A stretch of 64,000 nt of DNA from Falsiroseomonas frigidaquae (lineage in GTDB: Bacteria > Pseudomonadota > Alphaproteobacteria > Acetobacterales > Acetobacteraceae): NCBI RefSeq assembly GCF_012163145.1, contig NZ_JAAVTX010000002.1, forward strand, positions 868,001-932,000. Reading direction: 5' to 3'. This document shows positions 1 to 64,000 of the stretch, one piece after another (the stretch's first letter is position 1; each line of letters begins with the position of its first letter). Below the pieces are notes generated by a model. The model had not been told where the DNA came from, ran no database searches, and saw only the letters and a list, made by a program, of their open reading frames with translations. The position numbers and the translations under genes were made by a program.

Positions 1-640
1 GCGCCGCCTTTTCCGCGATGCCGGAGATGCCCTGGCGGCGGGCCAGTTCGGCCCAGACCTCCTCCGGTGCGATCCCCGCATCCACCCAGACGACGACCAA
101 GTGATACAGCAGATCGGCGCTTTCCAGCACGGTGGCGGCGCGGTTGCCCAGCGTCGCCTCGATGACGCACTCCACCGCCTCCTCGCCCAGCTTCTGCGCC
201 ACCTTGGCGGTGCCGCGCGCCAGCAGCCGGGCGGAGTGGGAGATGGCGACATCGCCGGCGGCGCGGCGGGCTTCCACCGTCTGCCACAGCGCATCCAGGA
301 TCGCGGCCTCGGCGCCCGCCACCCGGAACGGCTCCAGCGCGCCGGCGCCGGCGGCCATCGCACGCGGCCGGGCCAGCATCTGCGGCGCCGGGATGGACTG
401 GGGCAGCGGCAGCGTGGCGGCAAGGCGGGCGGATTTGCGCCGCGCCTTGTCGGCTTTCAGCTTCGGCTCCGCCTTGGGCTTCAACTTCGGCTCCGCCTTG
501 GGCTGCAGCTTCGGGTCCACCTTCGGCTTGGCCTCCGCCTTCGGGGCCGGCTTGGCCTTGGCATCCTTGGGCTTCACGCCCTTGGCCTTGCTACCCTTCG
601 CCGCCGGCCGCGCTGCCTGCCGCTTCACCGTCTTGACCAT
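1..640 (-). CDS. hisE: Phosphoribosyl-ATP pyrophosphatase HisE with long Lys/Ala/Pro-rich N-terminal extension (3' end off window)
   Basis: Second step of histidine synthesis: hydrolyses phosphoribosyl-ATP to phosphoribosyl-AMP and pyrophosphate. The C-terminal half (from about residue 100) carries the HisE helical core, with [12 protein letters not shown] and [11 protein letters not shown], the acidic motifs that bind Mg2+ in the MazG-like fold. The first ~90 residues are unusual. They are a Lys/Ala/Pro-rich tail with 8-residue repeats built on AEPKLKPK, where ordinary HisE proteins are only about 100-110 residues in total. The ATG shares one base with the hisF stop (TGATG), so translation is coupled. 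The gene is the last visible member of the his operon, and its C-terminus lies outside the window. The HisE assignment is secure. The tail is not explained by the enzyme activity. Confidence 0.9.
457..528. repeat. 24-bp tandem repeat inside hisE (about three units)
   Basis: Three 24-bp units at 457-480, 481-504 and 505-528. The first two share a 20-base core and the third is degenerate. They encode the AEPKLKPK-type repeats of the HisE N-terminal tail, so copy changes would be in frame. Confidence 0.7.
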
Positions 641-1410
641 CAAACCGCCTCCGCCAGGGGCCGCACGGGCAGCCCGGCGGCTTCCAGTGCCGCCTTCGCC
701 TCGCCGATCCGCATCTGGCCGTAATGAAAAACACTGGCCGCCAGCAGCCCGGTTGCACCGGCCCGTGCGCCATCGACGAAATGCTGCGCCTCCCCCACCC
801 CGCCGGAGGCGACGAGGGGCAGCCGCACCGCCGCCCGCACCGCGCGCAGCAGGTCCAGGTCGAAGCCGGCCCGGGTGCCGTCGCGGTCCATCGAGGTCAG
901 CAGGATCTCCCCGGCGCCGCGCTGCTCCGCCTGCCGGCACCATTGCACCGCATCGATGCCGGTGCCGCGGCGGCCGCCATGGGTGAAGACCTCCCAGCCG
1001 CCCTTGCCGTCGCCCCGCGCATCCACCGCGACGACGATCGCCTGGCTGCCGAAGGCCTCCGCGCCCCGCGTCACCAGCGCCGGATCGGCGACGGCGGAGG
1101 AATTGATGGAGATCTTGTCGGCCCCGGCCAGCAGAAGGCGGCGCATATCCTCCACGCTGCGGACACCGCCGCCGACGGTCAGCGGGATGAACACCTGCGC
1201 CGCGGTACGGGAGACGACATCGAGGATGGTGTCCCGCCCCTCATGCGAGGCGCCGATGTCGAGGAAGGTGACCTCATCCGCGCCTTCCCGGTCGTAGATG
1301 CGGGCCTGCTCGACCGGGTCGCCGGCATCACGCAGTTCGAGGAAATTGACGCCCTTGACGACGCGGCCGTCCTTCACGTCCAGGCAGGGGATCACACGCA
1401 GGGCCAGCAC
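640..1410 (-). CDS. hisF: Imidazole glycerol phosphate synthase cyclase subunit HisF
   Basis: Cyclase half of the HisH-HisF enzyme. It uses ammonia from HisH to turn PRFAR into imidazole glycerol phosphate and AICAR. The start region [19 protein letters not shown] holds the catalytic Asp of the [10 protein letters not shown] loop. The second catalytic Asp sits in [10 protein letters not shown], and the phosphate loops (GGGVRS, ASGG) are present. I place the start at the GTG ending at 1410 because GGAG lies 8 bases upstream and the protein then begins as the family does. An in-frame ATG ending at 1452 would add 14 residues but has no good ribosome-binding site. The gene overlaps hisE by one base. 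Confidence 0.95.
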
Positions 1411-1521
1411 CGGCAGCACTCCGGAGGGGGACGGGGGACAAATTCCCGACATGTCGCTTGCCGCACCGGCCGGTGGCTGCGGCGGCGCGAGACCTGTGAT
1501 TGCGGCGCGAGGGCGCTGCGG

Positions 1522-1743
1522 TCAAGTCATGGTGATGCGGTGCAGCAGTTCCGCCAGCAGCCAGGCGGCGAGGCCGAAGCCCAGCAGGCCCTGCACGTCC
1601 GGGTTCCGCAGCAGCGCCGCCGGACCCGCATCGCCCGTCCAGGGCGGCTGCCGCCGCAGCAGGCGCAGGCCGAGCCGGACGCCGAGCCAGGCGGCGAGCA
1701 CGGCGCAACCCGCCCAGGCCAGTTCCAGCGCCGTGACCAGCAC
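1522..1743 (-). CDS. Small two-helix membrane protein in the his operon (hypothetical)
   Basis: A 73-residue reading frame starting with GTG 7 bases after the hisA stop and ending before hisF. It encodes two hydrophobic stretches, at about residues 3-25 (ALELAWAGCAVLAAWLGVRL) and 50-66 (LLGFGLAAWLLAELL), separated by a short polar loop. I do not recognise the family. It fits the hisA-hisF gap, lies on the operon strand and looks like a real hydrophobic protein. No convincing Shine-Dalgarno sequence precedes the GTG, so it could still be a chance open frame in GC-rich DNA. Confidence 0.45.
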   Translation of the reverse strand: MLVTALELAWAGCAVLAAWLGVRLGLRLLRRQPPWTGDAGPAALLRNPDVQGLLGFGLAAWLLAELLHRITMT

Positions 1744-1749
1744 GCCGCG

Positions 1750-2475
1750 CTAGATCGCCAGTTGCAGCGCCACGGCCGGGTCCACCCGGCCATCATACAG
1801 CGCCCGCCCCAGGATGGCGCCGGCCACCACGCCATCCGCCTTCAGCGCCACGATGTCGTCGGTGGACGCCACGCCGCCCGAGGCGATGACCGGAATCGGC
1901 ACCGCGCGCGCCAGCGCCGCCGTCGCCGCTACATTCACGCCGGTCAGCATGCCGTCGCGGGCGATGTCGGTGTAGATGATGGCGCAGGCGCCGCTATCGG
2001 CGAAGCTGGTGGCGAGGTCCGTCGCGGTGGTGCCGCTGGTCTCGGCCCAGCCCTCGGTCGCCACGAAGCCGTCCCGCGCATCGATGCCGAGCGCGACGCG
2101 GCCCGGAAAGGCGCGGCAGGCGGCGCGGGCGAAATCCGGGTCCTTCACCGCGGCCGAACCCAGGATGATGCGGGTGACGCCGGCCGAGAGCCAGGCTTCC
2201 GCCGTCGCCATGTCCCGGATGCCGCCGCCCAGCTGTACCGAAAGCCCCGGCACCGCCGCGATGATGGCCTGCACCGCGCTGGCATTGGCGGGCTTGCCGG
2301 CGAAGGCACCGTCAAGGTCCACCACATGCACCCAGCCGAAGCCGGCACGGGCGAAATCCGCGGCCTGCGCCGCCGGGTCCGCATTGTAGATGGTGGCCTG
2401 CGCCATGTCGCCGCGCTTCAGCCGAACCACCTGCCCGGCCTTCAGGTCGATGGCCGGGTACAATGTCAGTCCCAT
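1750..2475 (-). CDS. hisA: ProFAR isomerase HisA
   Basis: 1-(5-phosphoribosyl)-5-[(5-phosphoribosylamino)methylideneamino]imidazole-4-carboxamide isomerase, the fourth step of histidine synthesis. It is a 241-residue TIM barrel beginning [19 protein letters not shown], where the Asp of AIDL is the catalytic base. The second catalytic Asp is in [13 protein letters not shown]. Phosphate-binding loops LGGGIRD and ASGGVAS sit in each half-barrel, as in HisF, its structural relative. It lies between a GNAT gene and the small membrane ORF in the operon. Length is typical of the family. Confidence 0.96.
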
Positions 2476-2485
2476 GGGAAGTCCC

Positions 2486-3067
2486 TTATCTGGCGCCGAT
2501 CAGGCTGCCCGTGGAGCGGCCGCGGCCGGGCTCCAGCAGCTTGTGGTAGAAATGCCCGGCGACGGTGCGGCCATCGACCCGCGCATAGGCCGGGTGGGTG
2601 CCCCAGCGCGTGTAGCCCAGCGCCTCGAACAGCGCGATGGCGCTTTCCTGCGTCTCCCGCACGTCCAGGTTCAGCACGCGCAGCCCGGTGGCGGCGGCCT
2701 GTTCCTCCACCCTGTCCACCAGCATGCGCGCCAGGCCGAAGCCACGCGCATAGGGGGCGATGTAGGCATGGGTCAGCTGGGCGGCGAAGGCCTGCGCCTC
2801 GTTGTTGCGGGGTGGGCGGACCAGCTGCGCGCTGCCGACCACGGTGCCGTCGAGCCGGGCGATGAACAGGGTGCGGTCCGGCACCAGCAGCACGCCCTTG
2901 AAATGCCGCGCCAGCGCGGCGCGATCCTGGCTTGTCACCCAGCCGAAGCCGCCACCCTCGATGATGGCGGCGTTGGTCGCCTCGCACAGATCGGCCAGGT
3001 CATGCGGGGTGAGCGCGGTCGCCACCTCCACCGCCATGGCGGGCTTGCCGGCGCGCAGCGTGCTCAT
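2486..3067 (-). CDS. GNAT-family N-acetyltransferase embedded in the his operon
   Basis: A 193-residue protein with the GNAT fold. The acetyl-CoA binding region is [20 protein letters not shown] (a variant of the Q/R-x-x-G-x-G/A motif A), followed by [28 protein letters not shown], the usual motif B with its Asn-to-Asp-like substitutions. Substrate is unknown. The start ATG overlaps the hisH stop by four bases (ATGA), and hisA begins 10 bases after it ends, so it is translationally coupled within the histidine operon. Acetylation of an intermediate, or plain hitch-hiking, are both possible. Nothing in the sequence decides between them. Confidence 0.85.
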
Positions 3068-3729
3068 GCCGCCGTCTCCGGCTTCCAGCGCAGGAAATTG
3101 GCCAGGATGCGCAGCCCGACCAGGCTGCTTTTCTCCACATGGAACTGCGTGCCGGCCATGTTGTCCCGCCCGACGATGGCGGCGACCGGGCCACCATAGG
3201 TCGTGCTGGCCAGAAGCTGCGCCGGGTCGCCGCCGGCCAGCGCGTAGGAATGCACGAAATAGGCATGCAGGCCGGGGCGCAGCCCCTCCAGCAACGGATG
3301 CGAGGGCTGCGCCAGCTCCAGCCCGTTCCAGCCCATCTGCGGCAGCGGCAGCGCGGCGCCATCCGGCCCGCGCGGGTCCATCGGCGCGATCTCGCCCCTG
3401 ATCCAGCCGAGGCCGGGGGTGGTGCCATGCTCCAGGCCGCGCTCGGCCATCAGCTGCATGCCGACGCAGATACCGAGGAAGGGTTTTCCCGACTCGATCA
3501 CCGCGTCCTGCAGGGCGTCTACCATGCCCGGCAAGGCGTCGAGGCCCCGTCGGCAGGCGGCGAAGGCGCCCTGGCCGGGCAGCACGATACGGTCGGCGTC
3601 CCGCACCTCGGCGGCATCCGTGGTCACGACGGCCTGCGCCTGCCGGCCGGATTCGGCAATCACCCGCTCCAGCGCCCGCAGCACGGAGGCGAGGTTGCCC
3701 GAGCCTGGATCGACGATCGCGATCTTCAT
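3064..3729 (-). CDS. hisH: Imidazole glycerol phosphate synthase glutamine amidotransferase subunit HisH
   Basis: Class I glutaminase that supplies ammonia to HisF. The N-terminus IAIVDPGSGNLASV is the HisH signature. The nucleophile Cys lies in FLGICVGMQL, and the catalytic His-x-Glu pair lies in GTQFHVEKS near the C-terminus. The family more often has HPEKS, and the Val variant keeps His and Glu. It has 221 residues, slightly above the usual ~200-215. It overlaps the DUF2628 gene upstream and the GNAT gene downstream by ATGA on each side. Confidence 0.95.
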   Translation of the reverse strand: MKIAIVDPGSGNLASVLRALERVIAESGRQAQAVVTTDAAEVRDADRIVLPGQGAFAACRRGLDALPGMVDALQDAVIESGKPFLGICVGMQLMAERGLEHGTTPGLGWIRGEIAPMDPRGPDGAALPLPQMGWNGLELAQPSHPLLEGLRPGLHAYFVHSYALAGGDPAQLLASTTYGGPVAAIVGRDNMAGTQFHVEKSSLVGLRILANFLRWKPETAA

Positions 3730-4124
3730 GGCGCCGTCCGGATCAGGTCGGGCCGCTGCTGCATCAGGCGGAACCAGGCGATCTCGGCATCCGGTGCCGC
3801 CACCACGGCCGCCATGGGCTGGCCACCGCGGGCCAGGCGGGCACGCAGCCGGTCCCGCGCCTCAAAGCCGGCCAGCACATGCAGGGCGGGCACGGCGATG
3901 GCGGCGAGCGATTCCGGCAGCAGCAGGCTGGCGGCGACGGTCAGCACCAGGAAGCCCGCGGCCTCCCACCACAGGCGATGCCAGGCGAACCAGAGCGGGC
4001 CGAGCACGGTGGCCCAGAAGGAGAAACCCTCCTTCACCAGCACCGGCGGGCGGGCCTTCGGCTCCGGCCAGCCTTCGGGGCCCGGCGGCGGGGGGGCTTC
4101 GGCGTGGACGGTGAAGAGCCTCAT
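3726..4124 (-). CDS. DUF2628-type small membrane protein in the his operon
   Basis: A 132-residue protein: a soluble N-terminus with a Pro-rich linker, then LVKEGFSFWATVLGPLWFAW and a hydrophobic span (AAGFLVLTVAASLLL), then a C-terminal segment ending in WFRLMQQ. This layout (FSxxAxxxGPLWxLWHRLW before the membrane helices) is what I know as DUF2628, often found between hisB and hisH in alphaproteobacteria. The ATG ends at 4124, with GGAGGG nearby upstream. It begins one base after the hisB stop and overlaps hisH by four. Function is unknown. Confidence 0.8.
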   Translation of the reverse strand: MRLFTVHAEAPPPPGPEGWPEPKARPPVLVKEGFSFWATVLGPLWFAWHRLWWEAAGFLVLTVAASLLLPESLAAIAVPALHVLAGFEARDRLRARLARGGQPMAAVVAAPDAEIAWFRLMQQRPDLIRTAP

Positions 4125-4125
4125 C

Positions 4126-4722
4126 TCAGCCCTCCAGGGAGCCCTTGGTGGACGGAATTTCCCCGAGTGTCCGCGGATCCGCCTCAATCGCCATACGGAG
4201 CGCACGAGCCACGGACTTGAAACAGGCCTCGGCGACATGGTGCGCGTTGCTGCCGGCTTTCAAGGTGACATGCAGGGTGATGCCGGCGTTGAAGGCGAAG
4301 GCGCGAAAGAATTCCTCGACCAGTTCGGTGTCGAAGGTGCCGATCTTGGGACGCTGGAAGGGCACGGACCAGGCCAGGAAGGGGCGGCCGGAGATGTCGA
4401 TCGCGGCTTCGGCCAGCGCCTCATCCATCGGCAGCAGGCATTGGCCGTAGCGGCGGATGCCGCGCTTGTCGCCCAGCGCCTGGCGTAGCGCCTGGCCCAA
4501 TACGATGCCCACATCCTCGACCGTGTGGTGGTCGTCGATATGCAGGTCGCCCTTCGCCGCCACCATCAGGTCCATCAGCGAATGGCGCGCGAGGGCGTTC
4601 AGCATGTGGTCGAAGAAGCCGACTCCGGTCGCGACATCGGCGCTGCCGCGGCCATCCAGGTCCAGCGTCAGGCGGATATTCGTTTCCGAGGTGGCGCGGG
4701 CGATTGTGGCTTGGCGCGTCAT
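4126..4722 (-). CDS. hisB: Imidazoleglycerol-phosphate dehydratase HisB
   Basis: Sixth step of histidine synthesis: dehydrates imidazole glycerol phosphate to imidazole acetol phosphate with a di-Mn centre. The 198-residue stand-alone form carries [14 protein letters not shown], the HxxH and DxxHHxxED metal-binding motifs ([11 protein letters not shown]), a second copy of the metal motif near the C-terminus ([18 protein letters not shown]), and ISGRPFL. The start is the ATG at MTRQATI, giving the usual family N-terminus. It is the first gene of the his operon, so the operon promoter must lie in the repeat-bearing region before hslV. Confidence 0.96.
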
Positions 4723-4761
4723 GGGCGCTGCACTAGCCGATAGGGCCGGCGGGGTCCACGT

Positions 4762-4826
4762 CTTCGGCGCGGGCCTTCGGCACGCGGCTTCGGCGCGCAG
4801 CTTCAGCACGGGGCTTCGGCGGGGGG
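4762..4826. repeat. Five-copy 13-bp direct repeat in the hisB-hslV intergenic region
   Basis: Five head-to-tail 13-base units with consensus CTTCGGCRCGSGG at 4762-4774, 4775-4787, 4788-4800, 4801-4813 and 4814-4826. They sit in the only space available for the divergent his and hslVU promoters. Unit length is not a multiple of three and I see no coding explanation. Confidence 0.75.
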
Positions 4827-4864
4827 CGCCGAGGCAGGGTTGCAACAGGCGCCGGTCGCCCCCG

Positions 4865-4893
4865 CTTGCCGCGGGCCATGCCGCGCGCCATCT
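4865..4893 (+). promoter_or_regulatory. Possible heat-shock (sigma-32 type) promoter of hslVU
   Basis: CTTGCC at 4865-4870, preceded by a C-run, and CCATCT at 4888-4893 with a 17-base spacer resemble the CTTG...CCAT pattern of RpoH promoters, which is the expected class for hslVU. Transcription would start within a few bases of the hslV ATG at 4901, implying a very short or leaderless transcript. By-eye match only. Confidence 0.3.
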
Positions 4894-4900
4894 GGGCGGC

Positions 4901-5479
4901 ATGCACGCGACACACGCACCGAATTCATCCGGTCACGACCCATTGGGCTGGCACGGCACCACCATTCTCTGCGTCCGCAAGGACGGACGCGTCGCCATGG
5001 CCGGCGATGGCCAGGTCTCGCTCGGGCAGACCGTGGTCAAGGGCAATGCCCGCAAGGTCCGCCGCATCGCCCAGGGCAAGGTCCTGGCCGGTTTCGCCGG
5101 CGCCACGGCGGATGCCTTCACCCTGCTCGAACGCCTGGAAGCCAAGCTGGAGCGCTTCCCGGACCAGCTCGAACGCGCCTGCGTTGAGCTCGCCAAGGAT
5201 TGGCGCACGGATCGCTACCTGCGGCGGCTGGAGGCGCTGCTGGCCGTCGCCGACGGCAAGCGCAGCCTGCTGCTGACCGGCCAGGGCGATGTGCTGGAGC
5301 CGGAGGACGCCATCATCGGCATCGGCTCCGGCGGCAACTACGCGCTGGCCTCGGCCCGCGCCCTGCTGCCGGTAGATGGGCTGTCCGCCGAGGAGATCGC
5401 GCGGCGGTCCATGGCTATCGCCGCCGGCATCTGCGTCTACACCAATGGCAACATCGTTCTTGAAATGATTGAATCGTGA
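4901..5479 (+). CDS. hslV: ATP-dependent protease peptidase subunit HslV
   Basis: Proteolytic dodecamer of the HslVU (ClpYQ) protease. The mature N-terminus should be the Thr at residue 20 in [27 protein letters not shown]. The 19 residues before it match the short propeptide known from alphaproteobacterial HslV. Further family motifs are [21 protein letters not shown] and [15 protein letters not shown]. The total length, 192 residues, is typical. The gene overlaps hslU by GTGA, so the two subunits are coupled. A longer upstream open frame exists, but the ATG at 4901 gives the expected propeptide. Confidence 0.96.
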
Positions 5480-6792
5480 CGGAAACGGTAAACCTGTCCC
5501 CCCGGGAAATCGTCTCGGAGCTGGACCGCCACATCGTCGGCCAGAATGACGCCAAGCGCGCCGTGGCCATCGCACTCCGCAACCGCTGGCGGCGCCAGCA
5601 GCTTCCCAGTGGCCTGCGGGAAGAGGTGGTGCCGAAGAACATCCTGATGATCGGCCCGACCGGCTGCGGCAAGACGGAAATCGCCCGCCGCCTGGCGCGG
5701 CTCGCCAACGCCCCCTTCCTGAAGGTGGAGGCCACGAAGTTCACCGAGGTCGGCTATGTCGGCCGCGACGTGGAAAGCATCATTCGCGACCTCATCGAGG
5801 TTTCGATCACTCAGACCCGCGACCAGTCCCGCAAGGCCGTGCAGGCGAAGGCCGAGCTGAACGCGGAGGAGCGGCTGGTGACCGCGCTGGTCGGCGAGGG
5901 CGCGGCCGGCGAAACGCGACAGAAATTCCGCCGCATGCTGCGCGAAGGCAGCCTGGAGACGCGGGAGATCGAGGTGCAGGTGGCCGAGCAGCCCGCCGCC
6001 ATCGGCATGATGGACATGCCCGGCATGCCCCCGCAGATGGGCAACATGCAGGAGATGTTAGGAAAAATGTTCGGCGGGCGGACGAAGCCGCGCAAGATGC
6101 AGGTGGCGGAGGCGCGCCAGCACCTGATCAAGGACGAGGCCGACAAGCTGCTGGACCAGGAGGCGCTGAACCGTGAGGCGATCTCGAACGCCGAGAACAA
6201 CGGCATCGTCTTCATCGACGAGATCGACAAGGTGTGCGCCCGTACCGGCGAAGGCGGCGTGCGCGGCGGCGACGTGTCCCGCGAAGGCGTGCAGCGGGAC
6301 CTGCTGCCGCTGATCGAGGGCACCACCGTCACCACCAAGCATGGGCCGGTGAAGACGGACCACATCCTGTTCATCACCTCCGGCGCCTTCCACCAGGCCA
6401 AGCCGAGCGACCTGCTGCCCGAATTGCAGGGCCGCCTGCCGATCCGCGTGGAGCTCTCCGCCCTGACGCGGGAGGATTTCCGGCGGATCCTGACGGAGCC
6501 GGAGCACTCGCTGGTCAAGCAGTACATCGCGCTGCTGGGGACGGAGGGCGTGACGCTCGACATCACCGAGGGCGCGACGGACGCGATCGCGGACCTGGCC
6601 GCCGAAATCAACGCAACCGTCGAAAACATCGGCGCCAGGCGGCTGGCGACGGTGATGGAGCGGCTGCTGGACGAGATCTCCTTCACCGCTTCGGACCGGG
6701 GCGGGGAGAGCATCTCGGTGGATGCCGAGCTGGTACGAACCCGCGTGGCGCCGCTGGCGGGGAATGCGGATCTGTCGAAGTTCATCCTGTAG
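5476..6792 (+). CDS. hslU: HslU, ATPase/unfoldase subunit of HslVU protease
   Basis: AAA+ hexamer that unfolds substrates into HslV. Walker A is GPTGCGKTE at residues 60-68, Walker B is IVFIDEIDK near residue 243, and the intervening I-domain contains a Met/Gly/Pro-rich stretch ([17 protein letters not shown]). The sensor and GARRL region lies near residue 390. The C-terminus ends LSKFIL, the tail that docks into HslV pockets. It starts with GTG overlapping the hslV stop. Length, 438 residues, is normal. Confidence 0.97.
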
Positions 6793-6811
6793 GGGACGGC
6801 GGCAAAATATC

Positions 6812-6831
6812 GCAAACGCATATGCATTTGC
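6812..6831. promoter_or_regulatory. 20-bp near-perfect palindrome upstream of the AbrB/Doc toxin-antitoxin pair
   Basis: GCAAACGCATATGCATTTGC pairs with itself at 9 of 10 positions. It lies 20 bases after the hslU stop in an unusually AT-rich pocket and 54 bases before the candidate -35 box of the toxin-antitoxin operon. It is a candidate operator, and inference only. Confidence 0.4.
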
Positions 6832-6865
6832 TGGAATTGCTGGATACGGTGAGTTATAACTTCCG

Positions 6866-6894
6866 TTGACACGCCAGCTCCGCTGGCGGACGAT
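6866..6894 (+). promoter_or_regulatory. Toxin-antitoxin promoter with a perfect inverted repeat filling the spacer
   Basis: TTGACA (6866-6871) is a full consensus -35 box. The 17-base spacer (6872-6888) is itself the perfect inverted repeat CGCCAGC-TCC-GCTGGCG, and GACGAT (6889-6894) is a weak -10. A repressor dimer on this repeat would block the promoter, which fits the autoregulation known for AbrB/MazE antitoxins. Confidence 0.5.
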
Positions 6895-6904
6895 GGAGGC
6901 ATGC

Positions 6905-7129
6905 ATGGCAACCCTCAAGCTGCGGGCGATCGGCAATTCGGTCGGCGTCGTCCTGCCGAAGGACGTGCTCTCGAAGCTCGACCTTCGGGAGGGCGACACG
7001 CTGCACGTGGTGGACAGCCCGGACGGCATTCGCCTGAAGCGCGCCGATCCGGAGTTCGAAAGGCAGATGGAAGAAGCCCGCGCGGTGATGCGCCGCCGGC
7101 GTGCGGTGCTGCGCGAACTCGCCAAGTGA
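6905..7129 (+). CDS. AbrB/MazE/SpoVT-type antitoxin
   Basis: A 74-residue DNA-binding antitoxin. The swapped-hairpin domain covers residues 1-45: LKLRAIGNSVGVVLPKDVLSKLDLREGDTLHVV, followed by GIRLKRAD. The charged C-terminus (ERQMEEARAVMRRRRAVLRELAK) is the probable toxin-binding tail. The ATG at 6905 has GGAGG five bases upstream. The toxin gene starts 13 bases after this one ends. Family knowledge predicts that it neutralises the Doc protein and represses its own promoter, with the candidate operators described just upstream. Confidence 0.88.
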   Translation: MATLKLRAIGNSVGVVLPKDVLSKLDLREGDTLHVVDSPDGIRLKRADPEFERQMEEARAVMRRRRAVLRELAK

Positions 7130-7142
7130 TTGGGTCCAGGTG

Positions 7143-7532
7143 ATGGCGGACATCACCTGGATCACCCTCGACGTCGCCCTCGCCGTCCATGAGGAACAGA
7201 TCGCGGAACATGGTGGTGGGGAAGGCCTCCGGGATCCCGGCCTGCTCGAAAGCGCGCTCGCCCGACCGCTGAACCTTGCGGCCTATGAGGCGGCGGACCT
7301 TCCTGCCCTTGCCGCGGCGCTTGGCTACGGCATCGCCCGCAACCATCCCTTCGTCGATGGCAACAAGCGCACCGCATTTGTGGCCGTCGAGACTTTTCTC
7401 GGACTCAATGGATTGGACCTGACAGCGGATGACGCAAACTGCGTCCTCACCGTGTTGTCAGTCGCAGCGGGTGACATGTCCGAGGGTGACTTCGCGATTT
7501 GGCTGCGTGCCCATACCGAAGCGCGGCCCTGA
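7143..7532 (+). CDS. doc: Death-on-curing (Doc) family toxin, Fic fold
   Basis: A 129-residue Fic-fold toxin with HPFVDGNKRTA at residues 68-78, the catalytic Fic/Doc motif. Doc-type proteins phosphorylate EF-Tu using ATP, stopping translation. The early part (HEEQIAEHGGGEGLRDPGLLESALARP) is the conserved Doc N-terminal region. The partner is the AbrB/MazE-type antitoxin immediately upstream rather than the classical Phd, a combination also seen elsewhere. The ATG at 7143 is chosen because the conserved region begins there. All motif residues appear intact, so the toxin is probably active. Confidence 0.9.
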   Translation: MADITWITLDVALAVHEEQIAEHGGGEGLRDPGLLESALARPLNLAAYEAADLPALAAALGYGIARNHPFVDGNKRTAFVAVETFLGLNGLDLTADDANCVLTVLSVAAGDMSEGDFAIWLRAHTEARP

Positions 7533-7550
7533 CACCCCATATCCCCCTCC

Positions 7551-8372
7551 ATGTCCGTCACAATCGCCCCCCCGCCCCCCGATATCCTTCCGCCCGACGC
7601 CCGCGCCGAGTTGGCGCGCGCCGTGGCGCAGCTGGAGGATGTGTCCCTCGCCGCGCGCTTCTCGGCCGCCATCGGCACGCCGATCGAGGCGCTGAAGAAC
7701 CGGCTGCCCGGCGCCGCCCAGGTCATGCTGGATGGCGCGGTGAAGCGCGCTTTGGCCTCCGCCATGCAGGCGGCGCTGAAGGCGCAGCCCTCGGCCAATC
7801 CCACGCCCCTTTCCGCCACCTGGTTCCATCGCGGACTGGCCGCGGCGGCCGGCGCGGCGGGGGGCGCCTTCGGGCTGCCCGGCACGCTGGTGGAACTGCC
7901 GGTTTCCACCACGCTGCTGCTGCGCCAGATCGCGGCCGTCGCGGAAGCGAATGGAGAAACACTGGGCGACCCGCTGATCGCCGCGGAATGCCTGAAGGTC
8001 TTCGCCCTCGGCGGCCGGGACAAGCGGGATGACGCCGCCGAATCCGGCTATTTCGCCGTGCGCCTGGCACTGGCGGAGGCGCTGAAAGGCGCCGTCGGCA
8101 AGGGCATGGCCGGCGCGCTGCTGCCCGGCTTCCTCGGCACCATCGCGGCACGCTTCGGCGGGCCGGTGGCGTTGAAGCTCTCGGCCCAGGCGGCGCCGGT
8201 GATCGGCGCGGCGGCCGGCGCCGCGGTGAACATCGCCTTCCTCGAGCATTTCCGCGGCATCGCCGAGGGCCACTTCACGGTTCGCCGGCTGGAGCGGCTG
8301 CACGGCAAGGTGGCGGTGAAGGCGGCCTATCAGGAACTGGCCACGCAGCGCGACGCCCGCTTCATGGGGTGA
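7551..8372 (+). CDS. EcsC family protein
   Basis: A 273-residue protein with the EcsC-family pattern: an N-terminal helical region, then AAAAGAAGGAFGLPGTLVELPVSTTLLLRQIAAVAEANGE with the conserved Pro-Gly/Glu-Leu-Pro motif, and a Gly/Ala-rich C-terminal hydrophobic segment (ALLPGFLGTIAARFGGPVALKLSAQ, PVIGAAAGAAVNIAF). The family is named after a Bacillus gene next to an ABC transporter, and its molecular role is not established. Here it stands 18 bases after the toxin gene and 31 before the azlC start. There is no clear Shine-Dalgarno sequence. Confidence 0.85.
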   Translation: MSVTIAPPPPDILPPDARAELARAVAQLEDVSLAARFSAAIGTPIEALKNRLPGAAQVMLDGAVKRALASAMQAALKAQPSANPTPLSATWFHRGLAAAAGAAGGAFGLPGTLVELPVSTTLLLRQIAAVAEANGETLGDPLIAAECLKVFALGGRDKRDDAAESGYFAVRLALAEALKGAVGKGMAGALLPGFLGTIAARFGGPVALKLSAQAAPVIGAAAGAAVNIAFLEHFRGIAEGHFTVRRLERLHGKVAVKAAYQELATQRDARFMG

Positions 8373-8403
8373 CCTGGAGGGCCTGACGCGCCACTGTGCC
8401 GGC

Positions 8404-9099
8404 ATGGCAGCGGGCGCTTCACGGCAGGGATTCGCACAGGCGCTCGGCGCCCCGGCGCTGGCCATGGGCGCCACCTTCCTGGCCTTCGGCGCCGCGGTGG
8501 CGGAAGCCGGGTTGAGCCTGCCCTGGGCCCTGCTGTGCACCGGCGCGGTCTATGGCATGGCCGGGCAACTCGTCCTGCTGCAGGTGGCGGCGGGGGGCGG
8601 CGCCGCGATGCCGGCCACCATCGCCGCGACCGCCGCCAATGCACGCTTCCTGCCGATGGCGGTGGCCATCGCGCCGCTGCTCGGGCGGGCCGGCCGGCGC
8701 TGGTGGGCGCTGCCCTTCATCGCCATCACCCCCTGGGCCGCCGGCATGCGGGTGCTGCCATCCCTGCCGGAGGCGGCGCGGCTGCCCTGGTTCATGGGCT
8801 TCGCCGTGGCGACCTGGTCCGCCGCCATGCTGACGACGGCCGCCGGGCACCTGGCCGCGCCGCTGCTGCCGCCCGCCTTCCGCGCCGCGTTGCTATTCGC
8901 CAACCCGCTGTATTTCGCCCTGCTGCTGGCCGCCGATGCGGCGCGGCCCGGCGTTGCACCGGCACTGCTGGCGGGCGTGCTGGCGGCGCCGCTGGCCTAT
9001 GTGGTGGGTGGCGCCTGGGGTCTGCCGCTGGCCGGGCTGCTGGGCGGCAGCCTCGCCTTCCTGTGGCTTCGCCGCCCTGCTCGCCTGCCTCGCGGATGA
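8404..9099 (+). CDS. azlC: AzlC family branched-chain amino acid exporter, large subunit
   Basis: A 231-residue polytopic membrane protein with the AzlC layout. ALGAPALAMGATFLAFGAAVAEAGLSLPWALLCTGAVYGMAGQ is the characteristic early segment with the small-residue motif of this family, followed by alternating hydrophobic helices to the C-terminus. AzlC works with the small AzlD to export branched-chain amino acids or analogues. The azlD start overlaps its stop by four bases. Substrate cannot be read from sequence. Confidence 0.85.
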   Translation: MAAGASRQGFAQALGAPALAMGATFLAFGAAVAEAGLSLPWALLCTGAVYGMAGQLVLLQVAAGGGAAMPATIAATAANARFLPMAVAIAPLLGRAGRRWWALPFIAITPWAAGMRVLPSLPEAARLPWFMGFAVATWSAAMLTTAAGHLAAPLLPPAFRAALLFANPLYFALLLAADAARPGVAPALLAGVLAAPLAYVVGGAWGLPLAGLLGGSLAFLWLRRPARLPRG

Positions 9100-9419
9100 G
9101 CCAGGCGGATTGGGCGCTGGCGCTCACCATCGGCATTGGCGTGGCGCTGCGCGGGCTCGGGCTGCTGCTGGGTGGAGCGTTGCGGCCGGACCATCCGGGC
9201 ATCGCCTGGGCCTCCGCCGTTTCCGTCGCCACGCTGGCCGCCTTCGTCACCCTCGCCATCGCGGCGCCGGCCGGGCTGCTGGCCACCGTGCCGCTGGCGG
9301 CGCGGCTGGCGGGGCTGGCCGGGGGTGGCCTGGCCTTCTGGCTGCTGCGCGGCCGCCTGCTACCGGCCATGGCAGTTGGGCTGGCCGCACTGTCCTTGGC
9401 CCGGAACTGGACAGGATGA
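9096..9419 (+). CDS. azlD: AzlD family small exporter subunit
   Basis: A 107-residue protein with four hydrophobic segments (ALALTIGIGVALRGLGLLLGG, ASAVSVATLAAFVTLAIAAP, TVPLAARLAGLAGGGLAFW, PAMAVGLAALSL), the size and topology of AzlD. It starts at an ATG overlapping the azlC stop (ATGA), which supports the pairing. Sequence identity to the model AzlD cannot be judged here. Confidence 0.75.
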   Translation: MSQADWALALTIGIGVALRGLGLLLGGALRPDHPGIAWASAVSVATLAAFVTLAIAAPAGLLATVPLAARLAGLAGGGLAFWLLRGRLLPAMAVGLAALSLARNWTG

Positions 9420-9425
9420 TACACT
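9396..9425 (+). promoter_or_regulatory. Possible promoter of the PAS/HWE histidine kinase
   Basis: TTGGCC (9396-9401), an 18-base spacer and TACACT (9420-9425). Transcription would begin near 9432, upstream of the chosen kinase start at 9476 and after the azlD stop. By-eye match. Confidence 0.35.
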
Positions 9426-9475
9426 AAATCGTGAAGTGGCGGGGAAGGCACCAGGCTGCAACAGACGGCGCCCGA

Positions 9476-10480
9476 ATGATCGGCTTCGACCTGGGCTCCG
9501 AGGCCGGGCGCGAACGCGCGCGGCTGGCGATGGAAAATTTCGGCATCGCCTTCTTCGAATCCAGCATGGCCAGTGGGCTGGTGGTGGTCACCCCCAACGC
9601 CTTCGCCATGTTCGGCCTGCCGGTGCCGCCGCAGATGCCGGTGCGGCGCACCGGCTTCTGGGAATGCTACCACCCCGAGGATCTGGAGGTCGCACGCGCC
9701 ACCTTCGAGTCCGATCTGCGGGGCGAGCGGGATCGCGACATCTATTGCGAGCGCGTCCGCATCATCCGCCAGACGGATCGCGCGATCCGCTGGATCGAGT
9801 TCCTCGGCCGCATGTTCGGCCCGCCCGGCGCGCGCACCCACATCGTCGGCATGCTGCGCGACGTGACAGAGCAGGCCGAGGCCGAGGCCCGCCGCTGCCT
9901 GCTGGTGCGGGAGGTGAATCACCGCGCCAACAACACGCTGTCCGTCGTGCAGTCCCTGCTGCGGCTGACCCAGGCGCAGGACGTACCGGACTACAAGCAG
10001 CGGCTGGAAAGCCGCATCCTGTCCCTGGCCCGCACCCAGTCGCTGGTGGACCAGGCGGCGCAGAACTCCGCCGCCTTCGCGCTGCTGATCGCCTCCGAAC
10101 TCGCCGCCTATCGCGACCACATCATCGTGGACGCCGACCAAGTGCCGGACCTCACGGCCAGCGCGGTGCAGCCCGTGGCGATGATTTTGTACGAAATGGC
10201 AACCAATGCCGCCAAGCACGGCGCCTTCGCCACGGCCGCGGGCCAGGTGCGAATCGACGCGGCCGCGCGGGGGGCGGAGGTGGTGCTGCACTGGGTGGAA
10301 GAGGCTGGGCCACCGATCTCGGCACCGCCGCAGCGCCGGGGAACCGGCATGGCCGTGATCCATTCCCAGATCCGCCGGCTGGGCGGCACGCTGGCGCTGG
10401 ACTGGGCACCGGCTGGGCTGGTGGCGGAACTGCGCGTTCCGCAGCTGAACTGGATCGGCCCGGCTCAGGCGAAGCCGTAG
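9476..10480 (+). CDS. PAS-domain sensor histidine kinase, HWE/HisKA_2 type
   Basis: A soluble sensor kinase of 334 residues. A PAS domain covers about residues 15-135 (AFAMFGLPVPP..., closing with HIVGMLRDVTEQAEAEAR). The phosphoacceptor H-box is LLVREVNHRANNTLSVVQSLLRL with His149, typical of the HWE/HisKA_2 group. The ATPase domain has YEMATNAAKHGAF (N box) and RGTGMAVI (G box). No transmembrane segment is seen, so it should sense a cytoplasmic cue. No response regulator is adjacent. The ATG at 9476 is preferred over a GTG at 9431, which would coincide with the predicted transcript start. The 3' end overlaps the convergent amidohydrolase gene by 16 bases. Confidence 0.88.
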   Translation: MIGFDLGSEAGRERARLAMENFGIAFFESSMASGLVVVTPNAFAMFGLPVPPQMPVRRTGFWECYHPEDLEVARATFESDLRGERDRDIYCERVRIIRQTDRAIRWIEFLGRMFGPPGARTHIVGMLRDVTEQAEAEARRCLLVREVNHRANNTLSVVQSLLRLTQAQDVPDYKQRLESRILSLARTQSLVDQAAQNSAAFALLIASELAAYRDHIIVDADQVPDLTASAVQPVAMILYEMATNAAKHGAFATAAGQVRIDAAARGAEVVLHWVEEAGPPISAPPQRRGTGMAVIHSQIRRLGGTLALDWAPAGLVAELRVPQLNWIGPAQAKP

Positions 10481-11316
10481 AGCCGCGCCGGGTTGTCCAC
10501 CAGGATCGCCCGCCGCTGCGCAGCATCCGGTGCCCAGTCGGCCAGCAGGTCGAGCAGCGCGGAATCGTCCGGGATGGTGGTGGCGTTGGGATGTGGCCAG
10601 TTGGTACCCCAGACCATCCGCTCCGGCGCCGCCGCCGCCAATGCACGCGCAAGCGGCGCCACCGCCTGCGGCCGCGCCTGGTCCAGGCTATAGGGGGAGG
10701 ACAGCTTCACCCAGCCACGCCCGGCCTGCACCAGGTCCATCACCACGCCCCAGGCCGGATGCGCCGCCCAATCCACCAGCGGCAGCTGCGCGAAATGGTC
10801 GAACACCACCGGGCAGGGCGCGGCGCGCAGCACCGGCGCGAGTTCGGCGATCTGACCGGCGCTGGCGAAAACCTGCATGTGCCAGCCGAGATCCGCCATG
10901 CGCCGGGCCAGCGGCGCGACATCCGCCAGCCCCAGGGGGATGCCCTGCACCAGGTTGGCCCGCGCGCCGACCACGCCGGCCGCCGCCATTTCCCGCGCCG
11001 CCGCAGGCTCGAAATCGGGCCGCACAACCGCCACCATGCGGGCGCGGTCCGGGCCGGCCTCGCGCAGCGCCGCCAGATGCAGGCTGTTGTCCAGGCCATA
11101 GCTGGAAGGCTGCACCAGCACCTGCCGCTGCACGCCGAGCCGCGCCAGCAGCCTGGCATGGTCTTCCAGCGTGGCGCTGCCATGTTCACGGCCACCCGGC
11201 ACCACCGGCGCCGCCACGTCGTAGACATGGTGGTGGCAATCCACCGCGCCGGGCGGCACCGCCAGACGCGGCGGGGCCGTGGCTGCGGTAAAGAGAATTT
11301 TCTCGGCATGATCCAT
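10465..11316 (-). CDS. Amidohydrolase-2 family (TIM-barrel) hydrolase
   Basis: A 283-residue member of the amidohydrolase-related family (PF04909 type). The metal-binding start is GAVDCHHHVYD (HxH). Later come VVFDHFAQLP with a conserved Asp-His, and the C-terminal WGTNWPHPNA, the family's Asp/Asn-Trp-Pro-His motif. Members include decarboxylases and lactonases acting on dicarboxylic or aromatic acids. The substrate here is unknown. The divergent neighbour is a D-2-hydroxyacid dehydrogenase 83 bases away, which suggests shared regulation of a small catabolic unit. Start is at MDHAEKILF. Confidence 0.85.
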   Translation of the reverse strand: MDHAEKILFTAATAPPRLAVPPGAVDCHHHVYDVAAPVVPGGREHGSATLEDHARLLARLGVQRQVLVQPSSYGLDNSLHLAALREAGPDRARMVAVVRPDFEPAAAREMAAAGVVGARANLVQGIPLGLADVAPLARRMADLGWHMQVFASAGQIAELAPVLRAAPCPVVFDHFAQLPLVDWAAHPAWGVVMDLVQAGRGWVKLSSPYSLDQARPQAVAPLARALAAAAPERMVWGTNWPHPNATTIPDDSALLDLLADWAPDAAQRRAILVDNPARLYGFA

Positions 11317-11399
11317 GCCGCATAGGCTACAGCCACAAGACCGGACGCCGGAAGTCTTGGCGGGCCCGAAGTCTTGGCTGAACGGAGGAACGGAACATC

Positions 11400-12410
11400 G
11401 TGCTGCGGGTATTCCTGACGCATACGCCGGAAATGCGCGGCGGCTACTACGCCGACGCCCCCTTGGCCGCGCTCCGCCAGGTGGCGGAGGTGACGCTGCA
11501 CACCGGCGACACGCCGCTGTCCGGCGCCGCCCTGGCACGTGCCGCCGCCGGCTGCCACTGCATCGTGGCGGACCGCGCCACCGCCGGCACCGCGGAGACA
11601 TTTGCCAATGCGCCGGACCTGCTGGCCTTCCTGCGGGTGGCGGTGGACATCTCCACCATCGATGTCCCCGCCGCCTCCGTCGCCGGGGTGCTGGTGACGC
11701 AGGCAACGCCGGGCTTCGTGGACAGCGTCGCGGAACTCGCCATCGGCATGATGATTGACCTGGCGCGCGGGGTTTCGCCGCTGGCCGGCGCCTATCACCA
11801 GGGCCATCCGCCCGGGTCCCGCATGGGCACGCAACTGTCCGAGAAGACGCTGGGCGTCATCGGCTGGGGCCGCATCGCGCGGCGGCTGGCAGCGCTGGCG
11901 CTGGCCTTCCGGATGCGGGTGCTGGTGCACGACCCCTACAACCCGCCCGGGGCGACGGAGGGCGTGCAGGCCGTGCCGCTGCAGCAGCTTCTGGCCGAGG
12001 CGGATTTCCTGGTCCCCCTGGCCGTCTCCACGCCGGAAACCCGCCATATCGTCGGCCCCGCCGCCTTCGCCGCGCTGAAGGACGGCGCCTTCCTGGTGAA
12101 CCTGTCGCGCGGCGAATTGGTGGATGAGGCGGCGCTGGCCGCCGCGCTGGATGGCGGGCGCCTGCGCGGCGCCGCCATGGATGTCGGCAGCGCACCGGAC
12201 CAGCGGCCGGACCCGGCGCTGGCCGCGCGGCCCAATGTGGTGGCCACCCCGCATATCGGCGGGCTGACGCCGGAGGCCGCGGAGCACCAGGCGATGGACA
12301 CGGTCCGCCAGGTGGCCGCCATTGCCGCCGGCCGTATGCCGGATGGCGCCGTCAACGCCGAGACCGCGCAGCGCCTGCGCGGCTGGTGGCAGGCGCGGGT
12401 TGCCCGATGA
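11400..12410 (+). CDS. D-isomer specific 2-hydroxyacid dehydrogenase family protein
   Basis: A 336-residue NAD(P)-dependent oxidoreductase. The catalytic-domain start is LRVFLTHTPEMR. The Rossmann nucleotide site is TLGVIGWGRIARRLAALA (GxGxxxR variant). The catalytic Arg lies in VNLSRGELVDEAAL, and the His lies in VATPHIGGLT. The usual Asp/Glu of the second motif falls in AMDVGSAPDQ. The family reduces 2-keto acids or phosphoglycerate-like substrates, and which one is not evident. The GTG start is preceded by GGAGG. It is divergent from the amidohydrolase. Confidence 0.9.
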   Translation: MLRVFLTHTPEMRGGYYADAPLAALRQVAEVTLHTGDTPLSGAALARAAAGCHCIVADRATAGTAETFANAPDLLAFLRVAVDISTIDVPAASVAGVLVTQATPGFVDSVAELAIGMMIDLARGVSPLAGAYHQGHPPGSRMGTQLSEKTLGVIGWGRIARRLAALALAFRMRVLVHDPYNPPGATEGVQAVPLQQLLAEADFLVPLAVSTPETRHIVGPAAFAALKDGAFLVNLSRGELVDEAALAAALDGGRLRGAAMDVGSAPDQRPDPALAARPNVVATPHIGGLTPEAAEHQAMDTVRQVAAIAAGRMPDGAVNAETAQRLRGWWQARVAR

Positions 12411-12430
12411 GGTTGGGGCGATGTGGTTGG

Positions 12431-12480
12431 GCCGGTGTGGGTGGGCCGGTGTGGTTAGGCCGGTGTGGTTAGGCCGGTGA
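12431..12480. repeat. 14-bp tandem repeat between the dehydrogenase and acyltransferase genes
   Basis: Units of GCCGGTGTGGTTAG at 12445-12458 and 12459-12472 are identical. Degenerate copies flank them at 12431-12444 and from 12473, and a similar partial unit precedes 12431. The array fills most of the 86-base gap before the next gene and ends 17 bases before its start. Confidence 0.75.
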
Positions 12481-12496
12481 GGTCGAGAGCAGCACC

Positions 12497-13264
12497 GTGA
12501 AGCCGCGGCGCCTGCGACTTCCGCCCGGGCGGCAGATGATCGCGGATCTGTCCTGGGCGTCGCTGCGCGTGCCGCGCTGCACGCTGACGGCGCGGCTCGC
12601 CATCCCACGCGCCCTGGCGGCGCGGGCGGCGCTGCCGGCGCCGCGGCCACCCTGGACCATCCTGTTCACCAAGGCCTTCGCCCTGGCGGCGGAGAGCCAG
12701 CCGGCGCTGCGCCGCCTGCACGCGACCCTGCCCCGCCCGGTGCTGCTGGAGGCTCCGCACGCCATCGGCTGCATCGTGCTGGAGCGCGAGCATGAAGGGC
12801 AGGCGACGCTTGCCCTGGCGCGCTTCACCGAACCGCATGCCACGCCCCTGGCGCGGCTGGCGGCGCAGCTGCACCACGCCAAGACGGCGCCGCCCACGGA
12901 ATGGCGCCACTTCCACCGCCTGCTGCGCTTCGCCCGCCTGCCCTGGCCGCTGCGCCGGCTGATGCTGCGCTGGGCGCTGGCCAGCGGCACGCCGCTGCTG
13001 CGCTATGGTGGCACCTTCGCCGTTTCCTCGCTCGGCAGCCGCCAGGCGGCGATCGTGGACAGCGTCAGCGTGCTGCCCTGCTTCCTGTCCTACGGTCCGA
13101 TCGGCGCCGATGGCGGGGTGGAGGTGTTCCTGTCTTTCGACCATCGCGTGATGGACGGCGCCGATGGCGCCGCGGCGCTGGAGGGGCTGGAGCTGGCGAT
13201 GGAATCGCTGGTGGCGGCGGAGCTGGCCGGCATGGCGATCCCGGCCCTCACCCCGGCGGAATGA
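12497..13264 (+). CDS. Stand-alone 2-oxoacid dehydrogenase E2-type acyltransferase-fold protein
   Basis: A 255-residue protein resembling only the catalytic (chloramphenicol-acetyltransferase fold) domain of E2 subunits. Near the C-terminus it has LSFDHRVMDGADGAAALEGLE, the HxxxDG active-site motif, preceded by GTFAVSSLGS, matching the family's strand before the active site. There is no lipoyl domain and no E1/E3-binding segment, so it is not a normal dehydrogenase component. The N-terminus (RQMIADLSWASLRVP) is Arg-rich. The gene begins just after the 14-bp repeat array and overlaps the convergent MFS gene by 17 bases. Substrate is unknown. Confidence 0.75.
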   Translation: MKPRRLRLPPGRQMIADLSWASLRVPRCTLTARLAIPRALAARAALPAPRPPWTILFTKAFALAAESQPALRRLHATLPRPVLLEAPHAIGCIVLEREHEGQATLALARFTEPHATPLARLAAQLHHAKTAPPTEWRHFHRLLRFARLPWPLRRLMLRWALASGTPLLRYGGTFAVSSLGSRQAAIVDSVSVLPCFLSYGPIGADGGVEVFLSFDHRVMDGADGAAALEGLELAMESLVAAELAGMAIPALTPAE

Positions 13265-14384
13265 GCGCGGCGCGGATCCAAATCGCCATCGCCACCACCC
13301 CGCATGCTGCCAGCAGGAAGGCCACGGTGAAGCCGGCGGCGACGATGATGCCGCCGAACACCACCGACCCCAGGCTCTGCCCCAGGAACAGCGCCATGGC
13401 GAAGGCGGCCACCGCGGTGCCGCGGGCTTCCGGCAGCGCCTCCGTCGCGCGCGCCTGCAGCACGCCGTGCAGCATGAAGAACAGCAGCCCCACCGCGCAT
13501 TGCGCCACCGCCACCATCCACCAGGCCGTGGCCAGGGCGAAGACGCACAGAGCCACGGCGATGCCGATGCCACCCCACAGCACCAGCCGCCGCTCCCCCA
13601 GCCAGCGCAGCAGCCGCGCGGCGTTCTGGGTGTAGAGGAGCGAGCCAAGCCCGAAGCTGGCCGCCACCGCCCCGGCGCCGGCCGCCGACAATTCGAAGCG
13701 CTCGATCAGCAGGGACGCCAGGAAGGGGAAGGCGCCGCCGAACAGCAGGAAGCCGTTGGTGGCGGCCGCCAGCAGCAGCCGCCGCCCCGGCTTGCGTTCC
13801 AGGATGCGCAGGAAGCCGGACAGCCCGATGGTGCGGCCCGCCCCCTCCGGCGCGCGCCACAGCGCCGGGCCGAGGCGCAGCGCGAAGAACACCGTCATCC
13901 CCGCCGTCATCACGCCCAGCGCGAGGAAGGCGCTGCGCCAGCCGGCATATTCGGCCACCGCGCCGGAAAGCGGCGCGGCCAGAAGCTGCGACACCACCAT
14001 GCCGGTCAGCAGCTGGCCGATCATCGCCTGGCGGTGCTCATAGGCCACCTGGTCGCCGATATGCGCCATCAGCAGGGGGATCACGGCCGCACAGGCAAAG
14101 CCACCCAGCACCCGCACCGTCAGCAGCGTGCCAAGTTCCCCGGCGAAGGCGGCGGCGACCTGGGTGCCGGCATACAGCGCCATGGAGACAGCCACGATCG
14201 GCATCTTGCCGAAGCGGTCGCCGAGCGGCCCCATGACCAGCTGGCCGACCCCATAGGCCAGCGCGAAGCCGCCGATCAGCGGCGCCACCGCGCCGAGGCC
14301 GACGTTGAATTCGCGTGCCAGCATGGGCAGCAGCGGGTCCAGCATCCGCATGCCGCAGCCGATGGTGAAGGCGGCCAGCGCCAT
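13248..14384 (-). CDS. Major facilitator superfamily transporter
   Basis: A 12-helix MFS permease. Motif A between helices 2 and 3 is GQLVMGPLGDRFGKMP, and the second-half equivalent reads more weakly. The shortest start is the ATG at 14384, but the frame is open upstream to the rlmN stop and helix 1 appears to begin before it (PPIWLMALAAFTIG). The real start may therefore be a non-ATG codon 20-odd residues upstream. Orientation and spacing suggest co-transcription after rlmN. The substrate is unknown, and drug or sugar efflux are the usual guesses for this subgroup. Confidence 0.85.
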   Translation of the reverse strand: MALAAFTIGCGMRMLDPLLPMLAREFNVGLGAVAPLIGGFALAYGVGQLVMGPLGDRFGKMPIVAVSMALYAGTQVAAAFAGELGTLLTVRVLGGFACAAVIPLLMAHIGDQVAYEHRQAMIGQLLTGMVVSQLLAAPLSGAVAEYAGWRSAFLALGVMTAGMTVFFALRLGPALWRAPEGAGRTIGLSGFLRILERKPGRRLLLAAATNGFLLFGGAFPFLASLLIERFELSAAGAGAVAASFGLGSLLYTQNAARLLRWLGERRLVLWGGIGIAVALCVFALATAWWMVAVAQCAVGLLFFMLHGVLQARATEALPEARGTAVAAFAMALFLGQSLGSVVFGGIIVAAGFTVAFLLAACGVVAMAIWIRAALIPPG

Positions 14385-14463
14385 CAGCCAGATGGGGGGA
14401 TTGATGGCGGGCGCCGCGCCCTGCCGCGGAGCGGTGCTCAGGCCCGAATCCGCGGCGGGATGG

Positions 14464-15663
14464 TCACGCCGCGTCGGCCTTCACGCGACGCGCCCGCTCG
14501 CTATCCGTCTTCAACTGCCCGCAGGCGGCCGAGATGTCCCGGCCGCGCGGGCGGCGCACCGGGCTGGAATAGCCGGCGGCTTCCACAATCTCGGCGAAGG
14601 CGCGCACCGCGTCGCCGGTGCTGGTCTTGTAGGGGCTGCCGGGCCAGGGGTTGAACGGGATCAGGTTCACCTTGGCCGGCAGGCCCTTCAACAGCCGCAC
14701 CAGCTCCCGCGCCTCGGCCGGGCTGTCATTCACGCCGCGCAGCATGACGTATTCGAAGGTGATCCGCCGCGCGTTGGAGGCGCCGGGATAGCGCCGGCAG
14801 GCCGCCATCAGCTCCTCGATCGGGTATTTCCGGTTCAGCGGCACGATCTGGTCGCGCAGCTCGTTGGTCACGGCGTGCAGGCTGACCGCGAGGTTCACGT
14901 TCAGCTCCGCCCCGCATTTGTCCATCATCGGCACGACGCCGGAGGTGGACAGCGTGATGCGCCGGCGGGACAGGGCGATGCCCTCATTGTCCATGACGAT
15001 GCGCATCGCCTTGGCGGTGTTCTCGTAGTTATAGAGCGGCTCGCCCATGCCCATGACGACGATGTTGGACAGATGCCGCGCCGTGCCGTCCTTCGGGCTC
15101 GGCCATTCGGCGTAGCTGTCCCGCGCTGCCATGAACTGGCCGACGATCTCGGCCGCGCCCAGGTTGCGCACCAGCTTCTGCGTGCCGGTGTGGCAGAAGG
15201 TGCAGGAAAGGGTGCAGCCGACCTGGGTGGAGATGCAGACGGCGCCACGATCCTCATCCATCGAGGGGATGTAGACGGTCTCGACCTGCTGGCCGTCGCG
15301 GTAGCGGAACAGGAACTTGCGGGTGCCGTCGGTGCTGGTCTGCACCGCCGTCGCCTCCGGCCGCCCCACCACGAAGCGCTCCGCCAGCCTGCCCTGCATC
15401 GGCTTGGCAATGGACGGCATCTGCGAAAAATCGGTGACGCCCTGGTGGTAGATCCAGTGCCAGAGCTGCTTGGCGCGGAACGGCTTCTCGCCGATCGCCA
15501 CCATCTCCGCCGCCAGTTCCTCGCGCGTCAGGCCCACCAGGTCGCGGCGGCCATCGGCCAGGGTGGCGGGGGGCGGGGCGAAGATCGCGGCCTTGGCCAG
15601 GATGCGTGCGCGCTCACCCTCGGACAGGTCTGATCCCGCCGGCTGGGGGGCGGTCTGGTTCAC
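14464..15663 (-). CDS. rlmN: Dual-specificity 23S rRNA/tRNA adenine-C2 methyltransferase RlmN
   Basis: Radical-SAM enzyme methylating A2503 of 23S rRNA and A37 of some tRNAs. The radical-SAM cluster motif is CTLSCTFCHTG. The two extra cysteines of the mechanism lie in the C-terminal region (ISAACGQL) and in the family context FEYVMLRGVNDS...NLIPFNPWPGSPY. The start is uncertain. I use the GTG ending at 15663, five bases past the upstream gene's stop. An ATG ending at 15708 would overlap that gene by 41 bases. Neither has a strong ribosome-binding site. It lies between the ialB-like gene and the MFS gene on the same strand. Confidence 0.95.
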   Translation of the reverse strand: MNQTAPQPAGSDLSEGERARILAKAAIFAPPPATLADGRRDLVGLTREELAAEMVAIGEKPFRAKQLWHWIYHQGVTDFSQMPSIAKPMQGRLAERFVVGRPEATAVQTSTDGTRKFLFRYRDGQQVETVYIPSMDEDRGAVCISTQVGCTLSCTFCHTGTQKLVRNLGAAEIVGQFMAARDSYAEWPSPKDGTARHLSNIVVMGMGEPLYNYENTAKAMRIVMDNEGIALSRRRITLSTSGVVPMMDKCGAELNVNLAVSLHAVTNELRDQIVPLNRKYPIEELMAACRRYPGASNARRITFEYVMLRGVNDSPAEARELVRLLKGLPAKVNLIPFNPWPGSPYKTSTGDAVRAFAEIVEAAGYSSPVRRPRGRDISAACGQLKTDSERARRVKADAA

Positions 15664-15667
15664 AGTA

Positions 15668-16177
15668 TCAGCGGCGCCCGGCCGGGCATTCGCGGGAGAT
15701 CGCCTCATAGGCCGCGGTGAAGCCGGACAGGGAGAAGGTATCGGTCACGGCGGCGCGGCCCGGGCCCGGGCTCTGCACCACCGCTTCCAGCCCGCCGCGG
15801 AAGGCGCTGATCAGGCCGGGGCTGCTCTGGAAGAAGGCGCTGGACTGCACCGTGCCGTAGCTGCGGAATTCGTTGCTGCCGACCGTCATCTCCACCGTCG
15901 CCTGGCGCGGCAGCGGCGTGCCGAGGGACACGGCAACCTGGTCGCGCCCCGCCGGGCGGTGCGTCACGGTCAGGGTGACGTTCTGGCGTGCCTGCGCCGC
16001 CGCGCCTTCGCCACGCTGGGCGCGGGTGAAGGCGTAGCAGACCTTCTGGCCGCCTTCCTGATGCGTCGCCGCCGTCCAGGCCTGATGTGTGCCCAGGCGC
16101 TGCGGCTGCGCGCGCTGCGCCTCCGCGGCAACGGGGATGACCAGCGCGGCGAGAAGGGGAAGAGCGATACGGACCAT
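15668..16177 (-). CDS. Invasion-associated locus B (IalB) family secreted protein
   Basis: A 169-residue exported protein. The signal peptide VRIALPLLAALVIPVAAEAQ lies at residues 2-21, followed by a beta-rich domain. Recognisable pieces are GGQKVCYAFTRAQ and the C-terminal RECPAGR, the paired Cys positions of the IalB fold. IalB was named in Bartonella, but homologues are widespread in free-living alphaproteobacteria and have no proven general function. It lies directly upstream of rlmN on the same strand. Start at MVRIALPL gives a clean signal peptide. Confidence 0.8.
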   Translation of the reverse strand: MVRIALPLLAALVIPVAAEAQRAQPQRLGTHQAWTAATHQEGGQKVCYAFTRAQRGEGAAAQARQNVTLTVTHRPAGRDQVAVSLGTPLPRQATVEMTVGSNEFRSYGTVQSSAFFQSSPGLISAFRGGLEAVVQSPGPGRAAVTDTFSLSGFTAAYEAISRECPAGRR

Positions 16178-16285
16178 GCCCTGATAGATACGGCGCGGCA
16201 TCCGCTGCGGCAACCCGGCATGACGCCCCCGGACCCGCGCCCCGGGTTACGCTAGCTTGCGTTCCGCGCGGCCCGCGCATGCTCT

Positions 16286-17548
16286 ATGCAGGACGCGATG
16301 ACCGCACGCGACGCCGCCGACACCCAACTCGCCGCCCAGTACGAGGCCTATCCCTATCCCGCGCGCGATGCGCGGGACGAGGCGAAGCGCCTGGTGATCG
16401 GCAGCCCCTCACACCTGCGGGAGATCGACCACTGGATCTTCGGCGGCCGGCGACCTGCCGGGCAGGCGCTGCGCGTGCTGATGGCCGGCGGCGGGTCCGG
16501 CGACGGCACCATCATGCTGGCGCAGCAGATGCAAAGCCTCGGAAGGCCGGGGCGGGTCACCTGGCTGGACCGTTCCGCCCAGGCGAAGCGGGTGGCCCAG
16601 GCGCGCGCGGCGGCGCGGGGGCTGGAGAATATCCGCTTCGAGGATGGTTCGCTGCTCGACCTGCCGGGCTCCGGCCTCGGGCCATTCGACTACATCGACT
16701 GCTGCGGCGTGCTGCACCACCTGCCGGACCCGGCGGCGGGGCTGGCGGCGCTGGCATCGGTGCTGGCGCCGGGCGGCGGGCTGGGCATCATGGTCTATGC
16801 GCCGCATGGCCGCACCGGCGTCTACATGCTGCAGGACGCGCTGCGCCTGCTGGCCCCGCCCGAGGACGCGCCCCCGGATCGGGTGGAGATCGCCAAGCGG
16901 CTGTGGAAACAGGTGCCGGAGACGGCCTGGCTGCGGAAGAACCCCTGGATCGACGACCACATCAAGGGCGGCGATGCCGGGCTCTACGACCTGCTGCTGA
17001 ACCCGCGCGACCGTGCCTATTCCGTGCCGCAACTGGCCGAGCTGGTCGCCGGCGCCGGCCTGCGCATCGAATGCCTGGTGGAGCCGCTGCGCTACGACCC
17101 GGACAGCTACCTGGCCGACCCGAAGCTGCGCGCCCGGGCGCGGGGCCTGGACCCGGTCGCCCGCGCCGCGCTGGCGGAGGCGATCTGTGGCAACATGGGC
17201 ATCCACATCGCCTACCTGACCCGCGCGGCGGAGCCGGTGCCGCCCCGCCCCTGGCAGGACGACGCCACCATCCCGGTGCTGCGGGAACTGGACGGCCCCA
17301 CCCTGGCCCGCGCCCTGCGGCCGGATGGCGTCCTGCCGGTGACCTTCGACGGGCTGCGCGTGGCGGTGCCGCTGCCTCGTCTGGCGGCCGCGCTGCTGGC
17401 GCGCATCGATGGACGCACCGGCTGGGGCGAGATCCTGGACGGCGTTGTCGCGGCCGGCGCCAGCCGCGACCAGGCGCTGCGCGACCGCGATGCGCTGGTG
17501 CAGGCGATGGAGCGGATGAACCGGCTGCTGATCGCGGCCTCCGCCTGA
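16286..17548 (+). CDS. SAM-dependent class I methyltransferase
   Basis: A 420-residue protein. After a short N-terminal helix (AAQYEAYPYPARD, a motif seen in several methyltransferases acting on small metabolites), the Rossmann core has RVLMAGGGSGDGTIMLAQQ (motif I), VTWLDRS (the acidic ribose-binding position) and FDYIDCCGVLHHLPDPAAGLAALASVLAPGG, a textbook motif II/III region. The C-terminal ~180 residues are extra and of unknown role. The substrate is unknown. A YdcF-type gene follows after 14 bases. Confidence 0.85.
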   Translation: MQDAMTARDAADTQLAAQYEAYPYPARDARDEAKRLVIGSPSHLREIDHWIFGGRRPAGQALRVLMAGGGSGDGTIMLAQQMQSLGRPGRVTWLDRSAQAKRVAQARAAARGLENIRFEDGSLLDLPGSGLGPFDYIDCCGVLHHLPDPAAGLAALASVLAPGGGLGIMVYAPHGRTGVYMLQDALRLLAPPEDAPPDRVEIAKRLWKQVPETAWLRKNPWIDDHIKGGDAGLYDLLLNPRDRAYSVPQLAELVAGAGLRIECLVEPLRYDPDSYLADPKLRARARGLDPVARAALAEAICGNMGIHIAYLTRAAEPVPPRPWQDDATIPVLRELDGPTLARALRPDGVLPVTFDGLRVAVPLPRLAAALLARIDGRTGWGEILDGVVAAGASRDQALRDRDALVQAMERMNRLLIAASA

Positions 17549-17562
17549 GGCAGCAGCCCAAC

Positions 17563-18072
17563 ATGCCAGCCGCCATCGTCATCCTGGGCGCCGCGGTGCG
17601 GCCGGACGGCACGCCGAGCCCGGCGCTGCGCGCCCGCGTGCAGGCGGCCCGCGCCTGGGGCGAGCGGCAGATGCCGCCGGCCATCTACATCCCGACCGGC
17701 GCCATCGGCCGCCATCCGCCGGCCGAATGCGTGGCCATGGCCGCCATGCTGATGCAGGCCGGCGTGCCGGAGGACCGGATCCACCAGGAACCGACCGGCA
17801 CCGATACCTTCTCCTCGGTGCTGGCCTGCGTCGCGCTGCTGCGGCGCATCGGCCATGTGGGGGAGGTGCGGGTGGCGACGCATCGCTACCACCTGCCGCG
17901 CAGCCTGCTGCTGTTCCGCCTGGCCGGCGTGCCGGCACGGGCGGTGCCGCCCCCGGCCGGCCCCGCCGAGACCGGCGAAAGGCGGCGCTGGTTCTGGCGG
18001 ATGCGGGAAGTGCCGGCGCTGCCCTACGACGCCGCGCTGATGCTCTGGCAGAGGCTGCGCCGGAAACGCTGA
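17563..18072 (+). CDS. YdcF/ElyC/SanA-type DUF218 protein
   Basis: A 169-residue DUF218 protein: AAIVILGAAVRPDGTPSPALRARVQAA at the N-terminus, IYIPTGAIGRHPPAECVAMAAMLMQAGVP in the middle, and EPTGTDTFSSVLACVALLRR. The last of these is the family's conserved sequence near the predicted ligand site. In E. coli, ElyC and SanA of this family affect envelope polymer synthesis and barrier function, but the chemistry is unknown. It has no obvious signal peptide. A second family member lies at 24.0 kb. It probably shares a transcript with the methyltransferase. Confidence 0.82.
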   Translation: MPAAIVILGAAVRPDGTPSPALRARVQAARAWGERQMPPAIYIPTGAIGRHPPAECVAMAAMLMQAGVPEDRIHQEPTGTDTFSSVLACVALLRRIGHVGEVRVATHRYHLPRSLLLFRLAGVPARAVPPPAGPAETGERRRWFWRMREVPALPYDAALMLWQRLRRKR

Positions 18073-18185
18073 CGCATCCAGGCGCTGGGCGCCATGGCCG
18101 CATGGCCGGCGGGTTAATTCGCCGCCATCCGCCCCGCGTGGCGGCGCGAGTGCCGCTATCCTGGAAAACCCTTTCGGATTGGCTC

Positions 18186-19451
18186 ATGCGCCACCCCTTC
18201 CAGACGGATATCGACATCATCTCGGCGCTGCCGGCGGTACCGCGCATCCTCGACGTGGTCTGCGAAGCCACAGGCATGGGCTTCGCCGCCGTGGCGCGGG
18301 TGACGGAAGACCGCTGGATCACCTGCCGGACCCGCGACAGCATCCGCTTCGGCCTGATGCCGGGCGACGAGTTGAAGGCGGAAACCACCATCTGCCACGA
18401 GATCCGCCAGCACGGCCGCACGGTGGTGATTGATGACGCCGTCGCCGATTCCGTCTTCCGGGGCCACCACACGCCGGCGCTGTACGGCTTCCGCAGCTAC
18501 ATCTCCGTGCCCATCCTGCTGCCCGACGGGCGCTTCTTCGGCACGCTCTGCGCCATCGACCCCGCCCCGCGCCTGCTGAACACGCCGGCGACGATCGGCA
18601 TGTTCCGCCTGTTCGCGGAGATGATCGGCTTCCAGATCGAGTCGCAGGAACGCCTCGCCAGCAGCCAGGCGGAGCTTGGCGAGGAGCGGAAGGAAGCGGT
18701 GCTGCGGGAACAGTTCATCGCCGTGCTGAGCCACGACCTGCGAAGCCCGCTGGCTTCGGTCGATGCCAGCATGCGGCTGCTGGCGCGCACCGGGCTGGAG
18801 GAGAAGCCGCTCGCCCTGATCCACCACGCCCAGCGCAGCGTGCGCCGCATGGCCAGGCTGGTCGGCGACATGATGGACCTGGCCCAATCCCGGCTGCGCA
18901 GCGGCATCCCCGTGGCCCGCGGCAGTGGGGAGGGCCTGGAGGCCGGTCTGCGCCAGGTGGTCGCGGAGGCCGCATCCGGCGCGCCGAACCGCCACGTGGA
19001 GGCGCAGATCGAACTGTGCGAGCCGGTGCGCTGCGACGTGGACCGGATCATGCAGCTGTGCAGCAACCTGCTGGCCAACGCCATCGAGCATGGCTCCGGC
19101 GCGGCGCCGATCCGGCTGCAGGCCTGCTCCGGCGGCGGCAAATTCACGCTGGAGGTCAGCAATGCCGGCGAGCCGATACCGCCGGCGGCGCTGGACAAGC
19201 TGTTCCAGCCCTATTTCCGCGCCCGCGTCGCGCAGTCCCGGCAGAGGCCGGGGCCGGAAGGGCTGGGGCCGGAAGGGCTGGGGCCAGAAGGGCTGGGTCT
19301 CGGGCTGTTCATCGCGGCGGAGATCGCCCGGGCGCATGGCGGCACACTCCGCGTCGCCTCCGGCGTGGAGGAAACGCGGTTCAGCTTCAGCTTTCCGACA
19401 GAAACGGACCCGGTGGGGGCGGTTTCGGGCCTGGCCCTGGCCGCTCGCTGA
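18186..19451 (+). CDS. GAF-domain sensor histidine kinase
   Basis: A cytoplasmic kinase of 421 residues. A GAF domain covers about residues 10-150 (DIDIISALPAVPRILDVVCEATGMGFAAVARVTEDRW ... FRSYISVPILLPDGRFFGTLCAIDP). The HisKA dimerisation helix has His183 in AVLSHDLRSPLASVDASMRLL. The HATPase has CSNLLANAIEHG (N box) and LGLGLFIAAEIARAHGG (G box). The ATP lid between these boxes contains a threefold GPEGL repeat from a 15-bp tandem duplication. No membrane segment and no adjacent response regulator. Start is at MRHPFQTD. Confidence 0.9.
   Translation: MRHPFQTDIDIISALPAVPRILDVVCEATGMGFAAVARVTEDRWITCRTRDSIRFGLMPGDELKAETTICHEIRQHGRTVVIDDAVADSVFRGHHTPALYGFRSYISVPILLPDGRFFGTLCAIDPAPRLLNTPATIGMFRLFAEMIGFQIESQERLASSQAELGEERKEAVLREQFIAVLSHDLRSPLASVDASMRLLARTGLEEKPLALIHHAQRSVRRMARLVGDMMDLAQSRLRSGIPVARGSGEGLEAGLRQVVAEAASGAPNRHVEAQIELCEPVRCDVDRIMQLCSNLLANAIEHGSGAAPIRLQACSGGGKFTLEVSNAGEPIPPAALDKLFQPYFRARVAQSRQRPGPEGLGPEGLGPEGLGLGLFIAAEIARAHGGTLRVASGVEETRFSFSFPTETDPVGAVSGLALAAR
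19251..19295. repeat. 15-bp x 3 in-frame repeat in the kinase ATP lid
   Basis: Three units of GGGCCGGAAGGGCTG (19251-19265, 19266-19280, 19281-19295; the third has one change). They encode GPEGL three times between the F/G region and the final glycine box of the histidine kinase. Confidence 0.85.
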
Positions 19452-19478
19452 GAGCGGCCTCCGGCCCGCTGCTACGCG

Positions 19479-19518
19479 GCATCCCCGGGCCGGGCGAGTC
19501 CGCCCGGCCCGGGGATGC
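19479..19518. terminator. Perfect 18-bp-stem hairpin between convergent genes (bidirectional terminator)
   Basis: GCATCCCCGGGCCGGGCG (19479-19496), loop AGTC, then its exact complement (19501-19518). It lies between the kinase stop (19451) and the TIGR02300 gene stop (19521). A shorter imperfect hairpin (around 19453-19470) precedes it. There is no T tract, so termination may need Rho or rely on stem strength. Confidence 0.75.
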
Positions 19519-19520
19519 TC

Positions 19521-19844
19521 TCAGACTTCCTCTTCGCGGTCGCTCTCGACAACCAGGTCGTCGCCCAGTTCCTCGTCCGCGTCTTCCAGCTCCTCGGCGT
19601 CCTCGATCGCCTCGTCGCCGTCATCGGCCTCGACCTCGACGCCGTCCTCGACCTCGCTCTCGGACACCGCGGCACGCTTCTTCACACGCTCATCCGGCAG
19701 CGGCGCGGCGCGCTTCAGGCGCGGCTGCTCGGCCGGCTGTTCGGTGCCGCATTTCGGGCAGATCGCAGGCTGACGCGTCAGGTCATAGAACTTCGTGCCG
19801 CAGGACACGCAGACGCGCTTCAGTCCAAGTTCGGGCTTCGCCAT
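19521..19844 (-). CDS. TIGR02300 family zinc-ribbon/acidic protein
   Basis: A 107-residue protein with an N-terminal zinc ribbon (CVSCGTKFYDLTRQPAICPKCG, four cysteines) and a highly acidic C-terminal half of Asp/Glu runs. This FYDLxR zinc-ribbon plus acidic tail is the alphaproteobacterial family TIGR02300, conserved next to aroA-cmk-rpsA. It is divergent from the aroA-like gene with a 114-base gap. Function is unknown; an acidic tail with a zinc ribbon suggests a nucleic-acid or protein-binding role. Confidence 0.9.
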   Translation of the reverse strand: MAKPELGLKRVCVSCGTKFYDLTRQPAICPKCGTEQPAEQPRLKRAAPLPDERVKKRAAVSESEVEDGVEVEADDGDEAIEDAEELEDADEELGDDLVVESDREEEV

Positions 19845-19958
19845 GGGGAAGAAGAGCCTCGTGCCAGGCCACGGCGACACGCAGAGGTCCGCGAGCAGCC
19901 GGGGCGTAAAGGGTGCGCGCGATTGCCACTTACCGCCCTGCATGTCAAACGCCGCGTC

Positions 19959-21275
19959 ATGCAGGCCCCATCCGAAACCGCCCCGAAGCCGCCGCGCGCG
20001 GCGGCGCCATTGTCGGGCGCCGTGGCGGTGCCGGGGGACCGCGCGATCAGCCACCTGGCGCTGATCCTGGGCGCGCTGGCCGCGGGCACCACCACCATCA
20101 CCGGCCTGCTGGAAGCCCCGGACGTGCTGCGCAGCGCCGCCGCGCTGCGGGCGCTGGGCGCCCGGGTTGAAAAGGCGGGCGACGGGTCCTGGCGCGTCGC
20201 CGGGCGCGGCATCGGCGGGCTGGTCGAGCCGGCGGATGTGCTGGACCTGGGCCATGCCGACGGCGCCGCGCCGCTGTTCTGCGGGCTGCTCGCCGGGCAC
20301 CCCATGCTGGCCGTGGTGACCGGCGATGCGGCCCTGCGGCAGCAGCCGATGCGGTGGCTGACGGACCCGCTCGCCGGCACCGGCGCCCGCTTCGCCAGCC
20401 GCGCCGGCGGCCGGCCGCCGCTGGTGGTGGAAGGCATGGCGGAACCCCTGCCACTGGATTGCCGCCTGACGCTGCCTTCCGCCGAATTGAAGGCCGCCGA
20501 TTTGAAGGCCGCCTGCCTGCTGGCCGGGCTCTGCGCCCGCGGCACCACCCGGGTGTGGGAGGCGGTGGCCACCCCCGGCCATGCGGAACACCTGCTGCGG
20601 CATTTCGGCGCCACCGTGCGGGTCTCGCCCGAGGGCGAGGGCCAGCTGGTGGAACTGGATGGCCAGCCGGAGCTGGTCGCCGGCAGCGTCGCGGTGCCCG
20701 GCGATCCCGCTGCCGCCGCCTTCCTGGCCGTGGCGGCGCTGCTGGTGCCGGGCTCGGTCCTCACCCTCCGCCAGGTTGGCCTGGACCCGCTACGCAGCGC
20801 CATCTTCGCGGCGCTGCGCGCCATGGGCGCGCAGATCCTTGAGCAAGGCCCATCGAAGGCGGTCGGACAGGTGGTCGCCGATCTCCTGGTCCGTGCCTCG
20901 ACGCTCTCCGCCATCGACCTGCCGACGGGCACCTGCCGCGAGGCGGATATCCCGCTGCTGGCCGTCGCCGCCGCCTGTGCGCGCGGCACCACGCGGCTGC
21001 GCGGAGTGGAACACCCGGCCCCGATCGCCGCGCTGCTCGCCGCCAATGGAATAGGGCATGAGATGGAGGGGAATGATCTGCTGGTGCATGGTACCGGAGC
21101 CCCGCCCGAGGGCGGCGGCCTGGTGGAGACACAGATGAACGCTTGCATTGCCCTGTCCGCCCTGGTGCTCGGCCTGGCCACGCGCCGGCCGGTGCGGATC
21201 GACGACGGCGGCTGCATGGAGGCCGCCTTCCCAGGCCTCCGCGCGCTGATCGGCGCACCGGCAGGCGTGGCATGA
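19959..21275 (+). CDS. aroA: EPSP synthase (AroA)-family protein with degenerate active site
   Basis: The gene occupies the standard alphaproteobacterial aroA position, four-base overlap with cmk included, and is full length (438 residues). Overall shape is EPSPS: a first-domain start LSGAVAVPGDRAISHLALILGALAAGTTTITG, an internal GDPAAAAFLAVAALLVPGS, and a final IDDGGCMEAAFPGL. Yet nearly all catalytic positions are changed. The family PGDKSISHR is PGDRAISHL here (Lys to Arg28, Ser to Ala29, Arg to Leu33). The NSGTTMR motif reads HADGAAPL, SAQVKSA reads SAELKAADLKAA, LRVKESDR is missing (VEHPAPIAA), and DHRIAM reads TQMNACIA. It may be inactive, have a new function, or mark that the true AroA is elsewhere. 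The gene symbol reflects position, not proven activity. Confidence 0.75.
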   Translation: MQAPSETAPKPPRAAAPLSGAVAVPGDRAISHLALILGALAAGTTTITGLLEAPDVLRSAAALRALGARVEKAGDGSWRVAGRGIGGLVEPADVLDLGHADGAAPLFCGLLAGHPMLAVVTGDAALRQQPMRWLTDPLAGTGARFASRAGGRPPLVVEGMAEPLPLDCRLTLPSAELKAADLKAACLLAGLCARGTTRVWEAVATPGHAEHLLRHFGATVRVSPEGEGQLVELDGQPELVAGSVAVPGDPAAAAFLAVAALLVPGSVLTLRQVGLDPLRSAIFAALRAMGAQILEQGPSKAVGQVVADLLVRASTLSAIDLPTGTCREADIPLLAVAAACARGTTRLRGVEHPAPIAALLAANGIGHEMEGNDLLVHGTGAPPEGGGLVETQMNACIALSALVLGLATRRPVRIDDGGCMEAAFPGLRALIGAPAGVA

Positions 21276-21910
21276 CCGATCTTCTGGTCATTGCGGTGGA
21301 TGGGCCGGCCGCGGCCGGCAAGGGAACGCTGGCCCGCCGCCTGGCGGCGGAGCTGGGGCTGCCCTACCTGGATACCGGCCTGCTGTACCGCGCCGTCGGC
21401 CGGCGGCTGCTGGATGCCGGCGCCGACCCGGCCGATGCGGCCGCGGCCACCGAGCAGGCCCAGGCCCTGACCGCCGCCGACCTGTCCCGCGGCGACCTGC
21501 GTGGCCCGGCGGCGGATATGGCGGCCAGCGCGGTCGCCGCCATCCCGGCCGTGCGCGCGGCGCTGCTGGACTGGCAGCGCGATTTCGGCCGCCGCCACGG
21601 CGCGGTGCTGGATGGACGCGACATCGGCACGGTGGTCTTCCCGGAAGCGCCCGTGAAGCTGTTCGTCAGTGCCAGCCCGGAGGAACGCGCCCGCCGCCGC
21701 TGGCTGGAGATGCGCGGTCGCGGCCAAGCGGCGAAGCTGGCGCAGGTGGAGGCCGAGTTGCGTGCGCGTGACGCACAGGACAGCGCGCGCAGCGTGGCGC
21801 CACTGAAACCGGCGGAGGATGCCTGCTGGCTGGACACCACCGCGCTGGATGCGGAAGCGGCATTCCAGGCCGCGCTTTCCCTGGTTCGTGCGCGCCTCCC
21901 GTCCTTGTAG
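21272..21910 (+). CDS. cmk: Cytidylate kinase
   Basis: Phosphorylates CMP and dCMP. A 212-residue NMP kinase with Walker A in AVDGPAAAGKGTLARRLA, the conserved LGLPYLDTGLLYRAV that binds CMP, DGRDIGTVVFPEAPVKLFVSASPEERARRR (the lid region), and a C-terminal WLDTT. It overlaps the aroA-like stop by ATGA. The usual next gene rpsA follows after 338 bases of leader. Length is slightly below E. coli's. Confidence 0.96.
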   Translation: MTDLLVIAVDGPAAAGKGTLARRLAAELGLPYLDTGLLYRAVGRRLLDAGADPADAAAATEQAQALTAADLSRGDLRGPAADMAASAVAAIPAVRAALLDWQRDFGRRHGAVLDGRDIGTVVFPEAPVKLFVSASPEERARRRWLEMRGRGQAAKLAQVEAELRARDAQDSARSVAPLKPAEDACWLDTTALDAEAAFQAALSLVRARLPSL

Positions 21911-22248
21911 GGCTTGGAATCCGCTTGACTCGACAGGGTGGACGGGCCTACCCGCTGCCCCGTGATCCGCGCGCCCGAAACGGTGGCGGTGCCCTTGCCC
22001 GGGGGAATGGTGGCGGAATCCGGGGCGCTTGCCCCGCACCGCAGGCCACCGCCAAGCCGGGGCCGGAATGGACGCTCCGTCATGTCGTTCGCAAGCCGAG
22101 GGTCGGCTGTGCATCCGGAACCGATCCCGAGGGACGGCCGGCGCTGCATTCCGGCCACGTCGTGTCCGCGACCGGGATGATCCCGGGCCGCGGGGGCGCA
22201 CACCCCATGCCCCACGATCGGGGCATCTGATCGGGAAACAACCGTTAC
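21911..22248 (+). promoter_or_regulatory. rpsA leader region with promoter and hairpins, no gene seen
   Basis: This 338-base gap has no convincing coding frame. TTGACT at 21925-21930 is a good -35 candidate, with a weak -10 (CTACCC at 21948-21953). The rest is rich in short inverted repeats. The clearest is ATGCCCC-ACGATC-GGGGCAT (22207-22226), a perfect 7-bp hairpin ending 22 bases before the rpsA ATG. No Shine-Dalgarno sequence precedes the ATG. This fits known autogenous control of S1 synthesis through structured, SD-poor leaders, but it is not proof. Confidence 0.5.
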
Positions 22249-23958
22249 ATGGCAAGCGCCACCGCCTTCGCTGATCCGGGCGAAGATTTCGCCGCCCTCC
22301 TCGACGCCACGCTGGGTGAGAACACCTCCTTCCACGGATCCGTCATCTCCGGGAAGGTCATCCGCATCGATGACGACTTCGCGGTCGTCGATGTCGGCCT
22401 GAAGTCCGAGGGCCGCGTCCCCCTCAAGGAATTCGCCCCGCAGGGCCAGAAGCCGGAAATCAAGGTCGGCGACATCATCGAGCTGTTCGTCGAACGCTAC
22501 GAGGACCGCGACGGCGCGATCATCCTGTCGCGTGAGAAGGCCCGCCGCGAGGAAGCCTGGACCAACCTGGAGAAGTCGTTCACCGCGCAGCAGCGCGTCA
22601 ACGGCGTGATCTTCGGGCGCGTGAAGGGCGGCTTCACCGTCGACCTCGGCGGCGCCGTGGCCTTCCTGCCGGGCAGCCAGGTGGACATCCGCCCGGTGCG
22701 CGACGTGACTCCGCTGATGGGCAGCCCGCAGCCCTTCCAGATCCTCAAGATGGACCGCGCCCGCGGCAACATCGTCGTCAGCCGCCGTGCGGTGCTCGAG
22801 GAGACCCGGGCGGAGCAGCGTTCCGAGCTGATCCAGGGCCTCAAGGAAGGCATGGTTCTCGACGGCGTGGTCAAGAACATCACCGACTACGGTGCCTTCG
22901 TGGACCTCGGCGGCGTGGACGGCCTGCTGCATGTCACCGACATCGCCTGGCGCCGCATCAACCACCCGAGCGAGGCCCTGACCATCGGCCAGGCCGTGAA
23001 GGTGCAGGTCATCCGGTTCAACCCGGAGACGCAGCGCATCAGCCTCGGCATGAAGCAGCTGATGTCCGACCCCTGGGAAGGTGTCGCCATCAAGTACCCG
23101 GTGGGTGGCAAGTTCAGCGGCCGCGTGACGAACATCACCGACTACGGCGCCTTCGTGGAGCTGGAGCCGGGCGTCGAGGGCCTCGTGCACGTGTCCGAGA
23201 TGTCCTGGACCAAGAAGAACGTCCATCCGGGCAAGATCGTCGCCACTTCGCAGGAAGTCGACGTGATGATCCTGGACGTGGACGGTCCGAAGCGCCGGAT
23301 TTCGCTGGGCCTCAAGCAGGCGCAGGGCAATCCGTGGGAGCTGTTCGCGGAAGCGAATCCCCCGGGCACCGTCATCGAGGGCGAGATCCGCAACATCACC
23401 GAGTTCGGGCTGTTCGTCGGCCTGGGTCCGGATCTGGATGGCATGGTCCACATGTCCGACCTCTCCTGGGATCTCCCGGGCGAGCAGGCGATGGCCAGCT
23501 TCGAGAAGGGCTCGACCGTCAAGGCCAAGGTGCTTGATGTCGACGTCGAGAAGGAGCGCATCTCGCTTGGCGTCAAGCAGCTCGAGGCCGATCCGGCCGC
23601 CGAAGTGCTGGACCGGATCAAGAAGGGCGATGTCGTCACCTGCACCGTGACGAAGATCGAGCCGAACGGCATCGAGGTGAAGGTCGACGAGGTCCTGATC
23701 GGCTTCATCCGCCGCGCCGAGCTGGCCCGTGACCGTGGCGACCAGCGCCCCGACCGCTTCGCCGTGGGCGAGAAGGTCGATGCGAAGATCACCGCAGTCG
23801 ACCGCGCCGGCCGCCGCCTGGCCCTGACCATCAAGGGCAAGGAAGTGGAGGAGGAGCGCGAGGCGGTCCGTGAATACGGCACCACCGACAGCGGCGCCTC
23901 GCTCGGCGACATCCTGGGTGCGGCGATCCGCCGCCGGGCCCAGACCGGCGAGGAGTAA
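22249..23958 (+). CDS. rpsA: 30S ribosomal protein S1
   Basis: RNA-binding ribosomal protein that helps recruit mRNAs with weak Shine-Dalgarno sites. It has 569 residues with six S1 repeats, the later ones near-perfect copies of the type NITDYGAFVDLG.GVDGLLHVTDI.W (residues ~205, ~290, ~380, ~465). The first two are more diverged, as usual. The C-terminal tail after residue 545 is short (TGEE end). Alphaproteobacterial S1 usually has this size. The start ATG lacks a Shine-Dalgarno sequence, which is common for rpsA. Confidence 0.98.
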   Translation: MASATAFADPGEDFAALLDATLGENTSFHGSVISGKVIRIDDDFAVVDVGLKSEGRVPLKEFAPQGQKPEIKVGDIIELFVERYEDRDGAIILSREKARREEAWTNLEKSFTAQQRVNGVIFGRVKGGFTVDLGGAVAFLPGSQVDIRPVRDVTPLMGSPQPFQILKMDRARGNIVVSRRAVLEETRAEQRSELIQGLKEGMVLDGVVKNITDYGAFVDLGGVDGLLHVTDIAWRRINHPSEALTIGQAVKVQVIRFNPETQRISLGMKQLMSDPWEGVAIKYPVGGKFSGRVTNITDYGAFVELEPGVEGLVHVSEMSWTKKNVHPGKIVATSQEVDVMILDVDGPKRRISLGLKQAQGNPWELFAEANPPGTVIEGEIRNITEFGLFVGLGPDLDGMVHMSDLSWDLPGEQAMASFEKGSTVKAKVLDVDVEKERISLGVKQLEADPAAEVLDRIKKGDVVTCTVTKIEPNGIEVKVDEVLIGFIRRAELARDRGDQRPDRFAVGEKVDAKITAVDRAGRRLALTIKGKEVEEEREAVREYGTTDSGASLGDILGAAIRRRAQTGEE

Positions 23959-23965
23959 TCCAGCC

Positions 23966-24547
23966 TTGGCTGCGCTCGATCCCGGCGGGATCGAGCGCGA
24001 CCATTGCCTGCATCATCCGCGTGAAGCGGCCGACCTTGCCTTCGTCTTCGGCAACCGCATCGCGGTGCCGGAGATGGCGGCGGCGGCCGCTTCGCTGTTT
24101 CTGGAGGGGCTCGTGCCCCGCCTCCTCGTCTCCGGCGGCGCCACGCCGGGCGGCCCGGGCACCGAGGCCGACGCCATCGCGGCCGCGATCGTCACCCGGG
24201 GTGTTCCACGTGAAGCATTGCTGCTGGAACGGCGGGCGACCCATACGGGGGAGAATGTGACCCTCTCCCTGCCCATCCTGGCCGAGGCCGGGCTGTTGAA
24301 TTCCGGAAAGATTGTCTGCGTCGGGCTGTTCTGCACCGGCCGCCGCTATGCGATGACGCTGCACCGCCACTGGCCCGCGCCCGAGAAGCGCTGCCTGCCG
24401 GTGGAATACGGCCCCGTTCGCCGCGGCGCCTGGCACCTGCACCCCGAAGCCCGTGCCCGCGTGCTGGGGGAGGTGGCGAAGGTGCCCGCCTATCTCGCCG
24501 CCGGTTTCATCGCGCCCTGGCCAAGCGCCAGCGCGCCCACCAAGTGA
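23966..24547 (+). CDS. YdcF/ElyC-type DUF218 protein (second copy in window)
   Basis: A 193-residue DUF218 protein: FVFGNRIAVPEMAAAAASLFLEGLVPRLLVSGG (the family's start motif), then GTEADAIAAAIVTRGVPREALLLERRATHTGENV with the conserved E-xx-AxxTxEN motif. It ends with a helical segment after WHLHPEARARVLGEVAKVPAYL. The frame is open upstream into rpsA, but the best start is the TTG at 23966, eight bases after the rpsA stop, with GAGGAG about 10 bases before it. It probably belongs to the rpsA transcript. It is longer than the 17.6-kb copy and carries a complete motif. Confidence 0.8.
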   Translation: MAALDPGGIERDHCLHHPREAADLAFVFGNRIAVPEMAAAAASLFLEGLVPRLLVSGGATPGGPGTEADAIAAAIVTRGVPREALLLERRATHTGENVTLSLPILAEAGLLNSGKIVCVGLFCTGRRYAMTLHRHWPAPEKRCLPVEYGPVRRGAWHLHPEARARVLGEVAKVPAYLAAGFIAPWPSASAPTK

Positions 24548-24554
24548 TCGCACC

Positions 24555-25481
24555 ATGCCCCTCGATGCCGACCTCCTGCTCGATCGCCGCCGGCTGAAGC
24601 GCCGGCTTTCCCTGTGGCGCGCCGCCGCCGTGCTGGCGGTGGCCGGCGTGGTGCTGGCCTTCACGCTGGGCGACCAGCGCGCCGGCGGGCTGCTGCCCGG
24701 CGTGACCGGCGCCCATGTCGCGCGCCTCAACGTCTCCGGCTTCATCGGCGACGACCATGAACTGATCGAGGAGCTGGACCGCCTGCGGCGCAGCGACGCC
24801 GTGCGTGCCGTGGTGGTGGCCATCGACAGCCCCGGCGGCAGCGTGGCGGGCGGCGAGGGGCTGCACGCGGCGCTGACCCGCATGGCGGAAGCCAAGCCGG
24901 TGGTCGCCGTGATGGGCGGCACGGCGGCCTCGGCCGGCTACATGGTGGCGCTGCCGGCGCAGCGGGTCTTCGCCCGCGGCGCCACCGTTACCGGCTCCAT
25001 CGGCGTGATCCTGCAGAGCTTCGATGCCTCCGGCCTGCTGGCCTGGATCGGCGTGAATGCGGAGACCATTGCCTCCGGCCGCTTCAAGGACCAGCCCAGC
25101 CCGTTCCGCCCGCTGACCGAGGAAGGGCGCGCCGAACTCGCCCGCGTGGTGCAGGATCTGCACGCGCAATTCGTCGCGATGGTGGCGGAGGGCCGGCGGA
25201 TGGACCCGGCGCGGGTGCGCGAACTGGCCGATGGCCGGGTCTTCACGGGGCGGGAGGCGCTGGCCCTCGGCCTGGTGGACGCCCTGGGTGGGGAGGCCGA
25301 GGCACGTGCCTGGCTGGCCGAGACCCGCGCGGTGCCGGAGGCGCTGCCGGTGCGCGACATCGAAATCAGGGGCTTTGCGGAACGGACCTTTGGCGCCGCA
25401 CTGGGTTTTTTCGCGAAAAGCATTGCGAATGAATGGGTTGGCGTTGACCGCGTGCGCGCGCTTTGGCAGCCTTCGCCCTAG
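24555..25481 (+). CDS. sppA: Signal peptide peptidase SppA (short form)
   Basis: Membrane-bound serine/lysine protease that degrades released signal peptides. There is an N-terminal anchor at residues 20-37 (LWRAAAVLAVAGVVLAF). The catalytic Ser126 lies in GGTAASAGYM, and Lys178 lies in IASGRFKDQPSPFRP. The family's VVVAIDSPGGSVAGGE is present. It has 308 residues, the single-domain (half-size) form normal for alphaproteobacteria. It sits between the YdcF gene and ihfB, a conserved neighbourhood. Confidence 0.94.
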   Translation: MPLDADLLLDRRRLKRRLSLWRAAAVLAVAGVVLAFTLGDQRAGGLLPGVTGAHVARLNVSGFIGDDHELIEELDRLRRSDAVRAVVVAIDSPGGSVAGGEGLHAALTRMAEAKPVVAVMGGTAASAGYMVALPAQRVFARGATVTGSIGVILQSFDASGLLAWIGVNAETIASGRFKDQPSPFRPLTEEGRAELARVVQDLHAQFVAMVAEGRRMDPARVRELADGRVFTGREALALGLVDALGGEAEARAWLAETRAVPEALPVRDIEIRGFAERTFGAALGFFAKSIANEWVGVDRVRALWQPSP

Positions 25482-25556
25482 AACCAGAACCTCCGGGCAG
25501 GCAGGCGTCCGAATCCGGACTGCCCCCGCCCAGGGGTCGGGGCGCCGAGGATCAAG

Positions 25557-25892
25557 ATGACCAGGTCGGAACTGATCGCGCAGCTCGCTGCCGCCAACCC
25601 GCATCTGCGGCAGCCGGATGTGGAGCTGATCGTCACCACCATCTTCGATGAGATCATCGGCGCCCTGGCGCGCGGCGACAGGGTGGAGCTGCGCGGCTTC
25701 GGCGCCTTCTCAACCAAGCGCCGCGACCCGCGCACCGGCCGCAATCCACGCACCGGCACGGCGGTGGCGGTGGACGGCAAGGCGGTGCCCTATTTCAAGC
25801 CGGGCAAGGAGTTGCGGGAACGCGTGAATGGCGGCCCGCTGCAGGACCCGCCCCGGCGGCCACGCGCCACGACCGCCGCCGCGAAAGCCTGA
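25557..25892 (+). CDS. ihfB: Integration host factor subunit beta
   Basis: DNA-bending protein of the HU/IHF family, a partner of IhfA. A 111-residue chain begins [67 protein letters not shown], the family signature including the minor-groove arm region RNPRTG. It has an extra Ala/Arg/Pro-rich C-terminal tail (about 15 residues) not seen in short IhfB. It follows sppA by 75 bases and is followed by a likely terminator. Confidence 0.97.
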
Positions 25893-25914
25893 GCCGCAAA
25901 GCGGCGAATTTTCG
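25893..25914 (+). terminator. Likely intrinsic terminator after ihfB
   Basis: GCCGC-AAA-GCGGC (25893-25905) directly abuts the ihfB stop and is followed by GAATTTTCG, a short T-rich run. The stem is short (5 bp, all G-C). Confidence 0.55.
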
Positions 25915-26043
25915 AGCCGCGCGGCGATGATTCCCGCGTTGCGCGGCGCTGGTGGCCTGACACCCGCGCTCGTGCACCGCGCGATGCTTCCGTAACCTCG
26001 CCGGGCCGGGTAGGACAGGCCGCGAAGATCGGAGAGGCCCCCC

Positions 26044-26376
26044 ATGCGCTGGCTGTTGTTCCTGCCGCTGCTCATCCTCCTCGCGCTGTTCGCGCTGTCC
26101 AACATGCAGGAGGTCCAGCTGCGGCTGTGGCCCTTCGACCTGGCCTGGGCGGCGCCGCTCGGCGTGGCGGTGCTGGTGCTGTCGGGCTTCGGCTTCGTGC
26201 TCGGCGCCATCATCGCCTGGGCCGCCGCCCTGCCGGCCCGCCGCCGCGCCCGCGAGGTGACCCAGGCCGCGAAGCTGCTGGAGGCGGAGCTGGCGGTGCT
26301 GAAGGCGCGCGAAGCCCAGGCCCGGCATGAGGGCACGCCGGTGCCGATGCAGATCACCCTGCCGGCGGCGCGCTGA
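26044..26376 (+). CDS. lapA: LapA domain inner-membrane protein
   Basis: A 110-residue protein with two transmembrane helices (about residues 2-22 and 37-60), joined by a short loop containing [16 protein letters not shown], the LapA/DUF1049 signature (SN-x-Q-x-V). A C-terminal coiled coil ([28 protein letters not shown]) follows. E. coli LapA works with LapB in controlling LpxC and lipopolysaccharide assembly. It is a standard neighbour of ihfB, and pyrF begins two bases after it ends. Confidence 0.88.
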
Positions 26377-26378
26377 AC

Positions 26379-27071
26379 ATGCGCCGCTGCGGGTTGTGCG
26401 TGGCGCTGGATGCGCCGGATCTCGCCACGGCCGAAAGCTGGGCCGGCGCCGTCGCGCCGCATGCCGGGCTGCTGAAGGTGGGGCTGGAATTGTTCTCGGC
26501 CGAGGGCGGCGCGGCGGTGCGACGGATCGCGGCGCACCGGCCGGTGTTCCTCGATGTGAAGCTGCACGACATTCCGAACACGGTGGCGGGCGCCATCCGG
26601 TCGCTGGCGCCGCTCGGGCCGGCCTGGATCACGGTGCATGCCGCCGGCGGGGCAGCCATGGTGGAAGCCGCGCGAAAGGCGGCGGAAGCCGGGGGCGGGG
26701 TGCGGCCGCGCATCCTGGCGGTGACGGTGCTGACCAGCCTGGATGCGGCGGCGCTGGCCGCGACCGGCGTGGCAGGCGGCCCGGTGCAGCAGGTGCTGCG
26801 GCTGGCGCGGCTGGCGATGGCGGCGGGTGCCGATGGCCTGGTCTGCTCGCCGCGGGAAGTGCGACCGATCCGCGATGCGCTGGGCGAATTGCCGGTGCTG
26901 GTGGTGCCCGGTGTGCGCCCGGCCGGCAGCGCGGCGGATGACCAGGCCCGGACGGCGACGCCGGAGCAGGTGGCGCGTGACGGCGCCGACTGGATCGTGG
27001 TTGGCCGGCCGATCACCCAGGCGGCGGATCCGGGCGCGGCGGCGCGCGCCATCGCGGCGGCGCTGGGCTGA
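26379..27071 (+). CDS. pyrF: Orotidine 5'-phosphate decarboxylase
   Basis: Last step of UMP synthesis. A 230-residue TIM barrel with [15 protein letters not shown] (first strand), the catalytic motif [13 protein letters not shown] (Asp-Lys-Asp network), and the phosphate-binding region [24 protein letters not shown], followed by [12 protein letters not shown]. All catalytic residues are present. It sits between lapA and trpF, with a gap of two bases on each side. Confidence 0.96.
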
Positions 27072-27073
27072 CC

Positions 27074-27709
27074 ATGCTCGTCAAGATCTGCGGCATCAGC
27101 GATGTGGCGGGGCTGGAGGCGGTTCGCGCCGCCGGGGCCGAGATGTGCGGCCTGGTGTTCTTCCCACCCTCGCCGCGGGCGCTGACGCCGGCGCAGGCCG
27201 CGGCGCTGTCCGCCGCCATGCCGGGCGGGCCGCAGCGCGTCGGGCTGTTCGTGGACCCGGCGGACGCGCTGATCGAGACCGTGCTGGCGGCGCTGCACCT
27301 CGACATGATCCAGCTGCATGGCGAGGAAACCCCGGCCCGCTGCGCCGAAATCCGCGAGAAATTCGGACGGCCGGTGATGAAGGCGCTGGGCATCGCCTCG
27401 GCCGCGGATCTGGATGCGCTGGCGGCCTATGCCCCGGCGGTGGACTGCTTCCTGCTGGATGCGAAAGCGCCGCCCGGCGCGCCGCTGCCCGGCGGCAATG
27501 CCGCGCCCTTCGACTGGACGCTGACCGCCGGCCGCAGCATCCCGCGCCCCTGGCTGCTGGCGGGCGGGCTGACGCCGGAGAATGTGGCGCAGGCCATCGC
27601 CGCCAGCGGGGCGCCGGGGGTCGATGTCTCCTCCGGTGTCGAGGCCGCGCGCGGGGTGAAGGACCCGGCGCGCATCGCCGCCTTCGTGGCGGCCGCGAAG
27701 GCGGCGTGA
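27074..27709 (+). CDS. trpF: Phosphoribosylanthranilate isomerase
   Basis: Third committed step of tryptophan synthesis. A 211-residue TIM barrel with VKICGISDVAGLEA (catalytic Cys-7 region), MCGLVFFPPSPR, LHLDMIQLHGEE, and the C-terminal DVSSGVEAARGVKDPARI, whose Asp and Ser-Ser-Gly loop bind the phosphate. The GNAT gene starts inside its stop (GTGA). Confidence 0.96.
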   Translation: MLVKICGISDVAGLEAVRAAGAEMCGLVFFPPSPRALTPAQAAALSAAMPGGPQRVGLFVDPADALIETVLAALHLDMIQLHGEETPARCAEIREKFGRPVMKALGIASAADLDALAAYAPAVDCFLLDAKAPPGAPLPGGNAAPFDWTLTAGRSIPRPWLLAGGLTPENVAQAIAASGAPGVDVSSGVEAARGVKDPARIAAFVAAAKAA

Positions 27710-28227
27710 TCCGCCGCGCCGAGCGGGCGGATGCGGCGGCGATCGGCGACATGCACGCGCAATCCTGGACCGAGACCTATCCCGGCCTGGTGCCGGACGC
27801 GCTGCTGGCCGAGATGACCGACCCTGCCCGCCGCCGCGCCGCCTGGGCGCGCAACCTGGCGGCACCGCTGCTGCCGGGCGGCATCCTGGTGGCGGAGGAA
27901 GCGGGCGCGATCCTCGGCCTCGTCTCCGTCTGCGCGGCGCGGGATCCGGCGCTGGGCGCCTCCGGCGAGATCTCGGGGCTTTATCTGCTGCGTGCGGCGC
28001 AGGGGCGCGGGCTGGGGCGGGCGCTGCTGGTGGCGGGTGCGCGGGTGCTGCTCGCGGCCGGGCATGGCTCGGCGGCGGCCTGGGCGCTGGATGCGAATGC
28101 GCGGGCGCGCGGCTTCTACGCCGCAACCGGCGCCGTGCCGGGCACCAGCCAGATCGGCTGGCATGGCGAGGTCGCCGTGGCCGAGACCGCCTGGGTCTGG
28201 TCAGACCTGCATCGCGTGACCAGTTGA
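27706..28227 (+). CDS. GNAT-family acetyltransferase between trpF and trpB
   Basis: A 173-residue GNAT: N-terminal IRRAERADAAAIGDMHAQSWTETYPGLVP is the common RimI-like start, motif A is ISGLYLLRAAQGRGLGRALLVAG (acetyl-CoA pyrophosphate loop), and motif B contains ALDANARARGFYAATGAVPG. It starts at a GTG overlapping the trpF stop and ends 47 bases before trpB. Like the GNAT in the his operon it is embedded in an amino-acid operon. Its substrate is unknown. Confidence 0.85.
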   Translation: MIRRAERADAAAIGDMHAQSWTETYPGLVPDALLAEMTDPARRRAAWARNLAAPLLPGGILVAEEAGAILGLVSVCAARDPALGASGEISGLYLLRAAQGRGLGRALLVAGARVLLAAGHGSAAAWALDANARARGFYAATGAVPGTSQIGWHGEVAVAETAWVWSDLHRVTS

Positions 28228-28274
28228 GCCGCCTGCGCTAGAGACTCCCGGCCCCTCCCTGCCGGGCCAAGACC

Positions 28275-29540
28275 ATGCCCAATTCCAGGACATCGCCCGT
28301 GAACCAGCAGCCGCCCCCCAATTCCTTCCGCCAGGGCCCCGATGCCCGCGGCCGCTTCGGCAATTTCGGTGGCCGCTTCGTCGCCGAGACGCTGATGCCG
28401 CTGATCCTGGAGGTCGAGGCCGCCTATGAGGCGAGCAAGACCGACCAGGCCTTCCAGGATGAATGGCGCCGGCTGCTGACCCATTACGTGGGCCGCCCCA
28501 GCCCGCTTTGGTTCGCCGAACGCCTGACCACGCATCTGCGCAAGGACGCCGCGCCGGGCATGGGCGCCAAGGTCTATTTCAAGCGGGATGAGCTGAACCA
28601 CACCGGCGCGCACAAGATCAACGCGGTGCTCGGCCAGATCCTGCTGGCCAAGAAGATGGGCAAGACCCGCATCATCGCGGAAACCGGTGCAGGACAGCAT
28701 GGCGTGGCGACGGCCACCGCCTGCGCGCTGATGGACCTGCCCTGCGTGGTCTATATGGGCGCGACCGATGTGGAGCGGCAGCAGCCCAACGTCTTCCGCA
28801 TGAAGCTGCTCGGCGCCGAAGTCGTGCCGGTGACCTCCGGCGCCGCGACGCTGAAGGATGCGATGAATGAGGGCCTGCGGGATTGGGTCGCCAATGTCCG
28901 CGACACCTACTACTGCATCGGCACGGTTGCCGGCCCGCACCCCTATCCCGCCATGGTGCGCGACTTCCAGAGCGTGATCGGCATCGAGGCGAAGGCCCAG
29001 ATGCAGGAGGCCGAGGGCCGCCTGCCGGATGTGCTGGTGGCGGCCGTCGGGGGTGGCTCCAACGCCATGGGGCTGTTCTACCCGTTCCTCGACGATGCCG
29101 ATGTGGCGATGGTCGGTGTCGAAGCCGCCGGCCGCGGTCTGGACTCGGGAGAACATGCCGCGGCGCTGTCGCGCGGCCGCCCCGGCGTGCTGCATGGCAA
29201 CCGCACCTACCTGCTGCAGGATGGCGACGGCCAGATCACGGAGGCGCACAGCATCTCCGCCGGGCTGGACTATCCCGGCGTCGGCCCGGAACATTCCTGG
29301 CTGCATGAGCTCGGCCGCGTCACCTATTCCGGCGTGACGGATGACGAGGCGCTGGCGGCGTTCCAGCTCTGCTCGAAGCTGGAAGGCATCATCCCGGCGC
29401 TGGAGCCGGCGCATGCGCTGGCCGAGGTGATGAAGATGGCGCCGAAGATGCCGGCCGAGAAAATCATCCTGATGAATCTGTGCGGCCGTGGCGACAAGGA
29501 CATCTTCACCGTCGCGAAGCACCTGGGCGAGAACATCTGA
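28275..29540 (+). CDS. trpB: Tryptophan synthase beta chain
   Basis: PLP enzyme joining indole and serine. The active-site Lys114 lies in [33 protein letters not shown] and the GGGSNAMG phosphate loop are present, and [16 protein letters not shown] is the family C-terminal signature. It has 421 residues with a short N-terminal extension ([20 protein letters not shown]) before [12 protein letters not shown] short GC hairpin (28247-28266) lies in the leader just before the ATG. trpA follows immediately. Confidence 0.97.
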
Positions 29541-29541
29541 C

Positions 29542-30360
29542 ATGTCGCGCATTGCCACGAAGTTTGCGGCGCTGAAGGCGCAGGGCCGCGGTGCGCTCAT
29601 CCCGTTCCTGGAGGCGTTCGATCCGGACCGCGAGACCGCCATGGCGATCCTGCGCGGCATGCCCGCGGCGGGCGCCGACCTGATCGAGATCGGCGTGCCC
29701 TTCACCGACCCGATGGCGGATGGCCCGACCGTGCAGAAGGCCGGGCAGCGCGGGTTGAAGGCCGGCGCCACCATGGCCGGCACGCTCGGCATGGTGCGGG
29801 ATTTTCGTGAAGGCGATGCGGAAACGCCCGTCATCCTGATGGGCTACTTCAATCCGATCCTGTCCTATGGCGTGGCGAGGTTCTGCGCCGAGGCCGCCGA
29901 GGCCGGGGTCGATGGGCTGATCGTGGTGGATGTGCCGCCGGAGGAAGCCGATGAGATCGCGCCGGATGCGACCGCCAACGGGCTCGACCTGATCCGGCTC
30001 ATCGCCCCCACCACCGGGGAGGACCGGCTGCCGAAGGTGCTCTCCGCCACCACCGGCTTCGTCTACTACGTCGCGATCACCGGCGTCACCGGCACGCGCA
30101 GCGCCAGCACGGATGATCTGGCGGCCGCCATCCCGCGCATCCGCAAATACACCGACCTGCCGATCGCCATCGGCTTCGGCGTGCGCACGCCGCAGCAGGC
30201 CGGGGAGGCGTCGCGCATCGCCGATGGTGCCGTGGTCGCCTCCGCGCTGATCGAGGGGCTGGTCGCCAGCCTGGATGCCGAGGGCCGCGCCACCGCGGCG
30301 ACCGTGCCCGCGGTGCTGGACCGGGTGCGGGAATTGGCGGAGGCTGTGCGCAAGGGATAG
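29542..30360 (+). CDS. trpA: Tryptophan synthase alpha chain
   Basis: Releases indole from indole-3-glycerol phosphate and channels it to TrpB. The catalytic residues are Glu49 (DLIEIGVPFTDP) and Asp60 (MADGPT), at the same numbers as in E. coli. Phosphate binding is in GFGVRTPQQ and the GVTGTRSA loop. An oddity is the loop 2 region, normally TAGDPD or similar, which reads FLEAFDPD at residues 22-29. That is a change in the beta-subunit interface loop. It has 272 residues. The order trpF-GNAT-trpB-trpA ends here, and accD is not next to it as it is in many relatives. Confidence 0.96.
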   Translation: MSRIATKFAALKAQGRGALIPFLEAFDPDRETAMAILRGMPAAGADLIEIGVPFTDPMADGPTVQKAGQRGLKAGATMAGTLGMVRDFREGDAETPVILMGYFNPILSYGVARFCAEAAEAGVDGLIVVDVPPEEADEIAPDATANGLDLIRLIAPTTGEDRLPKVLSATTGFVYYVAITGVTGTRSASTDDLAAAIPRIRKYTDLPIAIGFGVRTPQQAGEASRIADGAVVASALIEGLVASLDAEGRATAATVPAVLDRVRELAEAVRKG

Positions 30361-30377
30361 CACCCGGGGGAAGCGCG

Positions 30378-31430
30378 ATGGACGGGACCAACGACCCGAA
30401 GGCCCTGTTGCAGGGCCTCTACGCGGAGATGGCGCCGCAGCATCTGTTCCCGCTCTGGGAAGTGCTGCATGCGCTGGTCACGCCGACGCCCGCCTCCCCC
30501 GTCCAGCCGCATCTCTGGCACTACGACACGGCGCGGGCGCATCTGCTGCGCGCCGGCGACCTGATCACCGCCGAACAGGCGGAGCGCCGCGTGCTGATCC
30601 TGGAGAATCCGGGCCTGCCCGGCACTTCCTCCGTCACCACCAGCCTCTATGCCGGCCTGCAGCTGATCCTGCCCGGGGAGGTCGCGCCCTGCCACCGCCA
30701 CACGCAATGCGCGCTGCGCTTCGTGATGGAGGGCGACGGCGCCTTCACCGCGCTGGATGGCGAGAAGGCGGTGATGCGCCCCTTCGACCTAGTGCTGACG
30801 CCGAACTGGCAGTGGCATGACCACGGCAATACCAGCGCCGCGCCGATGATCTGGCTGGATGGGCTGGACATTCCCACGGTGCGCCATTTCGCGGCGAGCT
30901 TCGCGGAACGCCTGCCGGATGGCGCCATGGCGCATCCGGAGACCGCCCCGCCGGGCGACACCGCCGCCCGCTACGGCCGCAACCTGCGCCCCTATGGCGG
31001 CACGCTGGGCGCGCGGCGGCCGAAGAACCTGCCGCTGTTCCACTACCCCTACGCCGAATGGCGCGACAGCCTGGCCGCCATGGCGCGCGCCGGGGACCCC
31101 GACCCACATCTCGGCCATGCGCTGGAATTCGTGAACCCGGCCGATGGCGGCCCCGTGATGCCGACCATCGCAGCCCATGTCCGCCTGCTGCCCGCCGGAT
31201 TCGCCACGCGCCCACGCCATGCGACGGATGCGATGGTGCTGGTGGTGGTGGAGGGCAGCGGCACCGCCACCGTCGCCGGCACGCCCTTCACGCTCGCCCC
31301 GCGCGACCTGCTGGTGGTGCCGTCCTGGGCCGCGCTGACCCTGGCGGCCGAGAGCGACCTGGTGCTGTTCGGCTATTCGGACGCCGCCGCGCAGCAGAAG
31401 CTGGGCCTGTGGCGGGAAGCGCGGCTGTAA
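30378..31430 (+). CDS. Gentisate 1,2-dioxygenase-like bicupin protein
   Basis: A 350-residue double-cupin protein. The first cupin has LPGEVAPCHRHTQCALRFVMEGDGAFTALDGEKAVMRPFDLVLTPNWQWHDHGN, the pattern of the iron-binding cupin in gentisate and salicylate dioxygenases. The second (residues ~265-345) has TIAAHVRLLPAGFATRPRHATDAMVLVVVEGSGTATV and DLLVVPSW. The likely role is ring cleavage of gentisate or a related aromatic acid with Fe(II). No gentisate transporter or hydrolase gene is adjacent, so substrate is open. It follows trpA by 17 bases. Confidence 0.88.
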   Translation: MDGTNDPKALLQGLYAEMAPQHLFPLWEVLHALVTPTPASPVQPHLWHYDTARAHLLRAGDLITAEQAERRVLILENPGLPGTSSVTTSLYAGLQLILPGEVAPCHRHTQCALRFVMEGDGAFTALDGEKAVMRPFDLVLTPNWQWHDHGNTSAAPMIWLDGLDIPTVRHFAASFAERLPDGAMAHPETAPPGDTAARYGRNLRPYGGTLGARRPKNLPLFHYPYAEWRDSLAAMARAGDPDPHLGHALEFVNPADGGPVMPTIAAHVRLLPAGFATRPRHATDAMVLVVVEGSGTATVAGTPFTLAPRDLLVVPSWAALTLAAESDLVLFGYSDAAAQQKLGLWREARL

Positions 31431-31508
31431 CGATCGTGCCGGCGATTCACTTCGCTTTCATTTTTCTCTCGTAAAATGAGGCACTGGCTCACTGTTTCCG
31501 GAGGATGC

Positions 31509-33575
31509 GTGTCCATCTCACGAATGACGGTACCAGGCGGCCTCCTGTTCGACCTGCCGGCCGAAGACGCGCAACCGGCGGAGCAGGCCCGGACTGTCTG
31601 GGCCGCAGCGCCACCACCCCCCGCCGCGGAACACCCCCGACCGGACGGTAGCACCACCGGCAACACGGCAGAGCCGGATGCGCCGCTGCCGGCCGAGGCC
31701 TCGCCGCCACCGGCGCAGCCCGGCGAGATCCTGGTGCAGTTCAGCCCGGACCTGTCCCCCGCGCTGGTCGAGCAGGCACTCGCCAGCGTCTCCGGCACCC
31801 CGGTGGAGATCATCCATGGCGCGGCCACCGGCCCGGATGGCCTGCTGCTGCGCGTCACGCTGCCTGAGGGCGCGGAGGAAGCCGAGGCGATCGCCGTGCT
31901 CTCCACACAGCCCGGCGTGGATTTCGCGGAGGAGAACTTCACCGTCTCGGTCGATGCGGTTTCCAATGATGCCAGCTACACCAACGGGTCCCTCTGGGGC
32001 ATGTATGGCGACGCCACCACCTCGAAGAACGCCTTCGGCAGCCAGGCCGGGGAAGCCTGGGCGACGGGCGAGACCGGCAGCGCCAAGGTCGTCATCGGCG
32101 TGCTGGACACCGGCATCAACTACACCCATGCCGACCTCTACCTGAATGTCTGGATCAACCAAGGCGAGATCCCGATCAGCTTCCGCAGCAGCCTGGCGGA
32201 TGTGGACAGCGACGGGCAGATCACCTTCCGCGACCTGAACCAGGCCGCCAACAAGAGCTTCGTCACGGACATCAACCGCAATGGCCGGATCGATGCGGGC
32301 GATCTGCTGAAGGATCAGCGCTGGGCCAACCGCGACGACCAGGACCGCAACGGCTATCGCGACGACCTGTTCGGCTGGGACTTCGTCAACAACGACAACG
32401 ACCCCTTCGACGACAACGGCCATGGCACCCATGTCAGCGGCACCATCGGCGCGGTCGGCGGCAATGGCGTGGGCGTGGCCGGAATGGCGTGGGAGGTGCA
32501 GATCCTGGCGCTGAAGTTCATCGGCGCGAACGGGTCCGGCAGCATCTCCAACGCGGTGAAGGCGCTGGACTACTACACCAATGCCGGCAAGGCGGCGGTC
32601 GGCCAGGATTTCGTCGCCACCAATAATTCCTGGGGCGGCGCCGGCCATTCCAGCGCCATGCAGGCGGCGATCGACCGCACCGCCGAGGCCGGCAACCTGT
32701 TCATCGCGGCCGCCGGCAACAACAGCCGGGACACCGACAGGTCGGCCAATTACCCGTCCAGCTTCAGCACGCTGGACAGCGTCGGGCATGAGGCGGTGAT
32801 CTCGGTCGCCGCCCTGACCAGCACCGGCAGCCTCGCCTCCTTCTCCAACTACGGTTCGGCGACGGTGGACCTGGCGGCGCCGGGTGCCAGCATCCTGTCC
32901 ACCACCGCCAATGGCGGCTACGGCACGATGAGCGGCACCTCGATGGCCACGCCGCATGTGACCGGCGCCATCGCCCTGTATGCGGCGGCCAATCCGGAGG
33001 ACAGCGCGGCGGAGATCCGCGCCGCCCTGCTCGACTCCACCATCGCCACCGCCTCCCTGGCCGGGCGGACCGTGACCGGCGGGCGGCTGGATGCGGAGGC
33101 GATGCTGCGTGCCGGCGCGAAGCCGGAGGCGTCTGCGCCGCCGGCCATGGCGTCACTCCACGGCACCGATGGCCGCGACACCGTCACCGGCACCGCCGAT
33201 GCCGAGATCCTGAGCGGCGTGCCGGCCTCCGGCAGTCATCTCGGCAGGGGGACCGTCGATCTGCTGCAGGGCCTTGGGGGCGACGACATCTTCGTCCTCG
33301 GCGATGCCCGTGGCGCCTTCTATGATGATGGCAATGTGCGGAAATCGGGCACCGCCGACTATGGGCGCATCCTGGACTTCCAGCGCGGCGACAAGATCCA
33401 GCTCTCGGACGACTACGACACCTACATCATCCGCAGCGTCAGGATCGAGGGCGTCAGCGGCATGGGCATCTACGGCGATGCCGATGGCGATGGGGTCTAT
33501 AGCGGCCGGGATGAGCTGATCGGCCATGTGAAGGGCTTCATTTCCCTGACCAGCGCGGATCTCATCTTCGTCTGA
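31509..33575 (+). CDS. Secreted subtilisin-like (S8) protease with Ca-binding insert and RTX-like tail
   Basis: 688 residues. There is no Sec signal peptide. The N-terminal ~120 residues include a Pro/Ala-rich stretch and a possible I9-like prodomain (GEILVQFSPDLSPALVEQALASV). The S8 catalytic triad is Asp200 (VLDTGINYTH), His305 (NGHGTHVSGT) and Ser478 (GTSMATPHV). Between Asp and His lie two dockerin/EF-like loops, DVDSDGQITFRDLN and DINRNGRIDAGDLL, and a third, DQDRNGYRDD. The C-terminus has a serralysin-like region (GLGGDDIFVLG, DADGDGVYSGRDE) ending SADLIFV, fitting type I secretion. The GTG at 31509 has GGAGG four bases upstream. Another in-frame ATG lies at 31524. Confidence 0.85.
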   Translation: MSISRMTVPGGLLFDLPAEDAQPAEQARTVWAAAPPPPAAEHPRPDGSTTGNTAEPDAPLPAEASPPPAQPGEILVQFSPDLSPALVEQALASVSGTPVEIIHGAATGPDGLLLRVTLPEGAEEAEAIAVLSTQPGVDFAEENFTVSVDAVSNDASYTNGSLWGMYGDATTSKNAFGSQAGEAWATGETGSAKVVIGVLDTGINYTHADLYLNVWINQGEIPISFRSSLADVDSDGQITFRDLNQAANKSFVTDINRNGRIDAGDLLKDQRWANRDDQDRNGYRDDLFGWDFVNNDNDPFDDNGHGTHVSGTIGAVGGNGVGVAGMAWEVQILALKFIGANGSGSISNAVKALDYYTNAGKAAVGQDFVATNNSWGGAGHSSAMQAAIDRTAEAGNLFIAAAGNNSRDTDRSANYPSSFSTLDSVGHEAVISVAALTSTGSLASFSNYGSATVDLAAPGASILSTTANGGYGTMSGTSMATPHVTGAIALYAAANPEDSAAEIRAALLDSTIATASLAGRTVTGGRLDAEAMLRAGAKPEASAPPAMASLHGTDGRDTVTGTADAEILSGVPASGSHLGRGTVDLLQGLGGDDIFVLGDARGAFYDDGNVRKSGTADYGRILDFQRGDKIQLSDDYDTYIIRSVRIEGVSGMGIYGDADGDGVYSGRDELIGHVKGFISLTSADLIFV

Positions 33576-33620
33576 GCCTGCGGCGCAGGCGGCCGCGCCG
33601 TGCGAACCCGCGCGGTTCGC
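33576..33620 (+). terminator. Two perfect hairpins after the S8 protease gene
   Basis: GCCTGCG-G-CGCAGGC at 33576-33590 and GCGAACC-CGCGC-GGTTCGC at 33602-33620, both perfect 7-bp stems directly after the stop. Neither has a T tract. Confidence 0.5.
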
Positions 33621-33655
33621 TGGCGTTACGGCTTCTCATCGAGGGGAGCCATCTC

Positions 33656-33994
33656 ATGCCGAACCACAGCGACCGCGCTGACCAGAAGCCCGTCAACGAC
33701 CACGAGCGTGGGGTGATGGACACCTTCCCGGCCAGCGACCCGGTTTCCGACACCGCGACGCAGGGTCCGCGCGCCGTGCCGGCCGGGGAAGATCACCCGT
33801 CGAAGAACGTGCCCGACGCGGTGCCCCTGTCGCGCCACTTCAAGGACCATGAGGCGGCGAAGCTGGCGCTGGAGGAACTGGTGCGCAGCGTGCCGCTGGA
33901 CCGCAGCGCGACGGAGCTGTCCGGTGCCGAGCTGCGCCTCAGCGTGCCGCGCGACGATGCGAAACGGATCGACGCGATGCTGCAGAAGGCCTGA
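33656..33994 (+). CDS. Small conserved-looking hydrophilic protein
   Basis: A 112-residue protein of unknown function. The N-terminal half contains VMDTFPASDPVSDTATQG, a motif (DTFPASDP) I recall from many short proteobacterial proteins. The C-terminal half is a small alpha/beta segment with charged helices (HFKDHEAAKLALEELVRSVPLDRSATELSGAELRLSVPRDDAKRIDAMLQKA). A good ribosome-binding site (GAGGGGAG) precedes the ATG. The stop TGA overlaps base-for-base with the start of the convergent MscS gene's stop, TGATCA. Confidence 0.6.
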   Translation: MPNHSDRADQKPVNDHERGVMDTFPASDPVSDTATQGPRAVPAGEDHPSKNVPDAVPLSRHFKDHEAAKLALEELVRSVPLDRSATELSGAELRLSVPRDDAKRIDAMLQKA

Positions 33995-35050
33995 TCAGCC
34001 CGCGTTGCTACCTGCCCGGTTGGGTGCCGGGTCGGGAGCCGGGCTTGGCGCCAGGTCCCGCGCCGGGCGGGGCTGGCGCCCGGCCGCGCGCTTCGGCCAG
34101 CCCTCGCGCTGTTCGCCGCGCAGCCCGTCGAGTTCCTCGGTCTGGTCGTGGAACAGCATGACCTGGGTCGGGAAGGGCATGTCGATGCCGTCGCGGTCCA
34201 GCGCCTGCTTCGCCGCCTGCAGCACGGCGGAGCGCGCCAGCACCACGTCGATGCGGCGCGCATGCGTCCACCAGCGGATGCGCAGGTTCACGCTGGACCC
34301 GGCCAGGTCCCAGACCAGCACCTCCGGCGCCGGATCGGCCTCGATCTCCGGCAGGCTGCCGATGGCGGCCAGGATGGCTTGGCGGGCGGCCTCGATATCG
34401 TCGCCATAGCCAATGCCCAGGTCGTATTCGTCGCGCCGCCTTTCATGCGCCGTGTTGACCAGCACCGGGTTCGAATAGACATCGGCGTTCGGGATGATGG
34501 CGTCGCGGCCGTCATAGGTGCGGATCACCGTGGCGCGGGTCTCGATGCGCTGCACCGTGCCCTCGAAGCCGCTGACGATGATCTGGTCGCCAGGGCGGAA
34601 GGGCTGCCGCAGCAGCAGCAGCACCCCGGCCAGCCAGTTCTGCAGGATGTCCTTGAAGGCGAAGCCGATGGCGACGGAGCCGACGCCGAGCCCCGCCACC
34701 AGGTCGCCCGGCCGCAGCGATGGCATGACGATGGTCAGGCCGATCAGCACGCCGAGGAAGATGACCACCCATTTCAGGAAGGCGCCCAGCACCTCGCCGA
34801 GGTTCTCCCGGTCCCGCCGCCGCGCCCAGCGCCGGAAGCCCTTGGCCACCAGCCAGGCCAGTCCGATGAAGATGGCGACCACCAGCAGGGCGACGACGAT
34901 GTTGGGCAGCAGGTACTGGAACCCGGCCGACCAGGCTCCGACCTTGTCCTGGATGATGGCGGAGCCGACCTCGATGGTGCGGGACGCGGTTTCGCCGGAG
35001 GTGAGGGAGGGCCGGTCGCCGGCGATCGTCGTCTGGGCCGCGGCCTGCAT
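33995..35050 (-). CDS. mscS: Small-conductance mechanosensitive ion channel (MscS family)
   Basis: A 351-residue channel. TM1-TM2 lie near residues 45-110. The pore-lining TM3 has VAGLGVGSVAIGFAFKDILQNWLAGVLLLLRQPFRPGDQI, the typical Gly/Ala-rich packing motif, followed by the beta domain VSGFEGTVQRIETRATVIRTYDGRDAIIPNADVYSNPV. The C-terminal ~60 residues are Pro/Arg-rich (PARDLAPSPAPDPAPNRAG) and look disordered. It opens under membrane tension to release solutes. It is transcribed after the ferredoxin reductase gene. Confidence 0.92.
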   Translation of the reverse strand: MQAAAQTTIAGDRPSLTSGETASRTIEVGSAIIQDKVGAWSAGFQYLLPNIVVALLVVAIFIGLAWLVAKGFRRWARRRDRENLGEVLGAFLKWVVIFLGVLIGLTIVMPSLRPGDLVAGLGVGSVAIGFAFKDILQNWLAGVLLLLRQPFRPGDQIIVSGFEGTVQRIETRATVIRTYDGRDAIIPNADVYSNPVLVNTAHERRRDEYDLGIGYGDDIEAARQAILAAIGSLPEIEADPAPEVLVWDLAGSSVNLRIRWWTHARRIDVVLARSAVLQAAKQALDRDGIDMPFPTQVMLFHDQTEELDGLRGEQREGWPKRAAGRQPRPARDLAPSPAPDPAPNRAGSNAG

Positions 35051-35138
35051 CCACCTGTCCTGATCCGGTCGCGGCCAGCCCGGCCGCCCCAGCCCAACGC
35101 GGGCTGGCGGCGCGCGGTTGCGCCGGGCCCGTCAGGCG

Positions 35139-35192
35139 CCGGTGCTCGTCCCGGAACCGGTACTCATCCCGGAACCGGTGCTCAGCCCGGAA
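35139..35192. repeat. 18-bp x 3 tandem repeat straddling the reductase stop codon
   Basis: Units at 35139-35156, 35157-35174 and 35175-35192 share the frame CCGGTNCTCNNCCCGGAA with few changes. The reductase stop (35182-35184) falls inside the third unit, so a frameshift would add a repetitive C-terminus. Confidence 0.85.
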
Positions 35193-36201
35193 CCGGCAGG
35201 CCCTTGCTGGTGGAGTACTCGAAATGCAGCGCCTCCCCCGGGAAGATCCGCGGGTGGATGGCATGCGCCGCCATCGCCGCCTCCGAGAAGCCCTGCAGGA
35301 TCAGCTTCAGCTTGCCGGGATAGGTGGCGATGTCGCCAATGGCATGCACGCCGGGGATATTGGTGGCGCAGGTCGCGGGCTCCACGGTGATGTGGCTGCG
35401 GTCCAGGCCGAGGCCCCATTCGGCGATCGGGCCGAGTTCCATGGACAGGCCGAAGAAGGCCAGCAGGTGGTCCGCCGGCACCGTCTTCACCTCGCCCTTC
35501 AGCGTGGCCAGCGACACGCCGGTCAGCACGCCGCCTTCGCCTTCCAGCCCGTGCAGCTGGTAGGGGATCGCCAGCTCGATCTCGCCCCGCTCCGCCGCCT
35601 GCTTGAGCTGCGCGGCACTTTCCGGGGCGCAGCGGAACTTGTCCCGCCGGTGCACCACCGTCACATGGGCGGCCACCTGCTTCAGGCTCAGCGCCCAATC
35701 CACCGCGCTGTCGCCGCCGCCGGCGATGACCACGCGCTTGCCGCGGAATTCCTCGCGCTTGCTGACCAGGTAGCGCACCCCGCCCGTCGCCTCGAATTCC
35801 GGCAGGCGTTCCAGCGGCGGGCGATTCGGGCCGAAGGCGCCGGCGCCGGCGGCCAGGATCACGGCGCGGCAGGTGATGACATCGCCCTCGCTGGTGGTCA
35901 GCACCAGCTTTTCGCCGTCCTGCCGCAGGCCATCGACGCGGCGGCCGAGCATCAGCATCGGGTTGAAGGGCGCGCATTGCTTGTGCAGCGCGGCGATCAG
36001 GTCGGCGCCGGCGATCTCGGGGTGCGCCGGGATGTCGAAGATCGGCTTTTCGGGATACAGCGCACTGCACTGGCCGCCGATCTCGCCCAGCGCGTCCACC
36101 ACCACCGTCTTCATCCGCAGCATGCCGCATTCGAACACGGCGAAGAGCCCGACCGGACCCGCGCCGATGATCGCCACATCCGTCTCGACAACCGCCGGCA
36201 T
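35182..36201 (-). CDS. Ferredoxin-NADP+ reductase, thioredoxin-reductase-like type
   Basis: A 339-residue two-Rossmann flavoprotein. FAD site is VAIIGAGPVGLFAVFECGM, with GGQCSALYPEK following. NADPH site is KRVVIAGGGDSAVDWALSLKQVA. The C-terminal FAD motif is GVHAIGDIATYPGKLKLILQGFSEAAMAAH. The lack of a CxxC redox pair and the presence of GIxxIGDIATY-type sequences separate it from thioredoxin reductase and match the FNR group (as in Bacillus YumC). The ATG at 36201 has GAGGG nearby. It is divergent from tsaE. Confidence 0.9.
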   Translation of the reverse strand: MPAVVETDVAIIGAGPVGLFAVFECGMLRMKTVVVDALGEIGGQCSALYPEKPIFDIPAHPEIAGADLIAALHKQCAPFNPMLMLGRRVDGLRQDGEKLVLTTSEGDVITCRAVILAAGAGAFGPNRPPLERLPEFEATGGVRYLVSKREEFRGKRVVIAGGGDSAVDWALSLKQVAAHVTVVHRRDKFRCAPESAAQLKQAAERGEIELAIPYQLHGLEGEGGVLTGVSLATLKGEVKTVPADHLLAFFGLSMELGPIAEWGLGLDRSHITVEPATCATNIPGVHAIGDIATYPGKLKLILQGFSEAAMAAHAIHPRIFPGEALHFEYSTSKGLPVPG

Positions 36202-36331
36202 CTCGCCCTCGCTTCCCATGCTGCGCGGGTGCTTGGACCAAGGCGGCCGAGGGATCAAGCCGTGCCTCGGGCCGGCAATCAAGGCCGCGTCTTGTGCGCC
36301 GCAGTGGGGCCGGGGCAGATTGCCGCCGCGC

Positions 36332-36814
36332 ATGTCCCCCATCCTGACCCTTGCCCTGGCCGACGAGGCCGCCACCGCGGCGCTGGCCGCGCGCCTGGCC
36401 GCCCTTGCGCGGCCGGGCGATGCGCTGCTGCTGGAAGGCCCGCTGGGCGCCGGCAAATCCGCCTTCGCCCGCGCCTTCCTGCGCGCCGCCAGCGGTGATC
36501 CGGCGCTGGAAGTGCCATCCCCCACCTTCACGCTGGTGCAATCCTACGACCTGCCCGCCGGCCCCGCCTTCCATTTCGACCTCTGGCGCCTGGACGGGCC
36601 GGAAGGGCTGGACGAACTGGGCTGGGACGAAGCGCGGGAGGGGATCTGCCTGATCGAATGGCCCGACCGGCTCGGCCCCCTGAGGCCGGCGGAGGCGCTG
36701 ACCATCACGCTCGCACCCGGTGCGACGGAGACATCCCGCGTCGCGACGCTGACCGGCTGGGCCGGCCGATTGCCCGGACGATTGCCCAGACGATTGCAAG
36801 GACTCGACAAATGA
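36332..36814 (+). CDS. tsaE: tRNA t6A37 biosynthesis ATPase TsaE
   Basis: ATPase required with TsaB, TsaC and TsaD for threonylcarbamoyladenosine at tRNA position 37. Walker A is LLLEGPLGAGKSAFARAFLR. The typical EVPSPTFTLVQSYDL, FHFDLWRL and ICLIEWPDRLG follow, all TsaE signatures. It has 160 residues, and the last ~15 come from a 12-bp repeat. It overlaps the kinase gene downstream by ATGA. Confidence 0.95.
   Translation: MSPILTLALADEAATAALAARLAALARPGDALLLEGPLGAGKSAFARAFLRAASGDPALEVPSPTFTLVQSYDLPAGPAFHFDLWRLDGPEGLDELGWDEAREGICLIEWPDRLGPLRPAEALTITLAPGATETSRVATLTGWAGRLPGRLPRRLQGLDK
36767..36802. repeat. 12-bp x 3 in-frame repeat at the tsaE 3' end
   Basis: CGATTGCCCGGA (36767-36778), CGATTGCCCAGA (36779-36790) and CGATTGCAAGGA (36791-36802). 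They encode the Arg/Leu/Pro-rich end (GRLPGRLPRRLQG) of TsaE just before its stop. Confidence 0.85.
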
Positions 36815-37806
36815 AGGCGGAGGCAGTCGCCTTCCTGGCGGAAAACGGCTTCGCGGCGGCGGAGCGCCAGCCCTTGCCGGCGGATGCCTCGTTCCGCCGC
36901 TACACGAGGCTGGCCGGTGGGCCGCGCCCGGCCCTGCTGATGGAGGCGCCGCCGCCGCAGGAGGATCTCGGCCCCTACATCGCCATCGCCGCGCATCTGA
37001 AGGCGGCCGGGCTTTCGGCGCCGGAGGTTCTGGCGGCGGACCCGCGCCAGGGCTTCGCCCTCATCGAGGATTTCGGCGCGCGCACCATGGCGCAGCTTCT
37101 GGATGCGGGGGCGGAGCCGGCGCCGCATTATCTGGCAGCCACAGCCGCCCTGGCCCGGCTGCACGCCGTGCCGCCGCCGGATGGCCTGCCGGCCTGGGAT
37201 TCCGTCCGCATGGCCGACACCGCCGCGGCCACCTTCCTGGAATGGTGGTGGCCGGCGGCCTTCGGCGATGCGCCATCCGAGGCCATCGGCGCGAAATTCG
37301 GCGAGGCGATCCACGCCATGCTGGCGCCCTACGCCGCAGCCGGCTTCGTGCACCGGGATTTCTTCCCGGCCAACCTGATGCCGCTGCCGGACCGTGCCCC
37401 GCCGGCCGATGTCGGCTTGCTGGATTTCCAGGACGCGGCGCTGGGCCACCCGGCCTATGACCTCGTCTCGCTGGTCGAGGATGCGCGGCGGGACGTGGAC
37501 CCGGCGCTGCGCGAGGCCTGCATACGGCGCTACCTGGAATTGCGGCCGGAGCTGGATGCGGCGGATTTCCGCGGCGCCATGGCCGCCCATGCGGCGCAGC
37601 GCCATCTGCGCGTCGCCTGCCTCTGGGTGCGGCTGGCGCGGCGGGATGGCAAGCCGCATTACCTGCGCCACGGGCCGCGCTGCTGGGCCCTGCTCGGCCG
37701 GGCGCTGCAACACCCGGCGGCTGCACCGCTGGCGGAATTTCTCGACACGCATGTACCCCCCGCATTGCGCGCCAATCCGGCGGGGCTGGAGACTGAAGCG
37801 GCATGA
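36811..37806 (+). CDS. amgK: N-acetylmuramate/N-acetylglucosamine kinase AmgK
   Basis: Sugar kinase of the peptidoglycan recycling route that bypasses de novo UDP-MurNAc synthesis. It has 331 residues with the aminoglycoside-phosphotransferase fold: FALIEDFGARTMAQLLDAGAE, the catalytic loop GFVHRDFFPANLM (HxDxxxxN), and DVGLLDFQDAALGHPAYDLVSLVEDARRDVD (DFQ Mg site). It is next to murU, as in Pseudomonas and many alphaproteobacteria. It overlaps tsaE and murU by ATGA on each side. Confidence 0.9.
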   Translation: MKAEAVAFLAENGFAAAERQPLPADASFRRYTRLAGGPRPALLMEAPPPQEDLGPYIAIAAHLKAAGLSAPEVLAADPRQGFALIEDFGARTMAQLLDAGAEPAPHYLAATAALARLHAVPPPDGLPAWDSVRMADTAAATFLEWWWPAAFGDAPSEAIGAKFGEAIHAMLAPYAAAGFVHRDFFPANLMPLPDRAPPADVGLLDFQDAALGHPAYDLVSLVEDARRDVDPALREACIRRYLELRPELDAADFRGAMAAHAAQRHLRVACLWVRLARRDGKPHYLRHGPRCWALLGRALQHPAAAPLAEFLDTHVPPALRANPAGLETEAA

Positions 37807-38531
37807 TCGCCCTGACCCACGCCATGGTGCTCGCCGCCGGGCTCGGCACGCGGATGCGGCCGCTGACCGACGACCGGCCCAAGCCGCTGCTGATGCTGGA
37901 GGGCCGGTCCCTGCTGCACCATGCGCTGGACCGGCTGCGCGATGCCGGCGTGCAGCATCACGTGGTGAACGCCCATTGGTTCGCCGACCAGGTGGCGGAG
38001 GCCGTCGCCGCGCATGACGCACCGGACCGCACGGTGCTGCGGGAAGACGTGCTGCTGGAGACCGGCGGCGGCGTCGCCAATGCCCTGCCACATCTGGGCG
38101 ATGGCCCCTTCGCCGTGGTCAATGGCGATGCCTTCTGGCTCGACGGCCCGACCCCTGCTTTGGCCCGGCTGGCCGCGAATTTCGACCCCGAGAGCATGGA
38201 CGCGCTGCTGCTGCTGGTCCGTACTGCCCAGGTGGATGGGGAGGCCGGTCGCGGCGACTTCATGCTGGACCCGATGGGCCGCGCGCGGCGGCTGAAGGAG
38301 CGGGAGATCTCCCCCTACCTGTTCGGCGGCGTGCAGATCCTGTCCCCGGCACTGTTCAAGGACGTGCCGGAGGGGCCGTTCAGCCTGAACCTGCTGTATG
38401 ACCGCGCCATCGAGAACGGGCGCCTGTACGGGCTGGTGCATGACGGCGCCTGGTTCCACCTCTCCACCCCGCGGGACCTGGACCGGGCGGAGACGATGCT
38501 GCGGGCGGGAATGCTGACGGCGCTGTTCTGA
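37803..38531 (+). CDS. murU: N-acetylmuramate-1-phosphate uridylyltransferase MurU
   Basis: Converts MurNAc-1-P to UDP-MurNAc in cell-wall recycling; this pathway makes cells tolerant of fosfomycin. A 242-residue nucleotidyltransferase: AMVLAAGLGTRMRPLTDDRPKPLLML (NTP binding), then LETGGGVANALPHLGDGPFAVVNGDAFW. The start overlaps the amgK stop. A 55-base gap separates it from addB. Confidence 0.92.
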   Translation: MIALTHAMVLAAGLGTRMRPLTDDRPKPLLMLEGRSLLHHALDRLRDAGVQHHVVNAHWFADQVAEAVAAHDAPDRTVLREDVLLETGGGVANALPHLGDGPFAVVNGDAFWLDGPTPALARLAANFDPESMDALLLLVRTAQVDGEAGRGDFMLDPMGRARRLKEREISPYLFGGVQILSPALFKDVPEGPFSLNLLYDRAIENGRLYGLVHDGAWFHLSTPRDLDRAETMLRAGMLTALF

Positions 38532-38586
38532 TCCCGCTTCGGGCGCTGGACCGAACCCGCGCCAGCCGGTAGCGTTGGAACGGAAC

Positions 38587-41500
38587 ATGAATCTCTTCGA
38601 CATCCCGGCCGAGCTGCCTTTCCTGGAATGCCTCGCCGCCGGGGTGCTCGCGGATTTCCGCGACAAGCCGGCGGAGGCGCTGTCCCGCGCCACCATCCTG
38701 CTGCCGACGCAGCGTTCCGCGCGCGGGCTGCGCGATGCCTTCCTCGCCCGGGCGGAAGGGCGCGCGCTGCTGCTGCCGCGGATGCGGGCGCTGGCCGGGC
38801 TTTCCACGGAAGACGCCGATGAGCTGGCGCTGCCGACGCTGCTGGACCTGCCGCCCTCCGTCCCGGCTCTGACCCGGCAGGCGGTGCTGACCAGCCTGGT
38901 GATCCGCCTGCCGCCGCGCCATGGCGGCCCCGGCACGCCCGAACAGGCCTGGTCGCTGGCCGCCGAACTTTCCCGGATCTTCGACGAGATTGCGCTGGAG
39001 GAGCCGGATACCGAACTGCTCGCCACCGGCAGCCCGGCTGATTTCACCGAGACCTGGCTCGGCCGGCTGGAAGACCTGGTGCCGGAATCCCAGGCGACCC
39101 ATTGGCAGATCACCACCCACTTCCTGCGCGGCGTCGCCACCGCCTGGGCCGGCTGGCTGGAGAATGAGGGGCTGCTGGATATCGGCCTGCGCCGCGTGCT
39201 GGCGCTGCGCGAACAGACCAAGGCGTGGCAGGAGAGGCCGCCCGAGCACCCCGTGATCGCCGCCGGCATCGGCATCGGCGGCACCATCCCGGCGGCGGTG
39301 GAGCTGCTGCGGGTGCTGGCCGGGCTGCCGCAAGGCGCCGTGGTGCTGCATGGGCTGGACCGCGCGGAGCTGGCCGCGATCTGGGATTCGATCTGCAACT
39401 CCCCCACCCACCCCTTCTGCAGCCAGGGCCGCCTGCTGCACGCCATGGGCGCCGAGCCGCGCCAGGTGCGCCGCTGGCATGGCTGCGCGGAGGCCGCGCC
39501 CACCGTCCCCGCCGCCCGCAGCGCCCTGCTGGAGATGGCGCTGCGCCCACCGGAGGGGATGCAGCCCTGGACGGTCCCCGCGCCCGAGACCTGGGCACCC
39601 GGCCTGAATGGCCTGCGCCTGGTCGCGGCGCCGGAGGCGCAGACGGAAGCCGCCGCCATCGCCCTGCTGCTGCGCGAGGCGCTGGAGACCCGCGGCGCCC
39701 GCGCCGCGCTGGTGACGCCCGACCGCGACCTGGCCCGCCGCGTCTCGGCCGAGCTGGTGCGCCACGGCATCCGCGCCGATGACAGCGCCGGCCAGCCCCT
39801 GGCGCAAACGCCCACGGGCGTGTTCCTGCGCCTGCTGGCCCGCACGGTGGCCGAGGATTTCGCCCCCGTCCCGCTGCTGGCCCTGGCGAAACATCCGCTG
39901 TCGGCGGCGGGAATGGACCGCGCCGCCTTCCTCGATGCCGTGCGGCTGCTGGAACGCCGCGTGCTGCGCGGCCCGCGGCCGCTGGGCGGGCTGGAGGGGC
40001 TGGGCCAGGCCATCGCCGCCCTGCCGGAGGATGACCGCAAGCCGCCGCTGCTGGCGCTGCATGCCGCACTCGCCGGCGCGCTGGGCGATTTCAGCACCGC
40101 CCATGGCGCGGCAAAGCCGCCGGCGGATCTGCTGGAAGCGCATCTCTCCGCCGCCGAGGCGCTGGCCGCCACGCCCCAGGAACCGGGCGGCCTGCGCCTC
40201 TATGCGGCGCAGGAGGGTGAGGTGCTGGCCGGGCACATGGCCGATCTCGGCCCCGCCATGCGCCATCTGCCGCCGATGGACCCGGCGCTGTGGCCGGCGC
40301 TGTTCGAGGCGAGCCTGGAAGGCATCGCCACCTACATCGTCCGCCAGCACGGCGCGGCGCATCCGCGCGTGGAAATCCTCGGCCTGCTGGAAGCGCGGCT
40401 GCTGTCCTTCGACCGCGTGGTGCTCGGCGCGCTGGATGAGGGCGTCTGGCCGCTGGCCACCGACCCCGGCCCCTGGATGAGCCGCCCGATGCGCGCGCAG
40501 TTCGGCCTGCCGGAGCCGGAGGCACGCATCGGCCGCGTCTGCATGGACTTTTTTCTGTTTGCCTGCGCGGCGCCGGAGGCGGTGTTTTCACGTGCGGCGC
40601 GGCGCGGCGGGTCGCCCACCGTGCCGGCGCGCTGGCTGACCAGGCTGGAAACCTTCCTGTCCGGCCAAGGGCTGACGCTGCCGGGCAGCGAGGCGGCGCG
40701 GATGGCGGCGGCGCTGGACGTGCCGGATCGCGTCACCCCGGTCTCCCGCCCCGCGCCGCGCCCCACCCTGGCGCAGCGGCCGCGGGAGATTTCGGTGACG
40801 GAGGTGGCCGACCTGCTGGCCGACCCCTACGCCTTCCACGCCAAGCGCATCCTGCGGCTGCGCAAGCTGGATCCGCTGGATGCCGATGTCGGCGCGCTGG
40901 ATTACGGCATCATCGTCCATGCCGCGCTGTCCGGCTTCGTCAACGCCATCAGCCGCGCCCCTGGTGGCTGGCCGGGGGAGGAAGCGGCGCTCGAAGCCTG
41001 GGGCGAGGCCGCCGCGGCGGCGCTGGTGCTGCAGGGGCCGCGGCCCTCGCTGGCCGCCTTCTGGCGCCCGCGCCTGGCGCGCATCGGCGCCTTCGTGGTG
41101 GGGCTGGAGGCGGAGCGGCGCCAGGGTGGCGGCATCGCCGGAAGCTGGACGGAGACCGCCGGGCTGCTCGACCTGCAACGGCCGCGCGGCACGGTGCGGC
41201 TGAAGGCGCGGGCGGACCGGATCGACCGGCTGGGCGATGGCAGCCTGGCGATCCTCGACTACAAGACCGGCACCCTGCCGCGCCCCGATGAATTGCAGGA
41301 TGGCCGCGCCCCGCAATTGCCCCTGGAAGCCGCCATGGCCGCGGAGGGCGCCTTTGCCGGCGTGCCCGGCGCGCCGGTGCGGGCGCTGACCTACTGGAAG
41401 CTCTCGGGCGGTGAGACGGCGGGGGAGGAGAAGCAGATGTTCTCCGAGCCCGAGGATGTCGCGGAGCTGGCCGGCGCGGCGCTGGAGCGCCTCGGCGCGC

Positions 41501-41631
41501 TGGTGGACAAGTTCCTGCTCGGCGACGCCGCCTTCACCGCCCGGCCGCATCCCGGGCGCAAGACGCGCGGCGGCGACTACGACCATCTGTCCCGCGTCGC
41601 GGAATGGGCGGATGCGGAGGGCGAGGAATGA
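38587..41631 (+). CDS. addB: AddB, nuclease/helicase-like subunit of the AddAB recombination nuclease
   Basis: Processes double-strand breaks with AddA for homologous recombination (the counterpart of RecBCD). It has 1014 residues. The C-terminal PD-(D/E)XK nuclease is at RLKARADRIDRLGDGSLAILDYKTGTLPR. The N-terminal and middle regions match the alphaproteobacterial AddB type (ATILLPTQRSARGLRDAFLARAEGRALLLPRMRALAGL and RVEILGLLEARLLSFDRVVLGALDEGVWP). The ATG at 38587 is preferred over a TTG at 38575. It overlaps addA by ATGA. Confidence 0.94.
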   Translation: MNLFDIPAELPFLECLAAGVLADFRDKPAEALSRATILLPTQRSARGLRDAFLARAEGRALLLPRMRALAGLSTEDADELALPTLLDLPPSVPALTRQAVLTSLVIRLPPRHGGPGTPEQAWSLAAELSRIFDEIALEEPDTELLATGSPADFTETWLGRLEDLVPESQATHWQITTHFLRGVATAWAGWLENEGLLDIGLRRVLALREQTKAWQERPPEHPVIAAGIGIGGTIPAAVELLRVLAGLPQGAVVLHGLDRAELAAIWDSICNSPTHPFCSQGRLLHAMGAEPRQVRRWHGCAEAAPTVPAARSALLEMALRPPEGMQPWTVPAPETWAPGLNGLRLVAAPEAQTEAAAIALLLREALETRGARAALVTPDRDLARRVSAELVRHGIRADDSAGQPLAQTPTGVFLRLLARTVAEDFAPVPLLALAKHPLSAAGMDRAAFLDAVRLLERRVLRGPRPLGGLEGLGQAIAALPEDDRKPPLLALHAALAGALGDFSTAHGAAKPPADLLEAHLSAAEALAATPQEPGGLRLYAAQEGEVLAGHMADLGPAMRHLPPMDPALWPALFEASLEGIATYIVRQHGAAHPRVEILGLLEARLLSFDRVVLGALDEGVWPLATDPGPWMSRPMRAQFGLPEPEARIGRVCMDFFLFACAAPEAVFSRAARRGGSPTVPARWLTRLETFLSGQGLTLPGSEAARMAAALDVPDRVTPVSRPAPRPTLAQRPREISVTEVADLLADPYAFHAKRILRLRKLDPLDADVGALDYGIIVHAALSGFVNAISRAPGGWPGEEAALEAWGEAAAAALVLQGPRPSLAAFWRPRLARIGAFVVGLEAERRQGGGIAGSWTETAGLLDLQRPRGTVRLKARADRIDRLGDGSLAILDYKTGTLPRPDELQDGRAPQLPLEAAMAAEGAFAGVPGAPVRALTYWKLSGGETAGEEKQMFSEPEDVAELAGAALERLGALVDKFLLGDAAFTARPHPGRKTRGGDYDHLSRVAEWADAEGEE

Positions 41632-44600
41632 GCCTGACCCTGACGCCGCGCCAGGAAGCCGAATTCGAACAGGCCCGCGCCTCGGACCCCGCCGCCTCCG
41701 CCTGGGTCGGCGCCTCGGCGGGGTCGGGCAAGACCAAGGTGCTGACCGACCGGGTGCTGCGGCTGCTGCTGGCGCCGGGCACGCGGCCGGGCGCCATTCT
41801 CTGCCTCACCTTCACCAAGGCCGCCGCGGCGGAAATGGCGCATCGCCTGGCGCGCGACCTCGGCCGCTGGGCGGTGGAGCCGGAGGCGAAGCTGGCGGCG
41901 CGGCTGGCTTCCCTGCTCGGCCGGGCGCCGGACCGGCGGGATTTGGATGCGGCGCGCGGGCTGTTCGCGCGGGTGCTGGACCTGCCGGGCGGCATGCGGA
42001 TCAGCACCATCCACGCCTTCTGCCAGTCCCTGCTGCGTGCCTTCCCGCTGGAAGCCGGCCTGGCGCCGCAATTCGGCGTGGTGGAGGAGGCGGATGCCGC
42101 AGCCCTGCTGGCCGAGGCGCGGGAAGCGGTGCTGGTCAGCCCCGCCCAGGCCCCGGCGCTGGAGGCCCTCGCCAGCCTGGTGCCGCCCGATTCCTTCTCC
42201 AACCTGGTGCGCGCTTTGGACCGGGACCGGGAGCGGCTGGGCACCGCGCTGCGGGAGACGGGGTCGCTGGAGGCACTCTGCACCGCCATCGGCTGCCACC
42301 TCGACCTGCCGGATGGCGCGGGAGAGGACGCGCTGGTCGCCGCCGGGGCGCAGGCGGTGGACGAACAGGCGGTGATTGCCGCTCGGCTGCTGCAGGGCAG
42401 CCGCAACGAGAATGACCGCAAGCGCGGCGACCGGCTGCTGGCCTGGCTGGAACTGCACCCGGCACAGCGCGCCGCGCGCTGGGCGGAATGGACGGAAATC
42501 CTGCTGACGCTGGACGGCACGCCGCGCGCCCGCATGGCCACCAAGGATGTCGGGCCGCGCCAGGCCGAATGCGCCGAAATCCTGCGGCGGGAAGGGGAAC
42601 GCGTAGCGGCCGTGGAGGGCAGCCGCCGCGCCAGCCGCCTGCTTGCGGCGACGCGCGCCTTGCTCAGCCTCGGCGCCCCGGTGCTGGAGGGCTACCGCGC
42701 CCGGAAGAAGGCGCGCGGGCTGCTGGATTACGACGACCTGATCCTCGCCGCGCGGCAGGTGCTGCGCGACCCGGGCAGCGCCTGGGTGCTGTTCAAGCTG
42801 GATGGCGGGCTGGACCACCTGCTGCTGGACGAGGCGCAGGACAGCAACCCGGCGCAATGGGGCATCGCCGCCGCGCTGACCGAGGAGTTCTTCGCGGGCT
42901 CCGGCGCCGAAAGGCGCGATGCCACGCGGCGCACCATCTTCGCGGTGGGTGACGTCAAGCAATCCATCTACGCCTTCCAGGGTGCCGATTCCGCCGGTTT
43001 CGCTCGCTGGCAGCGGCATTTCGCCAGCCGCCTGCAGGCGCTGGGGGAATCGCTGCGCGATGTGCAGCTTCAGGTCTCCTTCCGCTCCACCGCGCCGGTG
43101 CTGGCGCTGGCCGATGCGGTGTTTGCCGAGGGCCCGGCGCGGGACGGCGTGGTGGCGCCGGGCGACACGCTGCGCCACCGCCCGGACCGCATCGGCCAGG
43201 CCGGCTGCGTCGAGCTCTGGCCCATGCTGGACGGCGCGGAGACCGACCCGCCGCCCCCTTGGGAGGTGCCCGAAACCCCCGCCGCCGCCACCGGCCCGGA
43301 CGCGCTGCTGGCGGAGGCGCTGGCCGCGCGTATCGCCGGCTGGATCGAAACTGGCGAAATGCTGCCCGCCCGCGGCCGGGCCATCCGCGCGGGCGATATC
43401 CTGGTGCTGGTCCGCAAACGCTCCGGCGGGCTGCTGCCGCGGCTGGTCCGCGCGCTGAAGGAGCGCGGGGTGAATGTCGGCGGCACCGACCGCATCCGCC
43501 TGGTGGAACAGATCGCGGTCCAGGACCTGCTGGCGCTGGCCGATGCGCTGCTGCTGCCGGAGGATGACCTGCAACTGGCGGCGGCGCTGAAATCGCCGCT
43601 GATCGGGCTGGATGACGACCAGCTTCTGCACCTCGCCGCGGGGCGGGAGGGCAGCCTGTGGCGGCAGCTCGCCCTGGCGCGGGGCCAGGCCACACCCGAG
43701 GGCGCGGCGGCGGATTTCCTGGCCGGGCTGATGTCCCGCGCCGATGTCGTCACCCCGCATGCGCTCTTCGCCGAGATCCTGGGCGAACATCGCGGGCGCC
43801 AGAAACTGCTGGCGCGGCTGGGGCCGGATGCGGCGGATCCGATCGACGAATTCCTGAACGCCGCGCTGGACCATGGCAGCCGCCACCCGCCCAGCCTGCA
43901 GGGCTTCGTCGATTGGCTGCGCCGCGGCGGGGCGGAGGTGAAGCGGGACCAGGAAGCCGCCGGCGATGCCGTGCGCATCATGACCGTGCATGGCGCCAAG
44001 GGCTTGCAGGCGCCGGTGGTGATCCTGCCGGACACGGTGGGCAGCGGCCGGGACAGCACGGAGGTGCGCTGGGTGATGGAGCAGGGCGCCCCGCCTCTGC
44101 CGCTCTGGGCGCCCAACAAGGACCACCACGCCCCCGCCTTCACGGATCTGCTGGCGCGGGAGAAGGCGGCGCGGGCGGCGGAGGAGCACCGGCTTTTGTA
44201 TGTCGCGCTGACCCGGGCGGAGGACCGGCTGCTGGTCTGTGGCTGGCAGCGCAAGCGGCCGAAGGCGCGGGACTTTCCCGAATCCTGCTGGTACGACCTG
44301 ATCGCGCAAGGATTTTCCCGAATTGGCGCCGCCGAAGTGCCGCTGGAGGCCCCCGCCGGCTTCGGCTTCGCGGCCACCACGCTGCGCCGGCTGGAAAGCC
44401 CGCAGGAGGCGGCGCCGGTGCCGGATGGGCGGGACAAGCCGCCGGCCGGCCCGGCCGACCTGCCGGATTGGGCCCGCCGCCCGGCCCCGCCGGAGGTGAC
44501 GGTGGACGCGCTCGCGCCCTCTGCCATCCCTGGCGAGAACGAGGCCCCCGCCGCCGCCCCGCACGGCGCCTCCGACCCCGGCGGCCAGCGCTTCCGGCGC

Positions 44601-45086
44601 GGCCGGCTGGTGCATGCGCTGCTGCAGCATCTGCCCGAGCGCGCCCCGGCGGAGCGGGAAAAGGCCGCCCAGGCCTTCCTCGCGCGACGCGGCCAGGGGT
44701 TGCCCGAGGCGGAGCAGGCGGCGACTCTGGCGGAGGTGATGGCCCTGCTCACGGCGCCGGCATTCGCCGACGCCTTCGGCCCCGAGAGCCTGGCAGAGGC
44801 CCCGATCGCGGGCCAGGTGGGAGACAGGCTGGTCAGCGGCCAGGTCGACCGGCTGCTGGTGAGCCCCGATCGCGTCCTTGTGCTGGACTACAAGACCAAC
44901 CGGCCGCCACCGATGGAGGTGTCCGGCGTGCCAGCGCTGTATCTCCGCCAGATGGCGGCCTACCGCGCCGTGTTGCGCCTGGCCTTCCCGGGGCGGCGCG
45001 TGGATTGCGCTTTGGTCTGGACTTTCGGCGCGCGCCTCATGCCGTTGCCGGAAGGGTTGCTCGACGCGCATGCACCCGGCGCATGA
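41628..45086 (+). CDS. addA: AddA, helicase/nuclease subunit of AddAB
   Basis: UvrD/Rep-family helicase with a C-terminal nuclease. Walker A is WVGASAGSGKTKVLTDRVLR at residues 26-45. Walker B is LLLDEAQDSNPAQW, with later motifs FAVGDVKQSIYAFQGAD, IMTVHGAKGLQAPVVILP and LLYVALTRAEDRLLVCGWQRK. The nuclease centre is VDRLLVSPDRVLVLDYKTNRPP (D...DYK). It has 1152 residues, typical for the alphaproteobacterial form. trxA follows after about 100 bases. Confidence 0.95.
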   Translation: MSLTLTPRQEAEFEQARASDPAASAWVGASAGSGKTKVLTDRVLRLLLAPGTRPGAILCLTFTKAAAAEMAHRLARDLGRWAVEPEAKLAARLASLLGRAPDRRDLDAARGLFARVLDLPGGMRISTIHAFCQSLLRAFPLEAGLAPQFGVVEEADAAALLAEAREAVLVSPAQAPALEALASLVPPDSFSNLVRALDRDRERLGTALRETGSLEALCTAIGCHLDLPDGAGEDALVAAGAQAVDEQAVIAARLLQGSRNENDRKRGDRLLAWLELHPAQRAARWAEWTEILLTLDGTPRARMATKDVGPRQAECAEILRREGERVAAVEGSRRASRLLAATRALLSLGAPVLEGYRARKKARGLLDYDDLILAARQVLRDPGSAWVLFKLDGGLDHLLLDEAQDSNPAQWGIAAALTEEFFAGSGAERRDATRRTIFAVGDVKQSIYAFQGADSAGFARWQRHFASRLQALGESLRDVQLQVSFRSTAPVLALADAVFAEGPARDGVVAPGDTLRHRPDRIGQAGCVELWPMLDGAETDPPPPWEVPETPAAATGPDALLAEALAARIAGWIETGEMLPARGRAIRAGDILVLVRKRSGGLLPRLVRALKERGVNVGGTDRIRLVEQIAVQDLLALADALLLPEDDLQLAAALKSPLIGLDDDQLLHLAAGREGSLWRQLALARGQATPEGAAADFLAGLMSRADVVTPHALFAEILGEHRGRQKLLARLGPDAADPIDEFLNAALDHGSRHPPSLQGFVDWLRRGGAEVKRDQEAAGDAVRIMTVHGAKGLQAPVVILPDTVGSGRDSTEVRWVMEQGAPPLPLWAPNKDHHAPAFTDLLAREKAARAAEEHRLLYVALTRAEDRLLVCGWQRKRPKARDFPESCWYDLIAQGFSRIGAAEVPLEAPAGFGFAATTLRRLESPQEAAPVPDGRDKPPAGPADLPDWARRPAPPEVTVDALAPSAIPGENEAPAAAPHGASDPGGQRFRRGRLVHALLQHLPERAPAEREKAAQAFLARRGQGLPEAEQAATLAEVMALLTAPAFADAFGPESLAEAPIAGQVGDRLVSGQVDRLLVSPDRVLVLDYKTNRPPPMEVSGVPALYLRQMAAYRAVLRLAFPGRRVDCALVWTFGARLMPLPEGLLDAHAPGA

Positions 45087-45116
45087 CGCCCCGCGCCCGC
45101 TGCACTTGGCGCTTGC

Positions 45117-45145
45117 TTGACCCGGGCCGGGACCGCCACGATCTT
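45117..45145 (+). promoter_or_regulatory. Possible trxA promoter
   Basis: TTGACC (45117-45122), a 17-base spacer, then GATCTT (45140-45145), between the addA stop and the trxA ATG. By-eye match with a weak -10. Confidence 0.35.
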
Positions 45146-45189
45146 GCCATCAAAGCGCCAGCCCCCCGCCAGGCGCGCGGAGACTTCCC

Positions 45190-45519
45190 ATGAACGAGTT
45201 CACCAAGGCCGTGACCGACGACAGCTTCAAGCAGGATGTGCTGGAGGCGTCGGGGCCCGTGCTTGTTGATTTCTGGGCCGAATGGTGCGGCCCCTGCCGC
45301 ATGGTGGCGCCGATCCTGGACGAGATCGCCCAGGAATATGCCGGCAAGCTGACCATCGCGAAGGTCAATATCGACGACAACCCGATGACGCCGAACGATT
45401 ACTCGGTGCGCGGCATCCCCACCATGATCCTGTTCAAGGACGGCAAGCCGGTGGACACCAAAGTCGGCGCCCTGCCGAAGAGCGCGCTGAAGGATTGGGT
45501 GGCAGGCAAGCTGGCCTGA
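45190..45519 (+). CDS. trxA: Thioredoxin
   Basis: Dithiol electron carrier. A 109-residue protein with the redox site [20 protein letters not shown] (Cys33 and Cys36), the cis-Pro region [14 protein letters not shown], and [12 protein letters not shown]. The order addA-trxA is conserved in alphaproteobacteria. It is followed by a hairpin resembling a terminator. Confidence 0.97.
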
Positions 45520-45524
45520 CGCCG

Positions 45525-45543
45525 ACGCCCCTGATGGGGGCGT
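45525..45543 (+). terminator. Hairpin after trxA
   Basis: ACGCCCC-TGATG-GGGGCGT (45525-45543), a perfect 7-bp stem just after the trxA stop. No T run follows, so efficiency is uncertain. Confidence 0.55.
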
Positions 45544-45592
45544 GAAGACGGGCGGCGCTGGCGCAGGCCGGGCGCCGCCTTACATCCGGGTC

Positions 45593-46762
45593 ATGATCCG
45601 TCGCATCCTGGCCCTGGCCATCCTCGCCCTTCCCCTCTCCGTCGCGGCGCAACCCGCCTCGGCACAGGGGGATTCGGTGGTGCGCTCCGAGCGCGCCACC
45701 TTCCGCATCACCACCTTCGCCACCGGGCTGGAACGGCCCTGGGGCGCGGCGCTGCTGCCCGATGGACGGCTGCTGGTGACGGAGCGGCCGGGCCGGCTGC
45801 GGCTGGTCGGCCGCGATGGCGCCGTCTCCCGCCCCCTGGCCGGCGTGCCGCAGGTGGAGGCGGCGAGCCAGGGCGGGCTGCTGGACGTGGCGCTCAGCCC
45901 TGACTTCCAGACCAATCGGGAGATCTTCCTCTGCGCCGCCACGCTGGTCCAGAGCGGCTCCGCCGCGGGGGCGCAGGGCGGCGCGCTGACGCGGCTCATC
46001 CGTGCCCGGCTGTCGGATGACGCCTCGGCGCTGGAGGCGGTGACACCGCTGCTGGATGCGTCGCCGGCGCAATCCTCCGGCCGCCAGCATTATGGCTGCC
46101 GCATCGCCTTCGGCGCCGACGGGCGGCTCTACCTGTCCACCGGCGACCGCAACGTGGACCGCATGCGGTCGCAGCGGCTGGATGACCTGGCGGGCAAGGT
46201 GCTGCGGGTGGACCGCGAGGGCCGGCCGCAGCGGGACAATCCCTTCGCCGATCGCCAGGGCGCACGCGGCGAGGTCTTCACATATGGCCACCGCAATCCG
46301 CAGAGCCTGGCGCTGAACCCCTGGACCGGCAGCCTGTGGCAGGCGGAACACGGGCCGCGCGGTGGCGATGAGCTCAACATCCTCCGCCCCGGCGCGAATT
46401 ACGGCTGGCCGGTGGTGACCCATGGCGTGAACTACAGCGGCACGGTGATCAGCGAGCAGAAGACCGGGCCCGGCATCACCGACCCGATCCGGGTCTGGAC
46501 CCCGGTGATCAGCCCCTCCGGTATCGCCTTCTATGACGGCCAGGCCTTCCCCGGCTGGCAGCGCAGCCTGTTCATCGCGGCGCTGAACCAGCCCGGCCTG
46601 GTGCGGCTGACGACGGAGGGCGACCGGGTGACCGGGGAGGAACGCCTGCTGTTCGACCGCCGCATCCGCATGCGGGACGTACTGGTGGCGCAGGATGGCG
46701 CCGTGCTGGTGCTGACGGATGAGGCGCAGGGCCGCATCCTGCGGCTGGCGCCGGCGGAATGA
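45593..46762 (+). CDS. PQQ-dependent aldose sugar dehydrogenase-like secreted protein
   Basis: A 389-residue soluble-glucose-dehydrogenase-type (GSDH) beta-propeller. There is a signal peptide IRRILALAILALPLSVAAQPASA. Family motifs are TTFATGLERPWGAALLPDGRLLVTERPGRLRLV, GLLDVALSPDF, GYGHRNPQSLALNP, WQAEHGPRGGDELNIL and GANYGWP, the PQQ-binding and Ca-binding surface of YliI/Asd-like enzymes. It is exported to the periplasm and would need PQQ from elsewhere. It lies between trxA and the convergent permease gene. Confidence 0.9.
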   Translation: MIRRILALAILALPLSVAAQPASAQGDSVVRSERATFRITTFATGLERPWGAALLPDGRLLVTERPGRLRLVGRDGAVSRPLAGVPQVEAASQGGLLDVALSPDFQTNREIFLCAATLVQSGSAAGAQGGALTRLIRARLSDDASALEAVTPLLDASPAQSSGRQHYGCRIAFGADGRLYLSTGDRNVDRMRSQRLDDLAGKVLRVDREGRPQRDNPFADRQGARGEVFTYGHRNPQSLALNPWTGSLWQAEHGPRGGDELNILRPGANYGWPVVTHGVNYSGTVISEQKTGPGITDPIRVWTPVISPSGIAFYDGQAFPGWQRSLFIAALNQPGLVRLTTEGDRVTGEERLLFDRRIRMRDVLVAQDGAVLVLTDEAQGRILRLAPAE

Positions 46763-46871
46763 GCATGTGCCGGCCGGTCGTCGCCCGGCTGGCAAGGCAT
46801 AAGCGGCGCCTGCCGCAGGAGAGGGCGCCGGTGATTGCAGGCGGATCGGCGACGACCCGCGGCATGGACCG

Positions 46872-48581
46872 TCAGTGGTCGTAGTGCAGGCGCAGCTCCT
46901 GCCGGCCATCCGGTAGCACCGCCTCCGTCACCCGGTCCGCGGCACGGCGCAGCATCAACGTGGCGAGCCGGGCGGCCAGGGCCGCATCCTCCGCCGTCTC
47001 CAGGGTCAGCGCCGGGCCATCGGCCGCGAGCAGCGGCTCGCCGCTCCAGCGCAGCGTGGCGTCCAGATTGTACTCGTCGAAGCGGGCGGAGATTTCCGCC
47101 GAGCCGCGCGGGGCCACCAGCGCCGGCAGGGCCTGGGCCACTTCCTCCAGCGCATCCTCCAGCCGGGCCACAACCTCCGCCCGCGCGCCCCAGGCCGCGC
47201 CGGCCTGGCGGGCGAAATCGCGCAGCGGGGCCTCGCCTTCCTCCGGCCGCCAGACGAACCGGCGTTGGCGGGACGCGCCGATCCGGAACGCCGCCACCAG
47301 CAACAGCGCCGCCACCATCGCCAGCACGAGGGAGGAGGAAACCAGCAGCCGCATCTGGGCCGGCAGGCCAGAGAAGATCTGCGGCACTGCGTCGTAGGAC
47401 AGGCCGATGACCAGCGCGGCACCCACCACCAGCGTCCGCCGCGCATCCATCAGCCTTTGCGTGACGATGCCCATGCCGGTCGTGGTGATGAAGGCGGCGG
47501 CAAAGAACAGCGCCGCGCCCAGCACGCCGCGCGGCACCGCCAGCACCACCTCCGCCGAGCCCGGCACCAGCGCCAGTACGATCCAGAGGCCACCCACCGC
47601 GAAGCCAACCCGCCGCGCGGTGACGCCGGTGGCGATCGAAAGCCCGACGCTGGCCGTGTAGCTGTTGACGCCCGGCACGCCGAGCAGCCCGGCCAGGCAG
47701 GTGCCCAGTCCATCGGCCAGCGCACCGGCCTTCATCGGCCCGTAGTCCGGCCGCCGCCAATCCGGGTCGTTGGCGCGCTGGCAGGCCACCACATCGCCGC
47801 AGACCCGCACCAGGCAGGCCAGGGCGCCCATGGCGAAGCCGGGCAGCAGGGTCCATTCCAGGGTGGGGGTGGCCAGCGGCCAGGTGGGGACCTGCCAGAC
47901 CACCGGCACCGGTAGCAGCGGAGCGCCCTCCGCCAGGGTCACCACGACATGGGTGGCGAAGCCCAGCACCAGCCCGGCCAGCACCGCCACCGGCCGCAGC
48001 CGCGCGCCGCCCCAGACCGCAATGCCGATGATGGTCGCCAGCGCCACCGCCGTGGCCGGCAGGTTATCCGTGCCGCGATCCAGCCCCGGACCGAAGCCCA
48101 GCATCAGCCGCAGCGCCAGCAGGCCGAGGCCGACACCGATCATCAGCACCACCAGCCCGACCAGTTCGGTCGGCAGCCAGGGCCGCAGGCGCTTCACGGC
48201 GAAGGACAGCGCCACCTGCGTAACGCCCGCCGCCAGGGTCATCGCCGCCACCGCGCCAAGCCCGCCCATCTGCGCCGCCACCAGCGTCGGCGGCAGGTAG
48301 ATGGCGGTGAAGACGGAGGGCAGCAGGAAGCCGGAGCCGATGGAATGCCCCCCCCAGACCGGCCGCCCCCAGGCCTGCAGCAGCGTGGCCAGCCCGAGCG
48401 CCAGCATCGCCAGCGAGAGGTATGAGGACAGGGTGGCGGCATCCGCCCCGGCGGTGTCCGCCACCAGCAGCGGAAAGACCAGGGTGACGGAGCCGAGGCC
48501 GATATGTTGAAGCGCCGCGGGCCAAAGCACCCCCGGCGGCGGCGCGCTGTGCAGCGGCCAGCCCGTGGTCCTGTCTTCCAT
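46872..48581 (-). CDS. NCS2-family nucleobase permease with a C-terminal soluble domain
   Basis: A 569-residue protein. The first ~430 residues form a uracil/xanthine permease: GLGSVTLVFPLLVADTAGA, the family GHSIGSGFLLPSVFTAIY, and ALACLVRVCGDVVACQR...LADGLGTCLAGLLGVPGVNSYTASVGLS. This is followed by ~130 soluble residues (RFVWRPEEGEAPLRDFARQAGAAWGARAEVV ... FDEYNLDATLRWSGEPLL ... ATLMLRRAADRVTEAVLPDGRQELRLHYDH). That tail resembles the fold signature seen on some bacterial NCS2 permeases, and I cannot name a function. The start is at MEDRTTGWP. It is convergent with the sugar dehydrogenase and probably follows folC on its strand. Confidence 0.85.
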   Translation of the reverse strand: MEDRTTGWPLHSAPPPGVLWPAALQHIGLGSVTLVFPLLVADTAGADAATLSSYLSLAMLALGLATLLQAWGRPVWGGHSIGSGFLLPSVFTAIYLPPTLVAAQMGGLGAVAAMTLAAGVTQVALSFAVKRLRPWLPTELVGLVVLMIGVGLGLLALRLMLGFGPGLDRGTDNLPATAVALATIIGIAVWGGARLRPVAVLAGLVLGFATHVVVTLAEGAPLLPVPVVWQVPTWPLATPTLEWTLLPGFAMGALACLVRVCGDVVACQRANDPDWRRPDYGPMKAGALADGLGTCLAGLLGVPGVNSYTASVGLSIATGVTARRVGFAVGGLWIVLALVPGSAEVVLAVPRGVLGAALFFAAAFITTTGMGIVTQRLMDARRTLVVGAALVIGLSYDAVPQIFSGLPAQMRLLVSSSLVLAMVAALLLVAAFRIGASRQRRFVWRPEEGEAPLRDFARQAGAAWGARAEVVARLEDALEEVAQALPALVAPRGSAEISARFDEYNLDATLRWSGEPLLAADGPALTLETAEDAALAARLATLMLRRAADRVTEAVLPDGRQELRLHYDH

Positions 48582-48678
48582 GCGCCCCCCGCCGCGCACC
48601 CCTCACCTTCGGCGTGCAGCTTCCTTCATGCACGCTGCGGTTGCCGTACGCCAGCTTGGATGCCCGGGACAGCCGGCC

Positions 48679-49968
48679 TCAACCATCCAGCTTCAGCACC
48701 TCGCCCGCCAGGTACAGGCTGCCGCAGACCAGGACACGGGCCGGCGGACCATCCAGCGGCAGCGCGGCCAGGACCTGCGCCACCGTGCCGCCGGCATGCG
48801 CGGCGCCACCGCTGGCGGCGACCACATCGGGCACCGTCATCGCCAGGTGCTGCCCCGGCTCCGCCACCGCCCAGAGGCTGCTGGCCACCGGGATGATCGG
48901 GGCGAGGAATTCCGGCACCTGCTTGCCGGCCTTCATGCCGACCAGCACATGCACCGGCCGGTCGGCGAAGGCCTCGCGGATATGCTGGCCGAGCACCACG
49001 CCGGCGCCGGCATTGTGCCCGCCATCCAGCCACAGCTCCCAGCCCTGCGGCAGCAGCGCGGCCAGCCTGCCGGTCAGGCGCTGCATGCGGGCGGGCCAGG
49101 TGGCCTGTGCCACGCCCTGGCGGATCGCATCCTCCGTCAGCCAGTCGGGATTCCAGGCGCGCAGCGCGGCGATGGCGATGCCGGCATTCTCCACCTGGTG
49201 CGGTCCGGGCAGGCCCGGCCGCGGCAAGGCGAGGCGCGTGGTCGCATCGGACCATTCCAGCGTGCCATCCGGCTGCGCCGCCACATTCCAGTGGCGGCCA
49301 CGCAGATGCAGGGGAGCGCCGCGCTCCGCGGCCTCGGCCTCGATCACCTGGCGTGCCGCATCGGGCTGGAAGCCGGTGGCGCAGGGCACGCCGGGCTTGA
49401 TAATGCCGGCCTTCTCCCAGGCAATCCGGGAAATCTCGTCGCCGAAGAAATCCATGTGGTCGCGGGAGATGCTGGTGATGGCCGTGGCCGCCGGGCGGTC
49501 CACCACATTGGTCGCGTCGAAGCGCCCGCCGAGCCCGACCTCCAGCACCAGCAGATCCGCCGGCACGCTGGCGAACAGGTGCAGGGCGACGGCGGTGGTG
49601 ACCTCGAACACCGTGATCGGCTGGCCTTCATTGACCTGCTCGACATGTTCGAGCGCCGCGGCCAGCGCATCCTCCGTCACCAGTTCGCCGGCAAGCCGGA
49701 TGCGTTCGTGGAAGGACACCAGATGCGGACTGGTGAAAACATGCACGCGCAGGCCGGCGGCTTCCGCGATGGCGCGCAGGAAGGCGCAGGTGCTGCCCTT
49801 GCCGTTGGTCCCCGCCACATGCACCACCGGCGGCAGCCGCCGCTCCGGATGGCCCAGCGCCGCCAGGCAGCGCTGCAGCCGCTCCAGGCTCAGATCGATC
49901 AGCTTCGGATGCAGGCTGTGCAGCCGGTTGATGATCTCCTCGCTGCGCGAGGCGCGCAGGGTGCTCAC
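48679..49968 (-). CDS. folC: Folylpolyglutamate/dihydrofolate synthase FolC
   Basis: Adds glutamate to dihydropteroate and polyglutamylates folates. It has 429 residues: VVHVAGTNGKGSTCAFLRAIAEAAGLRVHVFTSPHLVSFHERIR (ATP P-loop TNGKGS), LLVLEVGLGGRFDATNVV, TSISRDHMDFFGD and the C-terminal WELWLDGGHNAGAG. Starts at a GTG overlapping the accD stop (GTGA). This accD-folC coupling is the normal order. Confidence 0.95.
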   Translation of the reverse strand: MSTLRASRSEEIINRLHSLHPKLIDLSLERLQRCLAALGHPERRLPPVVHVAGTNGKGSTCAFLRAIAEAAGLRVHVFTSPHLVSFHERIRLAGELVTEDALAAALEHVEQVNEGQPITVFEVTTAVALHLFASVPADLLVLEVGLGGRFDATNVVDRPAATAITSISRDHMDFFGDEISRIAWEKAGIIKPGVPCATGFQPDAARQVIEAEAAERGAPLHLRGRHWNVAAQPDGTLEWSDATTRLALPRPGLPGPHQVENAGIAIAALRAWNPDWLTEDAIRQGVAQATWPARMQRLTGRLAALLPQGWELWLDGGHNAGAGVVLGQHIREAFADRPVHVLVGMKAGKQVPEFLAPIIPVASSLWAVAEPGQHLAMTVPDVVAASGGAAHAGGTVAQVLAALPLDGPPARVLVCGSLYLAGEVLKLDG

Positions 49969-50897
49969 GCCGGCTTCACGGCCTCGGCCTCGACCGTCTC
50001 TGGCGGCGGCAGCGCCGGCAGGTCCTCCGGCACCGGCTCGGCCGGCAGCGTCGGCTCCCGCAACAGGGAGATCACCTGGGCCAGGGTGGCGCGCATGTCG
50101 TGGCGCTTCACCACCATGTCGAGGATGCCGTGCTCCAGCAGGTATTCGGCGCGCTGGAAGCCCTCCGGCAGCTTCTCCCGCACCGTCTGCTCGATCACGC
50201 GCGCACCAGCGAAGCCGATCAGCGCATTCGGCTCGGCGATCTGGATATCGCCCAGCATGGCGAAGCTGGCGGTGACGCCACCCGTGGTCGGGTCGCACAG
50301 CACCACGATGAAGGGCAGCCCGGCCTCCTTCACCATGCGCGTCGCGATCACGGTGCGCGGCATCTGCATCAGGCTGATGGCGCCTTCCTGCATGCGCGCG
50401 CCGCCGGAGGCGGTGAAGACGATCAGCGGGCTGTCCTGCAGCACGGCGAGCTTGGCCGCCGTCACCAGCGCCTCCCCCACGCCGGCACCCATGGACCCGG
50501 CCATGAAGCCGAATTCGAAGACCGCCACCACGGCCTTGCGGCCGAGGATATTGCCCTGCGCCACCAGCACCGCATCATCCATGCCGGATTTCTGCTGCGC
50601 CTCCTTCAGCCGGTCGGCGTATTTGCGCTGGTCGCGGAAGCGCAGCGGGTCCGCCGGGGCCTTCGGCAGCTCGATGCGCGACCAGCCCTCATCCAGCGTC
50701 GCCTTCACGCGGCTCGCGGCCGGCATCCGCATGTGGTGGTTGCAGTGGGTGCAGACGAGAAGGTTCCGCTCCAGGTCGCGGTGGAAGATCATCTGCTCGC
50801 AGGCGGGGCACTTGTGCCAGAGGTTGTCCGGCACCTCCCGCGGCTGCCCGAACAGGGCCTTCACCTTCGGCAGCGCCCAGTCGGAAATCCAGTTCAT
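49965..50897 (-). CDS. accD: Acetyl-CoA carboxylase carboxyltransferase subunit beta
   Basis: Half of the carboxyltransferase that makes malonyl-CoA with AccA. The N-terminal zinc ribbon has Cys30, Cys33, Cys49 and Cys52 (KCPACEQM, CTHCNHH). The carboxyltransferase core has FEFGFMAGSMGAGVGEALVTAA, FTASGGARMQEGAISLMQM and CDPTTGGVTASFAMLGDIQIAEPNALIGFAGARVIEQT. It has 310 residues with a Pro/Glu-rich tail. It is divergent from oxyR across a 263-base intergenic region. Confidence 0.96.
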   Translation of the reverse strand: MNWISDWALPKVKALFGQPREVPDNLWHKCPACEQMIFHRDLERNLLVCTHCNHHMRMPAASRVKATLDEGWSRIELPKAPADPLRFRDQRKYADRLKEAQQKSGMDDAVLVAQGNILGRKAVVAVFEFGFMAGSMGAGVGEALVTAAKLAVLQDSPLIVFTASGGARMQEGAISLMQMPRTVIATRMVKEAGLPFIVVLCDPTTGGVTASFAMLGDIQIAEPNALIGFAGARVIEQTVREKLPEGFQRAEYLLEHGILDMVVKRHDMRATLAQVISLLREPTLPAEPVPEDLPALPPPETVEAEAVKPA

Positions 50898-51074
50898 CTT
50901 TATATGCCCTCAAGCGCCGGGCGCCGGCATCCGCCGGCTTGGCTCGCCGGACTGCCGGCGGGCCCCGTTCGGGGCCTCGTCGCGCGCAAGACGCGCGCCG
51001 CCATCATCGGGGCGGAGGTAGGGGCAATGGGGGCCGCCGCGCAAGAGGGGGCGGAAATCGGCCCGGTCAACCCT

Positions 51075-51130
51075 GACGATAGACCACATATATCAGACAA
51101 CCGCCCCGCCCCCTGATATGTCTTATCGTC
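51075..51130. promoter_or_regulatory. Long imperfect inverted repeat between accD and oxyR
   Basis: The left arm, GACGATAGACCACATATATCAG (51075-51096, two bases over a run of 20 split here only by description), pairs with CTGATATGTCTTATCGTC (51113-51130) except for two small bulges. The right arm itself contains GATA-TGTCT-TATC. The AT-rich arms stand out in GC-rich DNA and lie just upstream of oxyR, a suitable place for OxyR autoregulation. Candidate only. Confidence 0.5.
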
Positions 51131-51160
51131 AACGACAAGAAATCAGGGGACGCCACCACC

Positions 51161-52066
51161 ATGAACCTGCGCGATCTGCGCTACGCGCTGGCGGTCGCGG
51201 AGCACCGACATTTCGGCCGCGCCGCCGAGCTGTGCAACATCAGCCAACCCACCCTGTCCACCCAGCTCCGCAAGCTGGAGGAGGAACTCGGTGTGGTGCT
51301 GTTCGAACGCACCAACAAATCCGTCGTGCCGACCATGGCCGGCGAAGCCCTGCTGGCGCATGCCCGCGCCGCCGTGGAATCCGCCGACGCCATGCTGGCG
51401 CTCGCCCAGGCCTCCCGCGACCCGCTGCGCGGCCGGCTGCGCCTCGGCATCATCCCGACCCTGGCGCCCTACCTGCTGCCCCTGGTCTTCGGCCCGCTGC
51501 GCGACGCCCTGCCCGACTTGGTCATCGAACCCTGGGAGGACGTGACCACCGCACTCCTCGAACGCCTGCGCACCCACGAACTCGACGCCGCCCTGCTGGC
51601 CACCGACGCCGAAGGTCCGGACCTCGACACGCAACCGCTGTTCACCGAACCCTTCCTCGCCGCCCTGCCCCCCGAACACCTCCTCGCCAGCCAGGACCAC
51701 GTGCGGGAGGAAGACCTGGCACCAGACATCCTGGTCCTCGCCGATGGCCACTGCCTGCGCGACCAGGCGCTCGCCGCCTGCGGCAACCCCGGCCTCCGCG
51801 CGGGCGCGCTGCGCGCCTCCTCCCTCTCCACCCTGCTGAACATGGTCGCCGCCGGCTACGGCACGACCCTGATCCCCGGCCTTGCCGCTGGCGTGGCACG
51901 CGACGCCGGCATCGCACTCCGCCCGCTGACCCACATGACCGGCCGCGACATCCAACTCGTCTCCCGCACCACCTTCCCCCGCCGCGCCGCCATCGACGCC
52001 ATCGCCACCCTCATCCGCACCCGCCTCGCCCCCTTCGCCGACAGCGCAGCCCACGGCGAGGTCTGA
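51161..52066 (+). CDS. oxyR: LysR-type hydrogen peroxide sensor OxyR
   Basis: A 301-residue LysR regulator. The helix-turn-helix is RHFGRAAELCNISQPTLSTQLRKLEEELG. The peroxide-sensing pair is Cys198 and Cys207 in ADGHCLRDQALAACGNPG, nine residues apart as in E. coli Cys199/Cys208. DGHCLRDQAL is diagnostic of OxyR. Oxidation forms the disulfide and activates antioxidant genes such as catalase. No catalase or peroxiredoxin gene is adjacent. It is divergent from accD. Confidence 0.93.
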   Translation: MNLRDLRYALAVAEHRHFGRAAELCNISQPTLSTQLRKLEEELGVVLFERTNKSVVPTMAGEALLAHARAAVESADAMLALAQASRDPLRGRLRLGIIPTLAPYLLPLVFGPLRDALPDLVIEPWEDVTTALLERLRTHELDAALLATDAEGPDLDTQPLFTEPFLAALPPEHLLASQDHVREEDLAPDILVLADGHCLRDQALAACGNPGLRAGALRASSLSTLLNMVAAGYGTTLIPGLAAGVARDAGIALRPLTHMTGRDIQLVSRTTFPRRAAIDAIATLIRTRLAPFADSAAHGEV

Positions 52067-52430
52067 CCAATCGCCCGGGGGGTGGCGTGGCCGAAGGTCG
52101 CGCTGCGTGATTGCAGGGGGACGCTGTTCCCCTGCACCCCCTGCCAGGGGCCTCGGGCCCCTGGACCGCGAGGACTTTAAGCGAAGAAGCGGAGGGGGCC
52201 GGATGAACCGCTGAACAAGCGGTCGCCCAGGCCCCCTCCGCTTCTCCACTTATGATTCATGGGTTCAAAGGGCCAAAGCCCTTTGCGGGGTCACGGCACT
52301 GCCGTGACGGAGGGAGGGCAGCGCCCTCCCTGCAAATCACGGGCGCAACCCACCCCACCCCAGCCTCCCCGGCGATGGACAACCGCCGCGGGGCTGCGTC
52401 AGTCTGGCGGAGCGGGTGCAGGGGGTTCGG
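52067..52430. repeat. 364-bp intergenic region made of nested perfect inverted repeats
   Basis: No gene is seen here. Going left to right, hairpins are GCAGGGG/CCCCTGC (52113-52135), CCAGGGGCC-TCG-GGCCCCTGG (52144-52164), AGAAGCGGAGGGGGCC with its exact complement (52185-52200 and 52230-52245) enclosing ACCGCT/AGCGGT (52207-52223), TCACGGCA/TGCCGTGA (52291-52307) and AGGGAGGGC-AGC-GCCCTCCCT (52311-52331). The last two lie inside a TTTGC/GCAAA pair. The many GGCCCCTGG-type stems resemble dispersed repeat elements seen in Acetobacteraceae intergenic DNA. Confidence 0.8.
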
Positions 52431-53915
52431 ATGGCGGCGTTTGATCTGGTGGTTCGGGGTGGCACGGTGGCCACGGCGGCCGAGGTGTTCGAGGCGGATA
52501 TCGGTGTTGTCGATGGCAAGGTGGCGGCCATCGGTCGCAATCTTGCGGCGGGGCGGGAGGAGGTCTCGGCCAAGGGCATGGTGGTGACGCCGGGCGGCTT
52601 GGATCCGCATTGCCATCTGGAGGAGCTGGCGCAGGACGGCTCGGTGCATGAGGAGAGTTTCGCCAGTGGCTCGGCGGCCGCCTTGGCGGGCGGCACCACG
52701 TCGTTCATCTGTTTCCTGCCGCAGTGGAAGGGGCATTCCCTGGCGGACAGCGCGCCGGGGTATGAGGCGCGGGCGGCGAAGTCGCGTTGCGATTACTCCT
52801 TCCACCAGATCATCACCGATCCGACGCCGGAGGTGCTGGAGCGGGAGATTCCGGCGCTGATCGCGCGCGGCGTGCGCAGCCTGAAGGTGTTCCTCACCTA
52901 TGATCCGCTGCGGCTGGATGATGCGCAGCTGATCCAGGTGCTGGCGATGGCGCGGCGGCACCGGGCTTTCGTCACCATCCATGCGGAGAATTACGATGCG
53001 ATCGGCTGGCGCATCGACGCGCTGCTGAAGGCCGGGCTGACGGATCCCTTGCAGCATGCCTGGTCCCGCCCGCCGGTGGTGGAGCGGGAGGCGACGCATC
53101 GGGCGATCGCGCTGGCGGAGCTGGTGGACCAGCCGGTGCAGATCTTCCACGTGAGTTGCGAGGAGGCGGCAGAGGAAATCGCGCGCGCCCGGGCGCGCGG
53201 CGTGAAGGTGTGGGGCGAGACCTGCCCGCAATACCTGACCCTGTCGCACGACGATCTGCAGGGGCCGGATTTCGCCGGCGCCAAGGCGGTGTGTTCGCCG
53301 GCGCTGCGGGCGAAGGGCGAGAACGAGAAGGTCTGGCGGCGCATCCTGGATGGCACGCTGGATGTGGTCTCCTCCGACCATTGCGGCTTTTCCTTCGCCA
53401 CGGCGAAGCGCGCGCCGGGCAGTGGCGGCTATGGCATGGGCAGTGCCAATCTGCGCGCCGATGGCACGCCCGCCTTCAACGCGATACCCAATGGCGTGCC
53501 GGGCATCGAGACGCGGCTGCCGGTGCTGTTCTCCGAAGGCGTATCGAAGGGCCGCATCGACCTGCCGCATTTCGTTCGCCTGAGTTCTGCCAACGCGGCG
53601 AAGCTGTTCGGGCTGGAGGGGCGCAAGGGCAGCCTGATGCCCGGTGCCGATGCAGACTTGGTGCTGTGGGACCCGGATGCGGAGCGCACCATCCGCAACG
53701 CGGACCTGCACCACGCCATCGACTACACGCCGTGGGAGGGTTTCGCGGTGCGCGGCTTGCCCAGCGTCACCATCGCCGGCGGCCGCGTGGCGGTGCGGGA
53801 CGGGCAGGTGCTGGCGCAGCCGGGCGATGGCCGCTTCCTGGCGCGCGGCCCCTATGCGATGGCGCGGCCCAGCGGGCACGTGCCGGATGGTTTCGACGCC
53901 GCCGCGGTCGAGTAG
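52431..53915 (+). CDS. Dihydropyrimidinase/hydantoinase-family amidohydrolase
   Basis: A 494-residue cyclic amidohydrolase. The metal site begins with VVTPGGLDPHCHLEE (HxH). The carboxylated lysine is Lys152 in VRSLKVFLTYD. Later His ligands are in FVTIHAENYDA and FHVSCEEAAEEI, and the catalytic Asp lies in VVSSDHCGFS. The substrate could be dihydropyrimidine, hydantoin or a related cyclic amide. The ATG at 52431 has GGGGG five bases upstream, favouring it over a GTG at 52416. A hairpin covers its stop codon. Confidence 0.88.
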   Translation: MAAFDLVVRGGTVATAAEVFEADIGVVDGKVAAIGRNLAAGREEVSAKGMVVTPGGLDPHCHLEELAQDGSVHEESFASGSAAALAGGTTSFICFLPQWKGHSLADSAPGYEARAAKSRCDYSFHQIITDPTPEVLEREIPALIARGVRSLKVFLTYDPLRLDDAQLIQVLAMARRHRAFVTIHAENYDAIGWRIDALLKAGLTDPLQHAWSRPPVVEREATHRAIALAELVDQPVQIFHVSCEEAAEEIARARARGVKVWGETCPQYLTLSHDDLQGPDFAGAKAVCSPALRAKGENEKVWRRILDGTLDVVSSDHCGFSFATAKRAPGSGGYGMGSANLRADGTPAFNAIPNGVPGIETRLPVLFSEGVSKGRIDLPHFVRLSSANAAKLFGLEGRKGSLMPGADADLVLWDPDAERTIRNADLHHAIDYTPWEGFAVRGLPSVTIAGGRVAVRDGQVLAQPGDGRFLARGPYAMARPSGHVPDGFDAAAVE

Positions 53916-53922
53916 CGACCGC
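53904..53922 (+). terminator. Hairpin spanning the amidohydrolase stop codon
   Basis: GCGGTCG-AGTAG-CGACCGC, a perfect 7-bp stem whose loop contains the TAG stop. Followed by GAATCATT, without a proper T run. Confidence 0.5.
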
Positions 53923-54034
53923 GAATCATTCCGCGCCGCAGCATACGGCGGCGCGGGTTAACAGTTGCACAACCTCTCCGCGGTTAGGCTCAGGCAGGCG
54001 CTGGAAACAGCCACCTTCAGGGGCGACAGAAACC

Positions 54035-54937
54035 GTGGCGATCGAGCTGAATGCGCGGGCGGAGCCTGCGCCAATCCCGCCTTCCGGCCGCTTCCGCGCG
54101 GGTGCCGCTCCGGGCGCGCTGCTCGGCGCGCGTGATGCGGTAGCGGGACTGCTGCTGGGCGCTTCACTGACCGCCTGCGGGCTGGTGCTGCTATGGCCTT
54201 CCGCGCTGAGCTCCGCCGGCTCGTCCTCGCCGCCCGTGGTGCTGGCGGTGGAGGATCGGGCGGCCGCGCTGGACGCCCTGCTCCGCCAGGCCAATGCCCA
54301 GCTTTCCGCGCACGCCGCGCGGGCCGAGGAGGCGGCACGGCAGGCGGAAGCCGCGGCACAGCGCCTGGCGCTTCTGGAGGCGCGTGGGCCGACCGCGGAC
54401 CGCTTCCTCGCGGCGGCCTTGCTGTTGCAATCCAGCGTCGCGACGCCGCGGCCCTGGCTGCGCGAATACCAAATGATGATGGCCCTCGCCCCGCCCGGCG
54501 CCGTGCCGCGCCCGCTGGCCGAGGTGCTGGCCAGCCATGCCGCGCGCGGCCTGCCGAGCGGGATGGAACTGCGGGACCGCTTCGCGATGCTGGCGCCGCA
54601 ACTGCTGGACCGTGCGCCGCAGGAGGATTCGCTGGTGCAGCGCGCCGGGCTTGCCGCGCGCGGCGTGCTGTCCGGCATCGGCCTGGCGGCACCGCCGCAG
54701 GCCGGGCTTCAGGCCGCCGCGGTGGCCGGCATTGCCGCGCAGCTTCGCCGGGGTGACCTGGCCGGGGCGGTGGCCGATGCCGGCGCGCTGGATCCCACCC
54801 TGCAACCGCTGCTGGCCGGCTGGCTGGCGCAGGCGCGGGCGCGCATGGCGGTGGAGCAGGCGGTGCGGGAAACGCTGCTGCTCGCGCTTGCCCCGCGCCC
54901 ACGGCCGGAGCTGGCCGCGGCCACGCTGCGGAATTGA
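54035..54937 (+). CDS. Mitofilin-like single-pass membrane coiled-coil protein
   Basis: A 300-residue protein: a cytoplasmic N-terminus, one transmembrane helix (residues ~36-55, AVAGLLLGASLTACGLVLLW), a coiled coil (DALLRQANAQLSAHAARAEEAARQAEAAAQRLALLEARG), and a C-terminal helical domain ending RRGDLAGAVADAGALDPTLQPLLAGWLAQARARMAVEQAV. That C-terminal pattern (GDLxGA...W...AxARxxxE) is the signature I associate with alphaproteobacterial mitofilin/Mic60 relatives. The match is by eye and moderate. The GTG start is the first plausible one after the upstream stop. It lies at the head of the unknown envelope cluster. Confidence 0.5.
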   Translation: MAIELNARAEPAPIPPSGRFRAGAAPGALLGARDAVAGLLLGASLTACGLVLLWPSALSSAGSSSPPVVLAVEDRAAALDALLRQANAQLSAHAARAEEAARQAEAAAQRLALLEARGPTADRFLAAALLLQSSVATPRPWLREYQMMMALAPPGAVPRPLAEVLASHAARGLPSGMELRDRFAMLAPQLLDRAPQEDSLVQRAGLAARGVLSGIGLAAPPQAGLQAAAVAGIAAQLRRGDLAGAVADAGALDPTLQPLLAGWLAQARARMAVEQAVRETLLLALAPRPRPELAAATLRN

Positions 54938-54993
54938 AATCACGCCGCCCCCGCGGTGCCTGCTTCACGCCTGACTGACCCGGGAGTCCCAAC

Positions 54994-56061
54994 ATGGGCC
55001 GCCTCCGCAATCTCCTGATGGGCTTAGCCCTGGCCACCTGCACCGCAGCCACCGCAGCGCCGCCCGCCGCGGCGCAGGGCGTCATGCGCGACCGGCTGGT
55101 GATCATTTCCTCCACCTCCGCCGGCACCGTCGCCCGCATGCTGGCTGCCAGCTTCACCGAGCGCTTCGAGGGGGTGATGGAGCCGACGCGGCGCACCTTG
55201 CCGACCTCCGGCGTGCTGGACCTGTTCTGCGCCGGCGTCGGCCCACAGACCCCCGACATCGCCGTGGTGGTGCGCCGCATGCCGCGCAGCATGGTGGAGA
55301 CCTGCGACACCAATGGCGTGCGCAACATCGTCGAGATGCGGATCGGGCTGAGCGCCGTGCTGCTGGCGGTGCGGCGTGGCGAGGGCACCACCAACCTCAC
55401 CTCCCGCCAGGTGTGGGAAGCGCTGGCGGCGGAGCGCATCGTGGATGAGGAATTCGTGCCGAACCGCCGCGCGCTGTGGTCCGAGGTCTCCCCGGCGCTG
55501 CCGCGCATCGAGATCCGCGTGCTGGCGCCCAATCTCGGCACCGGCACCAACGGGCTGTTCGAGGACATGATCCTGGAAGGCGGCTGCCGCGACGTGCGCG
55601 CGATCCGCCTGCTGTTCGAGGCCCAGTACCGCCGCGGCAAATGCGTGACGGTGCGGGAAGATGGCCGGGTGCAGCGGATGGGCGGGCTGGAGGTGCCGGC
55701 GGCGCTGCTGGCCAGCCCGCCGGGCACCGTCGGCGTCATCTCCTACGACCAGCTGCAGGCCAGCGGCGGCAACCTGGTGGCGCTGACGCTGGATGGCGTG
55801 CTGCCGACCCAGGGCTCGATCTACGCGCAGGACTATGTCGCGACGCGCATCGTCTATGTCTACGCCAAGCGGCAGCACACGCGGCTGCGCGAAGGCGTCG
55901 GCGTGGTGCGCGGCATCCGCGAATTCCTGAACGAGGCGACCAGCGAGGCGGCGTCCGGCCCTGGTGGCTACCTCTCCGTCACCGGCCTGGTGCCGCTGCC
56001 GCCGGCGGATCGCGCCGCGCAGCGCCGCACCGCCGACCGCATGACCCTGCTGTCCCGATGA
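54994..56061 (+). CDS. PstS-like periplasmic phosphate/anion-binding protein
   Basis: A 355-residue exported protein with a signal peptide (LRNLLMGLALATCTAATAAPPAAAQG, residues 4-29). Then comes RDRLVIISSTSAGTVARMLAASFTERF, the start of a type II periplasmic binding fold, as in PstS-family proteins. Further segments fit this fold (GLSAVLLAVRRGEGTTNLTSRQVWEAL, VGVISYDQLQASGGNLVALTLDGVLPTQGSIYAQDYVATRIVYVYAKRQH). No ABC permease or ATPase gene is nearby, so it may serve another role than uptake. It overlaps the next gene by ATGA. Confidence 0.75.
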   Translation: MGRLRNLLMGLALATCTAATAAPPAAAQGVMRDRLVIISSTSAGTVARMLAASFTERFEGVMEPTRRTLPTSGVLDLFCAGVGPQTPDIAVVVRRMPRSMVETCDTNGVRNIVEMRIGLSAVLLAVRRGEGTTNLTSRQVWEALAAERIVDEEFVPNRRALWSEVSPALPRIEIRVLAPNLGTGTNGLFEDMILEGGCRDVRAIRLLFEAQYRRGKCVTVREDGRVQRMGGLEVPAALLASPPGTVGVISYDQLQASGGNLVALTLDGVLPTQGSIYAQDYVATRIVYVYAKRQHTRLREGVGVVRGIREFLNEATSEAASGPGGYLSVTGLVPLPPADRAAQRRTADRMTLLSR

Positions 56062-56840
56062 ACCCGGCGCCGGAGACCCAACCCATGCCGCGCATCCAGC
56101 CCACCCGCCGTGCCGTCCGCCTCGCCAACTGGCTGCTTGCGGGAAGCCTGGCGCTGCCGCTGCTGGCCGGGGATGTGGCGCTGGCGCAGCCGGTGCCGCC
56201 ATCGCCGCAGTCCTCGCCGCGCACCATGGTGACGGTGCCCCTGCAGGATCTGTCGGAGGACGGCCTGGTGGACCGGGCGGGGGAGCTGTGGGGCAACGTG
56301 CTCGACATCTTCGGCTTCAGCACCGGCGCCAGCCACTTCATGCGCCGCCACGGCGCGCTGCGCCGCAACCGCGCACAGAATGACGACTTCACCTGGCTGA
56401 TGGACATCGCCGGCTACAAGCTGAAGGAGATCGAAAGCTCCATCGGCCTGATCCCGAGCTTCGGCCTCGCCTTCGGCCAGGCGCGGGAGCTGACGGAGGC
56501 GGATCGCGACTATGTCGAGCGGATGCTGGACCGCCACGCGCAGCGCAACCCGGGCCCGATGGCGGTGATCCAGCGCACGATCGTGCGCGGCATCCTGGAC
56601 GCGACGGAAATCGGCGGCTTCACGGTGGACAAGGTGGATGTGGATCTGTTCCCGCTGCCGCGCGTGAAGTTCGTGCTGACGCCGACGGATGCGCCGCTGG
56701 GCATCGAGGCGAGCCGCATCCTTCGGGCGATCGACCGGCTGAATGCGCGGGTGCAGGGCATGGCGACGCGGCCGCAGGGCATGGACCTGCCGCTGGAGCC
56801 GACGGCGCCCTCGCTGCGTCCGGCGACACTGGCACATTGA
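56058..56840 (+). CDS. Secreted protein of unknown function (envelope cluster)
   Basis: A 260-residue protein with a signal peptide (LANWLLAGSLALPLLAGDVALAQ at about residues 18-40). The mature domain contains GELWGNVLDIFGFSTGASHFMRRHGALRRNRAQNDDFTWLMDIAGYKLKEIESSIGLIPSFGLAFGQ and a later DVDLFPLPRVKFVLTPTDAPLGIEASRILRAIDRL. I do not recognise the family. Its start overlaps the binding-protein stop by four bases, so the two are coupled. A second start at MPRIQP (56085) is possible. It likely acts in the periplasm or outer membrane. Confidence 0.7.
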   Translation: MNPAPETQPMPRIQPTRRAVRLANWLLAGSLALPLLAGDVALAQPVPPSPQSSPRTMVTVPLQDLSEDGLVDRAGELWGNVLDIFGFSTGASHFMRRHGALRRNRAQNDDFTWLMDIAGYKLKEIESSIGLIPSFGLAFGQARELTEADRDYVERMLDRHAQRNPGPMAVIQRTIVRGILDATEIGGFTVDKVDVDLFPLPRVKFVLTPTDAPLGIEASRILRAIDRLNARVQGMATRPQGMDLPLEPTAPSLRPATLAH

Positions 56841-56862
56841 ACGGCTGCGCAGGGGAATGGCG

Positions 56863-57297
56863 ATGAACGCTGGCGACCAGGATGGCCGCAGCCGCTTCGG
56901 CGAGTTGGTGAAGCTGCAGATGCAGGGCCGCCGCTTCCTCGACAGCAATGAGGAACGGCGCCTGCTGGAGGAAGGGCTGACGCGCTACGGGCTGCGGCTG
57001 GAAGATGCCAGCGGCATGCTGCGCGCGGCGGCGGAGCAGGATGAGATCGCGCTGGAAGGCGAGGTCGGCCGGTCCTCCGGCATGCTGCTGCGGACCATGG
57101 CGGACCGGCGCGGCCGGGTCGCGCGGCAGGATTTCAACAAGGCCGTCGCCTTCTATCGCGCCCGCACGGGCGCCGGGCTTTCGGAAGCGGAAGCCGCGCG
57201 CCGCGTGAAGCGGCGGATGGAGGAGCTGGAGCTGGCGCCGAAGCCGCATGGCAGGCTGATCCGCACCCGGCGCTGGTGGCGCGCCATCGATGGTTGA
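56863..57297 (+). CDS. Small protein consisting of the unnamed domain shared with the carbonic-anhydrase-like protein
   Basis: 144 residues. FGELVKLQMQGRRFLDSNEERRLLEEGLTRYGL and VARQDFNKAVAFYRARTGAGLSEAEAARRVKRRMEELELAPKPHGRLIRTRRWWR are closely matched by the C-terminal half of the carbonic-anhydrase-like protein at 61.2 kb (FADLVRLRLRDGPLAPETERALLAEGLTRYGL...). No signal peptide. The ATG at 56863 has AGGGG seven bases upstream. The domain is unnamed to me. It should have the same binding partner in both proteins. Confidence 0.7.
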   Translation: MNAGDQDGRSRFGELVKLQMQGRRFLDSNEERRLLEEGLTRYGLRLEDASGMLRAAAEQDEIALEGEVGRSSGMLLRTMADRRGRVARQDFNKAVAFYRARTGAGLSEAEAARRVKRRMEELELAPKPHGRLIRTRRWWRAIDG

Positions 57298-57325
57298 TTC
57301 TCAATTCCTGCTGAAGGGTACTCGC

Positions 57326-57628
57326 ATGAAGACGATCCTGGCGTTCCTGCTTCTGGCCGGCCTGGCGCTGTCGCCGCAGCATGCTGCGGCGCAGGCGACC
57401 ATCACCACGCCTGCCATTCCTGCCGTCACGCTGCCTTCCGTGAACATTCCGGCAGTGCCGGCGCAGCGCATCACCGCGGGCCATGCCATGGCGCTCGGCG
57501 TCGGACTGTTCGCCGGCGCGGTTGCCGGGTCCGTGCTGATCCATGGCGGCGCGCTGGCCGCGGCCATCGGCGGCGCGGCCGGGCTGGCGGTGGGGCATTG
57601 GGCCTGGACGGAAGCCGAATACGACTGA
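57326..57628 (+). CDS. Small exported glycine-zipper protein
   Basis: A 100-residue protein: signal peptide KTILAFLLLAGLALSPQHAAAQ, then a Thr/Pro/Val-rich spacer (ITTPAIPAVTLPSVNIPAVPAQ), then GVGLFAGAVAGSVLIHGGALAAAIGGAAGLAVGHWAW, a glycine-zipper transmembrane segment. Such segments oligomerise in membranes. The ATG at 57326 is chosen for the signal peptide and has AAGGG before it. An ATG at 57290 would overlap the previous gene. Function is unknown. Confidence 0.65.
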   Translation: MKTILAFLLLAGLALSPQHAAAQATITTPAIPAVTLPSVNIPAVPAQRITAGHAMALGVGLFAGAVAGSVLIHGGALAAAIGGAAGLAVGHWAWTEAEYD

Positions 57629-57679
57629 CCACGCCAGCGCTGCGTGACGTTGCCCCGAGGGGTGGCCCAGGAGGGGCAA

Positions 57680-58480
57680 TTGGAATTCTCGCTGCCACAT
57701 CACATCGCGGCCATGCCCGGCTGGCTTGCAATCATGCTGACGGCGGGCGTGCCGGTGCTGCTGGCGCTCGCCCTCGGCCACGCCATGCACCAGATCTTCA
57801 CGCCGCAGGAATTCGCCGCCAACGCGCAGATCGGCGCGGTGAAATACGGCTTCGTGGTGGAGATCTACGCGGTGGTCGCGGCGCTGGCGCTGGTCGGATC
57901 CTGGGACATCTACCAGACCGCGCGCGATACGGTGCAGCAGGAGACGTCCAACCTCTACATGTTGGCATTGGCGGTGGACAGTTTCGGCGGCGCGGACCTA
58001 GCCCCGGCGCGCGACGAGATGCGCACCGCCATCCGGCTTTATGCCGGTGCCGTGGTGGCGAATGACTGGCCGGTCATGCAGGCGGGCCAGCCCGGCACCG
58101 GGTCCGAGGCCGCCTTCCAGCGCCTGGCGCGCGCCTTCCTCGATGTCGAGGGACGCAGCGATGGTCAGCACGCGCTGAAGCAGAATGTCGGTGACTGGCT
58201 GGCGGCGGTGGCGAAGGCGCGGATCGAGCGGCTTTCGGTGATGTCCCGCACCCTGTCAGGACTGATCTGGGCGCTGGTGCTGACCGTCTCCGTCGCCACC
58301 ATCAGCTTCCAATGGTTCTTCGGCGGCGGCCATGTGGCGCTGCACTACACCATGGGCGCCATCATCGCGCTGATCGTCGGCGCGGTGCTGCTGGTGTCGC
58401 TGAAGCTGGCCTTCCCCTTCGTCGGCGACCCTGCGCTGCTGACGCCGCGGCCGTATCTGTCGCTGATGGAGGTGACGTGA
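57680..58480 (+). CDS. DUF4239 (bestrophin-like) membrane protein
   Basis: 266 residues. Two N-terminal helices (~12-31 and ~54-74), a soluble middle with DSFGGADLAPARDEMRTAIRLYAGAVVANDWPVMQ, and two C-terminal helices (~193-216 and ~225-247). The helix-2 region VKYGFVVEIYAVVAALALVGSWDIYQTARDTVQQETSNLYMLALAVDSFGG matches what I know as DUF4239, annotated as bestrophin-like. Bestrophins are anion/bicarbonate channels, so an ion role is an inference. The TTG at 57680 has a near-ideal AGGAGG five bases upstream, while a GTG at 57644 has none. In the cluster with the carbonic-anhydrase-like gene. Confidence 0.75.
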   Translation: MEFSLPHHIAAMPGWLAIMLTAGVPVLLALALGHAMHQIFTPQEFAANAQIGAVKYGFVVEIYAVVAALALVGSWDIYQTARDTVQQETSNLYMLALAVDSFGGADLAPARDEMRTAIRLYAGAVVANDWPVMQAGQPGTGSEAAFQRLARAFLDVEGRSDGQHALKQNVGDWLAAVAKARIERLSVMSRTLSGLIWALVLTVSVATISFQWFFGGGHVALHYTMGAIIALIVGAVLLVSLKLAFPFVGDPALLTPRPYLSLMEVT

Positions 58481-58488
58481 CGGTGCGA

Positions 58489-59091
58489 TCAATGCCCCCC
58501 GCCGCGCGGCGCGTGGCGCCAGCGCTGGAAGACGAACAGCACCAGCGCGAACAGCCAGAAATTCAGCAGCGCCAGCATCCAGGCCAGCAGGTGGATGGCG
58601 TAGTGCAGCACCAGCGCCGTGCTGGCGGCCAGCAGCAGGAAGGCGCCGAGCGCGCGCAGCCGAGCCCAGCCGCGCCACCAGCGCAGCGCGGCCAGCGGGC
58701 CGGTCGCCAGCAGCAGCAGCGCCAGCCCGCCGGGCAGTGCGCCGAGGCCACCCTGGCGCAGCAGGTCGCGCGCATTCTGCAGCGTCGCCGTGCCGGGCAG
58801 GCCGTGCTGCAGCAGGAAGCCTGGCAGATCCAGGCTCCACGGTCCCTGCACGACGAAGATGCTGGACAGGCGGAAGCTCTCGCCATGCGGTACGGCCAGC
58901 AGCAGCGTGACGCCGCTGGCGATGCCGGCGCACAGCGCCAGCACGTGCAGCAGTGGCACAGCCTCGGCATCCGCGGGCGCCAATGCGGCGTAGGCGACGC
59001 TCGCGGCGCGCAGCAGCGCCAGCACCAGCAGGATGGCGAGCGCAGCTTCCGCCCCGCCCCACAGGATCATCCCGATGCCACCATGTTCCAT
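58489..59091 (-). CDS. Polytopic membrane protein antisense in the envelope cluster
   Basis: A 200-residue, strongly hydrophobic protein with about five transmembrane segments (WGGAEAALAILLVLALLRAA, LLHVLALCAGIASGVTLLLAVP, ALPGGLALLLLATGPLAAL, ALGAFLLLAASTALVLHYAIHLLAWMLALLNFWLFALVLFVF). No family recognised. It is the only minus-strand gene in the 54-62 kb cluster, and its start (59091, or an internal ATG at 59070) overlaps the start of the next plus-strand gene. The forward-strand frame across it is low-complexity and unlike a protein, so this strand is the coding one. Confidence 0.65.
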   Translation of the reverse strand: MEHGGIGMILWGGAEAALAILLVLALLRAASVAYAALAPADAEAVPLLHVLALCAGIASGVTLLLAVPHGESFRLSSIFVVQGPWSLDLPGFLLQHGLPGTATLQNARDLLRQGGLGALPGGLALLLLATGPLAALRWWRGWARLRALGAFLLLAASTALVLHYAIHLLAWMLALLNFWLFALVLFVFQRWRHAPRGGGH

Positions 59092-60150
59092 GCGCGGAAG
59101 CTAGGGCGCGCGGCCGGGGCAAGTAAGGGGTTTCGTGCCGCGGTTGCGCTGGCCCTGCTAATTTTCGCGCAGCCAGCCCTGGCGGCACCGATGGCAGTGC
59201 GCAACCCGGATGGAAGCTGCGGCCTGCGCGACGTGCCGGAGGCGGCCTTGCAGGCCTGGGATTCGCATCTGGCGGCGGAGGCGGCGCGGCTGGAAGGTAT
59301 GGCGCATCGCCTGCTGGCGGATGCCGCCGCCATGCGCCTGGCCCCGGCGCGGGAGGCGGTGCCCGGCTTCGGCGACTGGGCCTATGGCTGGGTGCAGAGC
59401 TACATGACCGCTTATCGGGTGCTCGGCCTGGCGGCGCGCAACCTGGCGGAAGGCGTGGCGGAGGCGGATGCTTCCAGCCTGCCGGACCGCATCGCGCAGG
59501 GCATGGCCACCCCGGTGCGGGAGGCCTTCCGCACCCGCGTGCTGGAACCCGCCATCCCGCCCGCGGCGCTGGCGCTGGACCGCGCGCATGTGCGGGACGT
59601 GATCGTTGCGGAATGGCAGCTGGCGGTGACGGAGGTGGCGCGGCAGGCGCAGGCGCTGCCGCGCGTTTCGCTGATCGCCCCCGGCGCCGTCGCGGTGCCG
59701 CGGGTCGACCTGCTGGCCGCCGCGCGACCCCTGGCGGATTGGCAGGCGGTGGAGGCCGACCCAATGGCGCTGGTCGTGGAGGAAGGTGCCGAGACCAGCA
59801 CGGTGTTCCTGCGTTCCATGCGGCCGATGGCGGCGCGGCTCGGCGCCGTGGCGCTGCGGGTCAGCGAGGCCGGGTCGATCGTCGCCACCAGCGGCGCCTT
59901 CGGCTACGCGCTGGGCGGCACGCCGGGCGTGGCGCTGGGTGTGGCGGGCGGCGTCGGCCTGTCCTGGGGCCTGGACTACGTGCTGAACCGCGTCGATTCC
60001 GCGCTGAACCGGGAGGCCTTCGAGGCGCAGGCGCTGGAAGCCATCGAACGTGCCGAACAGCGCCTGCCGGCGCAGGGGCGCCTGGCCGTGGCGGCGGCAC
60101 TGGCAGCAAGACGCGGCGAATTGCGCGCCGAAAATCCGGGATGCGGCTGA
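59083..60150 (+). CDS. Large secreted helical protein with C-terminal glycine-zipper segment (unknown)
   Basis: 355 residues: a signal peptide (FRAAVALALLIFAQPALAA, about residues 18-36) after a basic n-region, a mature helical part (RDVPEAALQAWDSHLAAEAARLEGMAHRLLADAAAMRL), and a Gly-rich hydrophobic stretch GSIVATSGAFGYALGGTPGVALGVAGGVGLSWGLDYVLNRVDSALNREAFE near the end. I do not recognise the family. It may oligomerise in a membrane through the zipper. The start at 59083 overlaps the divergent gene's start. No good ribosome-binding site is seen. Confidence 0.65.
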   Translation: MFHARKLGRAAGASKGFRAAVALALLIFAQPALAAPMAVRNPDGSCGLRDVPEAALQAWDSHLAAEAARLEGMAHRLLADAAAMRLAPAREAVPGFGDWAYGWVQSYMTAYRVLGLAARNLAEGVAEADASSLPDRIAQGMATPVREAFRTRVLEPAIPPAALALDRAHVRDVIVAEWQLAVTEVARQAQALPRVSLIAPGAVAVPRVDLLAAARPLADWQAVEADPMALVVEEGAETSTVFLRSMRPMAARLGAVALRVSEAGSIVATSGAFGYALGGTPGVALGVAGGVGLSWGLDYVLNRVDSALNREAFEAQALEAIERAEQRLPAQGRLAVAAALAARRGELRAENPGCG

Positions 60151-60806
60151 TGCGATACCTGATTCCACTGCTGCTGCTGCTGCTGGCCACGCCGCTGCAG
60201 GCGCAGCCCGCCCTGCTGGCGCTGGCGGGGGCGGAACTGCTGCTGCCGCATCTGGCGCGGTCCGCGCCCTTTCCGCGTGCCTTGGCGGTGACGCAGGCGC
60301 TGACCGCAGGTGAGGCTGATTGGCAGGCCTTGCTGGCGCCGCTCGATGCCGTGGCGGAACAGGGTGCGCCGCTGCCGCGCCAGCTGGCGGCCAGCTTCCC
60401 CGTCGCCGCGCGCGCCGCGGTGCTGGCCGAGATGGGCCACCCGGCGGAGGCTGGGCGGCTGTGGCACTGGATGGCCGGCGCCATGCGGCTCGGCGCCCGT
60501 TTCGGCGGCGGCGAAAGCCCGGCATTGGCCGCCACCGAGGCGGCGGAGGTGCTGCTGGGCCGCGGAGAGCTGCGCGCCGCGGACCAGGCGCTGGCGACGC
60601 TCGTCGGCCCGGCGGCGGCGGCGCTGCTGACCTGGCGGCAGGGTTTGGCCCGCCGGCTGCTGATGGAGGATGCTGCCACTGCGCTTGCCGCGCTGGCCAC
60701 GGCGCGCGCGGCGCCGGGGCACACCGCCGCCCGCACGGCCCCCGCGCGCACGGTCCCCGCACCCACGGTCCCCGCACCCACGGCCCGGGCGGCCAGGGCG
60801 CCATGA
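60150..60806 (+). CDS. Secreted helical protein (unknown)
   Basis: A 218-residue protein: signal peptide MRYLIPLLLLLLATPLQAQ, then mostly Ala/Leu-rich helices with TPR-like spacing (EMGHPAEAGRLWHWMAGAMRLG, LGRGELRAADQALATLVGPAAAALLTWRQG). The C-terminal 20 or so residues come from a 15-bp repeat (PARTVPAPTVPAPTA). The ATG at 60150 forms TGATG with the previous stop; an earlier ATG at 60141 is possible. The next gene overlaps its stop by ATGA. Confidence 0.65.
   Translation: MRYLIPLLLLLLATPLQAQPALLALAGAELLLPHLARSAPFPRALAVTQALTAGEADWQALLAPLDAVAEQGAPLPRQLAASFPVAARAAVLAEMGHPAEAGRLWHWMAGAMRLGARFGGGESPALAATEAAEVLLGRGELRAADQALATLVGPAAAALLTWRQGLARRLLMEDAATALAALATARAAPGHTAARTAPARTVPAPTVPAPTARAARAP
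60733..60777. repeat. 15-bp x 3 in-frame repeat at a gene 3' end
   Basis: GCACGGCCCCCGCGC (60733-60747), GCACGGTCCCCGCAC (60748-60762) and CCACGGTCCCCGCAC (60763-60777). They encode the Pro/Thr-rich tail of the secreted helical protein, with degenerate copies before and after. Confidence 0.75.
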
Positions 60807-61219
60807 GCGCGGCGCGCTTCAACTGGCAGGGCGTGGTGGCGCGCGGGTTGTTCAGCCTGTTCGTGGTCTTCGCGATCTACAACCCTTCCGGCTATTCCTA
60901 CCTGCACTGGGTGCTGCAGGGCTTCGCGTGGTTCTGGGCCAAGCTCGCCATCGGCGCCTTGCTCGCGATGATCGTTCTGATGCTGTGGCGCACCACGCGC
61001 GGCGTGCTGAAGCCGCGCGGCATGGTGCTGGTGGCGCTGTTCTGCCTCGGCGGCGGCGTGACACTGGCGAGGCTGACCGACACCTCCATCCTGCATCCCG
61101 GCTCGCTGCTGATCGGCGCGCTGCTGACCCTGGCGGCGCTGTTCACCGCCGGCCTGTCCTATTCCCATGTCGATCATCGCCTGGGCGGCATCAGCCATAC
61201 GGAGGAAGTGGCCAAGTGA
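60803..61219 (+). CDS. Small polytopic membrane protein (DUF6524-like)
   Basis: 138 residues, four transmembrane helices. The first part, FNWQGVVARGLFSLFVVFAIYNPSGYSYLHWVLQG, has an NPSGYSYxHW motif I recall from the small membrane family DUF6524. Helices 2-4 follow (AKLAIGALLAMIVLMLW, VLVALFCLGGGVTLA, SLLIGALLTLAALFTAGLSYSHVDHR). Family assignment is from memory and moderate. It is coupled by 4-base overlaps to both the secreted protein gene and the carbonic-anhydrase-like gene. Confidence 0.6.
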   Translation: MSAARFNWQGVVARGLFSLFVVFAIYNPSGYSYLHWVLQGFAWFWAKLAIGALLAMIVLMLWRTTRGVLKPRGMVLVALFCLGGGVTLARLTDTSILHPGSLLIGALLTLAALFTAGLSYSHVDHRLGGISHTEEVAK

Positions 61220-62124
61220 CCCCGGTACCGAGCAAGGCGGATGCCTTCGTGGTGAGCTGCATCGACCCGCGGCTGGTCGATGACGTGACCTGGCTGATGG
61301 ATTCCGTGGGCCGCACCGACCGCTATTCCGAATTCCGCATCGCCGGCGCCGCGCTCGCCGTGGTGGACCCGGCGCGGCCTGCCTGGGGCCAGGCGCTGTG
61401 GGAGAATCTGGCAGCCTCCCGCCAACTGCACGGCGTGCGCAAGGTGGTGTTCGTGAACCACCGCGATTGCGGCGCCATGGACCTGTTCGCCGGCCGCCGC
61501 CTGTCGCTGGATCGCGCCGATGAGCTGGCCCAGCACCAGGCGGTGCTGGACCGGGCCGCCGCCGGCGTGCTGTCCCGCCACCCGGACATGCAGGTGGAGC
61601 TGCGGCTGATGGAGCTGGATGGCCGCTCCACCCTGCTGCCCTGCGCCGCCTGCGCGGCCGGTGCCCCGCAGGCGGGCGCCCTGCGGGCGGAGGCGGTGAC
61701 CCCGCCCGGCTTCGCCGACCTCGTCCGGCTGCGCCTGCGCGACGGCCCGCTGGCGCCGGAGACGGAACGCGCCCTGCTGGCGGAGGGCCTGACCCGCTAC
61801 GGCCTGACCGCGCGGGAAGCCCGCGCCGCGCTGGCCGCCGCCGCCGCCGCGCGTGGCGAGCCGACCGGCACCGCCGCGACGCGGGAGGTGCTGGCCTATC
61901 TCCGCAGCCGGGCCGATGCCGGCAGCCGCGTCGCCCGCACCGATGTGGCGCGCGGCGTTGCGCTGTACCGGCGACTATCCCCCGGCCTGCCCCCGGCCGA
62001 GGCCGAGCGCCGCACCGCCGTGCTGATGGAGGGCGCCGGGATGGCGCCGCGGCCGGATGGGCTGCTGCGCTCCACGCGCTGGTTCAATCGGATGGCCGCT
62101 CCCCCCGCGCCGCGCCCGGCGTAA
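61216..62124 (+). CDS. Beta-carbonic-anhydrase-like protein fused to the unnamed cluster domain
   Basis: 302 residues. N-terminal domain (residues ~10-140) keeps the beta-carbonic anhydrase zinc motifs: CxDxR as SCIDPRL (Cys15, Asp17, Arg19) and HxxC as NHRDCGAM (His82, Cys85). A spaced segment YSEFRIAGAALAV mirrors the family VRNAGN region. C-terminal domain (~165-292, FADLVRLRLRDGPLAPETERALLAEGLTRYGL...RSTRWFNR) is closely related to the whole 144-residue protein at 56.9 kb. No signal peptide, so cytoplasmic. The GTG overlaps the DUF6524-like stop. Activity as an anhydrase is untested, but all metal ligands are present. Confidence 0.8.
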   Translation: MTPVPSKADAFVVSCIDPRLVDDVTWLMDSVGRTDRYSEFRIAGAALAVVDPARPAWGQALWENLAASRQLHGVRKVVFVNHRDCGAMDLFAGRRLSLDRADELAQHQAVLDRAAAGVLSRHPDMQVELRLMELDGRSTLLPCAACAAGAPQAGALRAEAVTPPGFADLVRLRLRDGPLAPETERALLAEGLTRYGLTAREARAALAAAAAARGEPTGTAATREVLAYLRSRADAGSRVARTDVARGVALYRRLSPGLPPAEAERRTAVLMEGAGMAPRPDGLLRSTRWFNRMAAPPAPRPA

Positions 62125-62935
62125 TTCCGAAGGCGCTGCGGAAGGCGGCGCCGAAGGCCGGCGCGCTGGCATAGCCGACGGCGGCGGCGGCGCGCGCCGG
62201 GGTCTCGCCGCCCGCCAGCCGGGCGGCGGCCTCGGCCAGCCGCAGGGTCTGCCGCCAGCGGGCGAAGGAAAGGCCGGTCTCAAGCCGGAAGCGGCGTTCC
62301 AGCGTACGCGGGCTGGCGCCGGCCAGGCTCGCCCAATCCTCCAGCGTGCGGGTGCTGGCCGGCGCGGCGCGCAGGGCGGAGGCGAGGCGCCTCAGGCGGG
62401 GGTCGCGCGGTTCCGGCACGCGGAAGGGCAGCGACGGGGCGCGGGCGATCTCGTCCAGGATCAGCGCGGCGAGGTGCCCGCCGCGGCCCTGCGGGTCCCA
62501 TTCCAGCGGCTCCGCGCAGGCGGCCAGGATCAGCTCCCGCAGCAAAGCGGAGACCGCCAGCACCGTGGTGGCGCCGGGGCCGGCGGCGGCGGCATCGGCG
62601 CGCAGGAACAGCGCGCGCATGGCGACGCCCCCCTCCGTCACCACGGCATGCGGCGCGCCGGCGGGCATCCACAGCGCATGCATGGGCGGCACGACGAAGC
62701 CGGCATCGTCCGTGGTGATCCGCATGACACCCTGCGTCGCATACAGAAGCTGGGCGCGGTCGTGGCTGTGGCGCGGCACCTCCTCCCCGGCCGGATAGTC
62801 GCGGGCGAAGGCCGCGAGCGGACGGTCCACCGCTTCCTGCGGCAGGCCGCGACCCGGTGCGAGGTTGGGCACGGGGTTGGGCGCGGGATTGGGGGCCTCA
62901 ATCTGGCGGATTGGCGACATGGTCTGTCGAGCCAT
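62084..62935 (-). CDS. AraC-family transcriptional regulator
   Basis: A 283-residue AraC regulator. The N-terminal cupin-like sensing domain is RHSHDRAQLLYATQGVMRITTDDAGFVVPPMHALWMPAGAPHAV. The C-terminal double helix-turn-helix is RTLEDWASLAGASPRTLERRFRLETGLSFARWRQTLRLAEAAARLAGGETPARAAAAVGYASAPAFGAAFRSAFGITPGAAR. The first ~25 residues carry a Pro/Asn-rich 12-bp repeat. It overlaps the 3' end of the convergent carbonic-anhydrase-like gene by 41 bases and is divergent from the MFS gene, which is its most likely target. Confidence 0.92.
   Translation of the reverse strand: MARQTMSPIRQIEAPNPAPNPVPNLAPGRGLPQEAVDRPLAAFARDYPAGEEVPRHSHDRAQLLYATQGVMRITTDDAGFVVPPMHALWMPAGAPHAVVTEGGVAMRALFLRADAAAAGPGATTVLAVSALLRELILAACAEPLEWDPQGRGGHLAALILDEIARAPSLPFRVPEPRDPRLRRLASALRAAPASTRTLEDWASLAGASPRTLERRFRLETGLSFARWRQTLRLAEAAARLAGGETPARAAAAVGYASAPAFGAAFRSAFGITPGAARGERPSD
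62861..62896. repeat. 12-bp x 3 in-frame repeat near the AraC gene 5' end
   Basis: GAGGTTGGGCAC, GGGGTTGGGCGC and GGGATTGGGGGC at 62861-62872, 62873-62884 and 62885-62896. They encode PNPAPNPVPNLAPG close to the AraC-regulator N-terminus. Confidence 0.75.
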
Positions 62936-62980
62936 CTGTGATCCGCCAGGCTAGCATGCCCGCAATCGAGGGAAATGGTC

Positions 62981-64000
62981 ATGGACGCGGCTCATCGGCA
63001 GATCTGGTTCGTCAACGCGGCGCATATCTTCACCCATTACGGGCTGCTGATCCTGGCGACGGGCGTGCTCGCCATCGTGTTGCAGGAACCGGCGATGTTC
63101 GGCACCGATTACGGGCCGATCCTGGCGCTGGGGACCGGCATGTTCGTGCTGTACGGGCTGGGCAGCCTGCCGATGGGCTGGCTGGCGGAACGCTTCGGGC
63201 GGCCGGCGCTGCTGGCGGCCTTCTTCCTCGGCAGCGGCGCCGCGCTGGTGCTGGCCGCCTTCGCCCCGGGGCCGTACTGGCTGGCCGGCGCGCTGGCGCT
63301 GATGGGGGCGTTCAGCGCCATCTACCACCCGATCGGCACGGCGATGCTGGTGGATGCGGCCGGTGCGCGTGTCGGCGCGGCCATGGGCATCAACGGCGTC
63401 TTCGGCAATCTCGGCGTGGCGCTGGCGCCGGTGGTGACGGCCTTCGTCGCCGCCTGGCTCGGCTGGCGCTGGGCCTTTGCCGTGCCCGGCGTGCTCTGCG
63501 TTCTGGTGGGCTTGCTGTATCTGCGGGAGGGGCCGGAGGACGTCGCCAAGAACAAGGCCGCGGGAAAACCCTTCCCGGAGATCCCGGCCGCGGTGGTGCG
63601 GCGCGCGGTGGTGGTGCTGCTGAGCCTCGCCACCGTCTCCGGCTTCATCTTCAACGCCTTCACCCTGCTGCTGCCGAAGCTGATGGCGGAGCGGCTGGCG
63701 AACAGCCCGGATCTGCTGCCGGTGGTGGGGCTGCTGGCCTTCCTGGTGACGATCTGCGGCGGGCTGACGCAATTCACCGTCGGCCGGCTGATCGACCGCA
63801 ACACGCTGCGGCGCGTCTTCCTGCCGCTGGCCTGCATCCAGATGCCCGGCTTTCTCCTGCTGTCGCAATTGCAGGGCTGGATGGTGCTGCCGGTGGCGGG
63901 GCTGATCGCGGCGGCGATCTTCGGCCAGGTGACGGTGAATGAGACGATGACGGCGCGCTACGTGGCGCCGGCGTTGCGGGCGAAGCTGTATTCCATCCGC
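62981..64000 (+). CDS. Major facilitator superfamily transporter (3' end off window)
   Basis: Partial, at least 340 codons. The start MDAAHRQIWFVNAAHIFTHYGLLILATGVL is followed by motif A (GSLPMGWLAERFGRPALLAAFFLGSG), then AFSAIYHPIGTAMLVDAAGARVGAAMGINGVFGNLGVALAPVVTAFVAAWLGWRWAF, so it has six helices in the first half. The second half begins PFPEIPAAVVRRAVVVLLSLATVSGFIF. A good GAGGG lies eight bases before the ATG; a second ATG at 62975 is too close to it. It is divergent from the AraC regulator by 45 bases. The substrate is unknown. Confidence 0.88.
   Translation, partial: MDAAHRQIWFVNAAHIFTHYGLLILATGVLAIVLQEPAMFGTDYGPILALGTGMFVLYGLGSLPMGWLAERFGRPALLAAFFLGSGAALVLAAFAPGPYWLAGALALMGAFSAIYHPIGTAMLVDAAGARVGAAMGINGVFGNLGVALAPVVTAFVAAWLGWRWAFAVPGVLCVLVGLLYLREGPEDVAKNKAAGKPFPEIPAAVVRRAVVVLLSLATVSGFIFNAFTLLLPKLMAERLANSPDLLPVVGLLAFLVTICGGLTQFTVGRLIDRNTLRRVFLPLACIQMPGFLLLSQLQGWMVLPVAGLIAAAIFGQVTVNETMTARYVAPALRAKLYSIR

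Follow-up and report, generated by a model that had tools for sequence, protein, structure and literature searches.

An eleven-gene cluster encoding a candidate envelope complex and a carbonic-anhydrase-like enzyme in Falsiroseomonas frigidaquae

Layout of the gene cluster

The window, which is the whole 64,000-nucleotide stretch of Falsiroseomonas frigidaquae DNA that was analysed, contains an 11-gene cluster at 54035-62124. Genes A-F are found on the plus strand, G on the minus strand, and H-K again on the plus strand. A first-pass annotation of 54994..62124 described a tightly spaced run of genes with 4-base overlaps. The genes it listed were all present when the sequence was re-examined, as were three such overlaps (B/C, I/J, and J/K), and the starts of G and H overlap by 9 bases. 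The list was incomplete, however; G had been omitted, and so had A, which lies upstream of the start given at that time and yet is part of the cluster. Since G is found on the minus strand, there are two plus-strand blocks flanking a reversed gene and not one run.

A (54035..54937, plus strand) encodes a protein anchored in the membrane by a single N-terminal helix (one transmembrane segment by hydropathy) and carrying a putatively mitofilin-like domain at its C-terminus. B (54994..56061, plus) encodes an exported PstS-like periplasmic binding protein (PBP_like_2, PF12849, E = 6.5e-17). No ABC permease or ATPase was found among the window genes scanned with Pfam, in agreement with the initial description of B as a binding protein lacking its ABC partner. 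C (56058..56840, plus), which overlaps B by 4 bases, encodes an exported protein without any Pfam or NCBIfam family over cut-off. D (56863..57297, plus) is a soluble domain protein of 144 residues with no transmembrane segment by hydropathy, while E (57326..57628, plus) is a small exported protein that from its hydropathy has a glycine-rich hydrophobic hairpin. An alternative start for E is found at 57290. F (57680..58480, plus) most likely starts with the TTG at 57680 and encodes the DUF4239 protein noted earlier, which has four transmembrane segments by hydropathy and a score far over the PF14023 cut-off (116 bits against 32, E = 2.6e-33); the designation "bestrophin-like" is taken from the name of this Pfam family.

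The reversed gene G (58489..59091, minus) encodes a membrane protein with five helices by hydropathy and has a dN/dS of 0.25. H (59083..60150, plus) encodes an exported protein with a glycine-rich C-terminal stretch, for which neither a Pfam nor a PDB match was found, and I (60141..60806, plus) an exported distant paralogue of the A domain. J (60803..61219, plus) is a DUF6524 membrane protein (PF20134, 93.3 bits with a cut-off of 27, E = 1.3e-26). K (61216..62124, plus) consists of a beta-carbonic-anhydrase-like domain, a CxxC motif, and a D-type C-terminal domain, and has no signal peptide. Seven of the 11 proteins (A, C, D, E, G, H, and I) have no Pfam family over cut-off, and the match of K falls below it. 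PDB profile searches using C, D, and H yielded no convincing match; a similarity of C to a ribosome hibernation factor (E = 0.009) was judged to be due to chance.

Conservation and spread of the gene set

The genes A-B-C-D-F-H-J-K are found in this order at 28 of the 36 named loci that contain gene C, hereafter called the complete loci. H is present at all 28, E at 14, and I is found immediately 5' of J at 15 and is missing from some loci. G is reversed at 25 complete loci and was not found at the remaining three (L120, L133, and L134). The same order recurs in further genomes, a set that overlaps the 36 loci. The dN/dS values of all 11 genes, calculated against a single relative (L086), are 0.25-0.49. 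These values and the recurring order imply that the cluster is more than a chance arrangement, and it is near certain that the 11 genes constitute a real, repeatedly inherited gene set. The proposal that the genes travel together as an envelope set is borne out by the neighbourhood comparison, in which the DUF4239 gene and the genes for secreted proteins recur with the carbonic-anhydrase-like K at the complete loci.

The C profile (A1) matches in 27 of 396 genomes of the order, and all main-type carriers from this search belong to one family. When the D profile was used on a phylum sample of 339 genomes, two matches were obtained, one of them in the own genome and the other weak. The K profile matches in 28 of 385 genomes of the class; full-length K was found only in the own genome, and also in G1141, where it is cut by the contig end. 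An additional gene, M, is not linked to the cluster and still follows it, being found in 18 of 22 cluster carriers and in none of 24 non-carriers that were hand-picked and not a random sample (Fisher p = 2.6e-9, the species not being independent).

Two other types of gene set were considered and rejected. K matches 12 plasmid records, all from Azospirillum and none covering 80% of K, which does not fit a plasmid-borne cassette, and none of ten window proteins (B to K) match PADLOC, as would be expected for anti-phage defence. A literature search found no description of this gene set and no paper on DUF6524, and the matches listed for the Pfam accessions of the cluster looked like name clashes. 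As far as these searches show, DUF6524, DUF4239, and the carbonic-anhydrase-like enzyme have no shared context in print.

The carbonic-anhydrase-like enzyme and its neighbour

Beta-carbonic anhydrases are defined by the zinc-site motifs Cys-x-Asp-x-Arg and His-x-x-Cys. In the window K these residues are C15, D17, R19, H82, and C85, while C143 and C146 form the CxxC. The first motif is found in all 17 aligned K proteins and the second in 16, His being replaced by Tyr in L089; the retention of the motifs noted in the first-pass annotation is supported. They also align with those of the three beta-carbonic anhydrases of the own genome, and 16 of the 17 K members match Pro_CA_2 (PF20393) at E ≤ 0.01. 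The window K, however, scores below the cut-off of this family (22.3 bits against 30, E = 1.7e-4), reaches a hhalign probability of only 3.8% against the three enzymes of its own genome, and differs from the Pro_CA (PF00484) and Pro_CA_2 enzymes in having the additional CxxC and a fused D domain. D and the C-terminus of K are the same domain (hhalign 99.7%, E = 4e-25). F adjoins K wherever K is found, that is at the 28 complete loci, in L146, and in L254. Short exported carbonic-anhydrase-like paralogues keep CIDPR and HR[DE]CG in all 18 aligned rows, of which 17 are distinct; one of them scores 32.0 bits with Pro_CA_2, and some adjoin the cluster (L227, L131, and L090/L119, which is the same locus twice).

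The conserved motifs, the constant pairing of F and K, and the short paralogues are all consistent with a unit for handling of bicarbonate and CO2, in which F would conduct HCO3-, K would interconvert CO2 and HCO3- at the inner face of the membrane, and the short paralogues would do so outside. The algal CO2-concentrating mechanism is likewise reported to pair a bestrophin-like protein with a carbonic anhydrase. The cluster differs from it in that the partners are mostly envelope proteins and that no carrier has a strong RuBisCO match. None of the 22 carriers have a match above 200 bits, though such matches are uncommon in the other genomes too (four of 24, plus a fifth that is split), and a CO2-concentrating role is therefore disfavoured. 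Matches of about 57 bits in G033 and G419, above the cut-off of 30.1 bits, are taken for RuBisCO-like proteins. A link to phototrophy was rejected (14 of 22 carriers against 11 of 24 others, p = 0.25). Moreover, ordinary beta-carbonic anhydrases are already found in 44 of 46 genomes, the carrier G095 being one that has none. In the stretches read, K is missing from the diverged sister clusters and from L252, a Stella locus, all of which keep D, G, J, and others, the stretch of L110 ending before any D, and F is likewise absent from all of them except L250. Bicarbonate handling is accordingly an unlikely explanation for the cluster as a whole. The initial suggestion of anion handling at the envelope finds support in the F-K pair and the zinc motifs, and is not supported as the core role.

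Related clusters and the proposed role

Further components are found among relatives of the cluster, namely MlaA, an MlaE permease fused to an ABC ATPase (ABC-MlaE), and proteins with a mitofilin domain. The A protein of the window has no Pfam match, but its profile (A6) matches the A protein of L146 (hhalign 99.05%, E = 2.1e-18), and the latter matches Mitofilin (PF09731) above cut-off. The A and I profiles match each other weakly. Three of seven scanned candidates from related clusters, found in L146, L252, and L253, are above the Mitofilin cut-off; the one from L252 is I-like. The candidate from L250 falls just short and that from L109 matches weakly, and no Mitofilin match is found for two A-like proteins, L252:12972-14567 and L253:11250-12056. 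The protein from L253 that does match is not labelled A or I by the cluster profiles. Mic60 has been reported to act in intracytoplasmic membranes of alphaproteobacteria (PMC12136173). Compared to Mic60 and MICOS, A is short, lacks a Pfam match of its own, and is found in another gene set. Of the matches listed in a literature search for mitofilin and MlaA, the only one containing both words concerns mitochondria. A mitofilin-centred membrane-contact machine, a free-living counterpart of MICOS set by CO2/HCO3- through a D-docked carbonic-anhydrase-like enzyme and an anion channel-like partner, seems quite unlikely.

Within the sequence retrieved around C, which extends for at most 10 kb on either side, MlaA is found at nine of the 28 complete loci and not in the stretch read at the other 19. 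Using the Pfam model, it adjoins the main cluster in eight of 22 carriers, and these loci partly overlap the nine. It is, however, present somewhere in all 46 genomes. The ABC-MlaE fusion (E < 1e-90) is found in six of 46 genomes, each time with a sister cluster close by, corresponding to six of the seven genomes with a sister-type locus and none of the 22 main-cluster genomes. It was consequently rejected as an unlinked partner of the main type. G293 has both a main cluster and a sister-type locus (L104), yet no strong match. In L168, from another class, the fusion is found beside DUF6524, while no other cluster genes were found by profile near DUF6524 in one other alphaproteobacterial family (L164-L167, L170, and L171) or in L169. 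One locus, L146, unites A, B, C, F, G, H, I, J, K, M, MlaA, ParA, and ABC-MlaE. The MlaA protein and the permease fused to an ATPase resemble the Mla phospholipid transport system (MlaA, MlaBCDEF), but the window cluster has neither these nor an MCE domain, and none of B, C, D, G, H, and J corresponds to a protein of that system. Pfam found no MCE domain in window proteins B to K or in five fusion partner proteins (L103, L108, L109, L168, and L250).

Export or efflux of a metal, a toxic compound, or a polymer across the envelope, with the RND pump and HlyD of the sister clusters as engine and the remaining proteins as accessories, is suggested by RND matches within L105 (ACR_tran, 726 bits by Pfam), L106, L108, L110, L251, and L253, and by HlyD proteins in L103 and L105. 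In the sequence read, none of the 28 complete loci of the main type has an RND match, although they keep nearly all the other genes, and this makes such a role improbable.

The nearest solved structure to B by sequence is the SAR11 phosphate-binding protein CpPstS (9JWY; B profile against 9jwy, E = 2.4e-45), whose enlarged cavity, according to its authors, might accept larger phosphorus compounds (PMC12421899). At the seven phosphate contacts of CpPstS the window B has four identical residues, two S/T swaps, and Val for Ser83. None of the seven are invariant over 26 B proteins, Gly174 being retained in 24. A second binding-protein group is found in nine of 38 clustered stretches, and immediately 3' of C in both Stella loci; we take it to be AapJ-like, of the amino-acid type. 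Sensing or uptake of phosphate or another nutrient around B, with this second protein joining at some loci, would account for both observations. Such a role is also improbable, as the contacts are partly lost and the Pst transporter genes are absent from the cluster. That the neighbourhood is kept purely through recent descent, without any functional unit, would fit the confinement of main-type carriers to one family, but is disfavoured and very improbable, as the block order is constant while the flanks differ between loci, identity to the window proteins drops to 43% (C) and 49% (K), and the unlinked M follows the cluster.

The distant relatives point to envelope upkeep rather than carbon fixation. 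The explanation we prefer, tentatively and with a probability of about 0.37, is that the cluster encodes one version of an envelope complex of alphaproteobacteria, so far undescribed, that serves membrane contact or the movement of lipids and to which F and K were added as an anion or CO2 module. The inner-membrane part would consist of the anchors A (and I), with their mitofilin-like periplasmic domains, together with G, J, and F. B, C, H, and E would act in the periplasm, on the side of the outer membrane, and the soluble D domain at the cytoplasmic face. Such a complex may hold or serve contact sites between the inner and outer membrane, and may move or monitor an envelope component, most likely a phospholipid or a phosphate-bearing head group. 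In the lineage of the window, K would be a cytosolic carbonic-anhydrase-like enzyme that docks via its own copy of the D domain, and through it the complex would be coupled to CO2/HCO3- or to some related anion conducted by F.

Counting for the lipid and contact reading are the conserved order, the tracking by M, the linkage to MlaA, ABC-MlaE near the sister clusters, the Mitofilin matches, the union of genes in L146, and a fusion of C to a B-like protein (L103:13085-14629). Counting against it are the window cluster being without transporter, ATPase, MCE domain, and MlaA, the minority of complete loci with MlaA and its presence in every genome regardless, the 22 main-cluster genomes without a strong ABC-MlaE match, the few mitofilin-type candidates that pass, and the sister RND pumps and HlyD, which fit export of something else.

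The order is maintained across many genera even though for most of the 11 proteins no Pfam model scores above its cut-off. In free-living members of the alphaproteobacteria, the group thought to be ancestral to mitochondria, the wider set brings together proteins of the mitofilin type and lipid-transport genes of the Mla type. A mitofilin-centred contact machine regulated by CO2/HCO3- would, if true, be an envelope system of an entirely new kind, and the F-K pair makes it directly testable whether CO2 or anion status feeds envelope upkeep.

Layout and conservation of the gene set

The cluster (54035-62124) encodes eleven genes, here called A to K. The first-pass annotation had found the run of genes but overlooked G, which lies on the minus strand (58489-59091); A (54035-54937), which begins upstream of the interval first reported, is also counted in. 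B to F and H to K are on the plus strand, and the four-base overlaps reported between genes are present at B/C, I/J, and J/K. Compared with one relative (L086), dN/dS is 0.25-0.49 for all eleven genes. Simple hydropathy predicts one helix in A, four in F, five in G, and at least three in J, and none in D and K. Inspection by eye shows N-termini of export type in B, C, E, H, and I. A hydantoinase-type amidohydrolase gene (52416-53915) adjoins the cluster, likewise in the close relatives L033 and L084-L086, and K overlaps a convergent AraC-type gene by 41 bases (62084-62124).

Pfam places B among PstS-like proteins, F in PF14023, and J in DUF6524, with a weak Pro_CA_2 match for K; it gave no family above the cut-off for C, D, E, G, H, and I. 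In NCBIfam, no protein from B to K passed a cut-off, and in PADLOC none had a match. D is the same domain as the C-terminus of K (99.7%).

A search with K matched 26 of 200 genomes of the family, that of F. frigidaquae included, and 20 stretches were taken from 17 of the other 25. The cluster is present in five (K is cut by a contig end in one), while 14 (L039-L052) hold short carbonic-anhydrase (CA)-like genes and no cluster. A profile of C matched 27 of 396 genomes of the order, in nine of 84 genera and all within one family; five of the 27 are of a diverged sister type. In a named collection, whose genomes partly overlap those of the order search, the profile found 36 loci, and 28 of these keep the order A-B-C-D-F-H-J-K. 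The remainder are cut by contig ends (five), contain A-B-C (two Stella loci), or are rearranged (L146). The genes do travel together, as proposed earlier. In 25 of the 28 complete loci G runs in the reverse direction, and in the other three (L120, L133, and L134) no G was found; E is present in 14 of the 28, and I directly precedes J in 15. The gene-presence matrix covers 23 of the 28, leaving out L111, L114, L120, L133, and L134, and its G column is therefore fuller than over all 28. The gene set is thus far without a description in the literature searched, and it is real.

The carbonic-anhydrase-like protein and its neighbor

Pro_CA_2 is matched at E <= 0.01 by 16 of 17 aligned K proteins, and a PDB search with K gave only a weak β-CA match (E 0.099). 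The motifs noticed at first reading are borne out: Cys-x-Asp-x-Arg and the second Cys, after which CxxC follows, are invariant across the 17, and the zinc-ligand His is replaced, by Tyr, only in L089:14431-15333, which could mean lost activity or an error in the sequence. The motif residues align with known ligands of the three β-CAs of F. frigidaquae itself, but in an alignment with a probability of only 3.8%. F adjoins K in all 28 complete loci, in L146, and in L254. A second membrane protein family, DUF4239-like by eye, is also found near the cluster (L227:4849-5655, L118:16672-17481, L136:6688-7500, L145:16655-17464, and L120:8976-9815).

Among the short CA-like paralogues, all 18 aligned rows (17 distinct) retain the motifs. 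A twin-arginine motif in 11 of the 18 called (10 of 17 distinct) suggests that many are probably exported. Such proteins, many with twin-arginine, are encoded in L039-L052, L227:6987-7451, and L090:6498-7064; amidohydrolase genes adjoin them in L041 and L044.

The first-pass annotation had proposed handling of bicarbonate or a related anion at the envelope. No RuBisCO match above 200 bits was obtained in any of the 22 genomes carrying the main-type cluster, weaker matches of about 57 bits being found in G033 and G419, and reaction-centre genes occur in 14 of these 22 vs. 11 of 24 genomes chosen without the cluster.

Sister clusters and an unlinked partner

In the diverged sister clusters (L103-L106, L108-L110, and L250-L253) D, G, and J have relatives, as do A, B, C, H, and I in varying combinations; the D/G/J trio is not seen in every stretch, since J is missing from L109 and the L110 stretch breaks off ahead of any D. 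In the stretches read, K is absent throughout and F is present only in L250. The Stella-like L252 holds D, G, H, I, J, an A-like protein, M (described below), and a TPR protein, with neither F nor K in the stretch read, and the K profile gave only a D-type match in its genome. F and K are a pair added on to a broader set of envelope genes.

In L103 a single open frame (13085-14629) fuses B-like and C-like proteins, which suggests that B and C act together. The closest solved structure to B is the SAR11 phosphate-binding protein, which has seven phosphate contacts (PMC12421899). B of the window retains four of these identically, has two Ser/Thr swaps, and has Val for Ser83; none of the seven is invariant over 26 B proteins.

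M is a protein of about 130 residues, encoded in the fetched stretch of 17 of the 28 complete loci. In F. frigidaquae it has 127 residues and lies outside the window, about 63 kb from the cluster (C12:858745-859098; L220:8731-9111). Despite this lack of linkage, M tracks the cluster across genomes. Its profile matched 18 of 46 genomes, namely 18 of the 22 carriers and none of the 24 others (p 2.6e-9, uncorrected for kinship and with hand-picked non-carriers). The carriers G195, G300, G033, and G419 gave no match, and the copy in G293 has a stop codon. Within the genus of the window M is found in six of seven genomes with the cluster vs. none of five without. L250 and L252 encode M-like proteins with weaker matches. 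On contigs away from the main cluster, M lies within about 2 kb of an MlaA gene in G215:C44, G285:C218, and G324:C45.

Links to Mla and mitofilin-type proteins

MlaA is encoded in the fetched stretch of nine of the 28 complete loci and in sister cluster L103, and by the Pfam model it adjoins the cluster in eight of the 22 carriers. All 46 genomes, however, have at least one MlaA. An ABC ATPase fused to an MlaE-type permease is found in L108 (11295-12791), L109 (6046-7653), L146 (10822-12321), and, about 2 kb from a DUF6524 gene in a different class, L168 (5270-6790). At E < 1e-90 six of the 46 genomes have the fusion, in every case close to a sister cluster; this search did not find it in G293, though sister-type L104 is present there besides the main cluster. 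No Pfam MCE match was found in the fusion neighbors tested (L103, L108, L109, L168, and L250). L146 combines F, G, H, I, J, K, MlaA, M, a ParA-like gene, A, B, C, and the fusion.

The A protein of L146, which A of the window matches by profile (99%), is above the Mitofilin cut-off. So are L252:11595-12506 and L253:12732-14063, the latter not labeled by the A and I profiles, making three of seven candidates scanned; L250 is narrowly under the cut-off, the L109 match is weak, and the remaining two gave no Mitofilin match.

An export role for the cluster is a possible alternative, and the RND pumps in the sister clusters, which additionally hold an HlyD protein and DUF2061-like proteins, would fit it. 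The recurrent MlaA linkage, the MlaE-type permeases, and the mitofilin-domain proteins favor a role in membrane contact or lipid traffic, which is our best guess from these sequences for what the cluster may do.
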